From NCBI GenBank assembly GCA_022792555.1, contig JAAWBF010000086.1, forward strand, positions 1 through 64,000: a stretch of 64,000 nt of DNA, in the 5' to 3' direction. The translations under genes and the position numbers were made by a program. The notes below the pieces were generated by a model that did not search any database, was not told the origin of the DNA, and was given only the letters and a program-made list of their open reading frames with translations. The stretch is from Oscillospiraceae bacterium. GTDB lineage: Bacteria > Bacillota > Clostridia > Oscillospirales > Oscillospiraceae. Below are positions 1 through 64,000 of this stretch, piece by piece. The number at the start of each line of letters is the position of its first letter. The first letter of the stretch is position 1.

Positions 1-1
1 C

Positions 2-1300
2 ATCTTCCTGGTAATTCTAGGTGCCATTGTGTGCCTGATGAACAAGGCGGGCGGCTCGGCTGCCTTTGGCCGGTGGGCAAAAAACAACATCAAATCCCGC
101 GTAGGGGTTCAGCTGGCTTCCGTCGTTCTGGGTTGTCTGATCTTCATTGACGACTACTTCAACTGCCTGACGGTGGGCAGCGTCATGCGGCCCATCACCG
201 ACAAGCACAACGTCTCCCGGGCCAAGCTGGCTTACCTGATTGACGCAACGGCTGCTCCAGTGTGCATCATCGCTCCCATTTCCTCCTGGGCCGCCGCTGT
301 GGCCGGCTTTGCGGAGGAAGGTCAGGGCCTGAACCTGTTTATCCGTGCCATTCCCTACAACTATTACGCACTGCTGACCATTGTGATGATGGTGGGGATG
401 GTGCTTTTAAAGGCGGAATTCGGCCCAATGGCGAAGTTTGAGCGCAACGCCATTGACAAGGGCGACCTCTTCTCCGGCTCCAACCCCTATGCTGCGATGA
501 CAGAGGAGGCGGACGAGAGCAAGGGCTCCGTCCTGGATCTGGTCCTCCCCATTGCGGTCCTGGTCATCTCCTGCGTGATTGGCATGATCTACTCCGGCGG
601 CTTCTTCTCCGGCGCCGGTTTTGTAGAGGCCTTTTCCAACTCCGACGCGTCTATCGGCCTGATGTTTGGCTCTGCCTTTGGCCTGATCTTTACCCTGATC
701 TACTACTTCATTCGCCGGGCGATGTCCTTTAAGGATATGATGGCCTGTATCCCAGAGGGCTTTAAGGCCATGGTCCCTGCGATTATGATCCTCACCTTCG
801 CCTGGTCCCTCAAGGGGATGACCGATTCCCTGGGCGCCAAGTTCTTTGTCCGTGATTTTGTGCGTACCTCGGCAACGGGCGTACAGATGCTTCTCCCCGT
901 CATTGTCTTTGTCATCGGCTGTCTGCTGGCCTTTGCCACCGGCACCAGCTGGGGAACCTTCGGCATCCTGATCCCAATTGTCCAGAACGTGTTCTCCATG
1001 GACAACCCCCTGGCCATCATCTGTATCTCCGCCTGCATGGCTGGTGCCGTCTGCGGCGACCACTGCTCCCCCATCTCGGATACCACGATTATGGCCTCCG
1101 CTGGCGCCCAGTGCGACCACGTCAACCATGTATCTACCCAATTGCCCTATGCCATCTCCTGTGCTATAATCTCTGGAATCTCCTACCTGGTGGCGGGCGC
1201 CCTGGCCAGCGCAGGTCTGCCCGGCATTATCGGTCTGCCTGTTGGAATTATTCTTATGCTGTGCTTCCTGATGGTGGTAAAAAACAAAAAGATGGCATAA
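2..1300 (+). CDS. Na+/H+ antiporter NhaC family protein (5' end outside window)
   Basis: Open frame runs from the window edge (IFLVILGAIVCLMNKAGG...). Multi-TM protein with NhaC-type motifs (GTSWGTFGILIPI, GDHCSPISDTTIMASAGAQCDH). Confidence 0.85.
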   Translation: MFLVILGAIVCLMNKAGGSAAFGRWAKNNIKSRVGVQLASVVLGCLIFIDDYFNCLTVGSVMRPITDKHNVSRAKLAYLIDATAAPVCIIAPISSWAAAVAGFAEEGQGLNLFIRAIPYNYYALLTIVMMVGMVLLKAEFGPMAKFERNAIDKGDLFSGSNPYAAMTEEADESKGSVLDLVLPIAVLVISCVIGMIYSGGFFSGAGFVEAFSNSDASIGLMFGSAFGLIFTLIYYFIRRAMSFKDMMACIPEGFKAMVPAIMILTFAWSLKGMTDSLGAKFFVRDFVRTSATGVQMLLPVIVFVIGCLLAFATGTSWGTFGILIPIVQNVFSMDNPLAIICISACMAGAVCGDHCSPISDTTIMASAGAQCDHVNHVSTQLPYAISCAIISGISYLVAGALASAGLPGIIGLPVGIILMLCFLMVVKNKKMA

Positions 1301-1351
1301 TTCAATCCAACAAAAAATCCCGCCATTGGGCGGCCTGACATAAGGAAGCCT

Positions 1352-1389
1352 GACACCCGCTGAAAAGAAGTTGTTTTTCAGCGGGTGTT
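1352..1389 (+). terminator. Hairpin downstream of nhaC-like gene (gacacccgctgaaaa/ttttcagcgggtgtt)
   Basis: Inverted repeat just after the CDS; a diverged copy lies at ~1551-1590. Confidence 0.5.
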
Positions 1390-1670
1390 CCTTATATCAT
1401 GATTTCGCCAACGAAGCTCGATTTATCGAAAATATGTTGTAATGTTAATTTGCGTTGCTTGCCGCAACGGGCTATTCTCTGTATGATAGCGAGGTATTTG
1501 AAACGCCTGTGAGCACACTGCTGCGGTCAGGGTAGCTCCCGTAAAGAAGCCAACACTCTCTGGAAAAAAGTTGCTTTTCAGAGGGCGTTGCTTTATAATG
1601 AGCTCATCGACAAATCGGCATTTGCCGAACCGATACAATAAAGTGTCATAGTGGGTTATACAATATAAAA

Positions 1671-1703
1671 GGGCAGGACAGACCGCTGCGGCCTGTCCTG
1701 CCC
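1671..1703. terminator. Hairpin gggcaggacag-accgctgcggc-ctgtcctgccc
   Basis: 11-bp perfect stem between convergent genes. Confidence 0.5.
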
Positions 1704-1829
1704 TTAACTTCTTTATAAAGCCTTACCCTCTGTCTTGTCCTTGATTTCTTTATGAAGGCTTACCCTTGGCGAGTTTTTTTGATCCATTGGGCCAGGCCCA
1801 ATGATGTACAACCGTTATAAATATAGACG

Positions 1830-2348
1830 TTAAAACGCATTGTAATGGACGCGCTCGTCAAAGGCTTTTCTGGGCTTGGGTGCGCCAGTCTCAGCGGGAA
1901 CGCCCAGGGGCAGAATGGTACGCACGGTCTTCCCCTCCGGGACATTTAAAATCCTGCGGATCTCGGTGTTGACCTTGTCCGCCTTGGTCATACCGTCCAT
2001 CCAGACTGTGGCATAACCCAGGGCTGTGGCAGCCAGGAGCATGTTCTCCGTTGCAGCGGCGTAATCCTCTATCTCGAAAGGCTGTCCGCTGGGGGTGATC
2101 AGATATTCAGAGAGGACCACCAAAATGACTGGGGCAGTCTGTGTGGCGGGTGTGGAGAGTACATGGGAGATTTGACGGCGCAGTTCCGGATCCGTTACCA
2201 CCACAAAGGAGGTGGTCTGACAGTTCATGCCGGAAGGTGCCTGGATCCCGGCCTGAAGAATTTTGCGGACATCCTCATCGGGGACAGGTTGATCAGTAAA
2301 GGGAGTGCGGTGGCTGTAGCGGCGGTTGATGACATCAAAAAATTCCAT
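1830..2348 (-). CDS. Nitroreductase family protein
   Basis: MEFFDVINRRYSHRTPFTDQPVPDEDVRKILQAGIQAPSGMNCQ is a nitroreductase N-terminal pattern. Confidence 0.9.
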   Translation of the reverse strand: MEFFDVINRRYSHRTPFTDQPVPDEDVRKILQAGIQAPSGMNCQTTSFVVVTDPELRRQISHVLSTPATQTAPVILVVLSEYLITPSGQPFEIEDYAAATENMLLAATALGYATVWMDGMTKADKVNTEIRRILNVPEGKTVRTILPLGVPAETGAPKPRKAFDERVHYNAF

Positions 2349-2413
2349 AAATACGGCCTCCTCTATAAAATTTTACAGAGATTTCCCTTCGTAAGCCTAC
2401 AGGACCAACGAAA

Positions 2414-2439
2414 GCCCTGCGCTGGGTACAGCGCAGGGC
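2414..2439 (-). terminator. Hairpin gccctgcgctg-ggta-cagcgcagggc downstream of rpsU
   Basis: 11-bp perfect stem, 15 bp past the rpsU stop. Confidence 0.5.
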
Positions 2440-2453
2440 CTGGTTGCAGGTAC

Positions 2454-2636
2454 TTAATAGAATTTCTTCTTATTTTTGCGGGCGGCCTCAGACTTTTTGC
2501 GGCGCTTGACGCTCGGGCTCTCATAATGCTCACGCTTGCGGACCTCGGCAAGAACACCCGACTTGGCACAGCTACGCTTAAAACGCTTGAGCGCGTTTTC
2601 CAAGGACTCACCGTCCTTTAAGCGGACTTCCGACAT
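2454..2636 (-). CDS. rpsU: 30S ribosomal protein S21
   Basis: [60 protein letters not shown]; start set at the internal Met of the 77-aa ORF. Confidence 0.95.
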
Positions 2637-2807
2637 TGACTTCCCCTCCCTCCGAAGTGGCAGGGAAACCCGCCACGAAAGGGCCACATAGATATGGCTT
2701 TAACAGTAATATTATATGCAATTGCCAGGTACTTGTCAAGAGGCGTTTTGGCATAGATCATGCGATCCTAATTTCCCTCTGGCCGCCCCTGCCGCCTGCT
2801 TTTTCAA

Positions 2808-5231
2808 TCAGCGGGGCTTGACAATCAGATTGACCAGCTTGTTTTTGACATGGATGACCTTGACGATCTCCTTGTCCGCGGTGAACTTCTGGACCCTGGA
2901 GTCCTGGAGGGCGGCGGCTACCACGGTGTCTTGGTCGCTGTCTATGGGCACTACGATGGTCCCCCGGAGCTTGCCGCCCACCTGGACCGCCATGTTGACC
3001 TCGGCGTCCACCGTCTTACTGGCGTCGTAGACAGGCCAGGGCTGACAGCAGGCCATGCCGCGCTCTGCAAAGCCCAGGTGCTCCCACAGCTCCTCGGTAA
3101 TATGGGGGGCAAAGGGGGAGAGCATGAGCAGCAGGGCGGCGTAATCTCCCTTAGAACAGCCATTGGCGTAAAAGTCGTTGACCAGGGCCATGAGGGCGGC
3201 AATGGCGGTGTTGAACTTCATAGCCTCGATGTCCTCGGAGACCTTTTTGATGGTCTTGTGGACCGCGCTCTCATTGGCGGGGGAGTAGTCCAGACTACTG
3301 GTACACGAATCGGCCAGGTTCCACACCCGGTCCAGGAAGCGTTTGCAGCCCTTGACGGCCTTGGCCGACCAGGCGGCAGCTTTCTCAAAGTCCCCGATGA
3401 ACATGATATACAGTCGCATGGTGTCCGCGCCGTACTCGGCCACCACGTCATTGGGATTGACTACGTTTCCTCTGGACTTGGACATCTTCTCGCCGCCCTC
3501 GCCCAGGATCATGCCGTGGCTAGTACGCTTGGCGTAGGGCTCCTTGGTGGGGACCAGACCGATGTCATAGAGGAATTTATGCCAGAAGCGGGAGTAGAGC
3601 AGGTGGAGGGTGGTGTGCTCCATACCACCGTTGTACCAGTCTACCGGGGACCAGTAGTCCAGGGCCTCTTTGCTGGCCAGAGCCTTATCGTTGTGGGGGT
3701 CCATATAGCGCAGGAAGTACCAGGAGGAGCCCGCCCATTGGGGCATGGTGTCCGTCTCACGCTTGGCAGGGCCATGGCAGTGGGGACAGGTGGTGGTTAC
3801 CCAGTCGGTCATGTGGGCCAGGGGGGATTCGCCGTTGTCGGTGGGCTCGTAGGACTTCACATCGGGGAGGAGCAGAGGGAGCTGATCCTCCGGCAGGGGG
3901 ACCCAGCCGCACTTCTCACACCAGACCATGGGGATGGGCTCTCCCCAGTACCGCTGGCGGGAGAACACCCAGTCCCGCAGCTTATAGTTGATCTGCTGAT
4001 GGCCGATGCCCTGGTCGGTAAGCCACTGGGTAATGGCCGGGATAGCCTGTTTGACAGTCATACCGTCCAAAAAGCCGGAGTTGACCATGATCCCTGTGTC
4101 ATCCTTGAGGGTGAAGGCCTCTTTCTCCACGTCGCCCCCCTGGACCACCTCAATGATGGGCAGGCCGAACTTTTTGGCAAAGGCCCAGTCGCGGGTATCG
4201 TGGGCGGGGACGGCCATAATCGCGCCGGTGCCGTAGGAGGCCAGGACGTAGTCCGAGATAAAGATGGGGATCTCGGTGTTGTTGACCGGGTTGACGGCAC
4301 GAACGCCCTTGAGCTCTACGCCGGTTTTCTCCTTGTCGGCGGCCAGCTCAGTGCGCTCAAAGTCGGATTTTTTCGCGGCCTCGGCCACATAGGCGTTTAC
4401 CTCGTCCAGGTTGGTGAGCTTGTCGGCCCACTGCTTGACAAAGGCGTGCTCCGGGGAGATGACCATATAAGTCGCGCCGAAGAGGGTGTCGGGCCGGGTG
4501 GTGTAAATCACAATGTCGTCCCCGGTGGTGGCTTTGAAGGTCACTTCCGCGCCGGTAGAGCGGCCGATCCAGTTTTTCTGCTGGATCTTGACCCGCTCAA
4601 TGAAGTCCAGATCGTCCAGATCGTCAATGAGCCGCTGGGCGTAGGCGGTAATTTTCAGCATCCACTGGCTCTTTTCCTTGCGGACCACCGGGGCGCCGCA
4701 GCGCTCGCATACCCCGTCTACTACCTCCTCATTGGCCAGGACGCATTTGCAGGAGGTACACCAGTTCACCGGCATGGTGGACTTGTAGGCCAGGCCCTTT
4801 TTCCACAGCTGGAGGAAAATCCACTGGGTCCACTTGTAATAATTGGGGTCAGTGGTGTTGATCACCCGATCCCAGTCGAAGGAGTAGCCCAGCATCTGGA
4901 GCTGTCGGGTGAAATTTTTAATGTTGTCACGGGTCACATCGGCGGGATGGATGTGGTTTTTAATGGCGTAGTTCTCGGTGGGCAGACCGAAGGCATCGTA
5001 ACCCATGGGAAAGAGGACATTGTAGCCGTCCATGCGCTTTTTCCGGGCTACTACATCCATGGCGGTGTAGGGCCGGGCGTGGCCCACATGCAGGCCCTGG
5101 CCCGACGGATAGGGGAACTCCACCAGACCGTAGAACTTGGGCTTATCCCCGCCGTTTTCACAGTGGAAGGTCTGCTCCTCCAGCCACTTTTTCTGCCATT
5201 TGGGTTCAATGGACGCAAAATCGTACTTCAA
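2808..5231 (-). CDS. leuS: Leucyl-tRNA synthetase
   Basis: 807 aa; class I motifs ([25 protein letters not shown]), CCPHC zinc motif and editing domain. Confidence 0.97.
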
Positions 5232-5486
5232 TTCTTACACTTCCTTCATGCTCCCGGCGGAGCGGATGAATCCGCGCCTCCCGGCGCGCCGCAGGACGCG
5301 CATTGAAACGCTCCGCCTTAAAATCTCCACTATTATACTGGAAGTAGTGCCAAATTGCAAGGATATTGAATGAGAAACAAAGTAGTCTAGAATTGCAAGT
5401 CTAATTTTTTGAGTTGCATAATCTCTTGGACTTTGCAGAAAGACACAGCTGCTTTTCGGTTTTTAATGCAATTTTTTATTTTGTAC

Positions 5487-5515
5487 TTGCATATACAGGC
5501 GCTGTGCATTATAAT
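5487..5515 (+). promoter_or_regulatory. SigmaA promoter TTGCAT-17-TATAAT upstream of gdhA
   Basis: Near-consensus boxes with 17-bp spacer, ~140 bp before gdhA. Confidence 0.6.
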
Positions 5516-5599
5516 AAAGCATTATTTGCAGGGCCGCTTACAGTGGTCTTACTGATTCAGGCGTCTGCGCGGGAGTTCCCCTCACCGCGTTCAGAATAG

Positions 5600-7006
<1,407 letters not shown>

Positions 7007-7033
7007 GCACACATCCATCTGGTGAAACACGAA

Positions 7034-7075
7034 ACCCTCCCATCACGCGGCGGCGTGGTGGGAGGGTAACTTTTT
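7034..7075 (+). terminator. Rho-independent terminator of gdhA
   Basis: ccctcccatcacgc-ggcg-gcgtggtgggaggg followed by taacttttt. Confidence 0.8.
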
Positions 7076-7098
7076 AGGGTGGATGAGGGGGATGCGAT

Positions 7099-7974
7099 CT
7101 ACTGGTTCAAAAGGAAAAAGAGCGGTTCCCCGTATTCTTCCACGCCATAGCTGCGGATGAGTTCGACGGCTTTCTCACTCTGCATCCAGGCGATAAAGGT
7201 ATTGGCGCCGTCAAAGTTGGTATCGGGCCACTTTTCGGGGGAGATGGCCAGCATGGAGTAGGTATTTTTCAGCTCGTCAGACTCCTCCAGCAGGAGCTTG
7301 AGGGTATCCCGCTGTTCGTGGGCCAGATAAGTCCCCTTGTCGGTGAGGCAGTAGGCCTGCTGCTGGCTGGCCAGGTTCAGACAGGCCCCCATCCCCTGCC
7401 CGGCGCTGATGTACCAGGTGTCCACAGCGGGGTCAGGGGCCAGGCCGGCGGCCTCCCAGATCTTAGTTTCGGCCTTGTGGGTCCCGGACTCGTCCCCACG
7501 GGAGATAAAGGGACTGCCGCTGGCGGCGATAGCCTGAAACGCCTGTGTGGCGTTGGCGGCAGAGGCGATCCCCGCCGGGTCGTCCGCTGGGCCGACAATC
7601 ACAAAGAAGTTGTACAGAAAGGGGACCCGTTCAGTGGCGTATCCCTCACCGATGAAGGCCTCCTCGGAGGCCTTGGCGTGGACCAAGAGACAGTCGGCGT
7701 CCCCGGTACGGCCCTTCTCAATGGCCGCGCCCGTCCCGGCGGAGGTGATCTCCAGTTGGTAACCGGTGTCCGCTTCAAAATAGGGCTGGAGGTAGGGCAG
7801 CAGGCCGGAGTCGTTGACCGAGGTGGTGGTAGACAGCCGGATCACCGGGTTATCTGAAACGGATATACCGGCAGAGGGAACCGGTGCGGTGGATGGAGCC
7901 GGCGTGGCAGCATTACAGGCAGAGAGTAGCATCAATAGGACAAGAGTGGACAGAATACCAATACGACGTTTCAT
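7099..7974 (-). CDS. TupA-like tungstate/molybdate ABC transporter substrate-binding lipoprotein
   Basis: Lipobox LLSAC; RLSTTTSVNDSGLLPYLQPYFEADTGYQLEITSAGTGAAIEKGRTGDADCLLVH. Start at MKRRIGIL. Confidence 0.8.
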   Translation of the reverse strand: MKRRIGILSTLVLLMLLSACNAATPAPSTAPVPSAGISVSDNPVIRLSTTTSVNDSGLLPYLQPYFEADTGYQLEITSAGTGAAIEKGRTGDADCLLVHAKASEEAFIGEGYATERVPFLYNFFVIVGPADDPAGIASAANATQAFQAIAASGSPFISRGDESGTHKAETKIWEAAGLAPDPAVDTWYISAGQGMGACLNLASQQQAYCLTDKGTYLAHEQRDTLKLLLEESDELKNTYSMLAISPEKWPDTNFDGANTFIAWMQSEKAVELIRSYGVEEYGEPLFFLLNQ

Positions 7975-8029
7975 AAGACGTTTTCCTTTCTGTTTTGAAT
8001 GATCTCTCTCGATCCGCTCTATGGCCACC

Positions 8030-8860
8030 CTATCGGATGGACTCCTTTGGGATCAGCTGATAGTCGAACATCACCTCGGAGTGATTGTCTAAAACCAGCT
8101 GCATCTGCGTGGTTTCTCCGGTCTGCCGATCTACGGCCCGTTTATAAATCTGAGAAACTCTGTAATACTTGTCCCCTTCCTTATGGAAATGGTGGTTTTC
8201 CTCTACCAGCTCAAAGAACTGAGGGAATTGATATTCACTGCGCAGCTCACCGTACAGCGTCTCCTCATCACACCACACGAGCAGCTGAACATCTTGATCG
8301 GTATTGTTCCGAAATCTGTAGTCGATGTAATTATAGCTGACAGAGGTCCCAGAGCTGAAGGGGATTCGCTCCCCATGGTCTGGAGCCAGCGCGTCAGAGT
8401 GGCTGTGAAACTCCACCACCTCCAGCGGGCTGTGCAGCACCAGGCGGTGGATGACGTTGGACAGGTTGCACAGGCCGCCTCCAATACCGGGCTGAAGATG
8501 GCCGTACCGCAGAATTCGGCCGTCCTTATAGCCCTTTTCTGGCGTGGTTTTCCCTACCATTCTCCAAAAGGAGAAGAGCTCCCCTGGATGGATGACAATC
8601 CCGGTGATGGCGCTGCACGCCAGCCTGATATTCACCGCTTTATTCTCCTGGAGCCTGATGTCAATCCCCTTGGCCCGCTTGATCAGAGGCAGGTTCTGCT
8701 TGGACACCACGTTTGGTAGCCTGCCCTCCTGCCTTTGTCCGGCGAATACCGCCTCACTGCGCAGGTCCTGGAACTTCCGTTTTATGACCTCCTTTTGGGT
8801 GGAAAGCGCAAAGAACAGGGGACTCATTTCACAAAAAAGCCTTCGTTTCTTCTGTGCCAT
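8030..8860 (-). CDS. VanW family protein
   Basis: HPGELFSFWRMVGKTTPEKGYKDGRI...GIGGGLCNLSNVIHRLVLHSPLEVVEFHSHS is a VanW core. Start set at MAQKKRR. Confidence 0.85.
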   Translation of the reverse strand: MAQKKRRLFCEMSPLFFALSTQKEVIKRKFQDLRSEAVFAGQRQEGRLPNVVSKQNLPLIKRAKGIDIRLQENKAVNIRLACSAITGIVIHPGELFSFWRMVGKTTPEKGYKDGRILRYGHLQPGIGGGLCNLSNVIHRLVLHSPLEVVEFHSHSDALAPDHGERIPFSSGTSVSYNYIDYRFRNNTDQDVQLLVWCDEETLYGELRSEYQFPQFFELVEENHHFHKEGDKYYRVSQIYKRAVDRQTGETTQMQLVLDNHSEVMFDYQLIPKESIR

Positions 8861-9117
8861 TGTGCTGATCAACCTCATCTCTCGTGGGACGGCGGTCCTC
8901 AAAGCTATTGATGCTGTCTGAGCATGTCGAAAAAGTGCTTGCCACTTTTTCGAGTCAAGCTGCGGCCCAACTGCGCGCACACACTGTCCGCCTTTGGCGG
9001 ACAGAACGTACACTTGTGGGCCAAGATATGTTTTCTCCGACGTACAGCCGCCGGAGAAAACGAATTTGACTTGTTTCGCGCCTGCGGGCGCGAACTCTGC
9101 GAGGCTTTTTTCGACAG

Positions 9118-9182
9118 TCTTGTCTCCGCCCCGGAGGGGGGAGACAAGGAAAAGCCCTATTGCGATTTCTGAGAATTGCTAT
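9118..9182. repeat. Right half of MITE-like repeat (copy A)
   Basis: ttgtctccgcccc..gagacaaggaaaagccctattgcgatttctgagaattgctat, shared with 56309-56398 and 10507-10599. Confidence 0.6.
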
Positions 9183-9711
9183 GGGACACTTCGATCTCTC
9201 CCAGCCGGTTGTAATAGGAGGGACTGTGCCGGTAAAAATACAGAATGATACGCTCCAGCTGTCTGCGCTTTCCCAGCTTGGTCTCGTGGTCCAGGCGGAT
9301 GAATGGAACCAGAATACTGGCGAGCCCGCTTCGGTTTGCCCCCAGAATGTCGGTAAAAATCTGGTCCCCGATGCATAGGACCTCTTTTGGTTCCAGTTCC
9401 ATCAAGGCCATCGCCTTCCGATAGCCCCCCGGTTTTGGTTTGTCCGCCCCGCAGAGATACAGCGTGTCAATGTGTTTGATAAACCGCTTAACCCGTTCCT
9501 CGGAGTTGTTTGTCAGCAGGAGAGTTTTCAGGCCAATATGGTGCAGAAAACGGAACAGGTCGTCAACTTCTGCGGTAGAATCGTCTCCATGATGGACCAA
9601 TGTATTGTCAATGTCGAACAAGATCCCCCGGAAGCCCATCCTGTACAGCTTTCTGTAGTCAATGGAAAAGACGCTGCCAGCACAGGCATAGGGATAGAGG
9701 AAATGAAGCAT
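9157..9711 (-). CDS. YqeG family HAD IIIA-type phosphatase
   Basis: GIRGILFDIDNTLVHHG-type motif (FRGILFDIDNTLVHHGDDST) and KPKPGGYRKAM...GDQIFTDILGANRSG. Confidence 0.9.
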   Translation of the reverse strand: MLHFLYPYACAGSVFSIDYRKLYRMGFRGILFDIDNTLVHHGDDSTAEVDDLFRFLHHIGLKTLLLTNNSEERVKRFIKHIDTLYLCGADKPKPGGYRKAMALMELEPKEVLCIGDQIFTDILGANRSGLASILVPFIRLDHETKLGKRRQLERIILYFYRHSPSYYNRLGEIEVSHSNSQKSQ

Positions 9712-9777
9712 CTAGCGCCCCGCCTTTCCAAAACAAAGCTGTCCCTTCTCTCCCGCCATGGCGGCGAGAAATGGGTC

Positions 9778-10452
9778 CTAACGTCTCATGTACGCCCATA
9801 CCCTGTCAATCTGTTCCCGGAAGCCGACACCGAACTTCTGTTCAAAGAAAGCGCCCCCGATGGTAAAGGCCCAAGGGGCGGTCTGTTTGAGCGCGTCGAG
9901 CCTGGAATAGCTGTCCACGCTTCCCGCAATACAGACCGGTCCAGGGGTCTGTGACACGACCACCCGGTTCAGCGCCGCCGCGTCCCCTGTATACCGATAG
10001 CCCAGCAGATCGACTCCATAGGCGCCCTTTTCCAGACAGCGGGCCGCCTCCGCCAGGATGCTGTCAACCGTTCCCTCTAACACAGAGGGGCGCCCTGTAA
10101 TGGTCCCGACAAAGGGCATATAATTGAGTGTGTGGTTTTTGCAAAATTTATTGACAGAGTCAAAAAACACCGTACCCATCAGGAGGTCACAGCCGCAGTC
10201 TGCCGCCCGTTTGGCGCCTGCGAGACAGGCCTCCTCCGTATAGGCCACCACTTCAAGGGCTGTCTTTTTTCCGCAGTCCCGCATGTAGGCATACAGCCGC
10301 TTCATCTCCTGGGGCGGGAGGGGTTCTTCCTTCATCCCCCAGAATTCCGCCTGGGCGTCTTTGGCCTGCTCAAAAATTTCAAAGGCATTCTCTACCGTTT
10401 TATCATGGTGTGTCAACATCACAATGAGTTTAGGCACGTCCATCCAAATCAC
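9778..10452 (-). CDS. TIM-barrel-like conserved hypothetical protein
   Basis: 224 aa intact ORF with alternating beta/alpha pattern; no confident family assignment. Confidence 0.5.
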   Translation of the reverse strand: MIWMDVPKLIVMLTHHDKTVENAFEIFEQAKDAQAEFWGMKEEPLPPQEMKRLYAYMRDCGKKTALEVVAYTEEACLAGAKRAADCGCDLLMGTVFFDSVNKFCKNHTLNYMPFVGTITGRPSVLEGTVDSILAEAARCLEKGAYGVDLLGYRYTGDAAALNRVVVSQTPGPVCIAGSVDSYSRLDALKQTAPWAFTIGGAFFEQKFGVGFREQIDRVWAYMRR

Positions 10453-10506
10453 GCCTCTTCCCTGTCACCAGCGGGCAGAATCGCCCCTTTGTTATACTGC
10501 ATCATT

Positions 10507-10599
10507 ATAGAACAGTTCTCAAAATTGCCAGTACTGTTTCCACCCTAGAAGAGGGCGAAGATAAGTAAAAATTCTATTGTGATTTCTGAGGACTGCTAT
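10507..10599. repeat. MITE-like repeat, copy B
   Basis: Terminal inverted repeats atagaacagttctcaaaattgc / gtgatttctgaggactgctat, ~93 bp, no ORF. Confidence 0.6.
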
Positions 10600-10792
10600 A
10601 AATAGAGTATCATTATATGCTAAAACTAGCAAGCACTTTTTGTGCGGGCGTGTCCGCTACGAAGCTCTATTTGCGTGTTTCCTCCGCCTCCGGCGGGGGA
10701 AACACAGAGAAAAACGCGGTGCTTGGGACACTGCCTTTTGTGCGGCTAGGCGGAAGAAAAAGCGGCAATATAATAGACAGCTGTAGGGTATC

Positions 10793-10821
10793 TTGACATC
10801 TGTCCTGTTCTGTGGTATCCT
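10793..10821 (+). promoter_or_regulatory. SigmaA promoter TTGACA-17-TATCCT
   Basis: Consensus -35 and near-consensus -10 with 17-bp spacer ahead of the TetR gene. Confidence 0.6.
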
Positions 10822-10883
10822 GATGCTGGCTATTTCCCCATGCTGAGGGATATCACGTTGACCTACAGACGGGAGGCGACTTT

Positions 10884-11501
10884 GTGAAAAAGTGCATACC
10901 AGAGGCAATAGAGGGAGATCTGCGGCAGCAGCGCACCCGAAAGCAGCTCATGACGGCGCTGCTGTCATGGCTGGAGGAGCGGCCCTTTCATGAGATCTCA
11001 GTGGTGGATATCTGCCGGCGGGCTATGGTCCACCGCACGACCTTTTATGCCCATTTTGACAGTAAGCAGGAGCTGCTACGCTACGCCGTCACCCAGCTTC
11101 AGTGCTCCCTGGAGGAGGCCTGCTGTGTGGGACGGACCTTCGCCACCCCCCACGAGTTCTATATGGCGCTGGCGGGACAGGTGCTCACCTTTATGCGGGA
11201 GCATCAGGCCCTTTACCGGACAGGGGCGGCAGGGTGCAATGGAATTGATTTGCAGATGCTGGAGACCCTGGTAGCAGGTGAGCTGGAGCAGCGGCTGAAA
11301 AAAACCGGTCTATGGGCGGACAATCCTGACCTGTACCCCCAGGTAGCCGCTCACTTTTACGCCGGTGCAATCCTCTCGCTGGTCCGGTGGTGGCTGGATC
11401 AGGAGATGCCGGTGCCGGAGGAGGTGCTCCTGCGCCATCTGGAAAAGCTGATTCCCCGGCTGGACTGGGGGAGGGAAGGAGTGGAGTCCGCCTGTGACTG
11501 A
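10884..11501 (+). CDS. TetR/AcrR family transcriptional regulator
   Basis: RTRKQLMTALLSWLEERPFHEISVVDICRRAMVHRTTFYAHFDSKQELL HTH. Confidence 0.9.
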   Translation: MKKCIPEAIEGDLRQQRTRKQLMTALLSWLEERPFHEISVVDICRRAMVHRTTFYAHFDSKQELLRYAVTQLQCSLEEACCVGRTFATPHEFYMALAGQVLTFMREHQALYRTGAAGCNGIDLQMLETLVAGELEQRLKKTGLWADNPDLYPQVAAHFYAGAILSLVRWWLDQEMPVPEEVLLRHLEKLIPRLDWGREGVESACD

Positions 11502-13938
11502 CGAGAAAAAATCTGAGAATGTAATCACAAAGCTGGCCCGCTTTATTGTAGATAAACGCAAGGCCATCTATCTGGTGTTTCTGGCGGCGGTGATTTTCTG
11601 CGCCGCGTCTATCCACAAGGTCCAGGTCAACGACGATATTACCACCTATCTGCCGGCGGAGACCGAGACCCGCCGGGGCCTGTCCTTGATGGAGGAGGAG
11701 TTTACCACCCTGGGCAGCGCCCAGGTGATGGTATCCAACATCACCTATGGGGACGCCCAGGGTCTGGCAGACCGGATTGCGTCGGTGGACGGGGTCTCCG
11801 GCGTCACCTTTGACAATACAGAGGAGTCTTACAAAAACGCCTCCGCCCTGTTTGACATCTCGTTCTCCGGCGAAGTAGACGACCCAGAGACCGAGACCGC
11901 CATGGAGACCATCCGGGCGCTGACGGCGGAGTACGACTGCTATGTGAACACCGAAGTGGGGCTGGACCCCTCAGCCAACCTCCAAAAGGAGATGGGGAAC
12001 ATCCTGATCATCGCCGCAGTGGTCATTGTGGCGGTCCTCCTCTTCACCTCCAAGAGCTATTTAGAGGTGTTGGTCTTTTTAATTGTCTTCTCGGTGGCCG
12101 CTGTGCTCAACATGGGGACCAACTACTGGTTTGGCAGCGTCTCCTATATTACCAACGCCATTGCAGTGGTCCTTCAGCTGGCCCTGGCCATCGACTATGC
12201 CATTATCCTGTGCCACCGGTACATGGACGAGCGGGACGAGGGACTGGACGCCAGAGAGGCGGATATCGACGCGTTGAGCAAGGCCATTGTGGAGATCTCC
12301 TCCTCCAGCCTGACCACCATTTCCGGCCTGGTGGCCCTGATGCTCATGCAGCTGCGCATCGGCTTTGACATGGGGATTGTGCTGACCAAGGGGATTATTT
12401 TCAGTATGCTCACCGTGTTTCTGCTGATGCCCGGCCTGCTGATGCTCTTTAACCGGGGGATTGAAAAGACCCGGCACAAGAACCTGGTCCCGCAGATTAC
12501 CCTCTGGGGCAAGCTGGTGGTGGCCACCCGCTACATCCTGCCGGTTCTGTTCCTGATTGTCATGATTGGAGGGATTTTTCTCTCCAACCGCTGTGAATAT
12601 GTCTTCTCCCTCAACTCGGACAATTCGGGCAACAAGCCGGACTACCGCATCCAGCAGGAGCACATTGCACAGACCTTTGGGGAGAAAAACACCATCGCCA
12701 TGGTGGTCCCCAAGGGGAATTACGAGGCGGAAAAGGCGGTTTTGCGCCGGGTAGAGCGGCTGGACGGGATTCGATCCTCCACCGGCCTGGCGGGCATTGA
12801 GGTGGAGGAGGGCCGTATGCTCACCGACAAGACCACCCCCCGTCAGTTTGCCGAGCTGGCCGGGGTGGACATTGAGCTGGCCCGGCTGCTCTACCAGGCC
12901 TACGGACTGTCGGTGGAGGAGTACGGGGCGATCTTCCAAAACACCGACGACTACGCCGTCCCTCTGGTGGAGATCTTCCAGTTCCTCTTTGAACAGATGG
13001 ACAAAGGGGTGGTCAGCCTGGGCGAGGAGCAGCAGGAGACCATCGACGACCTGCGGGAGGAGCTGGAGACAGGGCTGGAGCAGCTCCAGGGGGAGAACTA
13101 CAACCGCATGGTCTTTATCTCCAGCTACCCGGAAGAGAGCGAAAAGACCTTCCTGCTCCTGGATCAGATGCGATCCATCGCGTCGGACTACTACGGCGAC
13201 GAGGTCCTTCTGGTGGGCAACTCCACCAATGCGCGGGATCTGGGGGATTCTTTCGCCCAGGACAACCTGAAAATCAGCATCTTAACTGTCCTCTTTGTCA
13301 TGGTAATCCTGCTCTTTACCTTTAAATCTGCCGGCCTGCCCGTTTTGCTGGTGCTCACCATCCAGGGCAGTATTTGGATCAACTTCTCTTTCCCATACCT
13401 GAACCATACGACCCTGTACTTCCTGAGCTATCTGATTGTCAGCTCCATTCAAATGGGGGCTACCATTGACTACGCTATTGTCATCACCAACCGGTATACC
13501 GAGCTGAAAAATGAGATGGACCACCGCGCCGCCGTGGTAGAGGCGCTGAACCAGTGCTTCCCGACGGTGTTCACCTCTGGCTCCATCATGACAGTGGCCG
13601 GATTTTTGATTGGCAAGCTGGCCACCGACACCAGCATTAGCTCCATCGGCAACACCCTAGGCCGGGGGACTTTGACCTCCATTATCCTGGTCATGACTGT
13701 CCTGCCTCAGTTTCTGATGCTGGGAGACACCCTGATTGAACGCACAGCAATCACCCTCAACCGCAACCGCAAGCAGCGCTTCAACAACGGGATTATGCGC
13801 CTGGACGGCCATGTGCGCGGCCATATCTCCGGCTTTGTGGACGGGGAGTTTAAGGGCGTTATGCGGGGCAGTGTGGATGCCCTGATTGAGAGCAAGCGCC
13901 AGGAACTGGAGCTGGAGGAAGAGGAGGGTGTGAAATGA
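11494..13938 (+). CDS. MMPL/RND family transporter
   Basis: 814 aa, two-lobed RND architecture (AIDYAIILCHRY, ATIDYAIVITNRY). GTG start overlaps the tetR stop. Confidence 0.9.
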   Translation: MTDEKKSENVITKLARFIVDKRKAIYLVFLAAVIFCAASIHKVQVNDDITTYLPAETETRRGLSLMEEEFTTLGSAQVMVSNITYGDAQGLADRIASVDGVSGVTFDNTEESYKNASALFDISFSGEVDDPETETAMETIRALTAEYDCYVNTEVGLDPSANLQKEMGNILIIAAVVIVAVLLFTSKSYLEVLVFLIVFSVAAVLNMGTNYWFGSVSYITNAIAVVLQLALAIDYAIILCHRYMDERDEGLDAREADIDALSKAIVEISSSSLTTISGLVALMLMQLRIGFDMGIVLTKGIIFSMLTVFLLMPGLLMLFNRGIEKTRHKNLVPQITLWGKLVVATRYILPVLFLIVMIGGIFLSNRCEYVFSLNSDNSGNKPDYRIQQEHIAQTFGEKNTIAMVVPKGNYEAEKAVLRRVERLDGIRSSTGLAGIEVEEGRMLTDKTTPRQFAELAGVDIELARLLYQAYGLSVEEYGAIFQNTDDYAVPLVEIFQFLFEQMDKGVVSLGEEQQETIDDLREELETGLEQLQGENYNRMVFISSYPEESEKTFLLLDQMRSIASDYYGDEVLLVGNSTNARDLGDSFAQDNLKISILTVLFVMVILLFTFKSAGLPVLLVLTIQGSIWINFSFPYLNHTTLYFLSYLIVSSIQMGATIDYAIVITNRYTELKNEMDHRAAVVEALNQCFPTVFTSGSIMTVAGFLIGKLATDTSISSIGNTLGRGTLTSIILVMTVLPQFLMLGDTLIERTAITLNRNRKQRFNNGIMRLDGHVRGHISGFVDGEFKGVMRGSVDALIESKRQELELEEEEGVK

Positions 13939-16900
13939 GACAACACAGGACTGGGGCCCTGCTGCTCTGCCTGGCCCTGCTGGCCGGCCTTGTGCCAGCC
14001 CGGGCGGCGGAGGATCCCAACACCGTCACCATTACAAGCCCGGAGGAGCTCCAGGCGCTGGCCCAGCGCTGTATCCTGGACAGCGCCTCCCGCGGGCTGA
14101 CTGTGGAGCTGGAGGCCGACCTGGAGCTCTCCGGAGGCTTCACCCTCCCCGTGTTCTGCGGCACCTTTCACGGTAACGGACATACCATTACCTTGGGTTC
14201 CAGGGAGCGGGGGTCCCGGCAGGGCTTTTTCCGCAGTCTCCAGCCTGGAGCGCTGGTGGAGGAGCTCAACTTAACTATCACGCTGACCCCGGAGGGCTCC
14301 CGCTCCAGCGTGGGGGGCCTGGCGGGGGAGAACGAGGGGATGATCCGAAACTGCACGGTCTCCGGCGCGGTCACAGGGGAGACCGACGTGGGAGGAATTG
14401 CAGGGGTCAACCTGTCTTCCGGCGTGATAGAGGGGTGTACGAACCGGGCAAAAATTACTGGAACAGCCCAGACCGGCGGCATTGCAGGGCGCAACGAGGG
14501 GTATCTCTCCGGCTGTGTCAACGAGGGCGCGGTCAATCCCAGCGCCGGAGACCAGGAGGAGAATACCTCAGATTCCGGCCTGCTGGACGCGACCATAAAA
14601 GAGGCCTATAGCAACACCGGCGGTATCGCTGGTCAGTCCACAGGGACGATTGAGGGCTGTATCAACCAAGGGGAGATCGGCTACCCCCATGTGGGATACA
14701 ACACCGGTGGGATTGCAGGCATCCAGAATGGGACCGTACAAAACTGCATTAACGAGGGCCAAGTCTATGGCCGGAAGGATGTGGGAGGAATTGTGGGGCA
14801 GTTCGAGCCCGTCACCGCCACCACCTACGGCCAGGACCCCATTTTGCAGCTGGACAGCGCCTTGGCCGCCCTCCCCGCCCTGTTTACGCAGCTGGTGCGG
14901 GACGCGAATGGGTCGGTAGACAGCGCGTTGGCCAGCCTGGAGGCGGTCAACAGCGCCTTGGAGGTAGTACAGGATGTGGTGCATACCGAGACCGGCGCAG
15001 GCCGAGAGGATGCCCAGGCTCTCTTTGACAGTCTCTATGCCGATGCCCAGACGGTCAACAACGCGATGGATGGCCTGCTGGCCGCCTTGGACAGCTTCAG
15101 CGGCCCGGCCAGTGCAGACATCCGGGAGAGCCTGGAGGCCGTGGGAGAGCTGCGCCAGGGTGTCTCCCACGCCCTGATGAACGCGGGGGACGGAGGCGGT
15201 GAGGCGGTGGCCGCCGTCAATGACAGTATGGAGCAGATCGACCTGCGCACCCGCGATATCAGCAGTTCGATTGACCATATCTCTGCCTTTCTGGACCTCT
15301 ACCGCGCTTTGGCCAAGGCGGTCCCCCGCATTTTGGCCGGGGTGTATGACGAGGTAGATCCCCCCACCATGGACAACCCAGAGCCGGGGGGCGGCGATAA
15401 GCTCCATCCGGTGCGGATCCGAGTGCGGATCGAGGATTTGCAGGCGCTGCTGGAGGACTACCACAGCCGGTATACCCGCTGCCAGGACACCAACGGACGG
15501 GATATCCAGGCCGAGCTGGCCCACATTCGAGAGCAGACTACCGCCCTGACAGAGGACCTGCACCGGCTGACCGAGGAGCTGGAGCAGATCTATAACACGA
15601 CCGCCGGCGGGATTGACATCTCTATAGAGGAGGTCAATAGGGCCGCCAACCGGCTGGAGCTGCTGGCCGGGCACCTGAACGACGCGGCCAAGACGTTGAG
15701 CGACAGCACCACAAGCCAGCTGGGCGTGGTCAACCAGCAGGCCAGCCGAATGGAGCGCACCATCAAAAACTGGAGCACTGCTGCGGACGACCGCCTGAGC
15801 GATGCCTCGGAGCGCATCAACCGGGAGCTCAAAACCATCAACAGCAGCATTCAGGCACTGACTGCCGATGCCTCACGCAACAACGATACTCTCCAGGCCA
15901 CCACGGACGACATCATCCGCCAGCTAGACACTGTGCGGGAGGCGGCCAACTCCATTACCGAGCCGCCGGAGCGGACGGTCAGCGATATCTCAGATACCGG
16001 CGGCATGGCGGGGGGGCAGATCTTCGGCTGCCAGAACAGCGGATCGATCCAGGGGGACGCCAATGTGGGGGGCATCGTAGGGATCATGGCCCCTGAGCTG
16101 TTGGAGGACCCGGAACAGGATTTAGACCTGGATTGGGGGGAGGACCGCCTTTTGGTGGACGTAACCGTATTCCTCCAGGCTGCGGTCCGCGCCTGCACCG
16201 GCACCGGGGAAGTGGTCGCCCGGAATGACTGTGCAGGCGGTATTGCAGGCCGGTGTGAGGTGGGCGCGGTGACTGACTGTGTCAGCCAATGCGTGGTGTC
16301 CTCCACTGACGGCGGCACCTGCGGCGGCATTGTAGGTCTGTCCCACGCCGTTATACGCACCTGCGCCGCCCAGTGCGACCTGTCTGGCGGGGATAGTTTA
16401 GGGGGTATCGCCGGGCAGGGGAAGGACATCCAAGATTGCCGGGCCATGACGCGGATTGACAGCACCGGCGAGCGGCTGGGCGCCGTGGCCGGAGACGCGG
16501 ACGGCGTCCTGCAAAACAATTACTTTTTAGAAGAGGGACTCGGCGGCCTGGACGGAGTAAACTACGAAGGCCAGGCGCTCCCCCTGTCCTTCGAAGAATT
16601 TTCCGCCCTCTCCGGGGTTCCGGCGGAGTTTCTCACCTTTGCTGTCACCTTCCAGGCAGACGGGGAAGAGGTGGCTGTCCTGCCTGTGGAATACCGGGGT
16701 AGCCTCTCCCCCGCGGAGTTCCCCGCTGTGCCAGAGCACGGCGGAGACTATGGAGCTTGGGAGGAGTTCTCCTATGAGGAGATTACCCGCAATACGACAG
16801 TACACGCGGTGTACAGCGGCTGGGTGACCGCCCTGTCCTCCGGTGGGGCGCATCCGGCCCTCTTGGCCGAGGGGGCCTTCTCCCCTGAAGCGGTCCTCAC

Positions 16901-17321
16901 GGCGGACCCCTGGACACCGGAGCTCTCTCTGCCCGCAGGATACCGTCTGGCGGCGGGGTATACCTATCGCATTACCGACACAGCTCCCTTGCCGGAGCAG
17001 ATTTTACTGCGGGTTTCCACCCAGGGGGTGGAGGGAAACACCGCCGTGGCGGTACTGGAGGGGGAGGAGCTTGTCACCGTTGAGACCAGTACGGACGGCA
17101 GCTATCTGCTCCTGCCCGCCGGCCCTGCCGGCGCTGTGGTTCTGCTGGAGCAACCCACCGGACCGCTCTTCCTCCTGATTGGGTGCGCGGGCGTGGTCCT
17201 GGCCGCGGCTTTGATTCTGCTGGTCGTCCACATCCGCAGACATAAAAAGGACGGCGGCACACCGCCCCAGACAGCTCCGAAAGAGCCGCCAGAAGAGAAG
17301 ACAGGAGAGGAGCGCACATGA
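13935..17321 (+). CDS. Large secreted, membrane-anchored GLUG-repeat surface protein with coiled-coil region
   Basis: 1128 aa; signal peptide, repeated VGGIAG(x)N / GGIAGxx blocks, long alpha-helical mid-region, C-terminal TM. ATGA overlap with the MMPL gene. Confidence 0.8.
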   Translation: MRQHRTGALLLCLALLAGLVPARAAEDPNTVTITSPEELQALAQRCILDSASRGLTVELEADLELSGGFTLPVFCGTFHGNGHTITLGSRERGSRQGFFRSLQPGALVEELNLTITLTPEGSRSSVGGLAGENEGMIRNCTVSGAVTGETDVGGIAGVNLSSGVIEGCTNRAKITGTAQTGGIAGRNEGYLSGCVNEGAVNPSAGDQEENTSDSGLLDATIKEAYSNTGGIAGQSTGTIEGCINQGEIGYPHVGYNTGGIAGIQNGTVQNCINEGQVYGRKDVGGIVGQFEPVTATTYGQDPILQLDSALAALPALFTQLVRDANGSVDSALASLEAVNSALEVVQDVVHTETGAGREDAQALFDSLYADAQTVNNAMDGLLAALDSFSGPASADIRESLEAVGELRQGVSHALMNAGDGGGEAVAAVNDSMEQIDLRTRDISSSIDHISAFLDLYRALAKAVPRILAGVYDEVDPPTMDNPEPGGGDKLHPVRIRVRIEDLQALLEDYHSRYTRCQDTNGRDIQAELAHIREQTTALTEDLHRLTEELEQIYNTTAGGIDISIEEVNRAANRLELLAGHLNDAAKTLSDSTTSQLGVVNQQASRMERTIKNWSTAADDRLSDASERINRELKTINSSIQALTADASRNNDTLQATTDDIIRQLDTVREAANSITEPPERTVSDISDTGGMAGGQIFGCQNSGSIQGDANVGGIVGIMAPELLEDPEQDLDLDWGEDRLLVDVTVFLQAAVRACTGTGEVVARNDCAGGIAGRCEVGAVTDCVSQCVVSSTDGGTCGGIVGLSHAVIRTCAAQCDLSGGDSLGGIAGQGKDIQDCRAMTRIDSTGERLGAVAGDADGVLQNNYFLEEGLGGLDGVNYEGQALPLSFEEFSALSGVPAEFLTFAVTFQADGEEVAVLPVEYRGSLSPAEFPAVPEHGGDYGAWEEFSYEEITRNTTVHAVYSGWVTALSSGGAHPALLAEGAFSPEAVLTADPWTPELSLPAGYRLAAGYTYRITDTAPLPEQILLRVSTQGVEGNTAVAVLEGEELVTVETSTDGSYLLLPAGPAGAVVLLEQPTGPLFLLIGCAGVVLAAALILLVVHIRRHKKDGGTPPQTAPKEPPEEKTGEERT

Positions 17322-18904
17322 TACGCATACAGAATATCCCCCTGCCTCTGGACGGGACCCAGGCCCAGCTGCAAAAGAGAGCCGCCCGGCTGCTCGGCAT
17401 CCGGCCCGATGAGATACAGTCTCTCGCCCTGGTCCGGCAGTCAATAGATGCCCGGAAAAAGAATCAGATCCACTATGTCTGTACCGTCCATGTCACCACC
17501 GCCGGAGAGGACGCTCTGGTCCGCCGGGCGGGGAGCGGCAAAATCACCCTGGTTCAGGAGACCCCCTACGTCTTTCCTCCGGTCCGGCGCAGGCGGCCCC
17601 TGCGGCCTGTGGTGGCGGGCATGGGTCCGGCCGGTCTGTTCGCCGCCCTGTATCTGGCACGGAACGGGGTCCCCGTCCTCATCCTGGAGCGGGGGAGGGC
17701 GCTGGAGGAGCGGGTGGCCGATGTGGACCGGTTCTGGTCCACCGGCGATCTGGACCCCTGCTCCAATGTCCAGTTTGGCGAGGGGGGCGCGGGGACCTTC
17801 TCGGACGGAAAGCTCACCACCGGGATTCACGACCGCCGGGTGGGGACTGTTCTGGAGACCTTAGCCCAGGCGGGCGCCCCCCAGGACATCTGTTACCAGC
17901 ACAAACCCCATATCGGGACAGACCTGCTCCGCCAGGTAGTGCGGACAGTACGGACCGAGCTGCTGGCCCTGGGCTGTGAGATCCGGTTCTGCCACCGGCT
18001 GGACGGGCTCAAGCGACGGAATCAATCCCTGTCCGCCCTGTGTGTGACCGGTCCCCAGGGGCCCTATGAGGAGCCCTGCGACACCCTTATTCTGGCCCCA
18101 GGCCACAGCGCGCGGGACACCTTCTCCATGCTTCAGCGCTTCGGCGTTCCCCTGGCCGCCAAGCCTTTCGCCCTGGGGGTGCGCATCGAACACCCTCAGG
18201 CGCAGATCTCCTTCCAGCAGTACGGCGTGGCGTGGCAGGACCTCCCTGCCGCCGACTATAAACTCTCCTGCCACCTGCCCAATGGCCGCTCGGCCTACAC
18301 CTTCTGTGTCTGCCCCGGCGGGCAGGTGGTAGCCGCGGCCTCCGAACCGGGCCGCCTGGTGACAAACGGCATGAGCTGCCGGGCCAGAGATGGCGATACC
18401 ATCAACGGCGGCTTTTTGGTAGGGGTCTCTCCAGCTGATTTCAGCGACAGCGATCCCCTGGCCGGGATTACCTTTCAGGCCCGCTGGGAGGAGGCCGCTT
18501 TCCGCCTGGGCGGCGGACAGTTCCAGGCGCCGGTCCAGACGGTGGCGGACTTTTTAGCTGGGCGGGCCTCCGCCGGTTTGGGAGGAGTCCGGCCCACTTA
18601 CCGCCCCGGCGTCACCCCGGCGGATCTCTCCCGGTGTCTCCCCGGTTTTGTCACCGAGAGCCTTCGGGCCGCCCTCCCTCTCTTTGACCGCAAGCTCCAC
18701 GGCTTTGCAAGCCCTCAGGCGGTCCTCACTGGGGTGGAGACCCGGTCCTCCTCCCCGGTGCGCATCCTCCGGGATCCGGAGACCCTCCAGTCAGCCCTGA
18801 CCGGTCTCTACCCCTGCGGCGAAGGGGCGGGCTACGCCGGCGGCATTGTCAGCGCCGCCGTGGACGGCATCCGGGTGGCCGAGGCGGTGGCAAACACGAT
18901 ATAG
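17318..18904 (+). CDS. FAD-dependent oxidoreductase (COG2509-like)
   Basis: RPVVAGMGPAGLFAALYLARNGVPVLILERGRALEERVADV...FGEGGAGTFSDGKLTTG. Confidence 0.9.
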   Translation: MIRIQNIPLPLDGTQAQLQKRAARLLGIRPDEIQSLALVRQSIDARKKNQIHYVCTVHVTTAGEDALVRRAGSGKITLVQETPYVFPPVRRRRPLRPVVAGMGPAGLFAALYLARNGVPVLILERGRALEERVADVDRFWSTGDLDPCSNVQFGEGGAGTFSDGKLTTGIHDRRVGTVLETLAQAGAPQDICYQHKPHIGTDLLRQVVRTVRTELLALGCEIRFCHRLDGLKRRNQSLSALCVTGPQGPYEEPCDTLILAPGHSARDTFSMLQRFGVPLAAKPFALGVRIEHPQAQISFQQYGVAWQDLPAADYKLSCHLPNGRSAYTFCVCPGGQVVAAASEPGRLVTNGMSCRARDGDTINGGFLVGVSPADFSDSDPLAGITFQARWEEAAFRLGGGQFQAPVQTVADFLAGRASAGLGGVRPTYRPGVTPADLSRCLPGFVTESLRAALPLFDRKLHGFASPQAVLTGVETRSSSPVRILRDPETLQSALTGLYPCGEGAGYAGGIVSAAVDGIRVAEAVANTI

Positions 18905-18917
18905 GCGTGCCAATCAG

Positions 18918-18958
18918 AATCCGTTTAAGGGCTTATCCCGCCCTTGGACGGATTTTGT
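18918..18958 (+). terminator. Hairpin aatccgtttaaggg/cccttggacggatt + T-rich tail
   Basis: Follows the end of the tetR-MMPL-GLUG-FAD operon. Confidence 0.6.
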
Positions 18959-19055
18959 TGTCCCATTGGCGGGAGAATTTTTAGGTAATTTTTAGATTTT
19001 TATCGCGACATAAGAGGAGATCTATAGTATACTAATCACAGAAGGAGGCGTTTTT

Positions 19056-19904
19056 ATGCTGGAAGTGACTCGGCTTACCGAGAGCAACCTCCATTGGTTC
19101 CAGTCTATCCTCACACCCACCTGGATGGAGAAGCTGTACCACGATGCTAACACCACCGCCCTGGGCGCTGTGCGGGATGGAGCAGCCTGCGGCGTGCTGA
19201 TTTTCCATGAGATCGGTCCAGTGGCGGACATTGTCTACCTAACCGTCTCTGATTCCTACCGGCGGCAGGGGATCGCCACCGCCCTGGTCCAGTTTTTGTG
19301 CCGCTATGCCAACCAGAGCGTCACCCCTGTCACTTGTACCTTTCTGGCGGAGGACGACGATGACCCCATGCTAAACCTGTTTCGGGATTTACCCACCTTT
19401 ACGGTAACAGAGGAGGATGGCTACTGCTGTACCATCTCCTTTGCCCAGCTCCGCAAGCCCAACCGCCTGTCCCACCTGTGTGGACTGGCACAGAATGTTC
19501 GGCCCTTCTTCTCTCTGCCAGCCCTGGTCCAGCGGAATTTCCGGACCCATCTGGCCGCAGCCGGAGTTCCCTACCTGCGGGAGATGAGCACCGATCCCAA
19601 GGACTACGCCGCCGAGCTGTGCCTATGCTGCCTTACGCAGGACAGTGTGGACGCCGCCCTCTTTGTGGAGCCCGCAGAGGACGGGCTCTATCTGAGCTTG
19701 GCCTGGTGTCTGCCCGGAAAACAGCGCAGTCTGATGGGACTTTTGGCCCAGGCCTGCGGCAGGGTGGCTGCGGATGACAGCCAGGGAAACCTCCATCTTG
19801 CTGCCGTCACCCCCGCCGTCACCTCAATTGCAGAGAAGCTCTTCCCGGACCGGACGATCACCGGCCGCTTTTACCAGGCGGTATGGGATATGGTGGTAGA
19901 GTAA
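19056..19904 (+). CDS. GNAT family N-acetyltransferase
   Basis: VADIVYLTVSDSYRRQGIATALVQFLCRYA acetyl-CoA-binding motif. Confidence 0.8.
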   Translation: MLEVTRLTESNLHWFQSILTPTWMEKLYHDANTTALGAVRDGAACGVLIFHEIGPVADIVYLTVSDSYRRQGIATALVQFLCRYANQSVTPVTCTFLAEDDDDPMLNLFRDLPTFTVTEEDGYCCTISFAQLRKPNRLSHLCGLAQNVRPFFSLPALVQRNFRTHLAAAGVPYLREMSTDPKDYAAELCLCCLTQDSVDAALFVEPAEDGLYLSLAWCLPGKQRSLMGLLAQACGRVAADDSQGNLHLAAVTPAVTSIAEKLFPDRTITGRFYQAVWDMVVE

Positions 19905-19972
19905 CCGTCCCCTCCAGGCGTGGAGACAGGAAAGAACTGCTATCGGTTTAAAGAATCAGGAGGATTTGTCAT

Positions 19973-21691
19973 ATGCCAGAACCAGAGGAATTGATGAGAA
20001 AGGAGCACCAGCGGCAGCAGATCAACCGCTGGCGGGAACAGCTGATTGAACGGGTGGACAACGCGCAGAGGGTGCAGGAGCAGACCCGGTTTACACCGGC
20101 GTACCAGTATACACGGCGGATGGAAACTCCTCTGGCCCAGGGGATCCCAACGGACGGCGCCATTGTCCAGCAGGCGCCCCCAGCCCAGATCCACGAGAGC
20201 CGCCGGGCCCGGAAAAAGCGGGAGGAGCGGGAGAAGGCCATGGACTTGGCCAGGCTCCAGGAGCTCAAGGTTCAGCAAATGGAGGCCGACCTTACAGAAG
20301 ATCGGGAGGATATGGCCCTCAGTGCCTATTATGGTCAGGCCGCCGCCGATCTGATAGGCGAACCAGTCTCCAGGCCGGAGAGATTTCTGACCGAAGACCA
20401 CCTCAAAAAGGAACAGGCCCTGCTGAAAGAGCGGCTGACTGCCATTGACCTGTCGGAGACTGCCGCGTTAAAGGAGCTGGAGTCCCAAGGAAAAGTATCG
20501 GAGCGGGCCTCCAGAGAGCTGCGCTGGCGGGCCCAGCAGGATCGGGCCTCCGCCATGGGAGATTATGCCCGGCTGCTCCCCATCGGCTCTGCCCTCCGGC
20601 AGAAGGCCATGCTGGCCAAGGAGGCGCAGGAGATCAAGGCCGACAAGCTCCGCCGTCTGTACAAAGTGCTGGCCGATGAGACTATGAGCCAGGAGGAGCG
20701 GGCACGGGATGAGGCCACCATCGAACGCCACGCCAAGTACGATGCACTCAAGGCCATTTTCCGCAGCGACAACCCCCTGGCCCACGAGGACGCCACCTGG
20801 ACCAACCCCATCACCGGCGGAACGCTGATCAACGTGGGCCGGGCCTTTTTCGGCGGCACCAAGCCGATGTATATCTTTGAGGACCGCAGCCAGCCCATGG
20901 AGCGGGACGGCAAGACGGTATATAAACAGTATCTCTTCAAGGAGGCGGTGAACTGCATCGGCAAGTACAAGCCGGAGGGCGCCCTTGTCACCGAGGCCGC
21001 CGCGGCCCTCCAGCAGAGGATCTGCGGAGAATATGCCATCCCGGCCTTTGCCGCTGTCCAGACGATAGACGGCAAAGAGCGTATTTTAGGCTCTTTCCAG
21101 GAGCGCATCGAGCTGGGGGAGGGGCTGGATCTGTTCTCCTGGCAGGTCAATCCCACCGAAACGGAGGGGCTGACCGACCAGCTGAAAAGCGAAATCCTGC
21201 GGGAGCACACCCTGGACTGGCTGCTGTGCAACTTTGATACCAAGGGAGAGAATTTCCTCCACCGCACAGACGGACACCTCAGCTCCTTTGACAAGGAGGC
21301 CTCCTTCAGCTACCTCAAAAAGGAGGGGGCGGACACCATGAGCTACAGCTTTCAGCCCCACGCCAACAATACCCTCTATAACGCCCTCTTTTCCGCCTAT
21401 GCCCAGGGGAACATAGATCTGGATCTCTCGGCGGTCCAGGTCCAGATCGACCGGGCCAACGCCATCCCGGATGATGCGTACCTGGAGATGTTTGACCGGA
21501 TGCTCACCCAGAAGTATGGCCAGAAGGGCAGCAAAAAACGCAATGAGATCGAGGAACTGATTCTCTCCCGCAAGAACAACCTGGCCGCAGAGTATGAGCG
21601 CTTCTTCGGCGCCCTGCGGCAGGAGCGGCAGCGCAATCTGGAGACCCGTGTTCCAAACAGCGGCGCGGCCCCAGAGGCGGCCCCGTCATAA
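19973..21691 (+). CDS. Putative kinase-fold protein (HipA / PI3-4-kinase-like C-terminal domain) with helical N-terminus
   Basis: YKQYLFKEA (ATP-binding Lys), LDWLLCNFDTKGENFLH (D-x4-N catalytic loop), LSSFDKEASF (metal-binding loop). Confidence 0.5.
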   Translation: MPEPEELMRKEHQRQQINRWREQLIERVDNAQRVQEQTRFTPAYQYTRRMETPLAQGIPTDGAIVQQAPPAQIHESRRARKKREEREKAMDLARLQELKVQQMEADLTEDREDMALSAYYGQAAADLIGEPVSRPERFLTEDHLKKEQALLKERLTAIDLSETAALKELESQGKVSERASRELRWRAQQDRASAMGDYARLLPIGSALRQKAMLAKEAQEIKADKLRRLYKVLADETMSQEERARDEATIERHAKYDALKAIFRSDNPLAHEDATWTNPITGGTLINVGRAFFGGTKPMYIFEDRSQPMERDGKTVYKQYLFKEAVNCIGKYKPEGALVTEAAAALQQRICGEYAIPAFAAVQTIDGKERILGSFQERIELGEGLDLFSWQVNPTETEGLTDQLKSEILREHTLDWLLCNFDTKGENFLHRTDGHLSSFDKEASFSYLKKEGADTMSYSFQPHANNTLYNALFSAYAQGNIDLDLSAVQVQIDRANAIPDDAYLEMFDRMLTQKYGQKGSKKRNEIEELILSRKNNLAAEYERFFGALRQERQRNLETRVPNSGAAPEAAPS

Positions 21692-21704
21692 CCTGCCCCG
21701 TAGA

Positions 21705-21783
21705 GTCTGTTTGAAAACGGTCAATATACCCCAACAGCGGGTCTTTTTCCGCTGTTGGGCGTATTGCCAATTTTAAAACAGAC
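21705..21783. repeat. 79-bp imperfect palindrome
   Basis: gtctgtttgaaaacggtcaatataccccaacagcgg / ccgctgttgggcgtattgccaattttaaaacagac. Confidence 0.7.
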
Positions 21784-21847
21784 TGGGCGGGGAAGCATTC
21801 CCGCTTTTCCTCTGCAAATACCAGCAATACCAAAGGAGTGAGACAGC

Positions 21848-23269
21848 TTGAAGGGTTCTATGTCCGCCGGGGCGGTGCATAAGCAGTACAGCGATGGGAT
21901 TTCCGCGTTTCAACGGCAGATCTCCGATCCGGCCCTCCGCCAGCGGTTTGGCCAGGAGGCGGACACATTCCTGCGCGGGTGTGCGCTTGGCGTCTGGGGG
22001 CGGGACGGCGCCGCCCTGACCCCCCGCCATGTGGAGTATTACAACGCCATCTATACACGGGGAAATCCCATTCCTTCCATCCTGTTCTGGGAGCTGTCAA
22101 CCGCCGTTGCAGACTACCCCGGCTTTCAGCCCCCGCCCTTTTTTAACCGGATGCGGGCCTGTGACAAGATCGCAGGCACCCATCTCTCCCGTCGGTTTAT
22201 CGACCTGATGACCCTGATGCTCCTGTTGTTTGCCGCAGTAGACGATGTGGTCAGCGAAGGGGAGGCGGGGTTTGTCAACCGCTGTGCGGAGACCCTGGGC
22301 GCGCTGTGTGAAAAGGACGGGCTTGGGGAGGACCGGGTACCACTGGATGTCAGCGAATTTGTCACCCGCCGCCCCGCCGCAGCGCCTTCCAATGGGGTAT
22401 CAGAGAAGGAAGAGGAGCAGACAGAACACCCGCCAGAGCCGGCCCCCAGTCTGGAGGAGCTGCTCTCCGAGCTGGACAGCCTGTGTGGACTCAAGCGGGT
22501 CAAGGAGGATGTCAAGGGATTGATCAATCTGGTCAAGGTGCGCAGGCTGCGTCAAGAGCATGAATTGCCGGTCCCTCCCATGTCGCTGCATCTGGTCTTT
22601 ATGGGGAATCCAGGGACCGGAAAGACCACCGTAGCCCGTCTGCTGGCCCAGATCTACCGCGCCATCGGGGTCCTGTCCAAGGGCCAGCTGGTGGAGGTGG
22701 ACCGATCCGGCCTCGTGGCTGGATTTGTGGGGCAGACCGCCATCAAGACCAATGAGGCCATTCAACGGGCCCTGGGCGGGGTCCTGTTCATCGACGAGGC
22801 CTACGCCCTGGCCAATCACGATTCCCCCAACGATTTTGGCCGGGAGGCCATCGAGGCTTTGCTCAAGGGGATGGAGGATCACAGAGCAGATTTGGTGGTC
22901 ATTGCGGCGGGCTACCCTGAGCTGATGGAGGGGTTTATCCAGGCCAATCCCGGCCTGGAGAGCCGGTTCAATAAATATATTGTTTTCGAGGACTATAACG
23001 GGGAAGAACTGATGGAGATTTTTAAGGCCATGTGCCAGAAAAACGGGTACACCCTGGATGAGGGAGCGGAACGTGCCGCGGCCTCGTACTTTCAAACCCT
23101 CTATGAAAACCGGGATGAAAACTTCGGCAATGCCCGAGATGTCCGCAATGTCTTTGAACGGACGATTGCCCGGCAGTCCAACCGGCTTGCCGCCCTGGAG
23201 CACCTGGACAAGGCAGATCTCATGGCCCTGCTGGTCTCTGATCTGGAGGACCCAAATTCCACCCGCTAG
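21848..23269 (+). CDS. CbxX/CfqX (SpoVK/EccA-like) AAA+ ATPase with TerB-like N-terminal region
   Basis: GNPGTGKTTVARLLAQIYRAIGVLSKGQLVEVDRSGLVAGFVGQTAIKT, Walker B GVLFIDEAYAL. TTG start with AAGGAG RBS. Confidence 0.85.
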   Translation: MKGSMSAGAVHKQYSDGISAFQRQISDPALRQRFGQEADTFLRGCALGVWGRDGAALTPRHVEYYNAIYTRGNPIPSILFWELSTAVADYPGFQPPPFFNRMRACDKIAGTHLSRRFIDLMTLMLLLFAAVDDVVSEGEAGFVNRCAETLGALCEKDGLGEDRVPLDVSEFVTRRPAAAPSNGVSEKEEEQTEHPPEPAPSLEELLSELDSLCGLKRVKEDVKGLINLVKVRRLRQEHELPVPPMSLHLVFMGNPGTGKTTVARLLAQIYRAIGVLSKGQLVEVDRSGLVAGFVGQTAIKTNEAIQRALGGVLFIDEAYALANHDSPNDFGREAIEALLKGMEDHRADLVVIAAGYPELMEGFIQANPGLESRFNKYIVFEDYNGEELMEIFKAMCQKNGYTLDEGAERAAASYFQTLYENRDENFGNARDVRNVFERTIARQSNRLAALEHLDKADLMALLVSDLEDPNSTR

Positions 23270-23277
23270 AAAAACAC

Positions 23278-23310
23278 AACCCCCCGGTCATCCAACGTGA
23301 CCGGGGGGTT
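23278..23310 (+). terminator. Hairpin aaccccccggtca-tccaacg-tgaccggggggtt
   Basis: 13-bp perfect stem right after the AAA+ gene. Confidence 0.75.
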
Positions 23311-23827
23311 ACACCTGTCCTTGAAGTTCAGTCAATGATTTCTACCTCGTACTTTCTATCAGATAAAATTCCCAGCATCCGCTTTTCAGTCTACACCATC
23401 CTGTATGTACAGTTCTTTCAAAACACACGCCTACGGCTCACATTCTATTGATATCCGAATCTGCCGTATCCTTTCCCAATGGGGAACTGTTTGGTCGCTG
23501 TACTGCGTTGGAGTTGAAGCTTTACCTGCAAGGGATCCATGGGGGTGGGGTTGTGTGCCGGTTCTTGGAAAGCGACACACCTTTCTAGCACATGGGACTC
23601 ACTCCTCTCTTCTTGTTTTCTGACCATATTATACATGACGATTCTATATTTGTCAAGAGGTTTTGTGAGAAAAAACGAGACTGCTGCGTTTACCTATTTA
23701 TGATAGGAGGGCTTATTGTGAAGTGTGAAGGAGTGACGGCAAACCAAATCACAGCATTTGGGGACTACCTACAGGAACATGATGGAATTGAATTTGTGGA
23801 TGGCGAGATGGTGTTTAACGGCACAGC

Positions 23828-24703
23828 TTATGTGTGCAGAAAAGACAGCCTGATTTCCAGCCTATTGCCGATTATCTGCGCGGACACCTGCCCGGCCATC
23901 CGCTCCATCAGCTCCTGTACAATGGAGAGACCCAGACCGGCCCCGCCCCTGAATCGGGCGGGGCTGCTTTGGTAGAAGCGGTCAAAAAGGTGCTCCGGGT
24001 CTGGCCTGGGGCTGGGAAGCAGTTCGTTAGAAAAACAAATCTCCCCATCTCGCCCGGAGACCATCAGACCCCCGCCGCCGTGGTGCAGCGCGTTGGCGAT
24101 CAGGTTTCGGTATACCCGGCCCAGGGCTTCGGGGCTGGCCCAAACCGTCAGATCCTCCCGGTCAAACCGCAGTTCCGGTTCCACCCCTGCCTCCTCTAGC
24201 CGGGGATAAAACTCCGCCAGTGCATCCCACAGGGGCGGCAGAGCAGCTATGTTCCCACACTCCAGCGGCAAGGAGCCGCCCTGTAGGCGGGTGTAAAGAA
24301 ACAGCTCCTCTAAAAGTTCTTCCAGCTCCTCCAGCCGCTTCTGCACGATGCCCAGGTACTCCGTCTGCCGGTTTGGTTCTCCTTCCAGCAGCTGCAAATA
24401 GCCCATGGCCCCAGCCAGAGGGGTGCGAATGTCGTGGGAGATACAAGCCATGGTGTATTTCAGTTCCTGCTCCCTTTTCTGAGTTTCAAGACGAAGCTGC
24501 CGTCCCTCCTCCAGCCGCTTGTTGACCGCTTTACACAGCCGCCGGGGGCCCGTGCCGGACATCCTCACGGTCAGGCGCAGATTGCTCTCTGCGGGGGTCT
24601 CCTCCAATATCCGGGCCATTTCCAGAAGCTGGGCATGGTAAGCCCACAGGCGCAGTACCGCAATTCCCAGGGCAGAAAGGGCTAAAATCAGGGCAGGTAG
24701 CAT
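23828..24703 (-). CDS. Sensor histidine kinase (antimicrobial-peptide resistance type)
   Basis: MACISHDIRTPLAGAMGYLQLLEGE and C-terminal GGAGLGLSIVQELM. Confidence 0.9.
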   Translation of the reverse strand: MLPALILALSALGIAVLRLWAYHAQLLEMARILEETPAESNLRLTVRMSGTGPRRLCKAVNKRLEEGRQLRLETQKREQELKYTMACISHDIRTPLAGAMGYLQLLEGEPNRQTEYLGIVQKRLEELEELLEELFLYTRLQGGSLPLECGNIAALPPLWDALAEFYPRLEEAGVEPELRFDREDLTVWASPEALGRVYRNLIANALHHGGGGLMVSGRDGEICFSNELLPSPRPDPEHLFDRFYQSSPARFRGGAGLGLSIVQELMERMAGQVSAQIIGNRLEIRLSFLHT

Positions 24704-24715
24704 AAAAATCCCCCC

Positions 24716-25522
24716 TTAAATGTCCCGCTTCTCCATAGACAGCAGGCTTCCGATTCCATAAAGGGCGGCCCAAGCGATGGTGCAGGCTAGAACCATTCCA
24801 ATCGGAGTGATTCCGTTCTCAGGCGTATAGACGCCCTTTACCACAGCAGCAAGAAGATACTGCTCCAGAGGAGGCCAGCGCAGCAGCTTGCCCAGCATTC
24901 CCACCAGAGCGACCGTCAGCCCGCTCCCGGCTACTAGGGACAGGACGATGCCCAGCGTGGTGTTTCTGGTCAGCAGGACCAGGGCCAGAGCCATTAGGCC
25001 AAACGCCCAGTGGGGCAGCCACATCCAAAGGACATACCGTAAAATATGCGAAATCGAATCCGGCGCCGGGTACATATGAATCAGCACAGGGGACAACAGC
25101 ATCAACAGGACGGATAAAACGGTAATCATTCCGCTGTAGACGCCCGCCAGCAGGATTTTTGACAACACATATTCCCAGCGGCGGGGCCTGGCAGAACAGA
25201 TATTTTTGATAAAGCCACTGGAGAAATCGCCGTTGACAAACAGCGTCATCCCAATCCCGGTCATAACCAGCAAAAAGCCGCTGCCCAGTGTTTCGTGTAT
25301 GAGGTCTAACTGTGACATGTTGTGGATATACTCGCTCATCATACGGTCAGACTCTGTGATCTCCGCCCCCTGGGCTTCCATGGCGTCCATCATTTCCGGG
25401 TCCGCGACAGCGTACGCCATGACAGTCACCATAATCAGCAGCACAGCTGTCACGCCCAGGATAATAGAAAAGCTCCGGCTCTTGAACAGTCGCCGCAGGT
25501 CCATACGCAGCATATTAAACAT
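24716..25522 (-). CDS. ABC transporter permease (ABC-2 / lantibiotic-immunity type)
   Basis: Six hydrophobic segments; start at MFNMLRMDLRRLFKSRSF; overlaps the ATPase gene. Confidence 0.8.
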   Translation of the reverse strand: MFNMLRMDLRRLFKSRSFSIILGVTAVLLIMVTVMAYAVADPEMMDAMEAQGAEITESDRMMSEYIHNMSQLDLIHETLGSGFLLVMTGIGMTLFVNGDFSSGFIKNICSARPRRWEYVLSKILLAGVYSGMITVLSVLLMLLSPVLIHMYPAPDSISHILRYVLWMWLPHWAFGLMALALVLLTRNTTLGIVLSLVAGSGLTVALVGMLGKLLRWPPLEQYLLAAVVKGVYTPENGITPIGMVLACTIAWAALYGIGSLLSMEKRDI

Positions 25523-26426
25523 GATCGCTTCCTCCCATCTGCTCCAGAAAATAGCCCTCCAGGTCCTGCTGGTGCAGGCCCATTTCCTCCACCGCGACAC
25601 CCGCTTGGGCAAGAGTCTGTCCCACAGCCTTGGCGTCCACAGCTTCGTAAATTCGGATTTCCCCCTCCGGCCGCATTTCCCAGCGTTTGAGATGAAGTTT
25701 CTGTTCCAAGAGTGCCGCCACTTTTTGCGGCTGGTCCGCTTTCAGGTGCAGATAGTCGGTACACTTCTGCTCCAGCTCGGCGGCGGTAATCTGCTCCACC
25801 AGCCGTCCTTCCTGAATGATACCGTATCGGGTGGCGATTTTACTTAGCTCACCTAGGATGTGGGAACTTACGAGAATGGTCAGCCCCCGCTCGCGGTTCA
25901 GCCGCAGCAACAGCTCCCGCATCTCCCGGATGCCCTCTGGGTCCAGGCCGTTGATGGGCTCATCCAACAGTAGCAGGTCTGGCCCGCCCAGCAGGGCCAA
26001 ACCTACACCAAGCCGCTGCTTCATACCCATGGAGTAGTGGCGCATCGGCTTTTTTTCTTTGGGGAACAGTCCCACGGTCTCCAAGATTTCATCCACCTGC
26101 TGTTCCGGGCTGTCCAGCCCCAGCAGAGCGGCGTACAGCCGTAGATTCTCCCACCCGCTCAGATCCGGGTAGAGACCTGGCTGCTCAATGAGCGATCCCA
26201 CCCGGCGGCAGGCCACTGCGTCCCAGATGGGCTTCTCGAAAATCAGGGCCTCCCCCTGTGTGGGCCGGGCCAGCCCACACAAGAGCTTTAGGGTGGTGGA
26301 CTTGCCTGCGCCGTTCTGGCCAATGAAGCCGTAAATGTCCCCCTGCTCCACCCGCAGGTCCAAGTGGTCCACCGCCCATCTGTCTCTATAGCGTTTGGAC
26401 AGGCCCATTGTCTGTATGACTGCCAT
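25515..26426 (-). CDS. ABC transporter ATP-binding protein (BcrA-like)
   Basis: GQNGAGKSTTLKLLCGLARPT; YSMGMKQRLGVGLALLGGPDLLLLDEPINGLDPEGI. Confidence 0.93.
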   Translation of the reverse strand: MAVIQTMGLSKRYRDRWAVDHLDLRVEQGDIYGFIGQNGAGKSTTLKLLCGLARPTQGEALIFEKPIWDAVACRRVGSLIEQPGLYPDLSGWENLRLYAALLGLDSPEQQVDEILETVGLFPKEKKPMRHYSMGMKQRLGVGLALLGGPDLLLLDEPINGLDPEGIREMRELLLRLNRERGLTILVSSHILGELSKIATRYGIIQEGRLVEQITAAELEQKCTDYLHLKADQPQKVAALLEQKLHLKRWEMRPEGEIRIYEAVDAKAVGQTLAQAGVAVEEMGLHQQDLEGYFLEQMGGSDHV

Positions 26427-26588
26427 AGGAAAACCTCCTTCTTTCTACTCCAGGTTTTCTGCGGCGTCCCGCCTCAGAGGAGCGGGAGGTTGAAAAAACC
26501 AGGAGTTCTCATTTACAGGCTCAGTCTAACAGACAAGCGCCCAGACATCGCAAAGGAAGGGTAAAGAAAGTGCAAAGTTTACTTGCCG

Positions 26589-27278
26589 TCACGCTTGCCT
26601 TGGCTGCGCCTCTGCCAGCTTAAATCCAATTCCCCATACAGTCTGGATGTAGCTGTCTGTGCCGCTGGGACGCAGCTTGGCACGGATGTTGCTGATATGG
26701 ACCGTTATGGTCTTGTCCTCCACGGCGTATTCCTCCTGCCAGACCGCCTCGTAGATCTGCTGCTTGGTAAAGACACGCTTGGGGCGGCTCGCCAGCAGCT
26801 CCACGATCTTGAACTCGTGGGCGGTGAGATTGATTGGCTGGCCGGCGGCGGTCAGGGTCATCTCGTCCAGATTCAGTACCCAGTCTCGGTGGCGCAGAAA
26901 GGCCCCCGTGGGCGCGGCGCTGGCATGGCGCAGCTGCACCAGTATCCTGGCCCATAGCTCTTCCAGCTGATAGGGCTTGGTCAGGTAGTCGTCCGCCCCC
27001 AGGCCCAGCAGCTCCACCTTGTCGGACAGCTCTGTCTTAGCCGACAGGACGATGATCGGCGTTTGGCTGGTTTTACGAATCTCCGCAATCAAGTCACTGC
27101 CAGACAGGCCAGGAAGCATCAGGTCTACCAGCAGCAGATCAATACTGTCCGCCTGCCAGAGCAGCCGGCCCTCGGTGCCGGAAAACGCCTGCAAGCACTC
27201 GCAGCCCTGCCGGCACAGGTACTGAGCGGTAGCGTTGTTAATATCGGTATCATCTTCAACAATCAGGATGCGGGGCAT
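26589..27278 (-). CDS. OmpR-family response regulator
   Basis: MPRILIVEDDTDINNA...LLLVDLMLPGLSG...LSAKTE; winged-helix C-terminus. Confidence 0.93.
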   Translation of the reverse strand: MPRILIVEDDTDINNATAQYLCRQGCECLQAFSGTEGRLLWQADSIDLLLVDLMLPGLSGSDLIAEIRKTSQTPIIVLSAKTELSDKVELLGLGADDYLTKPYQLEELWARILVQLRHASAAPTGAFLRHRDWVLNLDEMTLTAAGQPINLTAHEFKIVELLASRPKRVFTKQQIYEAVWQEEYAVEDKTITVHISNIRAKLRPSGTDSYIQTVWGIGFKLAEAQPRQA

Positions 27279-27407
27279 AGGACAGCCTCCTTTGTCAGTT
27301 TTGAAAATTATACCGCAATCAGGATTTTAAGAAAATACCTCTGCGGCAAAATCTTTACTGGAGGTTATGGAGTATCCCGCCCAGTACCTATACTGCGTAT
27401 TAATTCG

Positions 27408-27692
27408 TTATTGACGATCTTCGATCACAACATGAAGCATATCGCCATCCTTTTTCCCAAGCTGTTTCCGGATTGATTTTAGTACCCCAATAATATAGAG
27501 AATATTACCATTACTATCTTTTAAACCCATATTTACAATGCTGCCATCATAAGAAATACCATCAAATTCGGCGTGAACCTTTACGCGACCTTTTCCAAAC
27601 TCCTCCCGAATATTCCAAGGGAAAATCACATACGCACCGCCTTTATCTGGAACTTCACAGAGAACCGTATCGTATTCAAATCTTTTGATCAT
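27408..27692 (-). CDS. DUF1905 domain-containing protein
   Basis: GGAYVIFPWNIREEFGKGRVKVHAEFDGISYDGSIVNMG...IGVLKSIRKQLGKKDGDMLHVVIE. Confidence 0.85.
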   Translation of the reverse strand: MIKRFEYDTVLCEVPDKGGAYVIFPWNIREEFGKGRVKVHAEFDGISYDGSIVNMGLKDSNGNILYIIGVLKSIRKQLGKKDGDMLHVVIEDRQ

Positions 27693-27880
27693 TCAGACCT
27701 CCACAATATGACTTTGGGGTATTATATTATGTGCATGGGAGCAGGACAAGATGATCCAGACAGTTTCGACACGCTGAAGCCAGAAGATAATCCTCCTGGC
27801 TTAATTCTTGCCATCTAAAAGAGGCTATGCTATAATAACTGCGTCAAAATGAAACTATATGGAAAGAGATTTATCATAGT

Positions 27881-29194
27881 ATGCCTTCATTAAGCGATCT
27901 TTTCATTGGATTTTTGGACAGCCTGACAGGACACTTGGCACTAACAGTCTATCTGCTGGCGGTGACAGACGAGCGTGCGGTGTGGAGGCGGTTGATAAAA
28001 TTGCCATTTCTGTTTCTGTCCCCGCTTATTTATATCCTGCTTTCTGTTGGACTGTATACCATTCCAGAATTGCTGATGTTCCAATATTACATAAGCTCTT
28101 TCAGTATTCTTGTCATGTGTACCTTATGGGTACGGTGGACATGGCAATGGGGATTCTGGCAGGCCTTTGCCGCCACCTGTATGGCGGCAATTTTTCAGGT
28201 GGCGGATGCTATTCTGTCTATGAAGGTACCGCTCCCATTCGCCACGGCAATCTTGGTGCACCTGGGCATCAGCATTGCCGTTTCCCTGCTGCTCTACAAA
28301 CTGCGGTTTGGAAGGTGGTTTCGCCTGTTGTTGGACAACAAATCCACACTGTGGCGGATTGCCCTCCTTGTGTTTGCTCTGGAAGCGACGATGGAGATGC
28401 TTCTCCGATTGGCATTTGGCATTCAGACCCACTTTCTGATGTTCTACTACCTGCTGGTACTGGCGATGGTCGTCCTGATGGCTGTGCTGATTGTCTACTT
28501 GGCCCAGCGGCTCGATATCGCCCAAAAAATGCAGGTCCAGCAGGATATTATCGCCCAACAGCGGCTCTACGAACAAGACTTGGAGATGATCCGCCGTGAG
28601 GTGCGCACATTCCGCCACGACTATAAAAATCTGCTGGCAGGCCTGTCCCAGCAGGCAGGAGAAGGGGAACTGGAGGGACTGCGCCATACTTTGTCTGAAT
28701 TGGATGCTGGGTTTGATCTGAGGATCGGAAATAAAATCCAGACATCCAACCAAATCGGAAATTTACAGGTTCCAGAGGTGAGAGGCCTCTTTTTAAGCAA
28801 ACTCACAGTCATGCAGGAGAGGGGCGTGGAGTGCCATCTGGAGGTGCTTTATCCTGTTGTGGCGGTGGATATGGACATATGGGATTTTGTCCGCTGTCTG
28901 GGCATTCTGGTGGATAATGCTATGGAAGCTGCACTGGACACAGAACAGCCTTGGGTTGAGATTATTTTGTTGGCCCAGGGTGGACAAGTGTTTTTTCGGG
29001 TGGCAAATCCATACACAAATACAATTGAACCAGGAAAAATGTGGGATAATGGCTGGTCTACCAAGGGATTGGGTCGGGGATTGGGCCTATCCAGCTATCA
29101 GCACATTTTGGAGAGCTACTCCAATGTCTTCACCTGTACCAGTTGGGAGAACAGCGTATTTGTGCAGGAGATGACGGTGGAGGGCAGGTCGTGA
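27881..29194 (+). CDS. GHKL-domain sensor histidine kinase (AgrC-like)
   Basis: N-terminal TMs, FRHDYKNLLAGL, LGILVDNAMEAALD, GRGLGLSSYQHI. Confidence 0.88.
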   Translation: MPSLSDLFIGFLDSLTGHLALTVYLLAVTDERAVWRRLIKLPFLFLSPLIYILLSVGLYTIPELLMFQYYISSFSILVMCTLWVRWTWQWGFWQAFAATCMAAIFQVADAILSMKVPLPFATAILVHLGISIAVSLLLYKLRFGRWFRLLLDNKSTLWRIALLVFALEATMEMLLRLAFGIQTHFLMFYYLLVLAMVVLMAVLIVYLAQRLDIAQKMQVQQDIIAQQRLYEQDLEMIRREVRTFRHDYKNLLAGLSQQAGEGELEGLRHTLSELDAGFDLRIGNKIQTSNQIGNLQVPEVRGLFLSKLTVMQERGVECHLEVLYPVVAVDMDIWDFVRCLGILVDNAMEAALDTEQPWVEIILLAQGGQVFFRVANPYTNTIEPGKMWDNGWSTKGLGRGLGLSSYQHILESYSNVFTCTSWENSVFVQEMTVEGRS

Positions 29195-29928
29195 TTGGAA
29201 TTTATTTGTGCGATGACGAGGAAGCGGTCCGTCACCAAATTCAGGCTGCCTTGGAGCGGAAGATTTTTGTTGAAAACTATGATATGAAGGTTGTGTGCAG
29301 CGCCGCCAATGCCCAGGAATTGCTGGCCGCAGCGGAAGGCGAAAAACGCGGAATTTACTTCTTGGATGTGGAGTTAAAGGATGAAGAATGGGACGGTTTC
29401 CGGCTGGGGCAGGAACTGCGGCGGCGGGACCCCCACTGTACGCTGGTTTACATCACCAGCTATGGCGATCTGGCCTGGCGCACCTTCCAATATCATCTGG
29501 AGGCGTTTGACTACATCGTAAAAGAACGGTCGCAGATTGGGTCATCAGTATCACAGTGCTTGGGCGAGATACAGACGCGCTTGTTGGCGCAGCGCCAGGA
29601 CCCGGCGGAAATATTTACACTGCGGACAGGAGAAACAGTGCGCCATATCCCATTGCGCGATATTTTCTTTTTTGAAACGGCCTCCATCTCCCACCATGTT
29701 TTACTCCATACATCCAATAGCTGTATGGATTTTTTAGGAAATCTCTATGAGCTGGAAATTCAGTTGGGAGACCGCTTTATCCGCACACACCGGTCCTATT
29801 TGGTGGCGGTAGATAAGATTGAAACGGTAGAATTGAACCACAATAAGTTGTGGGTTGGCGGCCATGTGTGCCTGCTTTCCCGCGCCGGCAAAACAGAACT
29901 TCGCAGAAAAATGAGAGGGAACCAGTGA
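29191..29928 (+). CDS. LytTR-family response regulator (AgrA-like)
   Basis: IYLCDDEEAV receiver and RFIRTHRSYLVAVDKIETVELNHNKL LytTR domain. GTG start overlaps the upstream stop. Confidence 0.9.
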   Translation: MIGIYLCDDEEAVRHQIQAALERKIFVENYDMKVVCSAANAQELLAAAEGEKRGIYFLDVELKDEEWDGFRLGQELRRRDPHCTLVYITSYGDLAWRTFQYHLEAFDYIVKERSQIGSSVSQCLGEIQTRLLAQRQDPAEIFTLRTGETVRHIPLRDIFFFETASISHHVLLHTSNSCMDFLGNLYELEIQLGDRFIRTHRSYLVAVDKIETVELNHNKLWVGGHVCLLSRAGKTELRRKMRGNQ

Positions 29929-29942
29929 GGTTCCCTCTCATT
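29910..29942 (+). terminator. Hairpin aatgagagggaacc-agtga-ggttccctctcatt
   Basis: 14-bp perfect stem overlapping the stop codon of the LytTR gene. Confidence 0.7.
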
Positions 29943-30087
29943 CCATTTAGGAAGATTTTCTGCTCATTCGGGAAATTACGGTCATCTGTCTTCGTGGGTA
30001 TGGTATGTTAATGTCCGCAATCAGCAAGAGACTGTCAAGCGGCGTGGAGAAACTTTGAACCAAGCATTCAAAATGGAGGAATGAAAT

Positions 30088-30492
30088 GTGAAGTCGAATG
30101 TTACCTTAAAGGAAATGGTGGGAACAAAGATCATTTATGCGGTACTCCTTGTCTGCTATTATTGGATGTGGGCAAGACGGGATTGGCATAATTATTATGA
30201 GGTGATCCAGAATACAATTTTCACTTTCACCATTTTGTTTTTTGCAATGCAGGCAAACCGCATTTATAAGTACAGCAAAGAAAAAAAGGACCAGCAGGCA
30301 ATTCAAAATCTATGCAAAATAGATGCAATCGGATTAAAGATTATGGTGATTATTGCGATTATCATTGCCTTCGCGTCTGCCGTCACATTCATAGATGGAA
30401 GAATGGCGGGCTATGCACTTGTTGGAACGATATTCGCATTAGCGGTTCTACGCTTCATCCTATTTTGCTCGATGAACAGAAAAGAAAACTGA
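30088..30492 (+). CDS. Small membrane protein, unknown function
   Basis: 134 aa, ~4 hydrophobic segments, GTG start with RBS. Confidence 0.6.
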   Translation: MKSNVTLKEMVGTKIIYAVLLVCYYWMWARRDWHNYYEVIQNTIFTFTILFFAMQANRIYKYSKEKKDQQAIQNLCKIDAIGLKIMVIIAIIIAFASAVTFIDGRMAGYALVGTIFALAVLRFILFCSMNRKEN

Positions 30493-30689
30493 CAAGAAAG
30501 TTAAAGTAGGTAAAGGCATTTCTTTTTGTTCTGTGAAAATAGCCTGTTGTACGATGGAAAAAGAGGAAGCTGTCGTACAATAAGCCGGCATCATCATAAA
30601 CGGGCGGTTCAATCCCTTGCCTCCTTTTTATAGCTCTTAGCAGGAGAAACCGCTATAAAAGGGCCCGATGATAAGAAGATATTATCTGC

Positions 30690-31802
30690 TCAATCGTAAA
30701 TGGACTCTCTTTCATATGCCAGCACTGCGCCGCTGTAAGCGTCAATCACGCATTCATATTCCCAGGTTCCAGATACAAATTCTATTTCATACACCCAACG
30801 GCCATCATCATAGTCCAATTCAGCCTTAACAAATATAACTTGGCTTCCGCTCAGTCCAGCGTGGTTTACAGCAATTGTTTTGGCTTTATCGATCCCGATT
30901 TGGGATGCGTTTGTGTTTTGCTGTGTGACAGACCAATCCTCAATATCATAGTCAAATTTCAATATTGCGCCCGTGAGAGCATCAATCTTATAGTCATACT
31001 CCTGATGGCTGGCGGTGTAGAATTCCACATCGTATTCCCAACGGCCATCATCAAAGTCAAGCTTTGCTTTGATAAAAGTGACTTGGCTTTCCGTCAGTCC
31101 AGCATGATTCAACGCAATACTTTTCGCTTTTTCCTCGCCAATATAGGCACCTGCGCCGTTTCCAGGTACGTTTGTCTGAGGGGGTGTCTGTGCAGTACCC
31201 GGAACTTTCCCAAAGCTGTCAGCATCCGTGACAAGGTTTCCGCTACTGGAGAGGCTGGCGGTGCGTGTTGCGGCGTCCCAGCTCACTGTTTTCCCCATCA
31301 GCTCACCGACTGCCCGGAGAGGCAGATAAGTTGTTCCGTTGTATAGCATCGGATATACAGTTTTTCCCTGAGTATCGGTAAAGGTACGGGATACGCCGTC
31401 CACCACAATGGTAAAATCCGGGCGGAGCTGCGCTTGGATGGCCTGCTGCACGGGATTTACGTCGCGGACGCCTGTTGTGGCAGGTGCAGTTCGAGTTCCA
31501 GAAAGAGTCACCGTTAAAGTGGACTGGTCCCAGTTTACATTCTTGTTCATCAGTTCACCTATCGCCCGAAGAGGCAGATAGGTAGTGCTATTATAGATTA
31601 CCGGGTAGACCTGTGTGCCGTCTGCTACAAAGAAAGTCTGAATTTTGCCGTCCACCTTGACGGTAATATCTGGGGAAATGGTTGCGCTAACCGTACTGGC
31701 CTGAGCCGCCGCAGCGCTGACAGAAAACGCGCCCACCAGCGTCAGAGCGCACATCAAAATGGACGCCCATCGGATAAAACGTGTCTTTGTTCTTGTGTTC
31801 AT
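30690..31802 (-). CDS. Copper amine oxidase N-terminal-like (stalk) domain protein with two PepSY domains
   Basis: Two YNGTTYLPLRAVGELMGK-type repeats plus two PepSY blocks (AKSIALNHAGL...DFDDGRWEYDVEF). Start at MNTRTKTRF. Confidence 0.85.
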   Translation of the reverse strand: MNTRTKTRFIRWASILMCALTLVGAFSVSAAAAQASTVSATISPDITVKVDGKIQTFFVADGTQVYPVIYNSTTYLPLRAIGELMNKNVNWDQSTLTVTLSGTRTAPATTGVRDVNPVQQAIQAQLRPDFTIVVDGVSRTFTDTQGKTVYPMLYNGTTYLPLRAVGELMGKTVSWDAATRTASLSSSGNLVTDADSFGKVPGTAQTPPQTNVPGNGAGAYIGEEKAKSIALNHAGLTESQVTFIKAKLDFDDGRWEYDVEFYTASHQEYDYKIDALTGAILKFDYDIEDWSVTQQNTNASQIGIDKAKTIAVNHAGLSGSQVIFVKAELDYDDGRWVYEIEFVSGTWEYECVIDAYSGAVLAYERESIYD

Positions 31803-31833
31803 GGCATAACGCCTCCTAAATAAAAATGATAAA

Positions 31834-32706
31834 TTATCGGGCGAAGGGTTCAGCTGACCATTCTCGGATCGTCCCGCTGTAAGCGTCAATCTCAAACTTA
31901 TACTCCATGCCGTTATAGATAATTTTTCCTTCGTACAGAAGAATCCCATCGTCAGTATCAATTTTAAACTTTCGAATATCGCTCTCAGCCGCACCGGGGA
32001 CTTGGGCAAGGGCCAGCTGCTGGGCCTGCTCCGTTGTGATGGTGCTGGAGCCTCCGGTCTGCGGCGAATAGTACTCCGCATCATAATCGAAGCTGATGAC
32101 CGCCCCAGTATATGCGTCAATTTCGTAGTCGTACTCCACATAATCCGCGGTATAAAACTCTACGTCATACTCCCAGTGTCCATCATCAAATTCTAAAAAA
32201 GAAGAGACAAATGTAACCTGGTTTTCCGCCAATCCCGCGTGTTCCAGGGCAATGCGCCGGGCCTCCTCTTCCCCGATATAGCCGTCTGTACCGGAGCTAG
32301 GCGCGGCCGGAGCTGTCGTTCCGACAGGCTGATGATTGAGGGAAGCTGTACCAGAACCTGAATGTTCCGGTCCTTGTGGTCCGCTCGGTTCGGATTGTCC
32401 AGATTGAATGCCGCTGATACCAGCGGCTCCCTCCGCGCTGATCACCACGCCGGTAAGCGCGTCGACATCATACTGGTAGCTCTGATTACCCACCTCAAAG
32501 CAAACCTGGTAATAATCCAGCCCATCACGCGTGCTCATATCCGTACTAATGGAGCTTACTTCCTGCTCTGACAGCGAGGCTGCTTCCAAAGCCGTTTGCT
32601 TTGCCGCTTCCGCACCAATATAGCTCATCTGGCTCTGCTGCTGGGAACAGCCGGTAAGCAGCACCGCAATCAGTCCCACGATGTATAAAGGTGTTTTTCG
32701 TCTCAT
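31834..32706 (-). CDS. PepSY-domain lipoprotein
   Basis: Lipobox LLTGCS; three PepSY blocks. Confidence 0.88.
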   Translation of the reverse strand: MRRKTPLYIVGLIAVLLTGCSQQQSQMSYIGAEAAKQTALEAASLSEQEVSSISTDMSTRDGLDYYQVCFEVGNQSYQYDVDALTGVVISAEGAAGISGIQSGQSEPSGPQGPEHSGSGTASLNHQPVGTTAPAAPSSGTDGYIGEEEARRIALEHAGLAENQVTFVSSFLEFDDGHWEYDVEFYTADYVEYDYEIDAYTGAVISFDYDAEYYSPQTGGSSTITTEQAQQLALAQVPGAAESDIRKFKIDTDDGILLYEGKIIYNGMEYKFEIDAYSGTIREWSAEPFAR

Positions 32707-32843
32707 AGCAATCTCCTTTCTGTGTTCAGTCTAATACGCCAATATGAAATCTACATGAAATTCCAAGAGAAATTTTTCAAAAGAATCGCGCAGGGAAGTG
32801 CTTGTCACTTTTTCGACACCCGGAGGCTTATAAGATGGAAGCA

Positions 32844-34205
32844 TTATGCGTCCATCGCCGTTGAAGCTTCTGTGGCAGGCAGATGGAGGGTAAAGGCGCT
32901 GCCCACCTGCGGAATGCTCTCCAACGTCATATACCCGCCGTGAATCTGGGCAATTTGCTGAACGATAGACAACCCCAGCCCTGTACCGCCCTCGCTGCGG
33001 GCCGGGTCTGCCCGGTAAAACCGCTGCCAGATTTTATCCTGCTGCTCAGAGGGGATTCCAATTCCGTTATCCCGCACTTCCAGCACGATCTCATCCTCCT
33101 TCCGGCGGGCGGATATCCACACGCAGCCATCCGGCTTACCGTACTTGAAGGCGTTCTCTGCCAGATTTCGCACCAGTCTGGACAACAGCGCCGGGTCGGC
33201 AAAAGCGGTTATTTTTTCTTGAATCTCTAAAATCAGGCGTTGGGGATTATATGCCAATTCCTCGCAGAGAGAATGCAGCAGCCTGCTCAAATCGACAGGC
33301 TCCAGTTTGGTCAGCTCTGTTCCCTGTTCCAGCCGGGTCATACTTAGCAGCTGGGAGATAAGCTGGGACATTTTGTCCGCTTGGCGATGAATCATGGCAA
33401 TGGTCTCCCGCCGCTCCTCCAGGGTTTCATCGTACCTCTCCGCATATTCGCAGGCACCGGTAATAATGGACACCGGGGTGCGCAGTTCATGGGAGGCGTC
33501 CGCTGTAAACTGTTTTTCCGCTTCAAAGGATTTCTCCAGCCGCTGAAACAGCTGGTCGAAGGCGGCGGCAAGCTGAGAAAATTCGTCTTGGCCCGGCGGC
33601 AGTCCAATGCGGCGGGACAGGTCCTGCGCCTCGTTAATGGACGCCGCCGTCGCTGTAATGCTGTCCAAGGGGCGAAACGCTCTCCTCGCAATCCAATAGC
33701 TGCCCAAGGCGGCTAATGCCATAAACACCGGCATGATGATAAGTGTCACACGCAGCAGATTATGCGTAAGCTGGCGGTTTTCGGGGGCTTCCATTATACC
33801 TCGGAGCCATACGCCGTTTTCCCATCCCATAGAAAGCCACAGGTCCAGCACAAGATACCGCTCATTTCCGGCACTTACCATGCGGGTCAATCCGTTCTGA
33901 AAGCTTTCCTCCATCGTGAAGGATGCCGGAAGCCGGCCAGCCAGCAGCGCCTTCTCCCGGCTGTAAATTAAAGTAGACACTCCGTTTTGGTAAAAATTAA
34001 AGTCATCTCCCAGTTCTAAGCGTCCGTTGGACATGGCAGTCTGGGCCAAGTTGCTTCGGACGGTCTGGGACAGCTGGGATATGGCGGTTTGGGCGGCGAC
34101 CACACTGCTGATAGACAGCATGAACGCCAGAAGCAGCCCGGCCAGTGCGCCTGTCAGCAGCGTAAGCCATATGGCAATCCGGGCTTTTACAGAGAGTTTC
34201 TTCAT
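32844..34205 (-). CDS. HAMP sensor histidine kinase
   Basis: FTADASHELRTPVSIITGACEYAE; DNGIGIPSEQQDKIWQRFYRADPARSEGGTGLGLSIV. Confidence 0.93.
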   Translation of the reverse strand: MKKLSVKARIAIWLTLLTGALAGLLLAFMLSISSVVAAQTAISQLSQTVRSNLAQTAMSNGRLELGDDFNFYQNGVSTLIYSREKALLAGRLPASFTMEESFQNGLTRMVSAGNERYLVLDLWLSMGWENGVWLRGIMEAPENRQLTHNLLRVTLIIMPVFMALAALGSYWIARRAFRPLDSITATAASINEAQDLSRRIGLPPGQDEFSQLAAAFDQLFQRLEKSFEAEKQFTADASHELRTPVSIITGACEYAERYDETLEERRETIAMIHRQADKMSQLISQLLSMTRLEQGTELTKLEPVDLSRLLHSLCEELAYNPQRLILEIQEKITAFADPALLSRLVRNLAENAFKYGKPDGCVWISARRKEDEIVLEVRDNGIGIPSEQQDKIWQRFYRADPARSEGGTGLGLSIVQQIAQIHGGYMTLESIPQVGSAFTLHLPATEASTAMDA

Positions 34206-34891
34206 GATAGCTCCCTAGCTTCATCTGTCTTCAGTACCCAGCCGACGCCCCGGATGGTGTGGAGCAGCCTGGGTTGATTCCCGGCATCAATTTTCTTTCT
34301 CAGCCGGCTGATATATACGTCTATGTTGTTGGAGCTGCCAGAAAATTCATAATTCCATATCTGATTTTCCAACTGTTCGCGGGACAGAACGACACCCTGA
34401 TTGCGGATTAAGCACTCCAGAAGAGAAAATTCCTTGGGGATGAGGGTAATTTCCTTTCCGCCTCGAAAGACTGTGCGTCGATCAATATCTACAGTTAAGT
34501 CGGCAATCGAGAATTGGTTTTTGCGGTTTCCGGTGCGCTTCCGTGTCATGGCTCGAATCCGGGCCAAGAGTTCGTCGAATGCGAAGGGCTTGACCAAATA
34601 ATCGTCCGCTCCCAGGTCTAGCCCTTTTACTCGGTCGGCCACAGCGTCCTTAGCGGTGAGAAATAGCACAGGAGTTTCAAAATTTCTGTCTCGAAGCTGT
34701 TTCAGCAAGGAGTAGCCGTCAAGCTTCGGCATCATCACGTCCAGCAGGACAGCATCGTATTCTACACCCAGCAGGTAGTTCAGGGCCTCCTCGCCATCAA
34801 AGCAGCAATCCACACTGTATCCGGCCTTTTCTAGCGTTTTTTCAATCAGGCGGTTCATGTCCCGCGCATCTTCAACTACCAGAATTCTCAA
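34202..34891 (-). CDS. OmpR-family response regulator
   Basis: RILVVEDARDMNRLIEKTL...VLLDVMMPKLDGYSLL. TTG start with GGGAGGT RBS. Confidence 0.9.
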   Translation of the reverse strand: MRILVVEDARDMNRLIEKTLEKAGYSVDCCFDGEEALNYLLGVEYDAVLLDVMMPKLDGYSLLKQLRDRNFETPVLFLTAKDAVADRVKGLDLGADDYLVKPFAFDELLARIRAMTRKRTGNRKNQFSIADLTVDIDRRTVFRGGKEITLIPKEFSLLECLIRNQGVVLSREQLENQIWNYEFSGSSNNIDVYISRLRKKIDAGNQPRLLHTIRGVGWVLKTDEARELS

Positions 34892-35084
34892 ACAAGATAC
34901 CTCCCAGCAATAACAAAAGCTCCTGCTCATTTGTTGGATTCCCGGCAGTTCAATTATACCCGCAAATGAGCAATTTGCAAGCCCTGTTCTGATGTCCGGG
35001 TGCCGCCGCCTGGGCCAGCATAGAACAGCGGAACATTGTACTCCCGCCAGTGAAAACTGGCGGGAGTTCGTGCTTTGACTGTAT

Positions 35085-36197
35085 TCAGCTCAACCGGATG
35101 ATGGTCAGGGAGGCCCCTGTGCCGCCGCCCACAAGAACAGCGGTTCCGACAATCGCGGTGAAGAGTTGCAGTGTAATGGTGGAGTTTGCGGGCAGGTTGA
35201 CTTTGATTTGGTTTTCAAAATTGGATGTGGATACCACCGGATTGATGGTAGAGGGGACGTTGTTCGCCCCATTAATCACCAGCCGGGTCCCCATCAGCAG
35301 GGCCAGGGTGGTATTTACATGGTAGGAAATCTGATAGGTGCCCGCTTCAGCCACGGTGAATACCGTATTCCCGGCGTTGACCGTAATATCGGGGGACAGG
35401 ACCTGGGCGTTGGGCAGAGCGATGGGAGTTCCAGCCGGTGCAACCAAGATACTGCTTCCCTGGGTGTTGGCTGCAAAGGCAGCGGTGGCGGTGGGATTAG
35501 GACCAGAGGCCCCTGTCGGGCCGGTGGGTCCGGTTGCACCAGTGGCGCCCGCTGCGCCGGCCGCGCCTACAATCCCGGCTAATCCTGCCGCGCCGTCCGG
35601 TCCAGTGGGTCCGGTTGCCCCAGTGGCTCCAATTGCTCCGTCTGGACCGGTGGGTCCGGCTGCCCCGGTGACACCAACAGCCCCAATGGGCCCCGCAGTG
35701 CCGGCAGGACCAACCGCGCCGTCCGGTCCAGTGGGTCCGGTAAGGCCCTGGGCGCCAGTGGGGCCCGTTGCACCAGTAGGACCGGTGGCGCCCGCTGCAC
35801 CAGCCGGACCGTCTGCCCCAGTGGGACCAGTGGTGCCAGTGGGACCAGTAGGGCCTTCAGCAGGGCCAGTGGGACCGGTAGGACCGATAGGACCGGTGGA
35901 ACCGATCGAAATCGGGGCGTTCATGGCCGCACTCAGCTTGGCGGTTAGCAGCGTCTGCTGTTCCATAATATTGGACAGCGTATTCTGCACACTCTGGTTG
36001 ACCTGCATAACCTCATCAAAGGCAGCAGCCTCCTCAAGGCCTGGCAGAGTGCCCAGGACATATTGCAGTTTTTCTCCCTCGGCGTTGAGGATGTGGCTTA
36101 GACTGAGTTCCTCTGCGGCAATGGACGCGATAATCTCATTGAGACTCCCCTCTCTGGTCAGAGGTGGATCGATTTTGGGAAACGTAGGAAGTGACAT
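35085..36197 (-). CDS. Collagen-like (GPTG repeat) BclA-type protein 1
   Basis: N-terminal leader, Gly-X-Thr/Y tract, C1q/BclA-like beta C-terminus. Confidence 0.9.
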
Positions 36198-36210
36198 GAG
36201 ACATCCCTCC

Positions 36211-37323
36211 TCAGCTCAGACGGGTGATGGTCAAAGATGCGCCAGCAGAGCCGGGCAGCAGCGTGGCCACAGAGGCGATGCCAAACATCTGTAGGGAAAC
36301 CGTATCTCCGGCGTTCAGGTCCAGCAGGATCTCGTTGGAAAAGTGACTGAGGGATACCAGAGGGGCCACAGTGGAGGCCGTATTGGCCACACCGTTGATC
36401 AAAAGCCGGGTACCGCTGGCCAGGGCCACGGTTGTGTTGATGTCGTAGGTTAGTTGGTAGCGTCCAGCTGTATTTACCGTAAACACCGTGTTTGCCCCAT
36501 TAACCGTGATATCGGGAGACAGGAGCTGGCTGTCTGGCAGAGGAACCAGAGTACCTGCCAGGATGACGGTCAACACAATGCCGCTGGTGTTGGCCGCAAA
36601 GGCGGAGGTGGCGGTGACGTTAGGGCCAGTGGGACCGGTTGGGCCAGTTACGCCAGCGATGCCGGTAGGTCCGGTGGCACCGGTGGCCCCAGTCGCGCCG
36701 GTGGCACCCACGGCACCGGCAGGGCCGGTGGCGCCAGTCGCGCCAGTTGCCCCAGTCGCGCCAGTAGGTCCGGTGGCACCGGTGGCCCCAGTCGCGCCGG
36801 TCACACCAGCAATACCAGCAGGACCGGTGGGGCCGGTCGCGCCAGTTGCACCGGCAGGACCGATGGCGCCGGCAGCGCCAGCAGCACCGTCAGCACCAGT
36901 GGGCCCAGTGGGCCCAGTTACACCAGTTGCACCGGTGGGACCGGTTGCACCAGTAGGCCCGGTGGCCCCAATGGGTCCTCCGGCAGGGCCAGTTGCCCCA
37001 GTAGGACCAGTGGGCCCGGTGGGACCCTGCATAGGAGAGGCCGTCAGAGCGCCCTGCATTTTCGCTTTCAGGAAGAGTTGGTTTTGTACCGCAGTCTCCA
37101 GCATACTGCGGACGCTCTCGTTGGCGGAGAGTACATCGCTGACCGTGGCGGGAGGGCCGCTAAGGCCAGGCAGGGTTCCGAGAATATATTGCAATTTCTC
37201 ACCCTCAGCGTTGAGGATGTGGCTCAATCCGAGCTCCTCCATGGCAATGGAGGAGAGAATTTGATTTACCGCGTCTTCCCGCTGGATAGGCGGATCAACA
37301 GTGGGAAAGCTGGGCAGAGACAT
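36211..37323 (-). CDS. Collagen-like (GPTG repeat) BclA-type protein 2
   Basis: Paralogue of the adjacent gene with the same N-terminal and C-terminal domains. Confidence 0.9.
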
Positions 37324-37542
37324 AATGAGAATCTCCTTTCAGATAAGAAGCACACGCCAAAAGCGCGTCGGTGAGGCGCAGCGGAAGAGAAGCATGCTTC
37401 GCGGCGCAGCGCCTGGGATATCCTATGTACCCACCGTCTGACTGGTTCCGATTGGAACCGACTGCTCTGATCGTCATAAGATAGAACGGCGGCTTGGATA
37501 CCCTGCCGTACATCTCCGTCCTGGCCAATACCGGGACGCACT

Positions 37543-38412
37543 ATGGAGTTTTCAACTATGTCTATGCCTTCCTTTCCCCCCAACGGAGCGGACATGACCC
37601 GGGAGGACGCGCTAACAATGATCCTTGCCTCCATTGCCATGGAAGAGCTTGCTCTGAGCCATATCCTCAACGCTGAGGGTGAGAAATTGCAATATATCCT
37701 TGGAACCCTGACAGGTTCGAATTCCTGCGCAGGTCCAGAGGATGTGCTGGCGGTCAACAAGAGCGTCACTGCCCTCGTTGAAGTGGTAAACCAGAACCAG
37801 ATGCTGTTAAAAAACAAATTGGACCAAGTGTTGGAATTCTGCCCGCCCCCGCCCATACCTCCGCCCTGCAGACCGGAACCAGGACCCGCACCCTGTCCCC
37901 CGCCCTGCCCGCCTGCTCCTCCACCTTGTCAGCCACGGTGCTGTCCGCTGTCCCATCCAATAGCGTGTAACGTATTCCGCGATGAAAAAAGCGCCCTCCA
38001 GCTGACAGGTCAGCGGGAGGGGATATTATGGAACCCAGGCTGCTGCCTGTCCTGGCAGCAGCAAAGCCGTTTGGGAAAAGAGATCCGTTGGGATGAACGT
38101 ACCAAAACCCAGATCCTGCTGAATCCAAAAAAGGCCTACACAGTCCGATACACACTCAATGTCTATGCCACCCCCCAAGCAACGGGAATGGGGTCAATTC
38201 TTCTCCGGCAGTCGCCCTGCGGCGTATTAACGGACACACTGCCCGTGTATTTTTCCATGGAGCGTCTGACACGCGGTCCCCGAACCCTTCAATACACCAC
38301 GGTACTGTATCCACGCATCAGCAGTGGATATGAGGTAGGACTGTCTCTGATGCTGAATGCTAAGAGCCCTCTATGTGTAGAAAGGGCAGTCATGGACGTT
38401 GCGGTGCTTTAG
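37543..38412 (+). CDS. Divergent paralogue: shared BclA-type N-terminal leader, Cys/Pro-rich linker, beta-rich C-terminus
   Basis: [31 protein letters not shown] shared with both collagen proteins; CPPPPIPPPCRPEPGPAPCPPPCPP linker. Confidence 0.75.
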   Translation: MEFSTMSMPSFPPNGADMTREDALTMILASIAMEELALSHILNAEGEKLQYILGTLTGSNSCAGPEDVLAVNKSVTALVEVVNQNQMLLKNKLDQVLEFCPPPPIPPPCRPEPGPAPCPPPCPPAPPPCQPRCCPLSHPIACNVFRDEKSALQLTGQREGILWNPGCCLSWQQQSRLGKEIRWDERTKTQILLNPKKAYTVRYTLNVYATPQATGMGSILLRQSPCGVLTDTLPVYFSMERLTRGPRTLQYTTVLYPRISSGYEVGLSLMLNAKSPLCVERAVMDVAVL

Positions 38413-38479
38413 GTCATATAACAGCCGTGGCGGTGCTGATTTTGATACTGAGACAGCGTTTTGATCCATCCATGTCCCG

Positions 38480-39232
38480 CTACTCCGCCGCCCTTTTGAG
38501 GAACACATCGTGATCCTCTGTTGACTGCTCCGGCTGGAACCGGTATCCCAGACGGTCAAAGGCCCGAATGTCCGCCCGGTTTATAACACGGTTCTCTGCC
38601 AGCCAACGCACCATCTCCCCGCGCACCATCTTGCATATGACACCTTTTTCTGTGATACTTCCATCTTTCCACACACCGAAGGTGCAGGTAAGGAAACGGA
38701 CGGACTTGGGCAGGTGAGGTTCCACCGCCCTGCTGTACTCTTTGGAAGAAAGATTCAGCACAAAGTCTGTCTCGCCGGCCAAATGTTGGGCCAGGCGGTC
38801 ACCCCAGAACGCATACAGATCCTGGAACCCGTCCACCGAAAGTTTGGCCTGCATCTCCAGCCGGTAGGGTGTCACACCGTCAAAGGGACGCAATAAGCCA
38901 TAAAAGCCGGATAGAATACGCAGATGCTCCCGAAGATATGCTAGCTGGGCTGTCTCCATTACCCCTGGAGCGATGTAGCGGTACTGGATACCATTATAAG
39001 CAAGGATGGCAGGGGTGAGGCAGCGGTATAGATCCATGTTGGCCAGACGTTCTACATTCAGCTTCGCAATGGCGTCATTGCACTTCCAAAGGGTTTGCAA
39101 TTCTTTGGAGGACATTCTCTGCAAGGCAGTTTTTAGCTGTTCTGTCTGCGCCAGAAAAGCGGGCAAATCCTCCACCGGGAAGCTGTCCGTGTCCACTGCC
39201 ATTTTCTTGGCAGGAGCGATGATGATACGCAT
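38480..39232 (-). CDS. yaaA: YaaA family peroxide-stress protein
   Basis: MRIIIAPAKKM start; IQYRYIAPGVME; FYGLLRPFDGVTPYRLEMQAKL; LNLSSKEYSRAV. Confidence 0.93.
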   Translation of the reverse strand: MRIIIAPAKKMAVDTDSFPVEDLPAFLAQTEQLKTALQRMSSKELQTLWKCNDAIAKLNVERLANMDLYRCLTPAILAYNGIQYRYIAPGVMETAQLAYLREHLRILSGFYGLLRPFDGVTPYRLEMQAKLSVDGFQDLYAFWGDRLAQHLAGETDFVLNLSSKEYSRAVEPHLPKSVRFLTCTFGVWKDGSITEKGVICKMVRGEMVRWLAENRVINRADIRAFDRLGYRFQPEQSTEDHDVFLKRAAE

Positions 39233-39234
39233 GG

Positions 39235-39645
39235 TCAGATCAGCACCCCTTCGCAGTGGTTGATTTCGTGCTGGATGATTTGCGCTGTCCAGCCGGTAAA
39301 CGTTTTGAACCTGAGCTGAAACCTCTCGTTTTGATACCGCACTTTAATTGACTTCCAGCGCCGGGCCATACGAGTACCGGGGAGGGATAGACACCCCTCC
39401 TCCACCTCATATGGCCCAGATTTTTTGACGATTTCAGGATTGAACATGACCAGATAGGTCCCCTCATTGTCAAAAGCAATGATACGTTTATTCACGCCGA
39501 TCATATTGGCTGCCATACCCACACAGCCAGTCTTGTGGGCGGCCAATGTGTCCAACAGGTCCTGTGCTATATCCAGATCGTCTGGTACAGCAGGCTCCGC
39601 TTTTTGCGCTAAAAACACCTCATCCCGTATGATTTCTCGTACCAT
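39235..39645 (-). CDS. Peptide deformylase
   Basis: GCVGMAANMIGVNKRII, EEGCLSLPGTR, QHEINHCEG. Confidence 0.93.
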   Translation of the reverse strand: MVREIIRDEVFLAQKAEPAVPDDLDIAQDLLDTLAAHKTGCVGMAANMIGVNKRIIAFDNEGTYLVMFNPEIVKKSGPYEVEEGCLSLPGTRMARRWKSIKVRYQNERFQLRFKTFTGWTAQIIQHEINHCEGVLI

Positions 39646-39650
39646 AGTTT

Positions 39651-40040
39651 CTAGTTCTTACGCTGTGCAGCCTTGGCCAGAAACCGGTCTACTGTGATGA
39701 GGAACCGCTCGTGGGTCCCGCTACCTATGGGGCCTGCCTCGTCAAAGGCGCGAACAGAAAAGGTGAACTTCTTACCCGATACCTCAGTGAGCTCTGCTTC
39801 AGCCCACACCTTGAGACCGATAGGGGAGGCCGCGTCGTGTGATACATTTAAATGGGTGCCCACAGTCCCCTGTCCCTCCTCTAGATAGGGGGTCAGAGCA
39901 TTCACGGCGGCGTTCTCCATCAGGGCCAGCATATAGGGTGTAGCAAACACGGGAACTAGACCGCTGCCTATCGCCGCAGCAGTATTCTGCTCTGTGACCA
40001 TGGTCTCGGACCGCCCCTTACATCCAATATTAATTGACAT
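39651..40040 (-). CDS. Thioesterase family protein (FlK-like)
   Basis: FATPYMLALMENAAVNALTPYLEEGQGTVGTHLNVSHDAASPIG hot-dog motif. Confidence 0.88.
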   Translation of the reverse strand: MSINIGCKGRSETMVTEQNTAAAIGSGLVPVFATPYMLALMENAAVNALTPYLEEGQGTVGTHLNVSHDAASPIGLKVWAEAELTEVSGKKFTFSVRAFDEAGPIGSGTHERFLITVDRFLAKAAQRKN

Positions 40041-40391
40041 GGAACCCTCCTGTCCCGGTGGCCTATTTTGTTATGGCCATCCGAATCAAATTATGATTTA
40101 TTGTACATCGAAAGTCCCGCCAACGCAAGCACCTCAAAGACAAGATGGAGCTTTCTCAAATAAATCGGGAAATAAACCTTTATTTAGAAACCGTTTAAGA
40201 TAGAATCTATTTATATAAGAGAAAAAATGGCTAAAATCGGATCTAAAATTAGAAGAAACGTCAAAATTCTATAAAGTGTCCATCAGGGATTTACGAATTA
40301 GGATGAATTGTATTATAATGATCGCGGTTGAAAAGAAAGAACTGATATGGGGCTTGAAGAGATACGCCGATGACAGATATGGGGGACGATT

Positions 40392-42190
40392 GTGAGTATT
40401 GCAGATGTAGTCTCTATGCTGGGTGCCATCGCAACATTTCTATTCGGTATGACCACGATGTCTGATGGTCTGGAAAAGCTCTCTAGCGGCCGGCTGGAGG
40501 GGATTTTAGAGCGGTTAACCAGCAATGTGCTGAGAGGGGTACTTCTGGGTGCGTTGGTTACAGGACTCATCCAAAGCTCGGCAGCTACTACAGTAATGTG
40601 TGTCGGCTTTGTCAACGCCGGAATTATGAAACTCAACCAGACCGTAGGCATCATCATGGGCGCCAACATTGGAACGACTGTCACAGCCCAACTTCTGCGT
40701 CTTGGTGATCTCTCCACGGACAATGTGATGCTGATGTTTCTCCAACCCTCTTTTTTAGGTCCCATTCTAGTGGCAATAGGGATTCTCTTTTACATGTTTA
40801 TCAAGAGCGGCAGGAAGAAAACAGCAGGACAAATCATGCTCGGCCTAGGGCTCCTTTTCATCGGAATGCAGACCATGTCTAACGCAGTTGCCCCGCTTCA
40901 GGAGCTGCCCCAGTTTCAGACCATCTTTACCGCCTTCTCTAACCCGATACTGGGGATTCTGGCTGGTGCAGCTGTCACCGCCTTGCTTCAAAGCTCTTCT
41001 GCTTCCATGGGAATCCTACAGGCCATCAGCACGACCGGCGTTGTCACCTTCCATACCGCGTTCCCGCTGATCATGGGTCAGAGAATATCGGCACTTGTTT
41101 CACCGCCCTTCTCTCCGGCATTGGAGCCAGTAAGAACGCCAAGCGGACTGCCCTAGTCCATCTGTTCTTTAATGTTTTGGGCTCCCTATTTTATCTGGTG
41201 CTTCTGTATGCAGGCAATGCGATCTTCCACTTTCCGTTCTGGACCAACACCATGAATATGGGCAGTATTGCAAATCTGCATCTGTGCTTCAATGCAGGCT
41301 GCACGCTGGCGCTCCTCCCCTTTAACAATCTGCTGGTGCGGCTGGTAGAATATGTGGTGCCTGGCGATGCCGACGAGCGGGCTTTCTCGGTGTTGGATGA
41401 TCGTTTCCTCTCCTCCCCCTCTCTGGCTTTGGAAAAGGCCCATGACGCTGTGATTCAAATGGGTGGATTCGCCCTGGAGAACTATCGAAATGCTGTATCC
41501 CTGCTGAACCGCTATGATGTGAAAAAGCTGGAACACCTCCATGAGACCGAGGTAACGCTGGATCAGATGGAAAGCGCCTTGAATAATTACCTGGTCAAGC
41601 TCACCGACCGCGCCCTGACCACGGAGGAGAGCAAGGATGTCTCCGACCTTCTCCATGCGGTCTCTGACTTTGAACGGATCGGGGACTACGCAATCAATGT
41701 ATCCGAAAGCGCTACCATGCTCCGGGAACGGAGTATGTCGTTCTCTACTGCTGCAAAGAGCGAGCTGACTGCTATGACTGGGGCAGTAGAGGAGACCTTG
41801 GAAAAAACGCTGGCATGTTATACCACCCGTTCATCTGCCGCTGCTAGCGAGGTGGAGCCCCTGGAGGAAGTGGTGGATCTACTGCGGGACGAGCTGCGCG
41901 GCAGGCATATTGAGCGCCTGAAATGCGGAAGCTGTACCGTCGATCTCGGCAGCCAGTTCCTAGAGCTGCTTATCAACCTGGAGCGCATTTCCGACCACTG
42001 TTCCAACATCGCCCTTAATGTTCTTAAACGGGCTGCTTCCAAGGATGATCTGATTCTCTCTGACACCCACGCCTATACCCGCGCGCTCCACCGCGGAGAG
42101 GACCAGACCTTCGACGCCATGTTTGAGGCCTACCGTCAAAAATATTTTGTCCCCATCAACCCCCCATCAGATCTGCAAGGCCAGCCATAA
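40392..42190 (+). pseudogene. Na/Pi cotransporter family protein (NptA + PhoU domain), frameshifted at ~41080
   Basis: ORFs 40392-41156 (frame 0) and 41177-42190 (frame 2) rejoin as ...AFPLIMGQ[ag]NIGTCFTALLSGIGASKNAKRTALVHLFFNVLGSLFYL.... Reads as a 2-nt insertion in cagAGaat. Confidence 0.85.
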
Positions 42191-42253
42191 AAATATGGCT
42201 GGCCTCAGTTCGTCCCCGGCAGTGGTTGTGGGTATGCGGGCCGCATCGTGCGC

Positions 42254-43378
42254 TCATTCGCCGCGCTCCAGTCCGGCCATGAAGGCCGCCTTGTTCTCCT
42301 GGGGCGTGGTGCTGGGACGGCCCAAATCGTCTCGCGCCCCCAGTGCGCACTTTACCTCGATAAAAGTAAGCTCATAGGACGCTTTTGCCGCCTCTAGCGC
42401 CTCGTCCAATCCCTCTAGGCTGTCCACGGACAAGGCGGAGGGATAGCCGCAGGCCCGGGCGATGGCGGACAGGTCCACAGCCCCCGCCGCCGTGGGCATA
42501 CCGCCCACCGACTCGTGGGCTTGATTGTTCAGCACGATGTGAATCAGGTTGGCGGTCTTATTCACCCCAATGAGCGCCATAGCCCCCATGTGCATCAGCG
42601 CCGCGCCATCCCCGTCCAGACACCACACCCGGCGCTCCGGCCTCTGCAGGGCGATGCCCAGGGCGATGGACGAGCTGTGGCCCATGGAACCCACCGTCAG
42701 GAAGTCATGGCCGTGGCCCTGGCTTCCAGCCTCCCTCAGCTCGTACACCTCCCGGCTGGCCTTGCCCGTAGTGGATATCACCAGGTCGTCTCCAGAGGAC
42801 GCTAAAATGTGCCCGATGGCCTCTTCCCGGCCCATGGGATGCCCGTTGGCGGGATTTGGCCTGCTCTTGTAGTCCAACGCACCCTTGCGTACCACAAAGG
42901 CCGCCTGCCTGCCCTGGGCCAGCAGGGCGCGGTACTCGTCCAGCTTGGCGGCAACCTGCTCTGCGGCAGTGGTCTTGTCGATGACAAAGGCAGGAATGTC
43001 CAGATTGTCCAGCAGGGGCAGGGTGATCTCCCCCTGGAATATGTGCTGGGGCTCGTCATGCACCCCCGGCTCCCCCCGCCAGCCCACGACGAACAGGCAG
43101 GGAATGCCGTACACCTTTTCGTTGAGCAGAGACGCCACCGGGTTCACCATGTTTCCCAGGCCGCTGTTTTGCAGATAGACCACCGGGGTTTTCCCCGTGG
43201 CCAGGTGATAGCCCGCCGCAAGGCCCACAGCGTTCCCCTCGTTGGCCGCAATGATGTGGTGGACGGGGTCGGTACCGTACACGTCCATCAGATAATTACA
43301 CAACGCCTTCAGTTGGGAATCCGGCACGCCGGCGTAAAAATCCGCGCCCAAAAGCCCTACAAAGTCTTCGATCTTCAA
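42254..43378 (-). CDS. aepY: Phosphonopyruvate decarboxylase
   Basis: ThDP-enzyme: GVPDSQLKALCNYLMD, AANEGNAVGLAAGYHLATGKTPVVYLQNSGLGN, GDGAALMHMGAMALIG. Confidence 0.92.
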   Translation of the reverse strand: MKIEDFVGLLGADFYAGVPDSQLKALCNYLMDVYGTDPVHHIIAANEGNAVGLAAGYHLATGKTPVVYLQNSGLGNMVNPVASLLNEKVYGIPCLFVVGWRGEPGVHDEPQHIFQGEITLPLLDNLDIPAFVIDKTTAAEQVAAKLDEYRALLAQGRQAAFVVRKGALDYKSRPNPANGHPMGREEAIGHILASSGDDLVISTTGKASREVYELREAGSQGHGHDFLTVGSMGHSSSIALGIALQRPERRVWCLDGDGAALMHMGAMALIGVNKTANLIHIVLNNQAHESVGGMPTAAGAVDLSAIARACGYPSALSVDSLEGLDEALEAAKASYELTFIEVKCALGARDDLGRPSTTPQENKAAFMAGLERGE

Positions 43379-43401
43379 AGGCAGGTCCCCCTCTGTCTGT
43401 T

Positions 43402-44697
43402 TTACAGCTCATCAATCAGGCTAATGATCTCCTTAACGGGCATCAGCCGGTCGTCCACCTCCTTCGCCCGGTGGTAGCGCAGGATGTCCTCTGCGGTCCG
43501 CTGCATGGCCGGGAAGGCGCTGCGGGTGAGCTGGTTGGCATAGATGACGATGTTTACCCCATGGGCGGCCAACATATCCTCCGTGACGGCGTTGAAGGAG
43601 GTGGGCACCACCACGATGGGCGTGTGCTTGTCCCCAGCCCGAAACCGGTCGCAGAACTCCAAAATCTCCGCCGGGTCTTTTTTCCGGCTGTGGATCATGA
43701 TGCCGTCCGCCCCCGCCTCCACAAAAGCGGAGGCCCGCCCCAGCGCATCCTCCATCCCCCGCTCCAGAATCAGGCTCTCAATCCGGGCGATGATCATAAA
43801 GTCGTCGGTGAGCTGGGCCCGCTTCCCCGCCCGGATTTTTTCGCTGAAGCTCTCGATATCGTCCTGGGTCTGCTCCACCTCGGTACCGAACAGGCTGTTC
43901 TTTTTCAGCCCCTTTTTGTCCTCGATAATCACGGCGGACACCCCCATGCGCTCCAGTGTGCGCACGTTATACATAAAGTGCTCCGCCAGCCCTCCGGTGT
44001 CTCCGTCTAGGATAATGGGCTTTGTCGTGACCTCCATGATATCGTCGATGGTGCGCAGCCGGGAGGACAGGTCTACCAGCTCAATGTCTGGCTTGCCCTT
44101 GGCGGTGGAGTCGCACAAACTGCTCACCCACATGGCGTCGAATTGGTCCAGTCGGCCGTCCTGGGCCACCACCGTTTTCTCTGCGATAAGCCCTGTTAGG
44201 CCGCTGTGGGTCTCCAGCGCCTTAACAACCGGGCGCAGACCGAGAAGCTGACGCAGCCGCTTCCGGCGGTACTCCGGCATGGCCAGCTTCTCCCGCAGCT
44301 GTTGGTCCACCTTTCTAACCTGCTCGCTGCTGGTATAGGGCACCTCAATGAGCTGTCCGCCCATGGCCTCCAGCTTTTCCTTCACTTGGGCCCGGATGAC
44401 AGACTCCGGCCCGGTCCGCCAGTTATCCCCGTGGATGACGTAATCCGGGCGGATGAGGGCCAGCACATCCTCATAGAGCATATCATCCTGAATAACCACA
44501 TTAGTAACTCCATCCAGCCTGCGATAGAGCCGGACCCGCTCATCCTGGGGGATGGTGGGGAAGCGGTTGTAGCGGATCAACGCCTGGTCGGACAGCGCAC
44601 CCACAATGACCTTGCCATAACGCTGGGCCGCCCGGATGATATTTAGGTGCCCCTCGTGGATGACCTCAGTGCAGAAGCAGGTATATACGGTTTCCAT
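43402..44697 (-). CDS. aepX: Phosphoenolpyruvate mutase with N-terminal cytidylyltransferase-like domain
   Basis: EGHLNIIRAAQRYGKVIVGALSD nucleotidyltransferase; PEP mutase core IIEDKKGLKKNSLFG, GADGIMIHSRKKDPAEILEF. Confidence 0.93.
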   Translation of the reverse strand: METVYTCFCTEVIHEGHLNIIRAAQRYGKVIVGALSDQALIRYNRFPTIPQDERVRLYRRLDGVTNVVIQDDMLYEDVLALIRPDYVIHGDNWRTGPESVIRAQVKEKLEAMGGQLIEVPYTSSEQVRKVDQQLREKLAMPEYRRKRLRQLLGLRPVVKALETHSGLTGLIAEKTVVAQDGRLDQFDAMWVSSLCDSTAKGKPDIELVDLSSRLRTIDDIMEVTTKPIILDGDTGGLAEHFMYNVRTLERMGVSAVIIEDKKGLKKNSLFGTEVEQTQDDIESFSEKIRAGKRAQLTDDFMIIARIESLILERGMEDALGRASAFVEAGADGIMIHSRKKDPAEILEFCDRFRAGDKHTPIVVVPTSFNAVTEDMLAAHGVNIVIYANQLTRSAFPAMQRTAEDILRYHRAKEVDDRLMPVKEIISLIDEL

Positions 44698-44709
44698 GGC
44701 CGTCCCTCC

Positions 44710-45840
44710 TCAACTGTCATACCGGACGGGCACGGCCACGCCGTATTCGTCCAGCGCCTGACGGAATACCTTAAAAAACGCTTGGATGTCCGGCGCGTCG
44801 ATGGCGCCCAGGGCGCACAGGCGGAAGGTCCCCGCCGTGCCCACCTTGCCGGGGTAGATGGTGAAGCCCCGCGCATAGCAGTAGTCGTGGACCCGTTGGA
44901 AATCCCAGTTGGGGTCGCCGGGATTGCGTACCGCCGCCACAAGGCCCACCTGCCAGTCCCGCCGGATGCTCTCTTGAAAGCCCAACGCCTCCAGTCCGGC
45001 GTGGATGGCGTCCATGGTCCGGGTGTGCCGGGCCCACTTGGCCTGCTCCCCCTCTGCCCAGTACTCCTTCATGGCCTGGATGGCGGCGTATACTGTCTGC
45101 ACTGGAGGGGTGAACTCCATCTCCCCGGTGCGCTCAAAGCAGTCGTACTGGCGGAACAGGTTGGCGTAGTAGGAGCGGCGGGGGTAGTCCTTAGAAATTT
45201 TCACGAGCTCCCGCCGTCCGATTACAAAGGACAAACCTGTCATGGCCATCAGCCCCTTCTGGGCGGAGGCCATGCAGAAGTCGATGTTGTCCGCCTCGAT
45301 ATCAATGGGCCGCATGGCATAGGTGCTGGTAGTGTCGGTGACAAAAACCGCTCCATATTGATGGACCAGCGCCCCCAGTTCCCGGATGGGGTTAAGTAGG
45401 CCGGCTCCTGTCTCGCTGTGGGTGGCGTATACCAGGGCGGTATCCGGGTTGGCCCGCAGGGCCTTATCCACCGCCTCCAGGTCCGCCGGGCAGTCATAGG
45501 GCAGCTTCAGCTCCACGTGGGGCAGGCAGTAGGCCCGACAGATCTCCACAGCCCGGGCGCTGTACGCCCCGTTGTGGATGATGAGTGCCTTCTTCCCCCC
45601 TGGCAGCAGGGAGTTGAGGCACACGTCCATGCACAGCGTCCCCGACCCGCAGAACAGTACCGAGGTGTACCGCTCTGGGTTCCCATGGACTACCCGTACC
45701 AAATCCTCCCGCAGGCCCGCCATCATATTGGCAAATTCCTTTTCCCGGGGGCAGATGTCTGGTGTCACCTGGGCCAGCTTTACTGTGTCCGTGGTAGTGG
45801 CGGGACCGGGATTAAGAAGAATATTCCGTTTGATATCCAT
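44710..45840 (-). CDS. phnW: 2-aminoethylphosphonate--pyruvate transaminase
   Basis: ILLNPGPATTTDTVKLAQVTPDICPREKEF; GSGTLCMDVCLNSLLPGGKKALIIHNGAYSAR. Confidence 0.93.
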   Translation of the reverse strand: MDIKRNILLNPGPATTTDTVKLAQVTPDICPREKEFANMMAGLREDLVRVVHGNPERYTSVLFCGSGTLCMDVCLNSLLPGGKKALIIHNGAYSARAVEICRAYCLPHVELKLPYDCPADLEAVDKALRANPDTALVYATHSETGAGLLNPIRELGALVHQYGAVFVTDTTSTYAMRPIDIEADNIDFCMASAQKGLMAMTGLSFVIGRRELVKISKDYPRRSYYANLFRQYDCFERTGEMEFTPPVQTVYAAIQAMKEYWAEGEQAKWARHTRTMDAIHAGLEALGFQESIRRDWQVGLVAAVRNPGDPNWDFQRVHDYCYARGFTIYPGKVGTAGTFRLCALGAIDAPDIQAFFKVFRQALDEYGVAVPVRYDS

Positions 45841-45857
45841 ACAGATTCCTCCTTCGT

Positions 45858-46742
45858 TCAGCCGATATCGTAGCTCCTGTCTAACTCCTTCAGCTCGCGG
45901 AAAGTATCGATCTCGGTGACATCCCTGTCCTCACAGGAACGCACAGCCACGCGGTAGTTCTCCCGGCAAAATACCAGCGGTACCTGCTCCCAGTACCGCT
46001 CCCGCCCGCCAGGTTGCTCATAGACCTCTTTGAGGTCCTGGGCCAGCTTTTCCCCGTCCACTCCATTCCAGTAGGAGATACCTACCATCTGCCAGCAGCG
46101 CTCACCGCCAATTTTTTCCTGGGTAATGACGCCATCGGACACCTCGAAGCACCAGTCGTCGGTACGCTCCTTGGGGATGGCCAGAAAGTTGGAGCGGTAC
46201 TGGTAAGGCTGGATGAGCCAGGGCGAATAGAGCACCAAATCGGCCTCCAGCACATAGGCGTTGGACATCAGATGCCGGGCGCACATGGCGGAGGAGATGT
46301 TGTTGGTCTCGTTGTAGACCGGGTTTTCCAGGAATCGAATCATGGGGTATTGGTAGAGGAGCTGGTCGAACTGCTCCGCCAGATAGCCCCGGACCAGATA
46401 GATCTCCTCAATTCCGGCGGCCAGACAGGCGTCCAGCAGGCTGTCAATGATGCGTTTGCCGTGAACCCGTACCAGGGGCTTAGGGGTGTTGAAGGTGATG
46501 GGGGCCAGACGGCTGCCAAAGCCCGCCGCCAGAAACACCGCCCGCTTGACCTGGTAGGGCTCCATGGCAGCCCGTCCCGCCGGGGTGGGCTGGCCGTGAG
46601 CCAGATAGCCCATTGTCTCCAATTCCTGGGCTGCGGCAGAGTTCAGCCAGGGGGCAGGTCCGCCAGCGGGGGCGATCAGCTCCAGAAGTAGTTCAAACTG
46701 CGGTTTGGTCAGAGTGCGCGGCATAGGTACATCCCTCCCCAC
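45858..46742 (-). CDS. LicC/PntC-like cytidylyltransferase with N-terminal winged-helix-like domain
   Basis: AVFLAAGFGSRLAPITFNTPKPLVRVHGKRIIDSLLDAC; adjacent to AEP biosynthesis genes. Confidence 0.85.
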   Translation of the reverse strand: MGRDVPMPRTLTKPQFELLLELIAPAGGPAPWLNSAAAQELETMGYLAHGQPTPAGRAAMEPYQVKRAVFLAAGFGSRLAPITFNTPKPLVRVHGKRIIDSLLDACLAAGIEEIYLVRGYLAEQFDQLLYQYPMIRFLENPVYNETNNISSAMCARHLMSNAYVLEADLVLYSPWLIQPYQYRSNFLAIPKERTDDWCFEVSDGVITQEKIGGERCWQMVGISYWNGVDGEKLAQDLKEVYEQPGGRERYWEQVPLVFCRENYRVAVRSCEDRDVTEIDTFRELKELDRSYDIG

Positions 46743-46897
46743 ATGGATGTGTGACCACTAAAATCTGTCAGCTTTTGTACAAATAGCAGTCAAAATAGAA
46801 TTGGTTATTCCAGTAATCCGGCATATCCACCGGGCAGATGAATGGATAGCCGCTTCCAGTTATTTTCTCTCGTTGTTGGTAGCATCTCTGTTTGTCT

Positions 46898-47413
46898 TTA
46901 GGTAAGGCCAAACTGCTTTTCCAGCCGTGTTACAATGGCCTCTGGAGTCTCTTGTCCATCGTTTTCCACTACAACATCCGGGGTCTTGGGCTCGTCATAG
47001 GGCAGGTCCACCCCGACTACCTCCTTTGCGCCGGAGGAGTAGAGCTGCTTCTGATCCCGGCGGTAGAGGGTTTCCTGGGTTACCTTGATGTAAATTTCCT
47101 TGTAATGCTCGATGTTGGCCCGGTTCCAGTCCCGGATCTCGTCATACATGGAAATGCTGCACATCACCACATCAATCCCCTGTTGGGCCAGGGCGCGGCA
47201 CAGATAAAACTGCTGTTTGGCGTCCTTTAGCCGGGCGGCGGTGGAGTACCCTGTGCGTTTGAATACGCCGTCCATGGCATCCCCGTCCATACAGAACACA
47301 TTGGCCTTTTTCGCCCTGAGCCGCCGGTAAAACAGCCCTCCAATGGTGGTCTTTCCCGCCCCAGCAAGGCCGGTGAAAAAATAGACGGTGCCTGTTTTGT
47401 TTTTTTCCTCCAA
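46898..47413 (-). CDS. Adenylyl-sulfate kinase-like protein
   Basis: GTVYFFTGLAGAGKTTIGGLFYRRL, FCMDGDAMDGVFKRTGYS; TTG start with GAGGAGG RBS. Confidence 0.8.
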   Translation of the reverse strand: MEEKNKTGTVYFFTGLAGAGKTTIGGLFYRRLRAKKANVFCMDGDAMDGVFKRTGYSTAARLKDAKQQFYLCRALAQQGIDVVMCSISMYDEIRDWNRANIEHYKEIYIKVTQETLYRRDQKQLYSSGAKEVVGVDLPYDEPKTPDVVVENDGQETPEAIVTRLEKQFGLT

Positions 47414-47426
47414 AATGGTGTCCTCC

Positions 47427-49442
47427 TCAGTGGTACAGGGGTTGATCCAGAAGCGCCGGATCAAGCTCCAGCTTGGGCATCATGCGCAGAGGCTGGCCGT
47501 TCTTGTTGATGAAATAGAGGCCATCGATCATCGCCTTGCCGATACGCAGGCGGATGGTGTCATTTTTCTTGCAGATTTGATCTAAAATTTTTTGTCTTAC
47601 TGTTTCATCCACTTCTTTTGATACATGTTCCCCTTCTACACTCACTCCAAATTTATCATCAGATAAAACATTATTTCTCCAACTCGTAGCGATGCGGCCA
47701 TTGATATTGGTGAAACCCTTCATCCATTCTTCCAACTGCTTCTCATCCACAGAACCTCCGTCATAATAGTGGAAATCGTAGCCATAGAATTGATAAGCAT
47801 CCCGAAGACAGAATTCAATATAGGCCCGTTCCTCGTCGGTGGCGTATTCATCATAAGTGCGGTACACCGTAGCAGTATCGAATCCCACCACATTGCCCTC
47901 CGCCGTCTCCACATCGTGGACGCCCTTCTCCGAGCAGTAGGTCATGCTCTCGGTATAGGGGAGATCCAAAAACGCCGCCAGGGCAGTAAAGGTAGCACGG
48001 GGATTGGTTTTGCCGTCCTCAAAACGCACCAGCACACTGTCTTTAAATAACCGATCTTCCGGGTCGATCATGAAGCTGCGGTTAGCCACCCGGTCTACCG
48101 TCAGGTCGGAGGTCACAACCATCTTTCCGTCCAACTCCTTGACATGGCTTCGCTTTTCCACTTGCCATCGTATGGTGGCTGCATAGCTGGTGGTCACCCG
48201 GCGTAAGGGGCTGAAGGTCTTGATATATTTGAACGCCTTGAACACGGAGGAGTTACGGATCCTATCATACTGATCTGACGTCAGTGTTGTTCGCCCTTTT
48301 TCGTCAGGGAACAGGTCATAGTCGATGTTGGAAAAGTGGGGCTGGAAGAATAGGGCGGGGTAGATCCGGGTGGCATGATCCAGACCACCTATATAGGTGT
48401 CCTGACTGAGAAAAACCGTTGTTAAAATGTCCTTATCCGAGCGACTGCCGCTCCAGTATAGCTTTTCCGCCAGCTTATTGTTGAAGGAAATACCAGTGGT
48501 GCCAGAGGTGCGCAGTTTATCCGCCCGGTCAAACTCCGACTTGTAGCTCTGGATGACCTCCTCAATATCGTCAAGCATAACAGAGGGCATACACAGCAGA
48601 TTTGGGTGGTTGTCGAATACCTCATTGAAAAAATCGCCGCCGTTGTCCGAAGACAGCTGGGTATGCCAGATAAGCCGTTGAACATCCTGGACACCAATGG
48701 GTTTCACCGGATATTGGCTGTAGTCAACGCCGTACTCCGCCTTGAAGTCAATCGGATAGCGGCTGATTTCTTGTCCAAATAGAAAGACAATTTTCTTTTT
48801 CTCTAAAATACGCCGAATGTTCAGCACCTGCAAATGGGCACAGAAAGTCTCCCAGCTGGCGTAGTGGAGATACAGGTGGTTCTCCCGTCCGATATCCTCG
48901 CTGGGGCGCACGTTGTCGTATAAATATTCCAGTTCATATTGTGAATAAACATCCTGGGCCAGGATGGGATTCTCTAAATCTTTGAAGAAATTCCGACTGA
49001 TTACCGGGTGGTTGAAATTTATATATTCTCCGAATTTTTGCCCCGCCAGGTCGAAGGGCAGATAGCCGTTGTCGTCGAAGGGATAGAAATGTAAAGGCAG
49101 GTCCTCAAATTTTGGAAAGTTTGTCTGGAACAAGTATGGATATTTGGCAAGAGCCGCGCAGTTTTTCTCATATCGAGTTTTCATTAGTTTGATATTGGGC
49201 GTGTAGAACGCATCTGTCATGATGTCCAGGCACTCGGCCTTGAACTGCCCCTCATGGTAGAGCTGGTTAAACTGGGTGTAAGCGACCTTGTAGTCTCCAC
49301 CCATCCGCAGCAGGTAGACGGCGGCCTCCAGCCGCTCCTCCGGATCCAATCCACCCTGATGCAGAGCCAATGTAAAGGCGTTACAAGCATCTGCGGTAAC
49401 ACCCAATTGTGCGCACCGGCGGGCAATGTCAATGGTTTGCAT
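47427..49442 (-). CDS. Sulfotransferase-like protein (671 aa)
   Basis: LIWHTQLSSDNGGDFFNEVFDNHPNLLCMPSVM (5'-PSB-like) and VLVRFEDGKTNPRATFTALAAFLDLPYTE (3'-PB-like). Confidence 0.6.
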   Translation of the reverse strand: MQTIDIARRCAQLGVTADACNAFTLALHQGGLDPEERLEAAVYLLRMGGDYKVAYTQFNQLYHEGQFKAECLDIMTDAFYTPNIKLMKTRYEKNCAALAKYPYLFQTNFPKFEDLPLHFYPFDDNGYLPFDLAGQKFGEYINFNHPVISRNFFKDLENPILAQDVYSQYELEYLYDNVRPSEDIGRENHLYLHYASWETFCAHLQVLNIRRILEKKKIVFLFGQEISRYPIDFKAEYGVDYSQYPVKPIGVQDVQRLIWHTQLSSDNGGDFFNEVFDNHPNLLCMPSVMLDDIEEVIQSYKSEFDRADKLRTSGTTGISFNNKLAEKLYWSGSRSDKDILTTVFLSQDTYIGGLDHATRIYPALFFQPHFSNIDYDLFPDEKGRTTLTSDQYDRIRNSSVFKAFKYIKTFSPLRRVTTSYAATIRWQVEKRSHVKELDGKMVVTSDLTVDRVANRSFMIDPEDRLFKDSVLVRFEDGKTNPRATFTALAAFLDLPYTESMTYCSEKGVHDVETAEGNVVGFDTATVYRTYDEYATDEERAYIEFCLRDAYQFYGYDFHYYDGGSVDEKQLEEWMKGFTNINGRIATSWRNNVLSDDKFGVSVEGEHVSKEVDETVRQKILDQICKKNDTIRLRIGKAMIDGLYFINKNGQPLRMMPKLELDPALLDQPLYH

Positions 49443-49477
49443 GGCGCGGCTTCCTTTCGTGTTTAATCAAAAGGAGA

Positions 49478-49493
49478 GCGGGCCGAAGCCCGC
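49478..49493 (-). terminator. Short GC hairpin gcgggc-ttcg-gcccgc downstream of flagellin
   Basis: Perfect 6-bp stem with UUCG loop followed on - strand by tctccttttgatt. Confidence 0.5.
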
Positions 49494-49537
49494 CCCCCCG
49501 GTTTGGGTTATGTGATTTTGCCGGAGTCTATTCCAAA

Positions 49538-51232
49538 TTACTGGAGGAGCTGGAGAACACCCTGGGGAACCTGGTTCGCCTGGGCCAGCATGGCCTGAGC
49601 GGACTGGATCAGGATGTTGTTTTTGGTGTAAGCCATCATCTCCTCGGCCACGTCGGTGTCGCGGATGGTGGACTCGGCGTCCTGGATGTTCTCGGTCATG
49701 ACGGACAGGTTGTTGATAGTGTGGTCCAAACGGTTCTGGGTGGCACCCAGAGTACCGCGGACATCGGACACTTGGTTAATGGCAGCCTTGATCTTGGCAA
49801 TGGCCTCCACTGCGCCATCCTGAGTGCCAATATTAATTTTATCAATACCAAGGGCAGCGCAATGCATATCACCAATATCTACCTTCAGTTGGTTGAAGGA
49901 GTCAGCGGTATCGCCGATCTGGAGCTGCAGGCTCTTGCCGGTAGCGGCACCGGGAGCGCCGATCTGAACAATGGCTTCGGAGGTCTTTAGGTTCTTCCAA
50001 GTGGCGTCGGTAGCGGTGGAGGTTGGACCGGTCAGATCCCACTCGCTGTAGTCCTTCAGGGCACCCTTCTTCTCAGTCAGATATACTTTTCCACTATTAC
50101 CATCGGCGGTGATGTCAAACAGCTTGTTGTTCTTCTGGCTCAGCAGCTTGGCCGCCTCGGTAGCCAGAGATGCGTAGGTTTCCTCGTACATGGACAGGTC
50201 GATGACGGTGCCGCCGCCGCCCACGCCATCCTTACCGATCTTGAAGGAGTAGGTCTCGTTGCCAATCTTGATGGTAGTGCCGTCTTTGAGTCCAGACAGA
50301 GTGAAGTTGCCCTGGGCTAGTTTTTCGTCGCCAGCGGCGGCCACAGGCTTGTCGTGGTGGACGGCCAGGTCATAGCCGTTGTTACTGGTGACGTCAGTAG
50401 ACGCCGGGTCAATGCCACCAGTAAGCGCGGTCGCGTAGAAGGTTTCCTCCGCATCGGTGGTGGGCACCACCTTGCCAGTCAGCTTGATTTTGCCGTCGCC
50501 GGCGTCGCTGACGGTAAAGGTGAGACTGTTGATAGTGACTTCGCCGGCGGTCAGGGACAAGGTGAGGTCAGAGAAACTGACTGTCTCTCCCTTGCTGACC
50601 GTACCATTGAGGGTACCAAGCGTCACACCAGCCACAGTGATCGTGGCCACCGTAGCATTAGCTATGGAAGTGCCGGTGGCTGCCAGCTTCAGAACCAGAT
50701 CGCCTACATCAATGGTGAGTTCGCCCTTCTCGCCAGCTCCAGTGCCACGTAGGCCATCTTCTGTTTTGGTAATAGTCGCATCAGTGAACTCAACAGCGCC
50801 CTTGCCGCTCATAGAGCCGTCCAATAGCTGGATACCGTTAAAGTTGGAGGAGTCGGCGATACGGTTGATCTCGCTGCGGAGCTGATCCACTTCCTTCTGG
50901 AGCTGGGCGCGGTCAGTGGTATCCTCATAGGTGCCGTTAGCGGACTGGGTAGCCAGCTCCACCATACGGTTGAGCATGTCATGGACCTCAGTCAGAGCGC
51001 CCTCGGCGGTCTGCACGAGAGAAATGCCGTCCTTCGCGTTCTTCTGGGCAGTCTCCAGGCCGGTGATCTGGGCGCGCATCTTCTCAGAAATGGCCAGACC
51101 AGCGGCGTCGTCACCGGCGCGGTTGATCTTGTAACCGGAAGAGAGCTTCTCCAGGTTCTTCTTCATGGCGGAGACGTTGTTGGTGTAGTTGCGATAGGCC
51201 GACATAGCCATTATATTGTGTTGAATCCTCAT
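49538..51232 (-). CDS. Flagellin
   Basis: MRIQHNIMAMSAYRNYTNNVSAMKKNLEKLSSGYKINRAGDDAAGLAISEKMRAQI...NNILIQSAQAMLAQANQVPQGVLQLLQ. Confidence 0.97.
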   Translation of the reverse strand: MRIQHNIMAMSAYRNYTNNVSAMKKNLEKLSSGYKINRAGDDAAGLAISEKMRAQITGLETAQKNAKDGISLVQTAEGALTEVHDMLNRMVELATQSANGTYEDTTDRAQLQKEVDQLRSEINRIADSSNFNGIQLLDGSMSGKGAVEFTDATITKTEDGLRGTGAGEKGELTIDVGDLVLKLAATGTSIANATVATITVAGVTLGTLNGTVSKGETVSFSDLTLSLTAGEVTINSLTFTVSDAGDGKIKLTGKVVPTTDAEETFYATALTGGIDPASTDVTSNNGYDLAVHHDKPVAAAGDEKLAQGNFTLSGLKDGTTIKIGNETYSFKIGKDGVGGGGTVIDLSMYEETYASLATEAAKLLSQKNNKLFDITADGNSGKVYLTEKKGALKDYSEWDLTGPTSTATDATWKNLKTSEAIVQIGAPGAATGKSLQLQIGDTADSFNQLKVDIGDMHCAALGIDKINIGTQDGAVEAIAKIKAAINQVSDVRGTLGATQNRLDHTINNLSVMTENIQDAESTIRDTDVAEEMMAYTKNNILIQSAQAMLAQANQVPQGVLQLLQ

Positions 51233-51390
51233 TGTATTTGCCTCCCTAGCAAAATTTTCTGTGTTTGAACTATCCTTCGTTCTCCCACAACAGTTAGGTG
51301 GAGCGCCGCCCGTTCTGTCTGCTGTGGCCACAGCGTTCAAAACCTTTGGCGCGGGTACTATTTCATCCAGCTCGTCAGCCGATATGAAAT

Positions 51391-51756
51391 CTAACGAGTC
51401 GGCTCTGCTGCGTTCTCTTCCGATCCCGGCGGGAATATGTGGTTTAACTGCCGACGCAGGGCTTTTACATCATCATCCCTGCCGTCCATCTTGGACAACA
51501 ACGTCCGCATGGCGGCAAGGGCCTGTGCCTTGCTCCGGTTCCATGGGATTTCCGGCCTGTGCCAGCGGGTAGCGTCAAACACACAGTCAGGGCGTTTTCC
51601 GCCTGCGCGCTCCAGGACCTCCCCCCGCACAACGGGGATCTCTCTGGGGGCCTGGATTAGGAGTTTACAGTGGTCTCCCGACATTCGGTCGAACTGGAGC
51701 ACGACATCACTGCCGACGGTCACATATTCTCCTGGCGCAAGAGATAAGCAGAGCAT
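51391..51756 (-). CDS. CsrA-like protein with ~65-aa C-terminal extension
   Basis: MLCLSLAPGEYVTVGSDVVLQFDRMSGDHCKLLIQAPREIPVVRGEVLE aligns to the CsrA core (MLVLxRKxGExIxIGDDIxxxVxxxxGxxVKLGIxAPxxxxVxRxEI). Confidence 0.75.
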   Translation of the reverse strand: MLCLSLAPGEYVTVGSDVVLQFDRMSGDHCKLLIQAPREIPVVRGEVLERAGGKRPDCVFDATRWHRPEIPWNRSKAQALAAMRTLLSKMDGRDDDVKALRRQLNHIFPPGSEENAAEPTR

Positions 51757-51762
51757 CGCATT

Positions 51763-51957
51763 TCAACTCCTTTTACAGTTCAGCGGTACGACAATCCCTT
51801 CTCCCGCTCTCAAAAGCCGCTCTCTGCGGCGTAGACGAAACAGTTCATCGTCATAATATTGGGGACACCCGCCACTGCCTGGCCCACGCAGTACAGGCGT
51901 TGGATTCTGGCAGAACGGCGCGCTTCCAGCGTGCGCACACACTGTCTCGTTTCCCAC
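51763..51957 (-). CDS. Small ORF possibly translationally coupled to csrA-like gene
   Basis: Ends ...IVVPLNCKRS* with the aaggag RBS of the next gene inside its last codons; GTG start uncertain. Confidence 0.3.
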   Translation of the reverse strand: MGNETVCAHAGSAPFCQNPTPVLRGPGSGGCPQYYDDELFRLRRRERLLRAGEGIVVPLNCKRS

Positions 51958-51974
51958 CCTTTGGCCCGGTGAAC

Positions 51975-52102
51975 GCTAATTGATACGGAATCCCTCGATT
52001 GCGCATCAATCAACGCTCCCGCAGCCGGAAAATGGGCGCTGACCGGCGTCCCAACCGGCGAGGCGGCGTCAGCCGCCGGTTCTAAGAAACTGTTTCAATC
52101 GA
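51975..52102 (-). ncRNA. Putative guide RNA scaffold (omegaRNA/TldR gRNA) downstream of nuclease-dead TnpB
   Basis: Structured - strand sequence aaccggcggctgacgccgcctcgccggttgggacgccggtcagcgc...ccggctgcgggagcgttgattgatgcgcaatcga. Blocks ggt(t)gggac..ccgg and ggctgcgg..gc(g)tga resemble the IS605-type right end at ~54486-54690. Confidence 0.4.
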
Positions 52103-53281
52103 TCAAGCGCTTTCTCGCTGCGCCTGTGTCCTGAAATATTGGTGCAGGCCCTGGGCCTTGATATTTTTGGCGGCGTTGACCTCCCGATTGTGGGCTGTAC
52201 CGCACTTGGGACAGGTCCAGGCAGTTTCCCTGGCGCCCAGCTCCTCCCGGACCAGTCCACAGACCGAACAGGTCCGCGTGGTGGGGACATAGCGGTCCAC
52301 CACGAGGAACTGCTTCCCCTGCCGGGCCAGCTTGTATTGTAAGCATGTTCGGAATGCCCCAAATCCACCCTCCAACGTGTTCCCGCGCTTGACACGCTGG
52401 GACATCGCCTGAATGGAATCACCTCTCACACATATGGCGTCCCAGACGTTGGCTATCCGCCGGGATTCCTTATGAAGGAAGTCCTTTCGCTGATTGGCGA
52501 TGTGTTCATGGAGCAGACGGTATTTTTGAACCGCCTCTTGATAGTTCTTGGAACCGGGCTGCATCCGGGAGAGCTTTTGCTGGAGCTTGGTCAGCTTCTC
52601 CTGTGACTGCTTCAGCCAGCGGGGCGGATCGGCCATGGACCCATCGTCAGCCACATAAAAGTGCTGCATGGAGTATTTCAGACCGGCTGTCGTTTCTTCT
52701 GTTGGCACAACCGCTTGTGGCTTTTTGACCGCGCACTCGTACAGAATGGCACAGGTATATTTGCCGGTTCGAGTCTTTTCCACGGTGATGCGCTTGAGCT
52801 TCCACCAGGCTTGGGGGCGGCGGGAGAACTTCGCTTTCACAATCCCCGCCTTGGTCATGCGGATACCATCCTCTGTAATATAGATGGTGGGCCCAGATTC
52901 GAACTCATGATTGCACGCCGTAAACGAACTGTGGTCTGTTTTCTTTTTCTTAAATCTGGGATATCCAAAGGACTCCGGATTTTTGAAAAATACCCGGAAC
53001 GCCTGGGAGAGCTTATTGTGCTCCTGGATGAGGGCCTGATTGTCTACCTCCCTCAGAAATGGAGCGCCATTTTTATACTTGGCTGGGGTTGGAATGAAGT
53101 GCTTCCCCGTGGCGAGGTAAAAGTATTTCTGGTCTGAAAGCATTTGGTTCCAGATATACCGGCAGCAGCCGAAGGTCCTTTCAAACAGTTCTGTCTGAGC
53201 CTTATTCGGATAGAGCCGGACTTTGATGGTGTTATACTGGAGTATTTTGCCGTCTGCGACAGCAGCTTTCTTCCATGCCAT
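52103..53281 (-). CDS. TnpB-family protein with substituted RuvC catalytic residues (TldR candidate)
   Basis: 392 aa intact TnpB architecture with CSVC...CPKC zinc ribbon. RuvC motifs read AGLKYS, CVRGDSI and HNREVN. Confidence 0.9.
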   Translation of the reverse strand: MAWKKAAVADGKILQYNTIKVRLYPNKAQTELFERTFGCCRYIWNQMLSDQKYFYLATGKHFIPTPAKYKNGAPFLREVDNQALIQEHNKLSQAFRVFFKNPESFGYPRFKKKKTDHSSFTACNHEFESGPTIYITEDGIRMTKAGIVKAKFSRRPQAWWKLKRITVEKTRTGKYTCAILYECAVKKPQAVVPTEETTAGLKYSMQHFYVADDGSMADPPRWLKQSQEKLTKLQQKLSRMQPGSKNYQEAVQKYRLLHEHIANQRKDFLHKESRRIANVWDAICVRGDSIQAMSQRVKRGNTLEGGFGAFRTCLQYKLARQGKQFLVVDRYVPTTRTCSVCGLVREELGARETAWTCPKCGTAHNREVNAAKNIKAQGLHQYFRTQAQRESA

Positions 53282-53300
53282 GTCGTCCCGCTCCCCTCCG

Positions 53301-53330
53301 GGCCACGCAAAAGGTATGGGTTTTGCGTGG
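53301..53330. repeat. Inverted repeat IR-L of invertible segment
   Basis: GGCCACGCAAAAGGTATGGGTTTTGCGTGG; exact reverse complement of 53419-53448. Confidence 0.95.
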
Positions 53331-53418
53331 ACGGCTGAAAGGATAAATTTTTTTGAAATGGGGCTTAATTTTGCCTAATAAATGTCCGATACAAAGGGTG
53401 AACACAGTGGAAATAAGG
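53331..53418. other. Predicted 88-bp invertible DNA segment (inverton)
   Basis: Flanked by perfect 30-bp inverted repeats, 37 bp from the 3' end of a serine recombinase gene, contains a promoter. Confidence 0.8.
53366..53392 (+). promoter_or_regulatory. Sigma28/SigD-type promoter in current (OFF) orientation
   Basis: TAATTTTG-N11-TCCGATAC compared with consensus TAAAGTTT-N11-GCCGATAA. Confidence 0.65.
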
Positions 53419-53448
53419 CCACGCAAAACCCATACCTTTTGCGTGGCC
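53419..53448. repeat. Inverted repeat IR-R of invertible segment
   Basis: CCACGCAAAACCCATACCTTTTGCGTGGCC. Confidence 0.95.
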
Positions 53449-53485
53449 CTATTGCTGCATTTTATATTTCTGTCTTTTGTGGCGT

Positions 53486-54121
53486 TTAAGTCTTCAAACC
53501 GCCTTTCGGCACCGTTTCAAGACTTGCGCAATATTCCCGTGCCCTGCGCAGGAACGTATCGCGGGACATATTCAGTTTCTCAGCTGCGGTGCTGGCGGAA
53601 ATACCGCCCTCTCGCCACAGTTGAGCCATATTCCGAAACCCGGACGGCGGCGTCAAACGCTCCCGCCCAAACCGCACGCCCCTGGCCTTCGCCGCTGCGA
53701 TTCCCTCTGCCTGCCGCTGGCGGATGTTTTCCCGCTCCGTCTGGGCCACATAGCTGAGGAGCTGGAGCACAATGTCGGCAATCAGCGTTCCGATTAGGTC
53801 GCGTCCCTGCCGGGTGTCCAGCAGAGGCATATCCAGAACCACAATGGATGCTTTGCGTTCCTTGGTGATGTAAGCCCACTGCTCCAAAATTTCCTCGTAA
53901 TTGCGCCCCAACCGGTCAATGCTTTTCACCACCAGCACATCCTCCATCCCCAGCCCTTTTACCAAACGCTGATAGAGAGGACGGTTGAAATTCTTCCCGG
54001 AGAGCTTTTCTGTAACGATATTTTCTTCCAATACCCCAAACTCCCGCATCGCAGCCAGCTGCCGCGCTTCGTTCTGCTCCCGGGTGGACACCCGTATGTA
54101 GCCGTAAGTATTGCCATCCAT
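53486..54121 (-). CDS. Hin/Gin-like serine recombinase (DNA invertase)
   Basis: YGYIRVSTREQNEARQ (catalytic Ser), VVKSIDRLGRNYEEILEQW, AQTERENIRQRQAEGIAAAKARGVRFGR, C-terminal HTH; 211 aa; AAGGAGG RBS. Confidence 0.93.
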   Translation of the reverse strand: MDGNTYGYIRVSTREQNEARQLAAMREFGVLEENIVTEKLSGKNFNRPLYQRLVKGLGMEDVLVVKSIDRLGRNYEEILEQWAYITKERKASIVVLDMPLLDTRQGRDLIGTLIADIVLQLLSYVAQTERENIRQRQAEGIAAAKARGVRFGRERLTPPSGFRNMAQLWREGGISASTAAEKLNMSRDTFLRRAREYCASLETVPKGGLKT

Positions 54122-54261
54122 GGCTTCGGCCTCCTTCTACAAAATGGTATCCTTCCATTTTACAGAGAAACCGGCCTATAGAGCAATTAATCGCGCAGAT
54201 GCTTTTTTATCGGAAACGATCTGGTTGGGAATACCAAATCTGCTGCCATGCTCTGCTAAAA

Positions 54262-54303
54262 AAACGCCGCCGCCTGTGTATACAAGACAGGTGGTGGCGT
54301 TTT
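54262..54303. terminator. Hairpin aaaacgccgccgcctgt/acaggtggtggcgtttt
   Basis: ~17-bp stem with A/T flanks, upstream of the invertase gene. Confidence 0.65.
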
Positions 54304-54485
54304 GTCATTACCTAAAAAACCGCCCTCCAAGCGGGGGCGGCGGGAAGAAGGAAGTCAAAGCAGGTCTCCAAGGATGTCTTCCAAACCGATGTTTAAGTCG
54401 GGAAAAAGATGACACGGAAACTCCAGCACTAGGAGGGACTTTTCCTCTTCGTTCATCTCTGCGATTTCACTGTCAGAATGATAGA

Positions 54486-54690
54486 ATTGACACTCCCCAC
54501 GGCTAAAGCCGGGGGATTCTCAGTTCAGCGACCGCAGCCTACACCAGCGAGGTCTTATATGGTCTCCACGAGCGTTCGGTTCCGGTGTGTCCCACCGTAC
54601 CATATGTACCGGCTACGCCAGCTTCATAAGCTCGGCGTGGCGGGCCATGCGTAACTGGACAGCAAAACTCGTCTATGATGTCACAAGGGA
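54486..54690 (-). mobile_element. IS200/IS605-type right end / omegaRNA remnant without tnpB
   Basis: - strand ...ggtgggacacaccggaaccgaacgc...ggctgcggtcgctgaactgagaatcccccggctttagccgtggggagtgtcaa. Confidence 0.65.
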
Positions 54691-54763
54691 AAAGAGAGTG
54701 AGCTGCTGTTTAATTTTGGACTTCCATTTGTTTATTTCGTATGTTATAATAGGCTCTTAAATT

Positions 54764-55345
54764 GTGAAAACATACGGGGTGGGCAAAATGGAATCCATAC
54801 ATTTGAGAATTGGCGAGAAGCTGAAAAGGCTCCGCGTGGCCCGCACGCTTTCCCTTGATGATGCTGCAGCGCTGACCGGCGTAAGCAAGCCCATGTTAGG
54901 ACAGATTGAGCGCGGCCAGTCCATCCCGACAGTGACCACCCTGTGGAAGATCGCTACAGGATTTAAAACGCCCCTTTCCTCTTTCCTGGATGAACCACAG
55001 ATGGAATACTATGTTGCCCGTCCAGATGAGGCAGCCGTGATTTTGGGGGATGGCGGCAAAATGAGGGCATACCCTCTGTTTCCCTATGAGCCCGTGCGGA
55101 GCGTGGAAACCTTCTACATTGAGTTTGACCCGGACTGCCGCCATTCCTCGGACAAGCACAATGATGGTGTGGAGGAGCACCTTTTTGTCCTCCAGGGAAC
55201 ACTGCGGCTTGTGCTGGGGGACAGGCAGGTAGAGGTCGGCGAGAAGCAGGCCATTCGCTTTCGGGCAGACATTCCCCATGCCTATCAGAATGTGACGGGG
55301 GACAAATGCAAAGTCTACAATACCATATTTTATCCCCGGCATTGA
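54764..55345 (+). CDS. XRE-family regulator with C-terminal cupin domain
   Basis: GEKLKRLRVARTLSLDDAAALTGVSKPMLGQIERGQSIPTVTTLWKIATG; HNDGVEEHLFVLQGTLRLVLGDRQVEV. GTG 54764 or ATG 54788 start. Confidence 0.92.
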   Translation: MKTYGVGKMESIHLRIGEKLKRLRVARTLSLDDAAALTGVSKPMLGQIERGQSIPTVTTLWKIATGFKTPLSSFLDEPQMEYYVARPDEAAVILGDGGKMRAYPLFPYEPVRSVETFYIEFDPDCRHSSDKHNDGVEEHLFVLQGTLRLVLGDRQVEVGEKQAIRFRADIPHAYQNVTGDKCKVYNTIFYPRH

Positions 55346-55360
55346 AGGAGGACATTGATT

Positions 55361-56239
55361 TTGTACGAACTGATCCAAGTTTCAGAACAGAGCTATTACA
55401 TCCAAAGCCCGGCAAAAATTGGGTTAGTGCGGCTGGAGGGGCAGGACGTCTGCCTGATTGACAGCGGCAATGACAAGGATGCTGGACGCAAAGTCCGTCA
55501 GCTTTTGGACGCCAACGGCTGGCGGCTCACCGCTATTTACAACACCCACTCCAACGCCGATCATATTGGCGGCAACAAGTATTTGCAGGGGCAGACCGGA
55601 TGCAAAATCTACGCACCGGGGATCGACTGCGCCTTTACCCGTTATCCCGTCCTGGAACCGTCCTTTTTGTACGGCGGCTGCCCGTGCAAAGAGCTGCGGC
55701 ACAAATTTCTCATGGCCCAGGAGAGCGACGCCCAGGAATTGACAAAGGAATGTCTTCCAAAGGGGTTCTCTATCATCCCCCTGCCGGGACACTTCTTTGA
55801 TATGGTGGGCTTTCGGACGCCTGATGATGTGGTCTATCTGGCGGATTGCCTGTCCAGCCAGGAGACGCTGGATAAATATCAGATCGGCTTTCTCTACGAT
55901 GTGGCCGCTTATCTGAACACGCTGGAGATGGTGAAGTCTCTGCAAGCGAGACGATTCATCCCCGCCCATGCGGAGGCGGCAGAGGACGTGACCGGCCTCG
56001 CACAGTATAACATTGACAAGGTGCTGGAAATTGCGGATAAGATCACTGGCATCTGTCAGGAGCCGCTTTGCTTTGAGACGATTCTGCAAAGGCTGTTCAC
56101 AGACTACGGACTGACCATGAATTTTGAGCAATATGTCCTGGTGGGCAGCACGGTCCGCTCTTATCTGGCGTGGCTGAAGGACACAAACAGAGTGGACGCT
56201 CTGTTTGAACACAATATGCTGCTCTGGCAGCGAACATAG
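55361..56239 (+). CDS. MBL-fold metallo-hydrolase
   Basis: NTHSNADHIGGNKYL, PLPGHFFDMVGF, IPAHAEAAED; TTG start with AAGGAGG RBS. Confidence 0.9.
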   Translation: MYELIQVSEQSYYIQSPAKIGLVRLEGQDVCLIDSGNDKDAGRKVRQLLDANGWRLTAIYNTHSNADHIGGNKYLQGQTGCKIYAPGIDCAFTRYPVLEPSFLYGGCPCKELRHKFLMAQESDAQELTKECLPKGFSIIPLPGHFFDMVGFRTPDDVVYLADCLSSQETLDKYQIGFLYDVAAYLNTLEMVKSLQARRFIPAHAEAAEDVTGLAQYNIDKVLEIADKITGICQEPLCFETILQRLFTDYGLTMNFEQYVLVGSTVRSYLAWLKDTNRVDALFEHNMLLWQRT

Positions 56240-56248
56240 GGAGGACAC

Positions 56249-56287
56249 TATGAATCATCGAGAAAAAATCATCAGCTTGTGGTTCTA
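56249..56287 (+). pseudogene. Truncated 5' fragment, possibly NTF2-like protein
   Basis: RBS gggagg + MNHREKIISLWF* ending just before MITE-like copy C. Confidence 0.35.
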
Positions 56288-56308
56288 AAATCAAACAGGA
56301 TAAAGTTC

Positions 56309-56398
56309 AGAGCAGTTCTCAAAATTGCTGATGTTGTCTCCACCCCTCCGGGGGCGGAGACAAGGAAAAGCTCTATTGTTATTCCTGAGAACGGTTAT
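56309..56398. repeat. MITE-like repeat, copy C
   Basis: agagcagttctcaaaattgctgatgttgtctccacccc...ggagacaaggaaaagctctattgttattcctgagaacggttat. Confidence 0.65.
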
Positions 56399-56411
56399 AG
56401 GAGGATTTATT

Positions 56412-56891
56412 GTGTCTATTGAAAAAGTTAGAGCATACTTCAACCAATACGGTATTGCAGACAGGATACAGGAATTTGAAGTGTCCAGCGCCACAGTAGA
56501 GCTGGCGGCCCAGGCGTTGAACTGTGCGTCCTGCCGGATCGCAAAGACGCTCTCATTCATGGTGAACGGCCGCGCCATTCTGATTGTCACGGCTGGCGAC
56601 GCTAAAATTGACAACCCCAAATATAAAGCCCAATTCGGGACAAAGGCGAAAATGCTTACCCCCGATGAAGCGGACAGGCTAACCGGCCACGCAGTGGGCG
56701 GCGTATGCCCGTTTGCAGTGAACGAGGGGGTGACAGTCTACCTGGACAATTCTCTAAAGCGGTTTGAAACGGTTTTTCCCGCCTGCGGCAGCAGCAATAG
56801 CGCCATTGAGCTGACCATTGCGGAACTAGAGAACTATTCCGGCTTTATCTCCTGGGTGGACGTGTGCAAAGGGTGGGGCATATCTCTATAA
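56412..56891 (+). CDS. YbaK/EbsC-family aminoacyl-tRNA deacylase
   Basis: CASCRIAKTLSFMVNGRAILIVTAGDAKIDNPKYK...GGVCPFAVNEGVTVYLD. GTG start. Confidence 0.92.
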   Translation: MSIEKVRAYFNQYGIADRIQEFEVSSATVELAAQALNCASCRIAKTLSFMVNGRAILIVTAGDAKIDNPKYKAQFGTKAKMLTPDEADRLTGHAVGGVCPFAVNEGVTVYLDNSLKRFETVFPACGSSNSAIELTIAELENYSGFISWVDVCKGWGISL

Positions 56892-56982
56892 CCTGTTCAC
56901 TATATAACACTGTGCTCTAAAATAGAAATTTCATCAAAAAATTGCGGAGATTTGCTATCACTGCAAATCTCCGCAATTTCTT

Positions 56983-58326
56983 TTAGCGCTTGTTAGACTT
57001 ACGCCAAATGTGCATTTTATCGGCAGCGGCGATGAGCTCGTCGCGGAAGTCCGGATGGGCAACAGAGATAATTTTCTCTGCTTTCTGCCAAGTAGCCAAG
57101 CCCTTGAGATTGACCATGCCGTACTCTGTCACCAGGTAGTGAACATTGGCTCTTGTATCTGTGACGATGGAGCCGTCGCTGAGGGTGGGACGGATCCGGG
57201 ACTGGAGCTTGCCGTCCTTGCCCTTGAGGGTGGAGGAGCAGCAGATGAAGCTCTTGCCGCCCTTGGACAGGTAGGCGCCCATGACGAAATCCAACTGTCC
57301 GCCAGCGCCGGAAATCTGACGGGTTCCAGCAGACTCGGCGTTTATCTGGCCAAACAGGTCCAGATCCACGATATTGTTAATGGAGATGAAGTTGTCCAGC
57401 TGGGCGATAACCCGCACATCGTTGGTATACTCTACGGGGGCAGCCATGCACTCAGGATTGTCGTTTAAGTAGTCATACAGCTTTTGGGTACCGGCGGCAA
57501 AGGCGTAAGCCTGCCGGCCTGGGTCGATAGATTTCTTAGCGCCGGTAATCCGGCCAGCCATGGCCATGTCGACAAAGGCGTCGACGTACATCTCGGTATG
57601 AACACCCAGATCCTTGAGATCGGATGCGGCAATCATGGCGCCTACGGCGTTAGGCATTCCGCCGATGCCCAGCTGGAGACAGGCGCCGTTGGGAATTTCG
57701 GGGACGATCAGGTTTGCGACTGCTTTATCCACTTCAGAAGGCTCACCGCCGGCGCCCAGCTCCCACATGGGAGGGTTCTCGCCCTCGACGATACCGGTGA
57801 TTTGAGAGATATGTATTTTCTCGTTAAAGCCGCCCAAGCAGCGCGGCATATTTTGGTTGACCTCCACAAAGATCAGTTCGGCAGCATCACATACGTCTTT
57901 CATATGAGAGGCGTTGGGACCAAAGCTGAAAAAGCCAAAGGGATCCATTGGAGATACCTGGAAGAAGGCAACTTTAAAGGACTTGATCACATCCCGGTAG
58001 AAACCGTTGAGCTCAGAATAGCGCATCGGGCAGTAGAAGGTGCTGCCATCAGCAATCATCTTGCGCTCTACACCGGACATATGCCAGGAGTTCCAGGTAA
58101 AGTGTTCGGTCACATTGGGAACTGACATAACGGCGGGCTTCTCAAAAAGAATGCCGCCGTGGATGTTGACATCGGTCAGCTCCTGATACCGGGCGGCCAG
58201 CGCTTTGTCAATGGCGCGGGGTGTAGCAGTACACCAGCCGTAGTCAATCCAGTCCCCAGACTGTACGGTCTTGGCTGCCGCTTCGGCAGTCGTCAGCTTC
58301 TTTTGATATTCAGCTTGATAGTCCAT
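56983..58326 (-). CDS. Acetyl-CoA hydrolase/transferase family (butyryl- or 4-hydroxybutyrate-CoA:acetate CoA-transferase-like)
   Basis: [64 protein letters not shown]. Start MDYQ with AAGGAG RBS. Confidence 0.9.
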
Positions 58327-58491
58327 GGTATACACTCCTTCGCATAAAAATCACACGCACCGGGGGCCGATCTCTCCCCCTCTGTTTCCTCTTCCATGAT
58401 AATCGTCTCTACCTGGTTATGTCAAGTAAAAGCGGGACAAAAATTGTAATATTCACTAAAACGAGCAGTTTTATACTCGATAGTATAGAAA

Positions 58492-58950
58492 TTAGTGCTG
58501 TTCGGAGGAGACGCGCCGGACTGCCTTTGCAATCAGAGCCTGTCCCTCCGGCGACTTGAGGGTTTCCAAAACCACTTCTCGCAGGGCTGTCTGAACCTGC
58601 TTGTTGTTCAACAGGGCATTCCACATGGCGCCAGAAGCATCACTGGAATCCTCGTGGGCTCGCTTGGCGTTCGGTACAGGATTGGGTATAGGCGTTTCTT
58701 TCTCCTCTGGATAGGAGGTGTTCATCCAGTCCTCCTGGCGGGTGCGGTCGCTGCTCTCCCCCCGCAAATAGAAGAGAGAGACGCCAAAATAGCCTGCGAT
58801 CTTTTCCTGCTGTTCTTTTGTTGGGGTCTGTCGGCCGGTCTCAAACTTCTCAACAGCCCCTTTGGACAGCCCCAATGCTGCGGACAGCGCAGGCCGGCTC
58901 AGTCCCCGTTCGTTCCGCAGTACTTCAATTCGCTGTGCGATAGTTGTCAT
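58492..58950 (-). CDS. XRE-family transcriptional regulator
   Basis: IAQRIEVLRNERGLSRPALSAALGLSKGAVEKFETGRQTPTKEQQEKIAGYFGVS. Confidence 0.9.
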   Translation of the reverse strand: MTTIAQRIEVLRNERGLSRPALSAALGLSKGAVEKFETGRQTPTKEQQEKIAGYFGVSLFYLRGESSDRTRQEDWMNTSYPEEKETPIPNPVPNAKRAHEDSSDASGAMWNALLNNKQVQTALREVVLETLKSPEGQALIAKAVRRVSSEQH

Positions 58951-59025
58951 ATGTTGCTCCCCTCCTTAGAAAATGGAAACAGTTCCCTTCTCCAACCGGA
59001 GAGGGGAACTGAGTTTGCAGAGGCC

Positions 59026-59382
59026 CTAAGCCAGCTTGGCCTTGGCCATATCGGTAAGGGCGGTAAAGGCGGTTTTGTCGTTGACTGCCAGCTCGGCCAG
59101 CATTTTACGATTGATCTCCACACCAGACTTTTTCAGGCCATTCATGAACGTGGAGTAGTTCATACCGTTGAGCTTGCAGGCGGCGCTGATCCGGGTGATC
59201 CACAGGGAGCGGAAATCACGCTTTTTCAGGCGGCGGCCAGTATAGGCGTAGGTCAGCGATTTCATGACCTGCTCGTTCGCCATCTTAAAATGCTTCGACT
59301 TGGCGCCCCAATAGCCCTTTGCCAGCTTGAGGACTTTATTTCTTCTCTTGCGCGTCATCATTGCGCCTTTTACTCTAGCCAT
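59026..59382 (-). CDS. rplT: 50S ribosomal protein L20
   Basis: [43 protein letters not shown]. Confidence 0.97.
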
Positions 59383-59456
59383 GGATTGGAAACCTCCTAT
59401 TTGTCAGTAAAGTGCATACCTGCCGCCCAGCAAGGTGATGCGGCTGGTGCAGAAGC

Positions 59457-59660
59457 TTATTTATAGGGAATCATGCGCTTGATGGCGGGGGCGTTGGTCT
59501 TATCCGCATAGGCACCGGCGCGCAGGCCGCGCTTACGCTTGGTATCCTTGCCATGGCCATTGAGGAGGTGTGACTTAAAGGCATGCGCTCTCTTCACCTT
59601 GCCGTTTTTGGTGAGATTAAATCTCTTCTTTGCGCCGCTGTGGGTTTTCAATTTAGGCAT
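59457..59660 (-). CDS. rpmI: 50S ribosomal protein L35
   Basis: [33 protein letters not shown]. Confidence 0.97.
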
Positions 59661-59723
59661 AGTTGTGAACTCCTTTACGATTAACTCTGCGGACCCGCCG
59701 GACCGCGCGTAGAACTTCCATTC

Positions 59724-60254
59724 TCACTTTTTTGCTTCCTTGGCGATCTTAGGGGAGAGGAAGATGGACATATGCCGTCCGTCCAGCTTGGGGTCCTTAT
59801 CCAACGTGGCCACTTCGCTACATTCCTCGGCAAACTTGAGCAGAAGGCCGCGTCCAATATCGGTGTGGGCCATCTCACGTCCGCGGAAGCGGACGGTTAC
59901 CTTTACCCGGTTCCCCTCGGAGAGGAACTTCTGCGCATTACGGAGCTTGACGTTGAAGTCGTTTACGTCGATACCAGGCGACATGCGTACTTCCTTAATT
60001 TCGACGACGTGCTGGTTTTTCTTGGCCTCCTTCTCCCGCTTGGTCTGCTCAAACTTGAACTTACCATAGTCCATGAGCTTACAGACAGGGGGAGTGGCAG
60101 TAGGCGAAATCTTGACGAGATCCAAATCCAGCGCTACAGCCTTTTCCAAAGCCTCCCTGGCGGACATGATGCCAAGCTGTTCGCCGCTGGCAGAAACCAG
60201 ACGGACCTCTCTGTCACGGATTTCCTCGTTGATCTGATGACCCTTGCTACTGAT
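59724..60254 (-). CDS. infC: Translation initiation factor IF-3 (probable ATC start)
   Basis: SSKGHQINEEIRDREVRLVSASGEQLGIMSAREALEKA. GGAGGT RBS is 8 nt before ATC; no ATG/GTG/TTG fits. Confidence 0.93.
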   Translation of the reverse strand: MSSKGHQINEEIRDREVRLVSASGEQLGIMSAREALEKAVALDLDLVKISPTATPPVCKLMDYGKFKFEQTKREKEAKKNQHVVEIKEVRMSPGIDVNDFNVKLRNAQKFLSEGNRVKVTVRFRGREMAHTDIGRGLLLKFAEECSEVATLDKDPKLDGRHMSIFLSPKIAKEAKK

Positions 60255-60289
60255 ACAAAAGCACCTCCAATTCACATAACACAAACACA

Positions 60290-60380
60290 AAAATGCGGCT
60301 ACCCTCCTGGCACCCGCAATTCCACACTGAATTACGCCGGACTTCTCCGGCGTATCTCAACCATGTAAACCTCTTTGCCA
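60290..60380 (-). promoter_or_regulatory. infC-rpmI-rplT leader with attenuator-like hairpins
   Basis: - strand tacgccgga-gaag-tccggcgta, then gcgggtgcc..ggtagccgc + atttttgtgtttgtg. Confidence 0.5.
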
Positions 60381-60547
60381 GTGGCTTGAGGTGAGGAAGG
60401 GGGTACCCAACCTTCTTTTTTGTGCGTCATTATCTTACCAAGAGATGTTGCATTTGTCAAGCGAAAGTTTTGTCCAATATTTTTTAGAAAAAGTCATTGA
60501 CAAACTGAGCTGTTTTGAGTATAATACATCTTGTCCTTTGGACCTCT

Positions 60548-60623
60548 GGACGATTAGCTCAGCTGGTAGAGCATCCGCTTGACGTGCGGGAGGTCACAGG
60601 TTCAAGTCCTGTATCGTCCACCA
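60548..60623 (+). tRNA. tRNA-Val (anticodon GAC)
   Basis: ggacgattagctcagctggtagagcatccgcttgacgtgcgggaggtcacaggttcaagtcctgtatcgtccacca; full cloverleaf with encoded CCA. Confidence 0.97.
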
Positions 60624-60779
60624 CTTTTCAAAGCAGAAAAGCACTGAAAACGATTGTTTTCGGTGCTTTTTCTTATTTTCTGGCGCACTTTGAAAAAGCG
60701 GATTTTTCGGAAAAACGGTTGGACAACAATTTGGACAACAAGCTACCGGAAAAGCGTTGGTAACACCACAGAAAGGATG

Positions 60780-60903
60780 TTATCAACAGAATTACAATCC
60801 AATACTCCCGCACCCCTGCCCGCTGGTACAGGTCTAGCTTGACCAGCCGGTCATGACGCTGTGTGGAGGGGAACAGAATCTCTATCATCAGGTCGGGCCG
60901 CAC
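60780..60903 (-). pseudogene. Uma2-family (DUF820) endonuclease fragment
   Basis: MRPDLMIEILFPSTQRHDRLVKLDLYQRAGVREYWIV then frame decays. Confidence 0.6.
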
Positions 60904-60990
60904 CTGTGCACCCGTGTTTGTCTATCTTGTTCTTGTCGCATACGACGGATATATCTGGTTCAACCATCGTGTGCCTCTGCGTGGGCTAGG

Positions 60991-61179
60991 CTATTCCTGG
61001 GCTTTGGCCTCTGCGATTGTATCTAGCAGGTCACACAGTTCTTGCACCGTGTAGCTGTCTTTGCCGCTGTTTTTAATCAGTCGCCGCAGCTCGTAAAGTA
61101 TAGCCTGTTGTGTGTCCTTGCGCTCGTTCTCAGTTCCCACTTTGTTCACATCCTTCTTTATCCCGCTCCATTTTTTCAT
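60991..61179 (-). CDS. Small hypothetical protein
   Basis: 62 aa, overlaps the Arc-like gene as in a two-gene operon. Confidence 0.45.
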   Translation of the reverse strand: MKKWSGIKKDVNKVGTENERKDTQQAILYELRRLIKNSGKDSYTVQELCDLLDTIAEAKAQE

Positions 61180-61333
61180 CTATGGCGGAATTGATGAAAC
61201 CGTTGACGCTTTGTCCGTGGGCTTTGATAATCTCTTTCTGCCCCTTTTTCACCTGTAACCGCACATCATCATACGCTTTTTTGGCGTAATCATTTTTGAT
61301 TTGTGCGGTTGTTTTTGTTTTTGGCCGAGCCAT
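61130..61333 (-). CDS. Arc/RHH-like small DNA-binding protein
   Basis: MARPKTKTTAQIKNDYAKKAYDDVRLQVKKGQKEIIKAHGQSVNGFINSAIDEKMERD; gaggtg RBS. Confidence 0.65.
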   Translation of the reverse strand: MARPKTKTTAQIKNDYAKKAYDDVRLQVKKGQKEIIKAHGQSVNGFINSAIDEKMERDKEGCEQSGN

Positions 61334-61731
61334 AGCTTCACCTCTTGTTGTTATTATACCATATAATAACAATCAGTGTACGTGTATTTTGTCTAATCTG
61401 TTTATTGAAATACATGCATGTTATGAATCATGTCAGGAGGGCAGAGCCCAAACGACAAAAAAATAGCCGCCCTGGTGGTTGCATCATCGGAACGGCAGAA
61501 AGGAGGCCAACATGAAACGCATAAATGGCGAAAGACGCAGTGGAGCGGCATCCAAATCATGGTAACACCCAAGGGCCGGGAGATCTTTAAGCTGCTGTTT
61601 GAAAAATAGGCTTTAGCCCTAACCAACGGCCACCGTCTTTACCTCTTGACAAAACGGGGACTGTCAGGTATCATAAATATAAAGAGGGCGCTGTTACTGG
61701 CAGTTGGCCCATTAGGTGATCAATTTTTTAG

Positions 61732-61764
61732 GTTGACCGTCCGGGGGGCTACCGGGCGGTCAAC
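61732..61764 (+). terminator. Hairpin gttgaccgtccgg/ccgggcggtcaac
   Basis: First of three hairpins ahead of the histidine kinase gene. Confidence 0.4.
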
Positions 61765-61922
61765 ACGCTTTTGGAGGGAGATATGCCAGCCGCCTAGGCC
61801 TTGTTTGACATTTTTCAAGCAAGGCCTAATATGTAACAGCGTCCTTCTGACCCGCCGAAAGAGGTGGGCTTTTTCATGATACCCCCCACCCCTCCTGGGG
61901 GGGGAATTGGGAGGTCGGTTGT

Positions 61923-62801
61923 ATGTTAGCGGTACTGCTAGGGCTTATCTGCCTGCTGCTCGGCCTGCGTATTTATACGGTGGAGCGGGCTCTGCGGGGG
62001 GCGGCGCGGCAGCTAAAGGAGGGCGGGAAGATCGCCCGGCTGCGGATGGAGACCCCCAACCGTTCAGCAGAGATCCTGATTGCCGCGGTGAATACCCTGC
62101 TGGAGGACCAGGCCAAGGAGGAGACCCAACACCACAACAGAGAGCGGGATCTCCGCCGTCAGATTGCCAATGTCTCCCATGACCTGCGCACCCCCCTCAC
62201 CTCTATTTTGGGCTATCTCCAGCTCCTGGAGGACGATGATCTTTTCCAGGAGGAGCGGCAGAACTATCTGGGCGTCGTGAAGAGCAGGGCCAAGGCCCTC
62301 CAGAGCCTGATCACCAGCTTTTATGACCTGTCCCGGCTGGAGAGCGGAGAATTTCCCCTGATTCGGGAGCCGGTGGATCTGGAGAAGGTCCTCAGCGGTC
62401 TGCTGGCCGCCTTTTACGACGATCTCACCCACGCCGGATTTGAGGTCCAGGTGGAGCTGGCCCCGGCACTCCCCCCAATTTATGGGGATTCCAACGCGGT
62501 GCTGCGGATCTTTACCAATCTCATCCGAAACACCCTGGACCACGGGTCGGGCCTGCTGGAGATCCGCCTGTTCCAGGAGGACGGCCATGTGGTCAGTAGC
62601 TTTGCCAACGATGCCGGAGGGATGACCGATGCGGAGATTGTCCATGTCTTTGACCGGTTTTTTACCACCGACAAGGTGCGTACCGGCCGGAATACTGGCC
62701 TGGGTCTGGCCATTGTCAAGGCGCTGGCCGATCAGATGGGCTGCCGGGCTGAGGCCCTGTTGGAGGAGGGCCGTTTCCTCATTCGGATTGTGTGGAGCTG
62801 A
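61923..62801 (+). CDS. Sensor histidine kinase
   Basis: IANVSHDLRTPLTSILGYLQLLEDD; GRNTGLGLAIVKALADQMG. Confidence 0.93.
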   Translation: MLAVLLGLICLLLGLRIYTVERALRGAARQLKEGGKIARLRMETPNRSAEILIAAVNTLLEDQAKEETQHHNRERDLRRQIANVSHDLRTPLTSILGYLQLLEDDDLFQEERQNYLGVVKSRAKALQSLITSFYDLSRLESGEFPLIREPVDLEKVLSGLLAAFYDDLTHAGFEVQVELAPALPPIYGDSNAVLRIFTNLIRNTLDHGSGLLEIRLFQEDGHVVSSFANDAGGMTDAEIVHVFDRFFTTDKVRTGRNTGLGLAIVKALADQMGCRAEALLEEGRFLIRIVWS

Positions 62802-62850
62802 CCAGAACCGTTTTATAGATTTGTTACTTCTGCCAGCTTGACAAAGGAAC

Positions 62851-62897
62851 TTCTGCAAATGTAGAATAAGAACACAGAAACTTCTGCAAATGCAAAA
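62851..62897 (+). promoter_or_regulatory. Two BlaI-type operator-like repeats
   Basis: ttctgcaaatgtagaa (palindromic) at 62851 and cttctgcaaatgcaaaa at 62881, just upstream of the blaI-like gene. Confidence 0.5.
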
Positions 62898-62909
62898 GGA
62901 GGAGTTCTC

Positions 62910-63293
62910 ATGACAGAAGAAATCCGCCGCCTGCCGCCGTCTGAGCTGGACATTATGCTGGTCATCTGGGGGCTCAAGCCGCCGGTGACAGCGCCCCAGA
63001 TCTTGTCCGGCATGGGCCGGGCCCTGACCGCAAGCGCCCTGCACAGCTACCTCAAGCGGCTGGAGGAGAAGGGGTTTCTCTCCTGCCGGAAGGTGGGAAA
63101 GACCAATGGCTACACCCCGCTCATCACCAGGGAGACCTATCAGGCCCTGGAGGGCCGCATCCTGTTAGACAAGCTCTACCGCCGGTCCTTAAAGAACTTT
63201 GCCGCCGCTCTTTACGACGGCGGGGCGCTGGATCGGCAGGAGGTGGCCGAGCTGCGGGCCTATCTGGACGAGCTGGAACAGGAGATGGATTGA
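62910..63293 (+). CDS. BlaI/MecI/CopY family repressor
   Basis: LPPSELDIMLVIWGLKPPVTAPQILSGMGRALTASALHSYLKRLEEKGFLSCRKVGKTNGYTPLITRETY. Confidence 0.93.
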   Translation: MTEEIRRLPPSELDIMLVIWGLKPPVTAPQILSGMGRALTASALHSYLKRLEEKGFLSCRKVGKTNGYTPLITRETYQALEGRILLDKLYRRSLKNFAAALYDGGALDRQEVAELRAYLDELEQEMD

Positions 63294-63294
63294 G

Positions 63295-64000
63295 ATGGAG
63301 GGACTGTTTCTGCGGATTGCCGTCCTTTCCCTGTCCACCTCGGCGGTGCTGCTGCCGCTACTTCTCTGCCTGCCCCAGATCCGGCGCCGCTGGGCAGAAC
63401 AGACCTGCTATATTCTGTGGCTGTTCCTGGCCCTACGGCTGATCGTGCCTGTTCAATGGGCCCTGCCGCATCCAGTGATCCAGATGGAGGTTCCAAGGCA
63501 GACAGCTGTGTTTCCCGTTCAGTGGGGACACCCCATCGTAAGTCCGGAGGAGGAACTCGCCCCATCCGCCCACGCGTCGGAAGTGTCAGACAAGGCTCCA
63601 GCCGCGTCAATTGCCCCCAAGCTCACCCCAGGTGCTCTGATGGCTTGGATTTGGCTGGCGGGCATGGCAGGGGTTTTGCTGTGGCACGGCGGGAGCTATC
63701 TGCTGGCCCGGCGGCGCCTGTTAAAACGGGCCAGCCTTCAGGAGGGGAGAGAACGGGATGTACTGCTCCAACAGTGCCGGGTACTGGGTTTGAAAAAAAC
63801 CGTTCAGCTGTACCATACGACTGAGGTAGTCTCCCCTATGACTCTGGGCTTCTTCCGGCCTGTGATTGTCTTGCCAGAGGGAGTGCGCTCTGGAACCGCC
63901 TTTAATATGGTTCTGCGCCACGAGCTGATCCACCTCAAGCGGCGGGATGTGGGCTGTCAGGCGCTTTTCCTGCTGTGCTGTGGGGGCCACTGGTTCAATC
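63295..64000 (+). CDS. BlaR1/MecR1-like M56 family metallopeptidase (3' end outside window)
   Basis: MEGLFLRIAVLSLSTSAVLLPLLLCL...VLRHELIHLKRRDVG (HExxH); open to window end. Confidence 0.9.
   Translation, partial: MEGLFLRIAVLSLSTSAVLLPLLLCLPQIRRRWAEQTCYILWLFLALRLIVPVQWALPHPVIQMEVPRQTAVFPVQWGHPIVSPEEELAPSAHASEVSDKAPAASIAPKLTPGALMAWIWLAGMAGVLLWHGGSYLLARRRLLKRASLQEGRERDVLLQQCRVLGLKKTVQLYHTTEVVSPMTLGFFRPVIVLPEGVRSGTAFNMVLRHELIHLKRRDVGCQALFLLCCGGHWFN

Follow-up and report, generated by a model that had tools for sequence, protein, structure and literature searches.

A predicted Hin-type flagellin switch with an invertible sigma28 promoter and an RNA-guided repressor in an Oscillospiraceae bacterium

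The 64,000-nucleotide stretch of DNA analysed here (hereafter the window) carries, in the order of its minus strand, the gene for a serine recombinase, a short repeat-bounded segment, and the genes for a TnpB homologue, a CsrA-family protein and a flagellin. The segment, located between hin and tldR, contains a putative sigma28 promoter, and since the operon genes lie on the minus strand and the promoter on the plus strand, the promoter faces away from the operon. Based on the present data, we consider it very probable that the locus is a Hin-type phase-variation cassette, in which flipping of the sigma28 promoter drives tldR, csrA and the flagellin gene, together with repression of a stand-alone flagellin. 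The hin-like gene is located directly upstream of tldR, and both csrA and fliC lie less than 3 kb from tldR (Table 1).

Table 1. Features of the cassette, with their positions in the window.
Feature	Position	Strand	Basis
Hin-like serine recombinase (invertase), 211 aa	53486..54121	-	PF00239 E=2.2e-28
Inverted repeat arm beside the recombinase gene, presumed crossover site; self-dyad CCACGCAAAA-CCCATACC-TTTTGCGTGG	53419..53449	.	
Putative sigma28/SigD-type promoter in OFF orientation, TTAATTTT-N12-TCCGATAC or TAATTTTG-N11-TCCGATAC	53365..53392	+	
88-bp segment, predicted to be invertible	53331..53418	.	repeats; inversion in orthologous loci of relatives
Inverted repeat arm beside tldR, presumed crossover site	53300..53330	.	
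TldR: TnpB homologue whose RuvC catalytic residues are substituted (GLKYS, AICVRGD, HNREVNAA)	52103..53281	-	
Guide RNA scaffold 3' of tldR	51863..52102	-	conserved across loci
Predicted guide CCAATATTATGACGATG	51846..51862	-	
CsrA-family gene, 121 aa	51391..51756	-	PF02599 E=1.5e-13
Cassette flagellin MRIQHNIMAMS..., 568 aa	49538..51244	-	PF00669, PF00700
Terminator-like hairpin 3' of the flagellin gene	49472..49499	-	

The hairpin 3' of the flagellin gene probably marks the end of the operon. Right behind the flagellin gene lie aminoethylphosphonate pathway genes (42254-47464, minus strand), which encode a PEP mutase-cytidylyltransferase, a phosphonopyruvate decarboxylase, an AEP transaminase, an NTP transferase and an APS-kinase-like protein, and which possibly serve the modification of the surface or of flagellin. 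Because the strong terminator-like hairpin intervenes, the idea that they are part of the flagellin operon was rejected for now. The interval between the flagellin and phosphonate genes also encodes a 671-aa protein (47427-49442, minus strand) that has no match in Pfam or NCBIfam, and two neighbouring collagen-like proteins with GPTGPT repeats are encoded at 35085-37323 (minus strand). On the other side of the cassette, at about 54490-54530, there is a remnant resembling an IS200/IS605 right end, and many TnpB fragments are found at contig ends of this assembly.

The promoter motif was scored with a matrix for which 38 promoter-like sites from other genomes were used; these were drawn from the same set of relatives as described below and included none from this genome. 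The 27 bases at 53366-53392 (plus strand) are TAATTTTGCCTAATAAATGTCCGATAC, exactly as quoted in the initial annotation, and the CCGATA core is intact. They fall between the perfect 31-bp arms and read antisense to the recombinase gene, as had been proposed. The initial annotation had also attributed to this motif the exact 11-bp spacer of the sigma28 consensus, but this depends on the register. When the site is read against the sigma28 pattern of a TAAA-like -35 element, an 11-bp spacer and a GCCGATAA-like -10 element, the N11 register scores 11.0 bits and ranks fourth in the window, and the N12 register, which starts with TTAATTTT at 53365, scores 19.9 and ranks first in the 64 kb (the next best site scores 15.7). 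TTAATTTT is the -35 register common to the relatives, and since the motif becomes the best site in this register, the claim of an exact spacer is doubtful and the spacer is better read as 12 bp. The -10 element deviates from the consensus at its first base (T for G) and its last base (C for A). The sites of two sister cassettes in the same genome reach 19.7 and 23.5, compared to 16.7 for the promoter of the stand-alone flagellin, all with a spacer of 11. The window's own motif, with its N12 spacing and T as the first -10 base, is among the weaker ones. Taken alone, it exceeds chance only moderately, and its sequence suggests a credible promoter, yet not a consensus one.

The same position was examined in related loci. 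Scanning of GTDB species genomes yielded 80 loci with a gene for a relative of the TnpB-like protein. Together with the three cassettes of the window's genome, 74 loci had enough upstream DNA. A sigma28-type site with a score of at least 13 within 350 bp upstream of tldR was found at 63/74 of these loci, compared to 1/144 control windows inside tldR genes (counts uncorrected for phylogeny), which removes chance as an explanation of the motif. A matrix-free count of consensus positions gave at least 12/16 matches in 43/74 upstream regions, in 1/72 control stretches and in 6/222 shuffles. Flanking inverted repeats were detected at 49 of the 63 loci. A few relatives, L045, L046, L055 and L077 among them, lack a sigma28 site within this 350-bp distance of tldR. 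The sites occur in both orientations, 20 facing tldR (ON) and 43 facing away from it (OFF); the excess of OFF states in the assemblies may be a biological or an assembly effect.

The arms of the window are 31 bp each, reverse-complementary at 31/31 positions (100%) and 88 nt apart, and each arm also has a dyad symmetry of its own (CCACGCAAAA-8-TTTTGCGTGG). The neighbouring recombinase has the serine recombinase catalytic domain and the short C-terminal HTH of Hin/Gin invertases. Its nearest solved relatives are Sin, gamma-delta and Gin/Hin-type invertases, and it is full length, aligning to Sin over residues 6-192. Inversion was observed when orthologous loci of different genomes were compared. 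The flanks of L099 and L112 are collinear at 96.5% and 91.5% identity, while the 121 bp between them are reverse-complemented at 100%, and those of L073 and L093 are collinear at 99.6% and 99.1%, with 152 bp reversed at 96%. This shows that segment inversion happens in the cassette family, and we infer that the segment also flips in the window's own strain. Loci with more similar half-sites also have more similar C-termini of their recombinases (26 loci; Mantel r=0.51, 0/2000 permutations); one relative, L049, has half-sites identical to those of the window arm and a recombinase that is 78% identical. The segment and arms of the window have no match among the contigs of a viral collection. It is highly improbable, and for the family already largely refuted, that the motif arose by chance and that the repeats, instead of being recombination sites, form a hairpin that acts as a terminator or attenuator between hin and tldR, as the mere fourth rank of the spacer-11 motif and the capacity of each self-dyadic arm to form a hairpin might suggest, given the inverted segments between collinear flanks in two ortholog pairs, the recurrence of the motif at homologous positions, the co-variation of half-sites with recombinase C-termini, and the presence of two distant inverted copies that a terminator would not need.

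Two further cassettes are present in the genome of the window. In the second cassette, C168, the promoter faces tldR and the flagellin gene is cut by the contig end. The third, C36 (L036), is represented by its start; here the promoter points away from tldR, from which the recombinase gene diverges. The states of the three cassettes are OFF (C131), ON (C168) and OFF (C36). The repeats of the sister cassettes (TTTGTAAA.. and GTGCACAGAA..) differ from those of the window (CCACGCAAAA..), which makes three recombination-site types in one genome, and the three recombinases are 56-63% identical to each other. The ON state of C168 and the inverted ortholog pairs support the initial view that the window contains an invertible sigma28 promoter which is OFF as sequenced, and this is the best reading of the segment.

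The initial annotation had reported no clear SigD promoter before the flagellin gene, and in agreement with this a sense sigma28-type site scoring at least 14 was found within 200 bp ahead of the start codon in 0/73 cassette flagellins. Among the stand-alone flagellins of the same genomes, 31/38 have a sigma28-type site within 600 bp, and that of the window's genome, on contig C49, has the promoter-like site TAAACTTT-N11-GACGATAG. Because the cassette flagellins do not have a separate sigma28 site, the prediction that the sequenced state is OFF is a fair one. The promoter might instead serve mainly the recombinase gene, as a form of autoregulation, with the flagellin being expressed by read-through or from another promoter. 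C36 would fit this idea, as the divergent position of its recombinase gene means that hin would be read in sense from the promoter in its OFF state. In the window, however, hin is co-oriented with tldR, so that the OFF promoter is antisense to it, and in view of the cassette flagellins preceded by no sigma28 site of their own we consider autoregulation as the main role very unlikely. It is also unlikely, although somewhat less so, that the locus is frozen, with a decaying recombinase or promoter and the cassette kept as a silent flagellin reserve. The weaker -10 element and the altered spacing relative to the relatives would agree with such decay, but the full-length recombinase matches a family of solved structure over 187 residues, and the arms, identical at all 31 positions, are better than those of most relatives, which fits recent use by the recombinase.

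Compared to active TnpB structures, the TnpB homologue has GLK in place of GVD.. (GLKYS for the first D), R/G in place of E, and HNRE in place of HDRD; all RuvC catalytic positions (D, E, D) are replaced, as in TldR. The scaffold 3' of the gene consists of a GCCGGT..GACGCCGGT stem, a GCGTTGATTGATG..CAATTAGCGTT stem, GGTGGGAAACGAGA and a GTCC end, after which the guide follows. By sequence match, the guide corresponds to flagellin codons 5-10 (HNIMAM), and its 9-nt core AATATTATG matches codons 6-8 of the stand-alone fliC of contig C49 at every position; a scaffold and guide 3' of the gene and a target in a flagellin gene are thus both found, as for TldR. The promoter regions of other flagellins, compared with the guide region as candidate targets, gave no convincing match, the match lying in the reading frame instead.

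The corresponding codons of the cassette flagellin are AAT ATA ATG, which differ from the guide by a single synonymous change. When cassettes and genomes were compared, the 9-nt core was identical to that of a stand-alone flagellin in 26 of 31 comparisons and to that of the own cassette flagellin in 3 (Wilcoxon p 2e-6, uncorrected for phylogeny), and the latter three differ at guide position 2. Where guide cores are unusual, the same change is found in a stand-alone flagellin in three genomes (those of L046, L056 and L099). At guide position 12 the guides have A and the flagellin genes G (ATGACG versus ATGGCN), almost without exception. The simplest reading of the core comparisons is that the cassette flagellin would escape its own guide through synonymous changes. 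It should be noted here that stand-alone and cassette flagellins use different codons at positions 2-7, 9 and 11, and nearly the same ones from codon 12 onward. Instead of guide escape, the codon differences might have their origin in translation initiation, CsrA sites or gene-conversion boundaries, and this agrees with the extension of the divergence to codons 2-4, beyond the guide match, with the homogenised appearance of codon 12 onward, and with the cassette codons AGG ATT/ATC, which create a GGA close to the start. However, the guide core and the stand-alone target change together, to AATATTTTG in the genome of L099, AACATTATG in that of L046 and AACATCATG in that of L056, where the cassette flagellin has AATATTATG. 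We regard the explanation without guide escape as possible but rather doubtful; the divergence at codons 2-4 may be due to a target-adjacent motif, CsrA binding or initiation.

With escape from the guide as the preferred reading, the cassette can be described as follows. The serine recombinase would act on the two dyad repeats and flip the segment of about 88 bp with the sigma28 promoter. As sequenced, this promoter would read antisense into the recombinase gene and the tldR-csrA-flagellin operon would be off, and after inversion sigma28 RNA polymerase would presumably transcribe tldR, the guide RNA, csrA and the alternative flagellin gene. TldR with its guide would next bind the stand-alone flagellin gene on contig C49 at codons 5-10 and probably repress this gene, CsrA would hold back translation of the stand-alone flagellin, and the cassette flagellin would be spared because its target codons carry synonymous changes. 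The initial expectation that inversion directs the promoter into tnpB/tldR, the csrA-like gene and the flagellin gene stands, with the correction that an RNA-guided repressor of another flagellin would be turned on too. Because the repeats of the three cassettes differ and half-sites follow the recombinase C-termini across 26 loci, their sequences make it plausible that the cassettes switch independently. We see an even chance that the genome harbours several independent switches, in which each recombinase would flip its own repeat type only, cassettes would be ON singly or together, active ones would silence the stand-alone flagellin by RNA guide, and their own flagellins would be spared by synonymous codons. 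If this is true, self and non-self flagellins would be distinguished purely at silent sites.

In the Hin/fljBA system of Salmonella, a serine invertase acts on short inverted sites to flip a promoter that drives one flagellin gene and a repressor of the other. The window cassette shares with it a serine invertase, short inverted sites and a promoter for one flagellin and the repressor of the other, but its hin gene lies outside the inverted stretch of about 150 bp, its promoter is of the sigma28 type, and the place of the repressor FljA is taken by the RNA-guided TldR plus CsrA. Chromosomal csrA-tldR-fliC loci, most with hin upstream, have been described in Oscillibacter and others; the TldRs of such loci bind within fliC reading frames and CsrA the fliC leader, and RNA-guided DNA binding and repression have been demonstrated for TldR homologues (Walker et al. 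2026, PMC13418256). In Flavonifractor plautii, inversions of about 120 bp carry a FliA-dependent promoter (PMC13418256). The window cassette belongs to this known kind, having the same gene order with hin, a predicted FliA-promoter inverton, tldR, guide RNA, csrA and fliC as the Oscillibacter and Flavonifractor plautii loci, and the same aim of the guide into fliC reading frames (PMC13418256). It differs from these loci in that its genome has three cassettes with three recombination-site types in mixed orientations and that the spacer of its promoter is 12 bp long in the family register. The main text of PMC13418256 makes no mention of an escape of cassette flagellins through synonymous codons. 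In the flagellin-remodelling prophage system TldR-FliCP of Enterobacter, TldR likewise represses one flagellin, that of the host, and an alternative flagellin is supplied; unlike the window cassette it is phage-borne and targets the fliC promoter region, and the text describes no invertible promoter for it (PMC13418256). The flagellar switch of Clostridioides difficile is similar in its site-specific inversion upstream of flagellar genes, but the RecV system, located upstream of flgB, acts on the flgB operon, whereas the window cassette concerns an alternative flagellin and an RNA-guided repressor (PMC7446863, abstract).

To the known kind the present data add how broadly the promoter is conserved, the coexistence of different states and repeat types within one genome, and the silent-site difference between the target and the own flagellin. 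They indicate from many further genomes that a group of gut Oscillospiraceae links DNA inversion, RNA-guided repression and CsrA to flagellin choice, in an arrangement that amounts to a Salmonella-like antigen switch built from different parts. The silent-site pattern provides a simple, testable rule for the flagellins that are spared by a guide, and because the repeat types within one genome differ, sequencing could directly test whether flagellins are expressed combinatorially.
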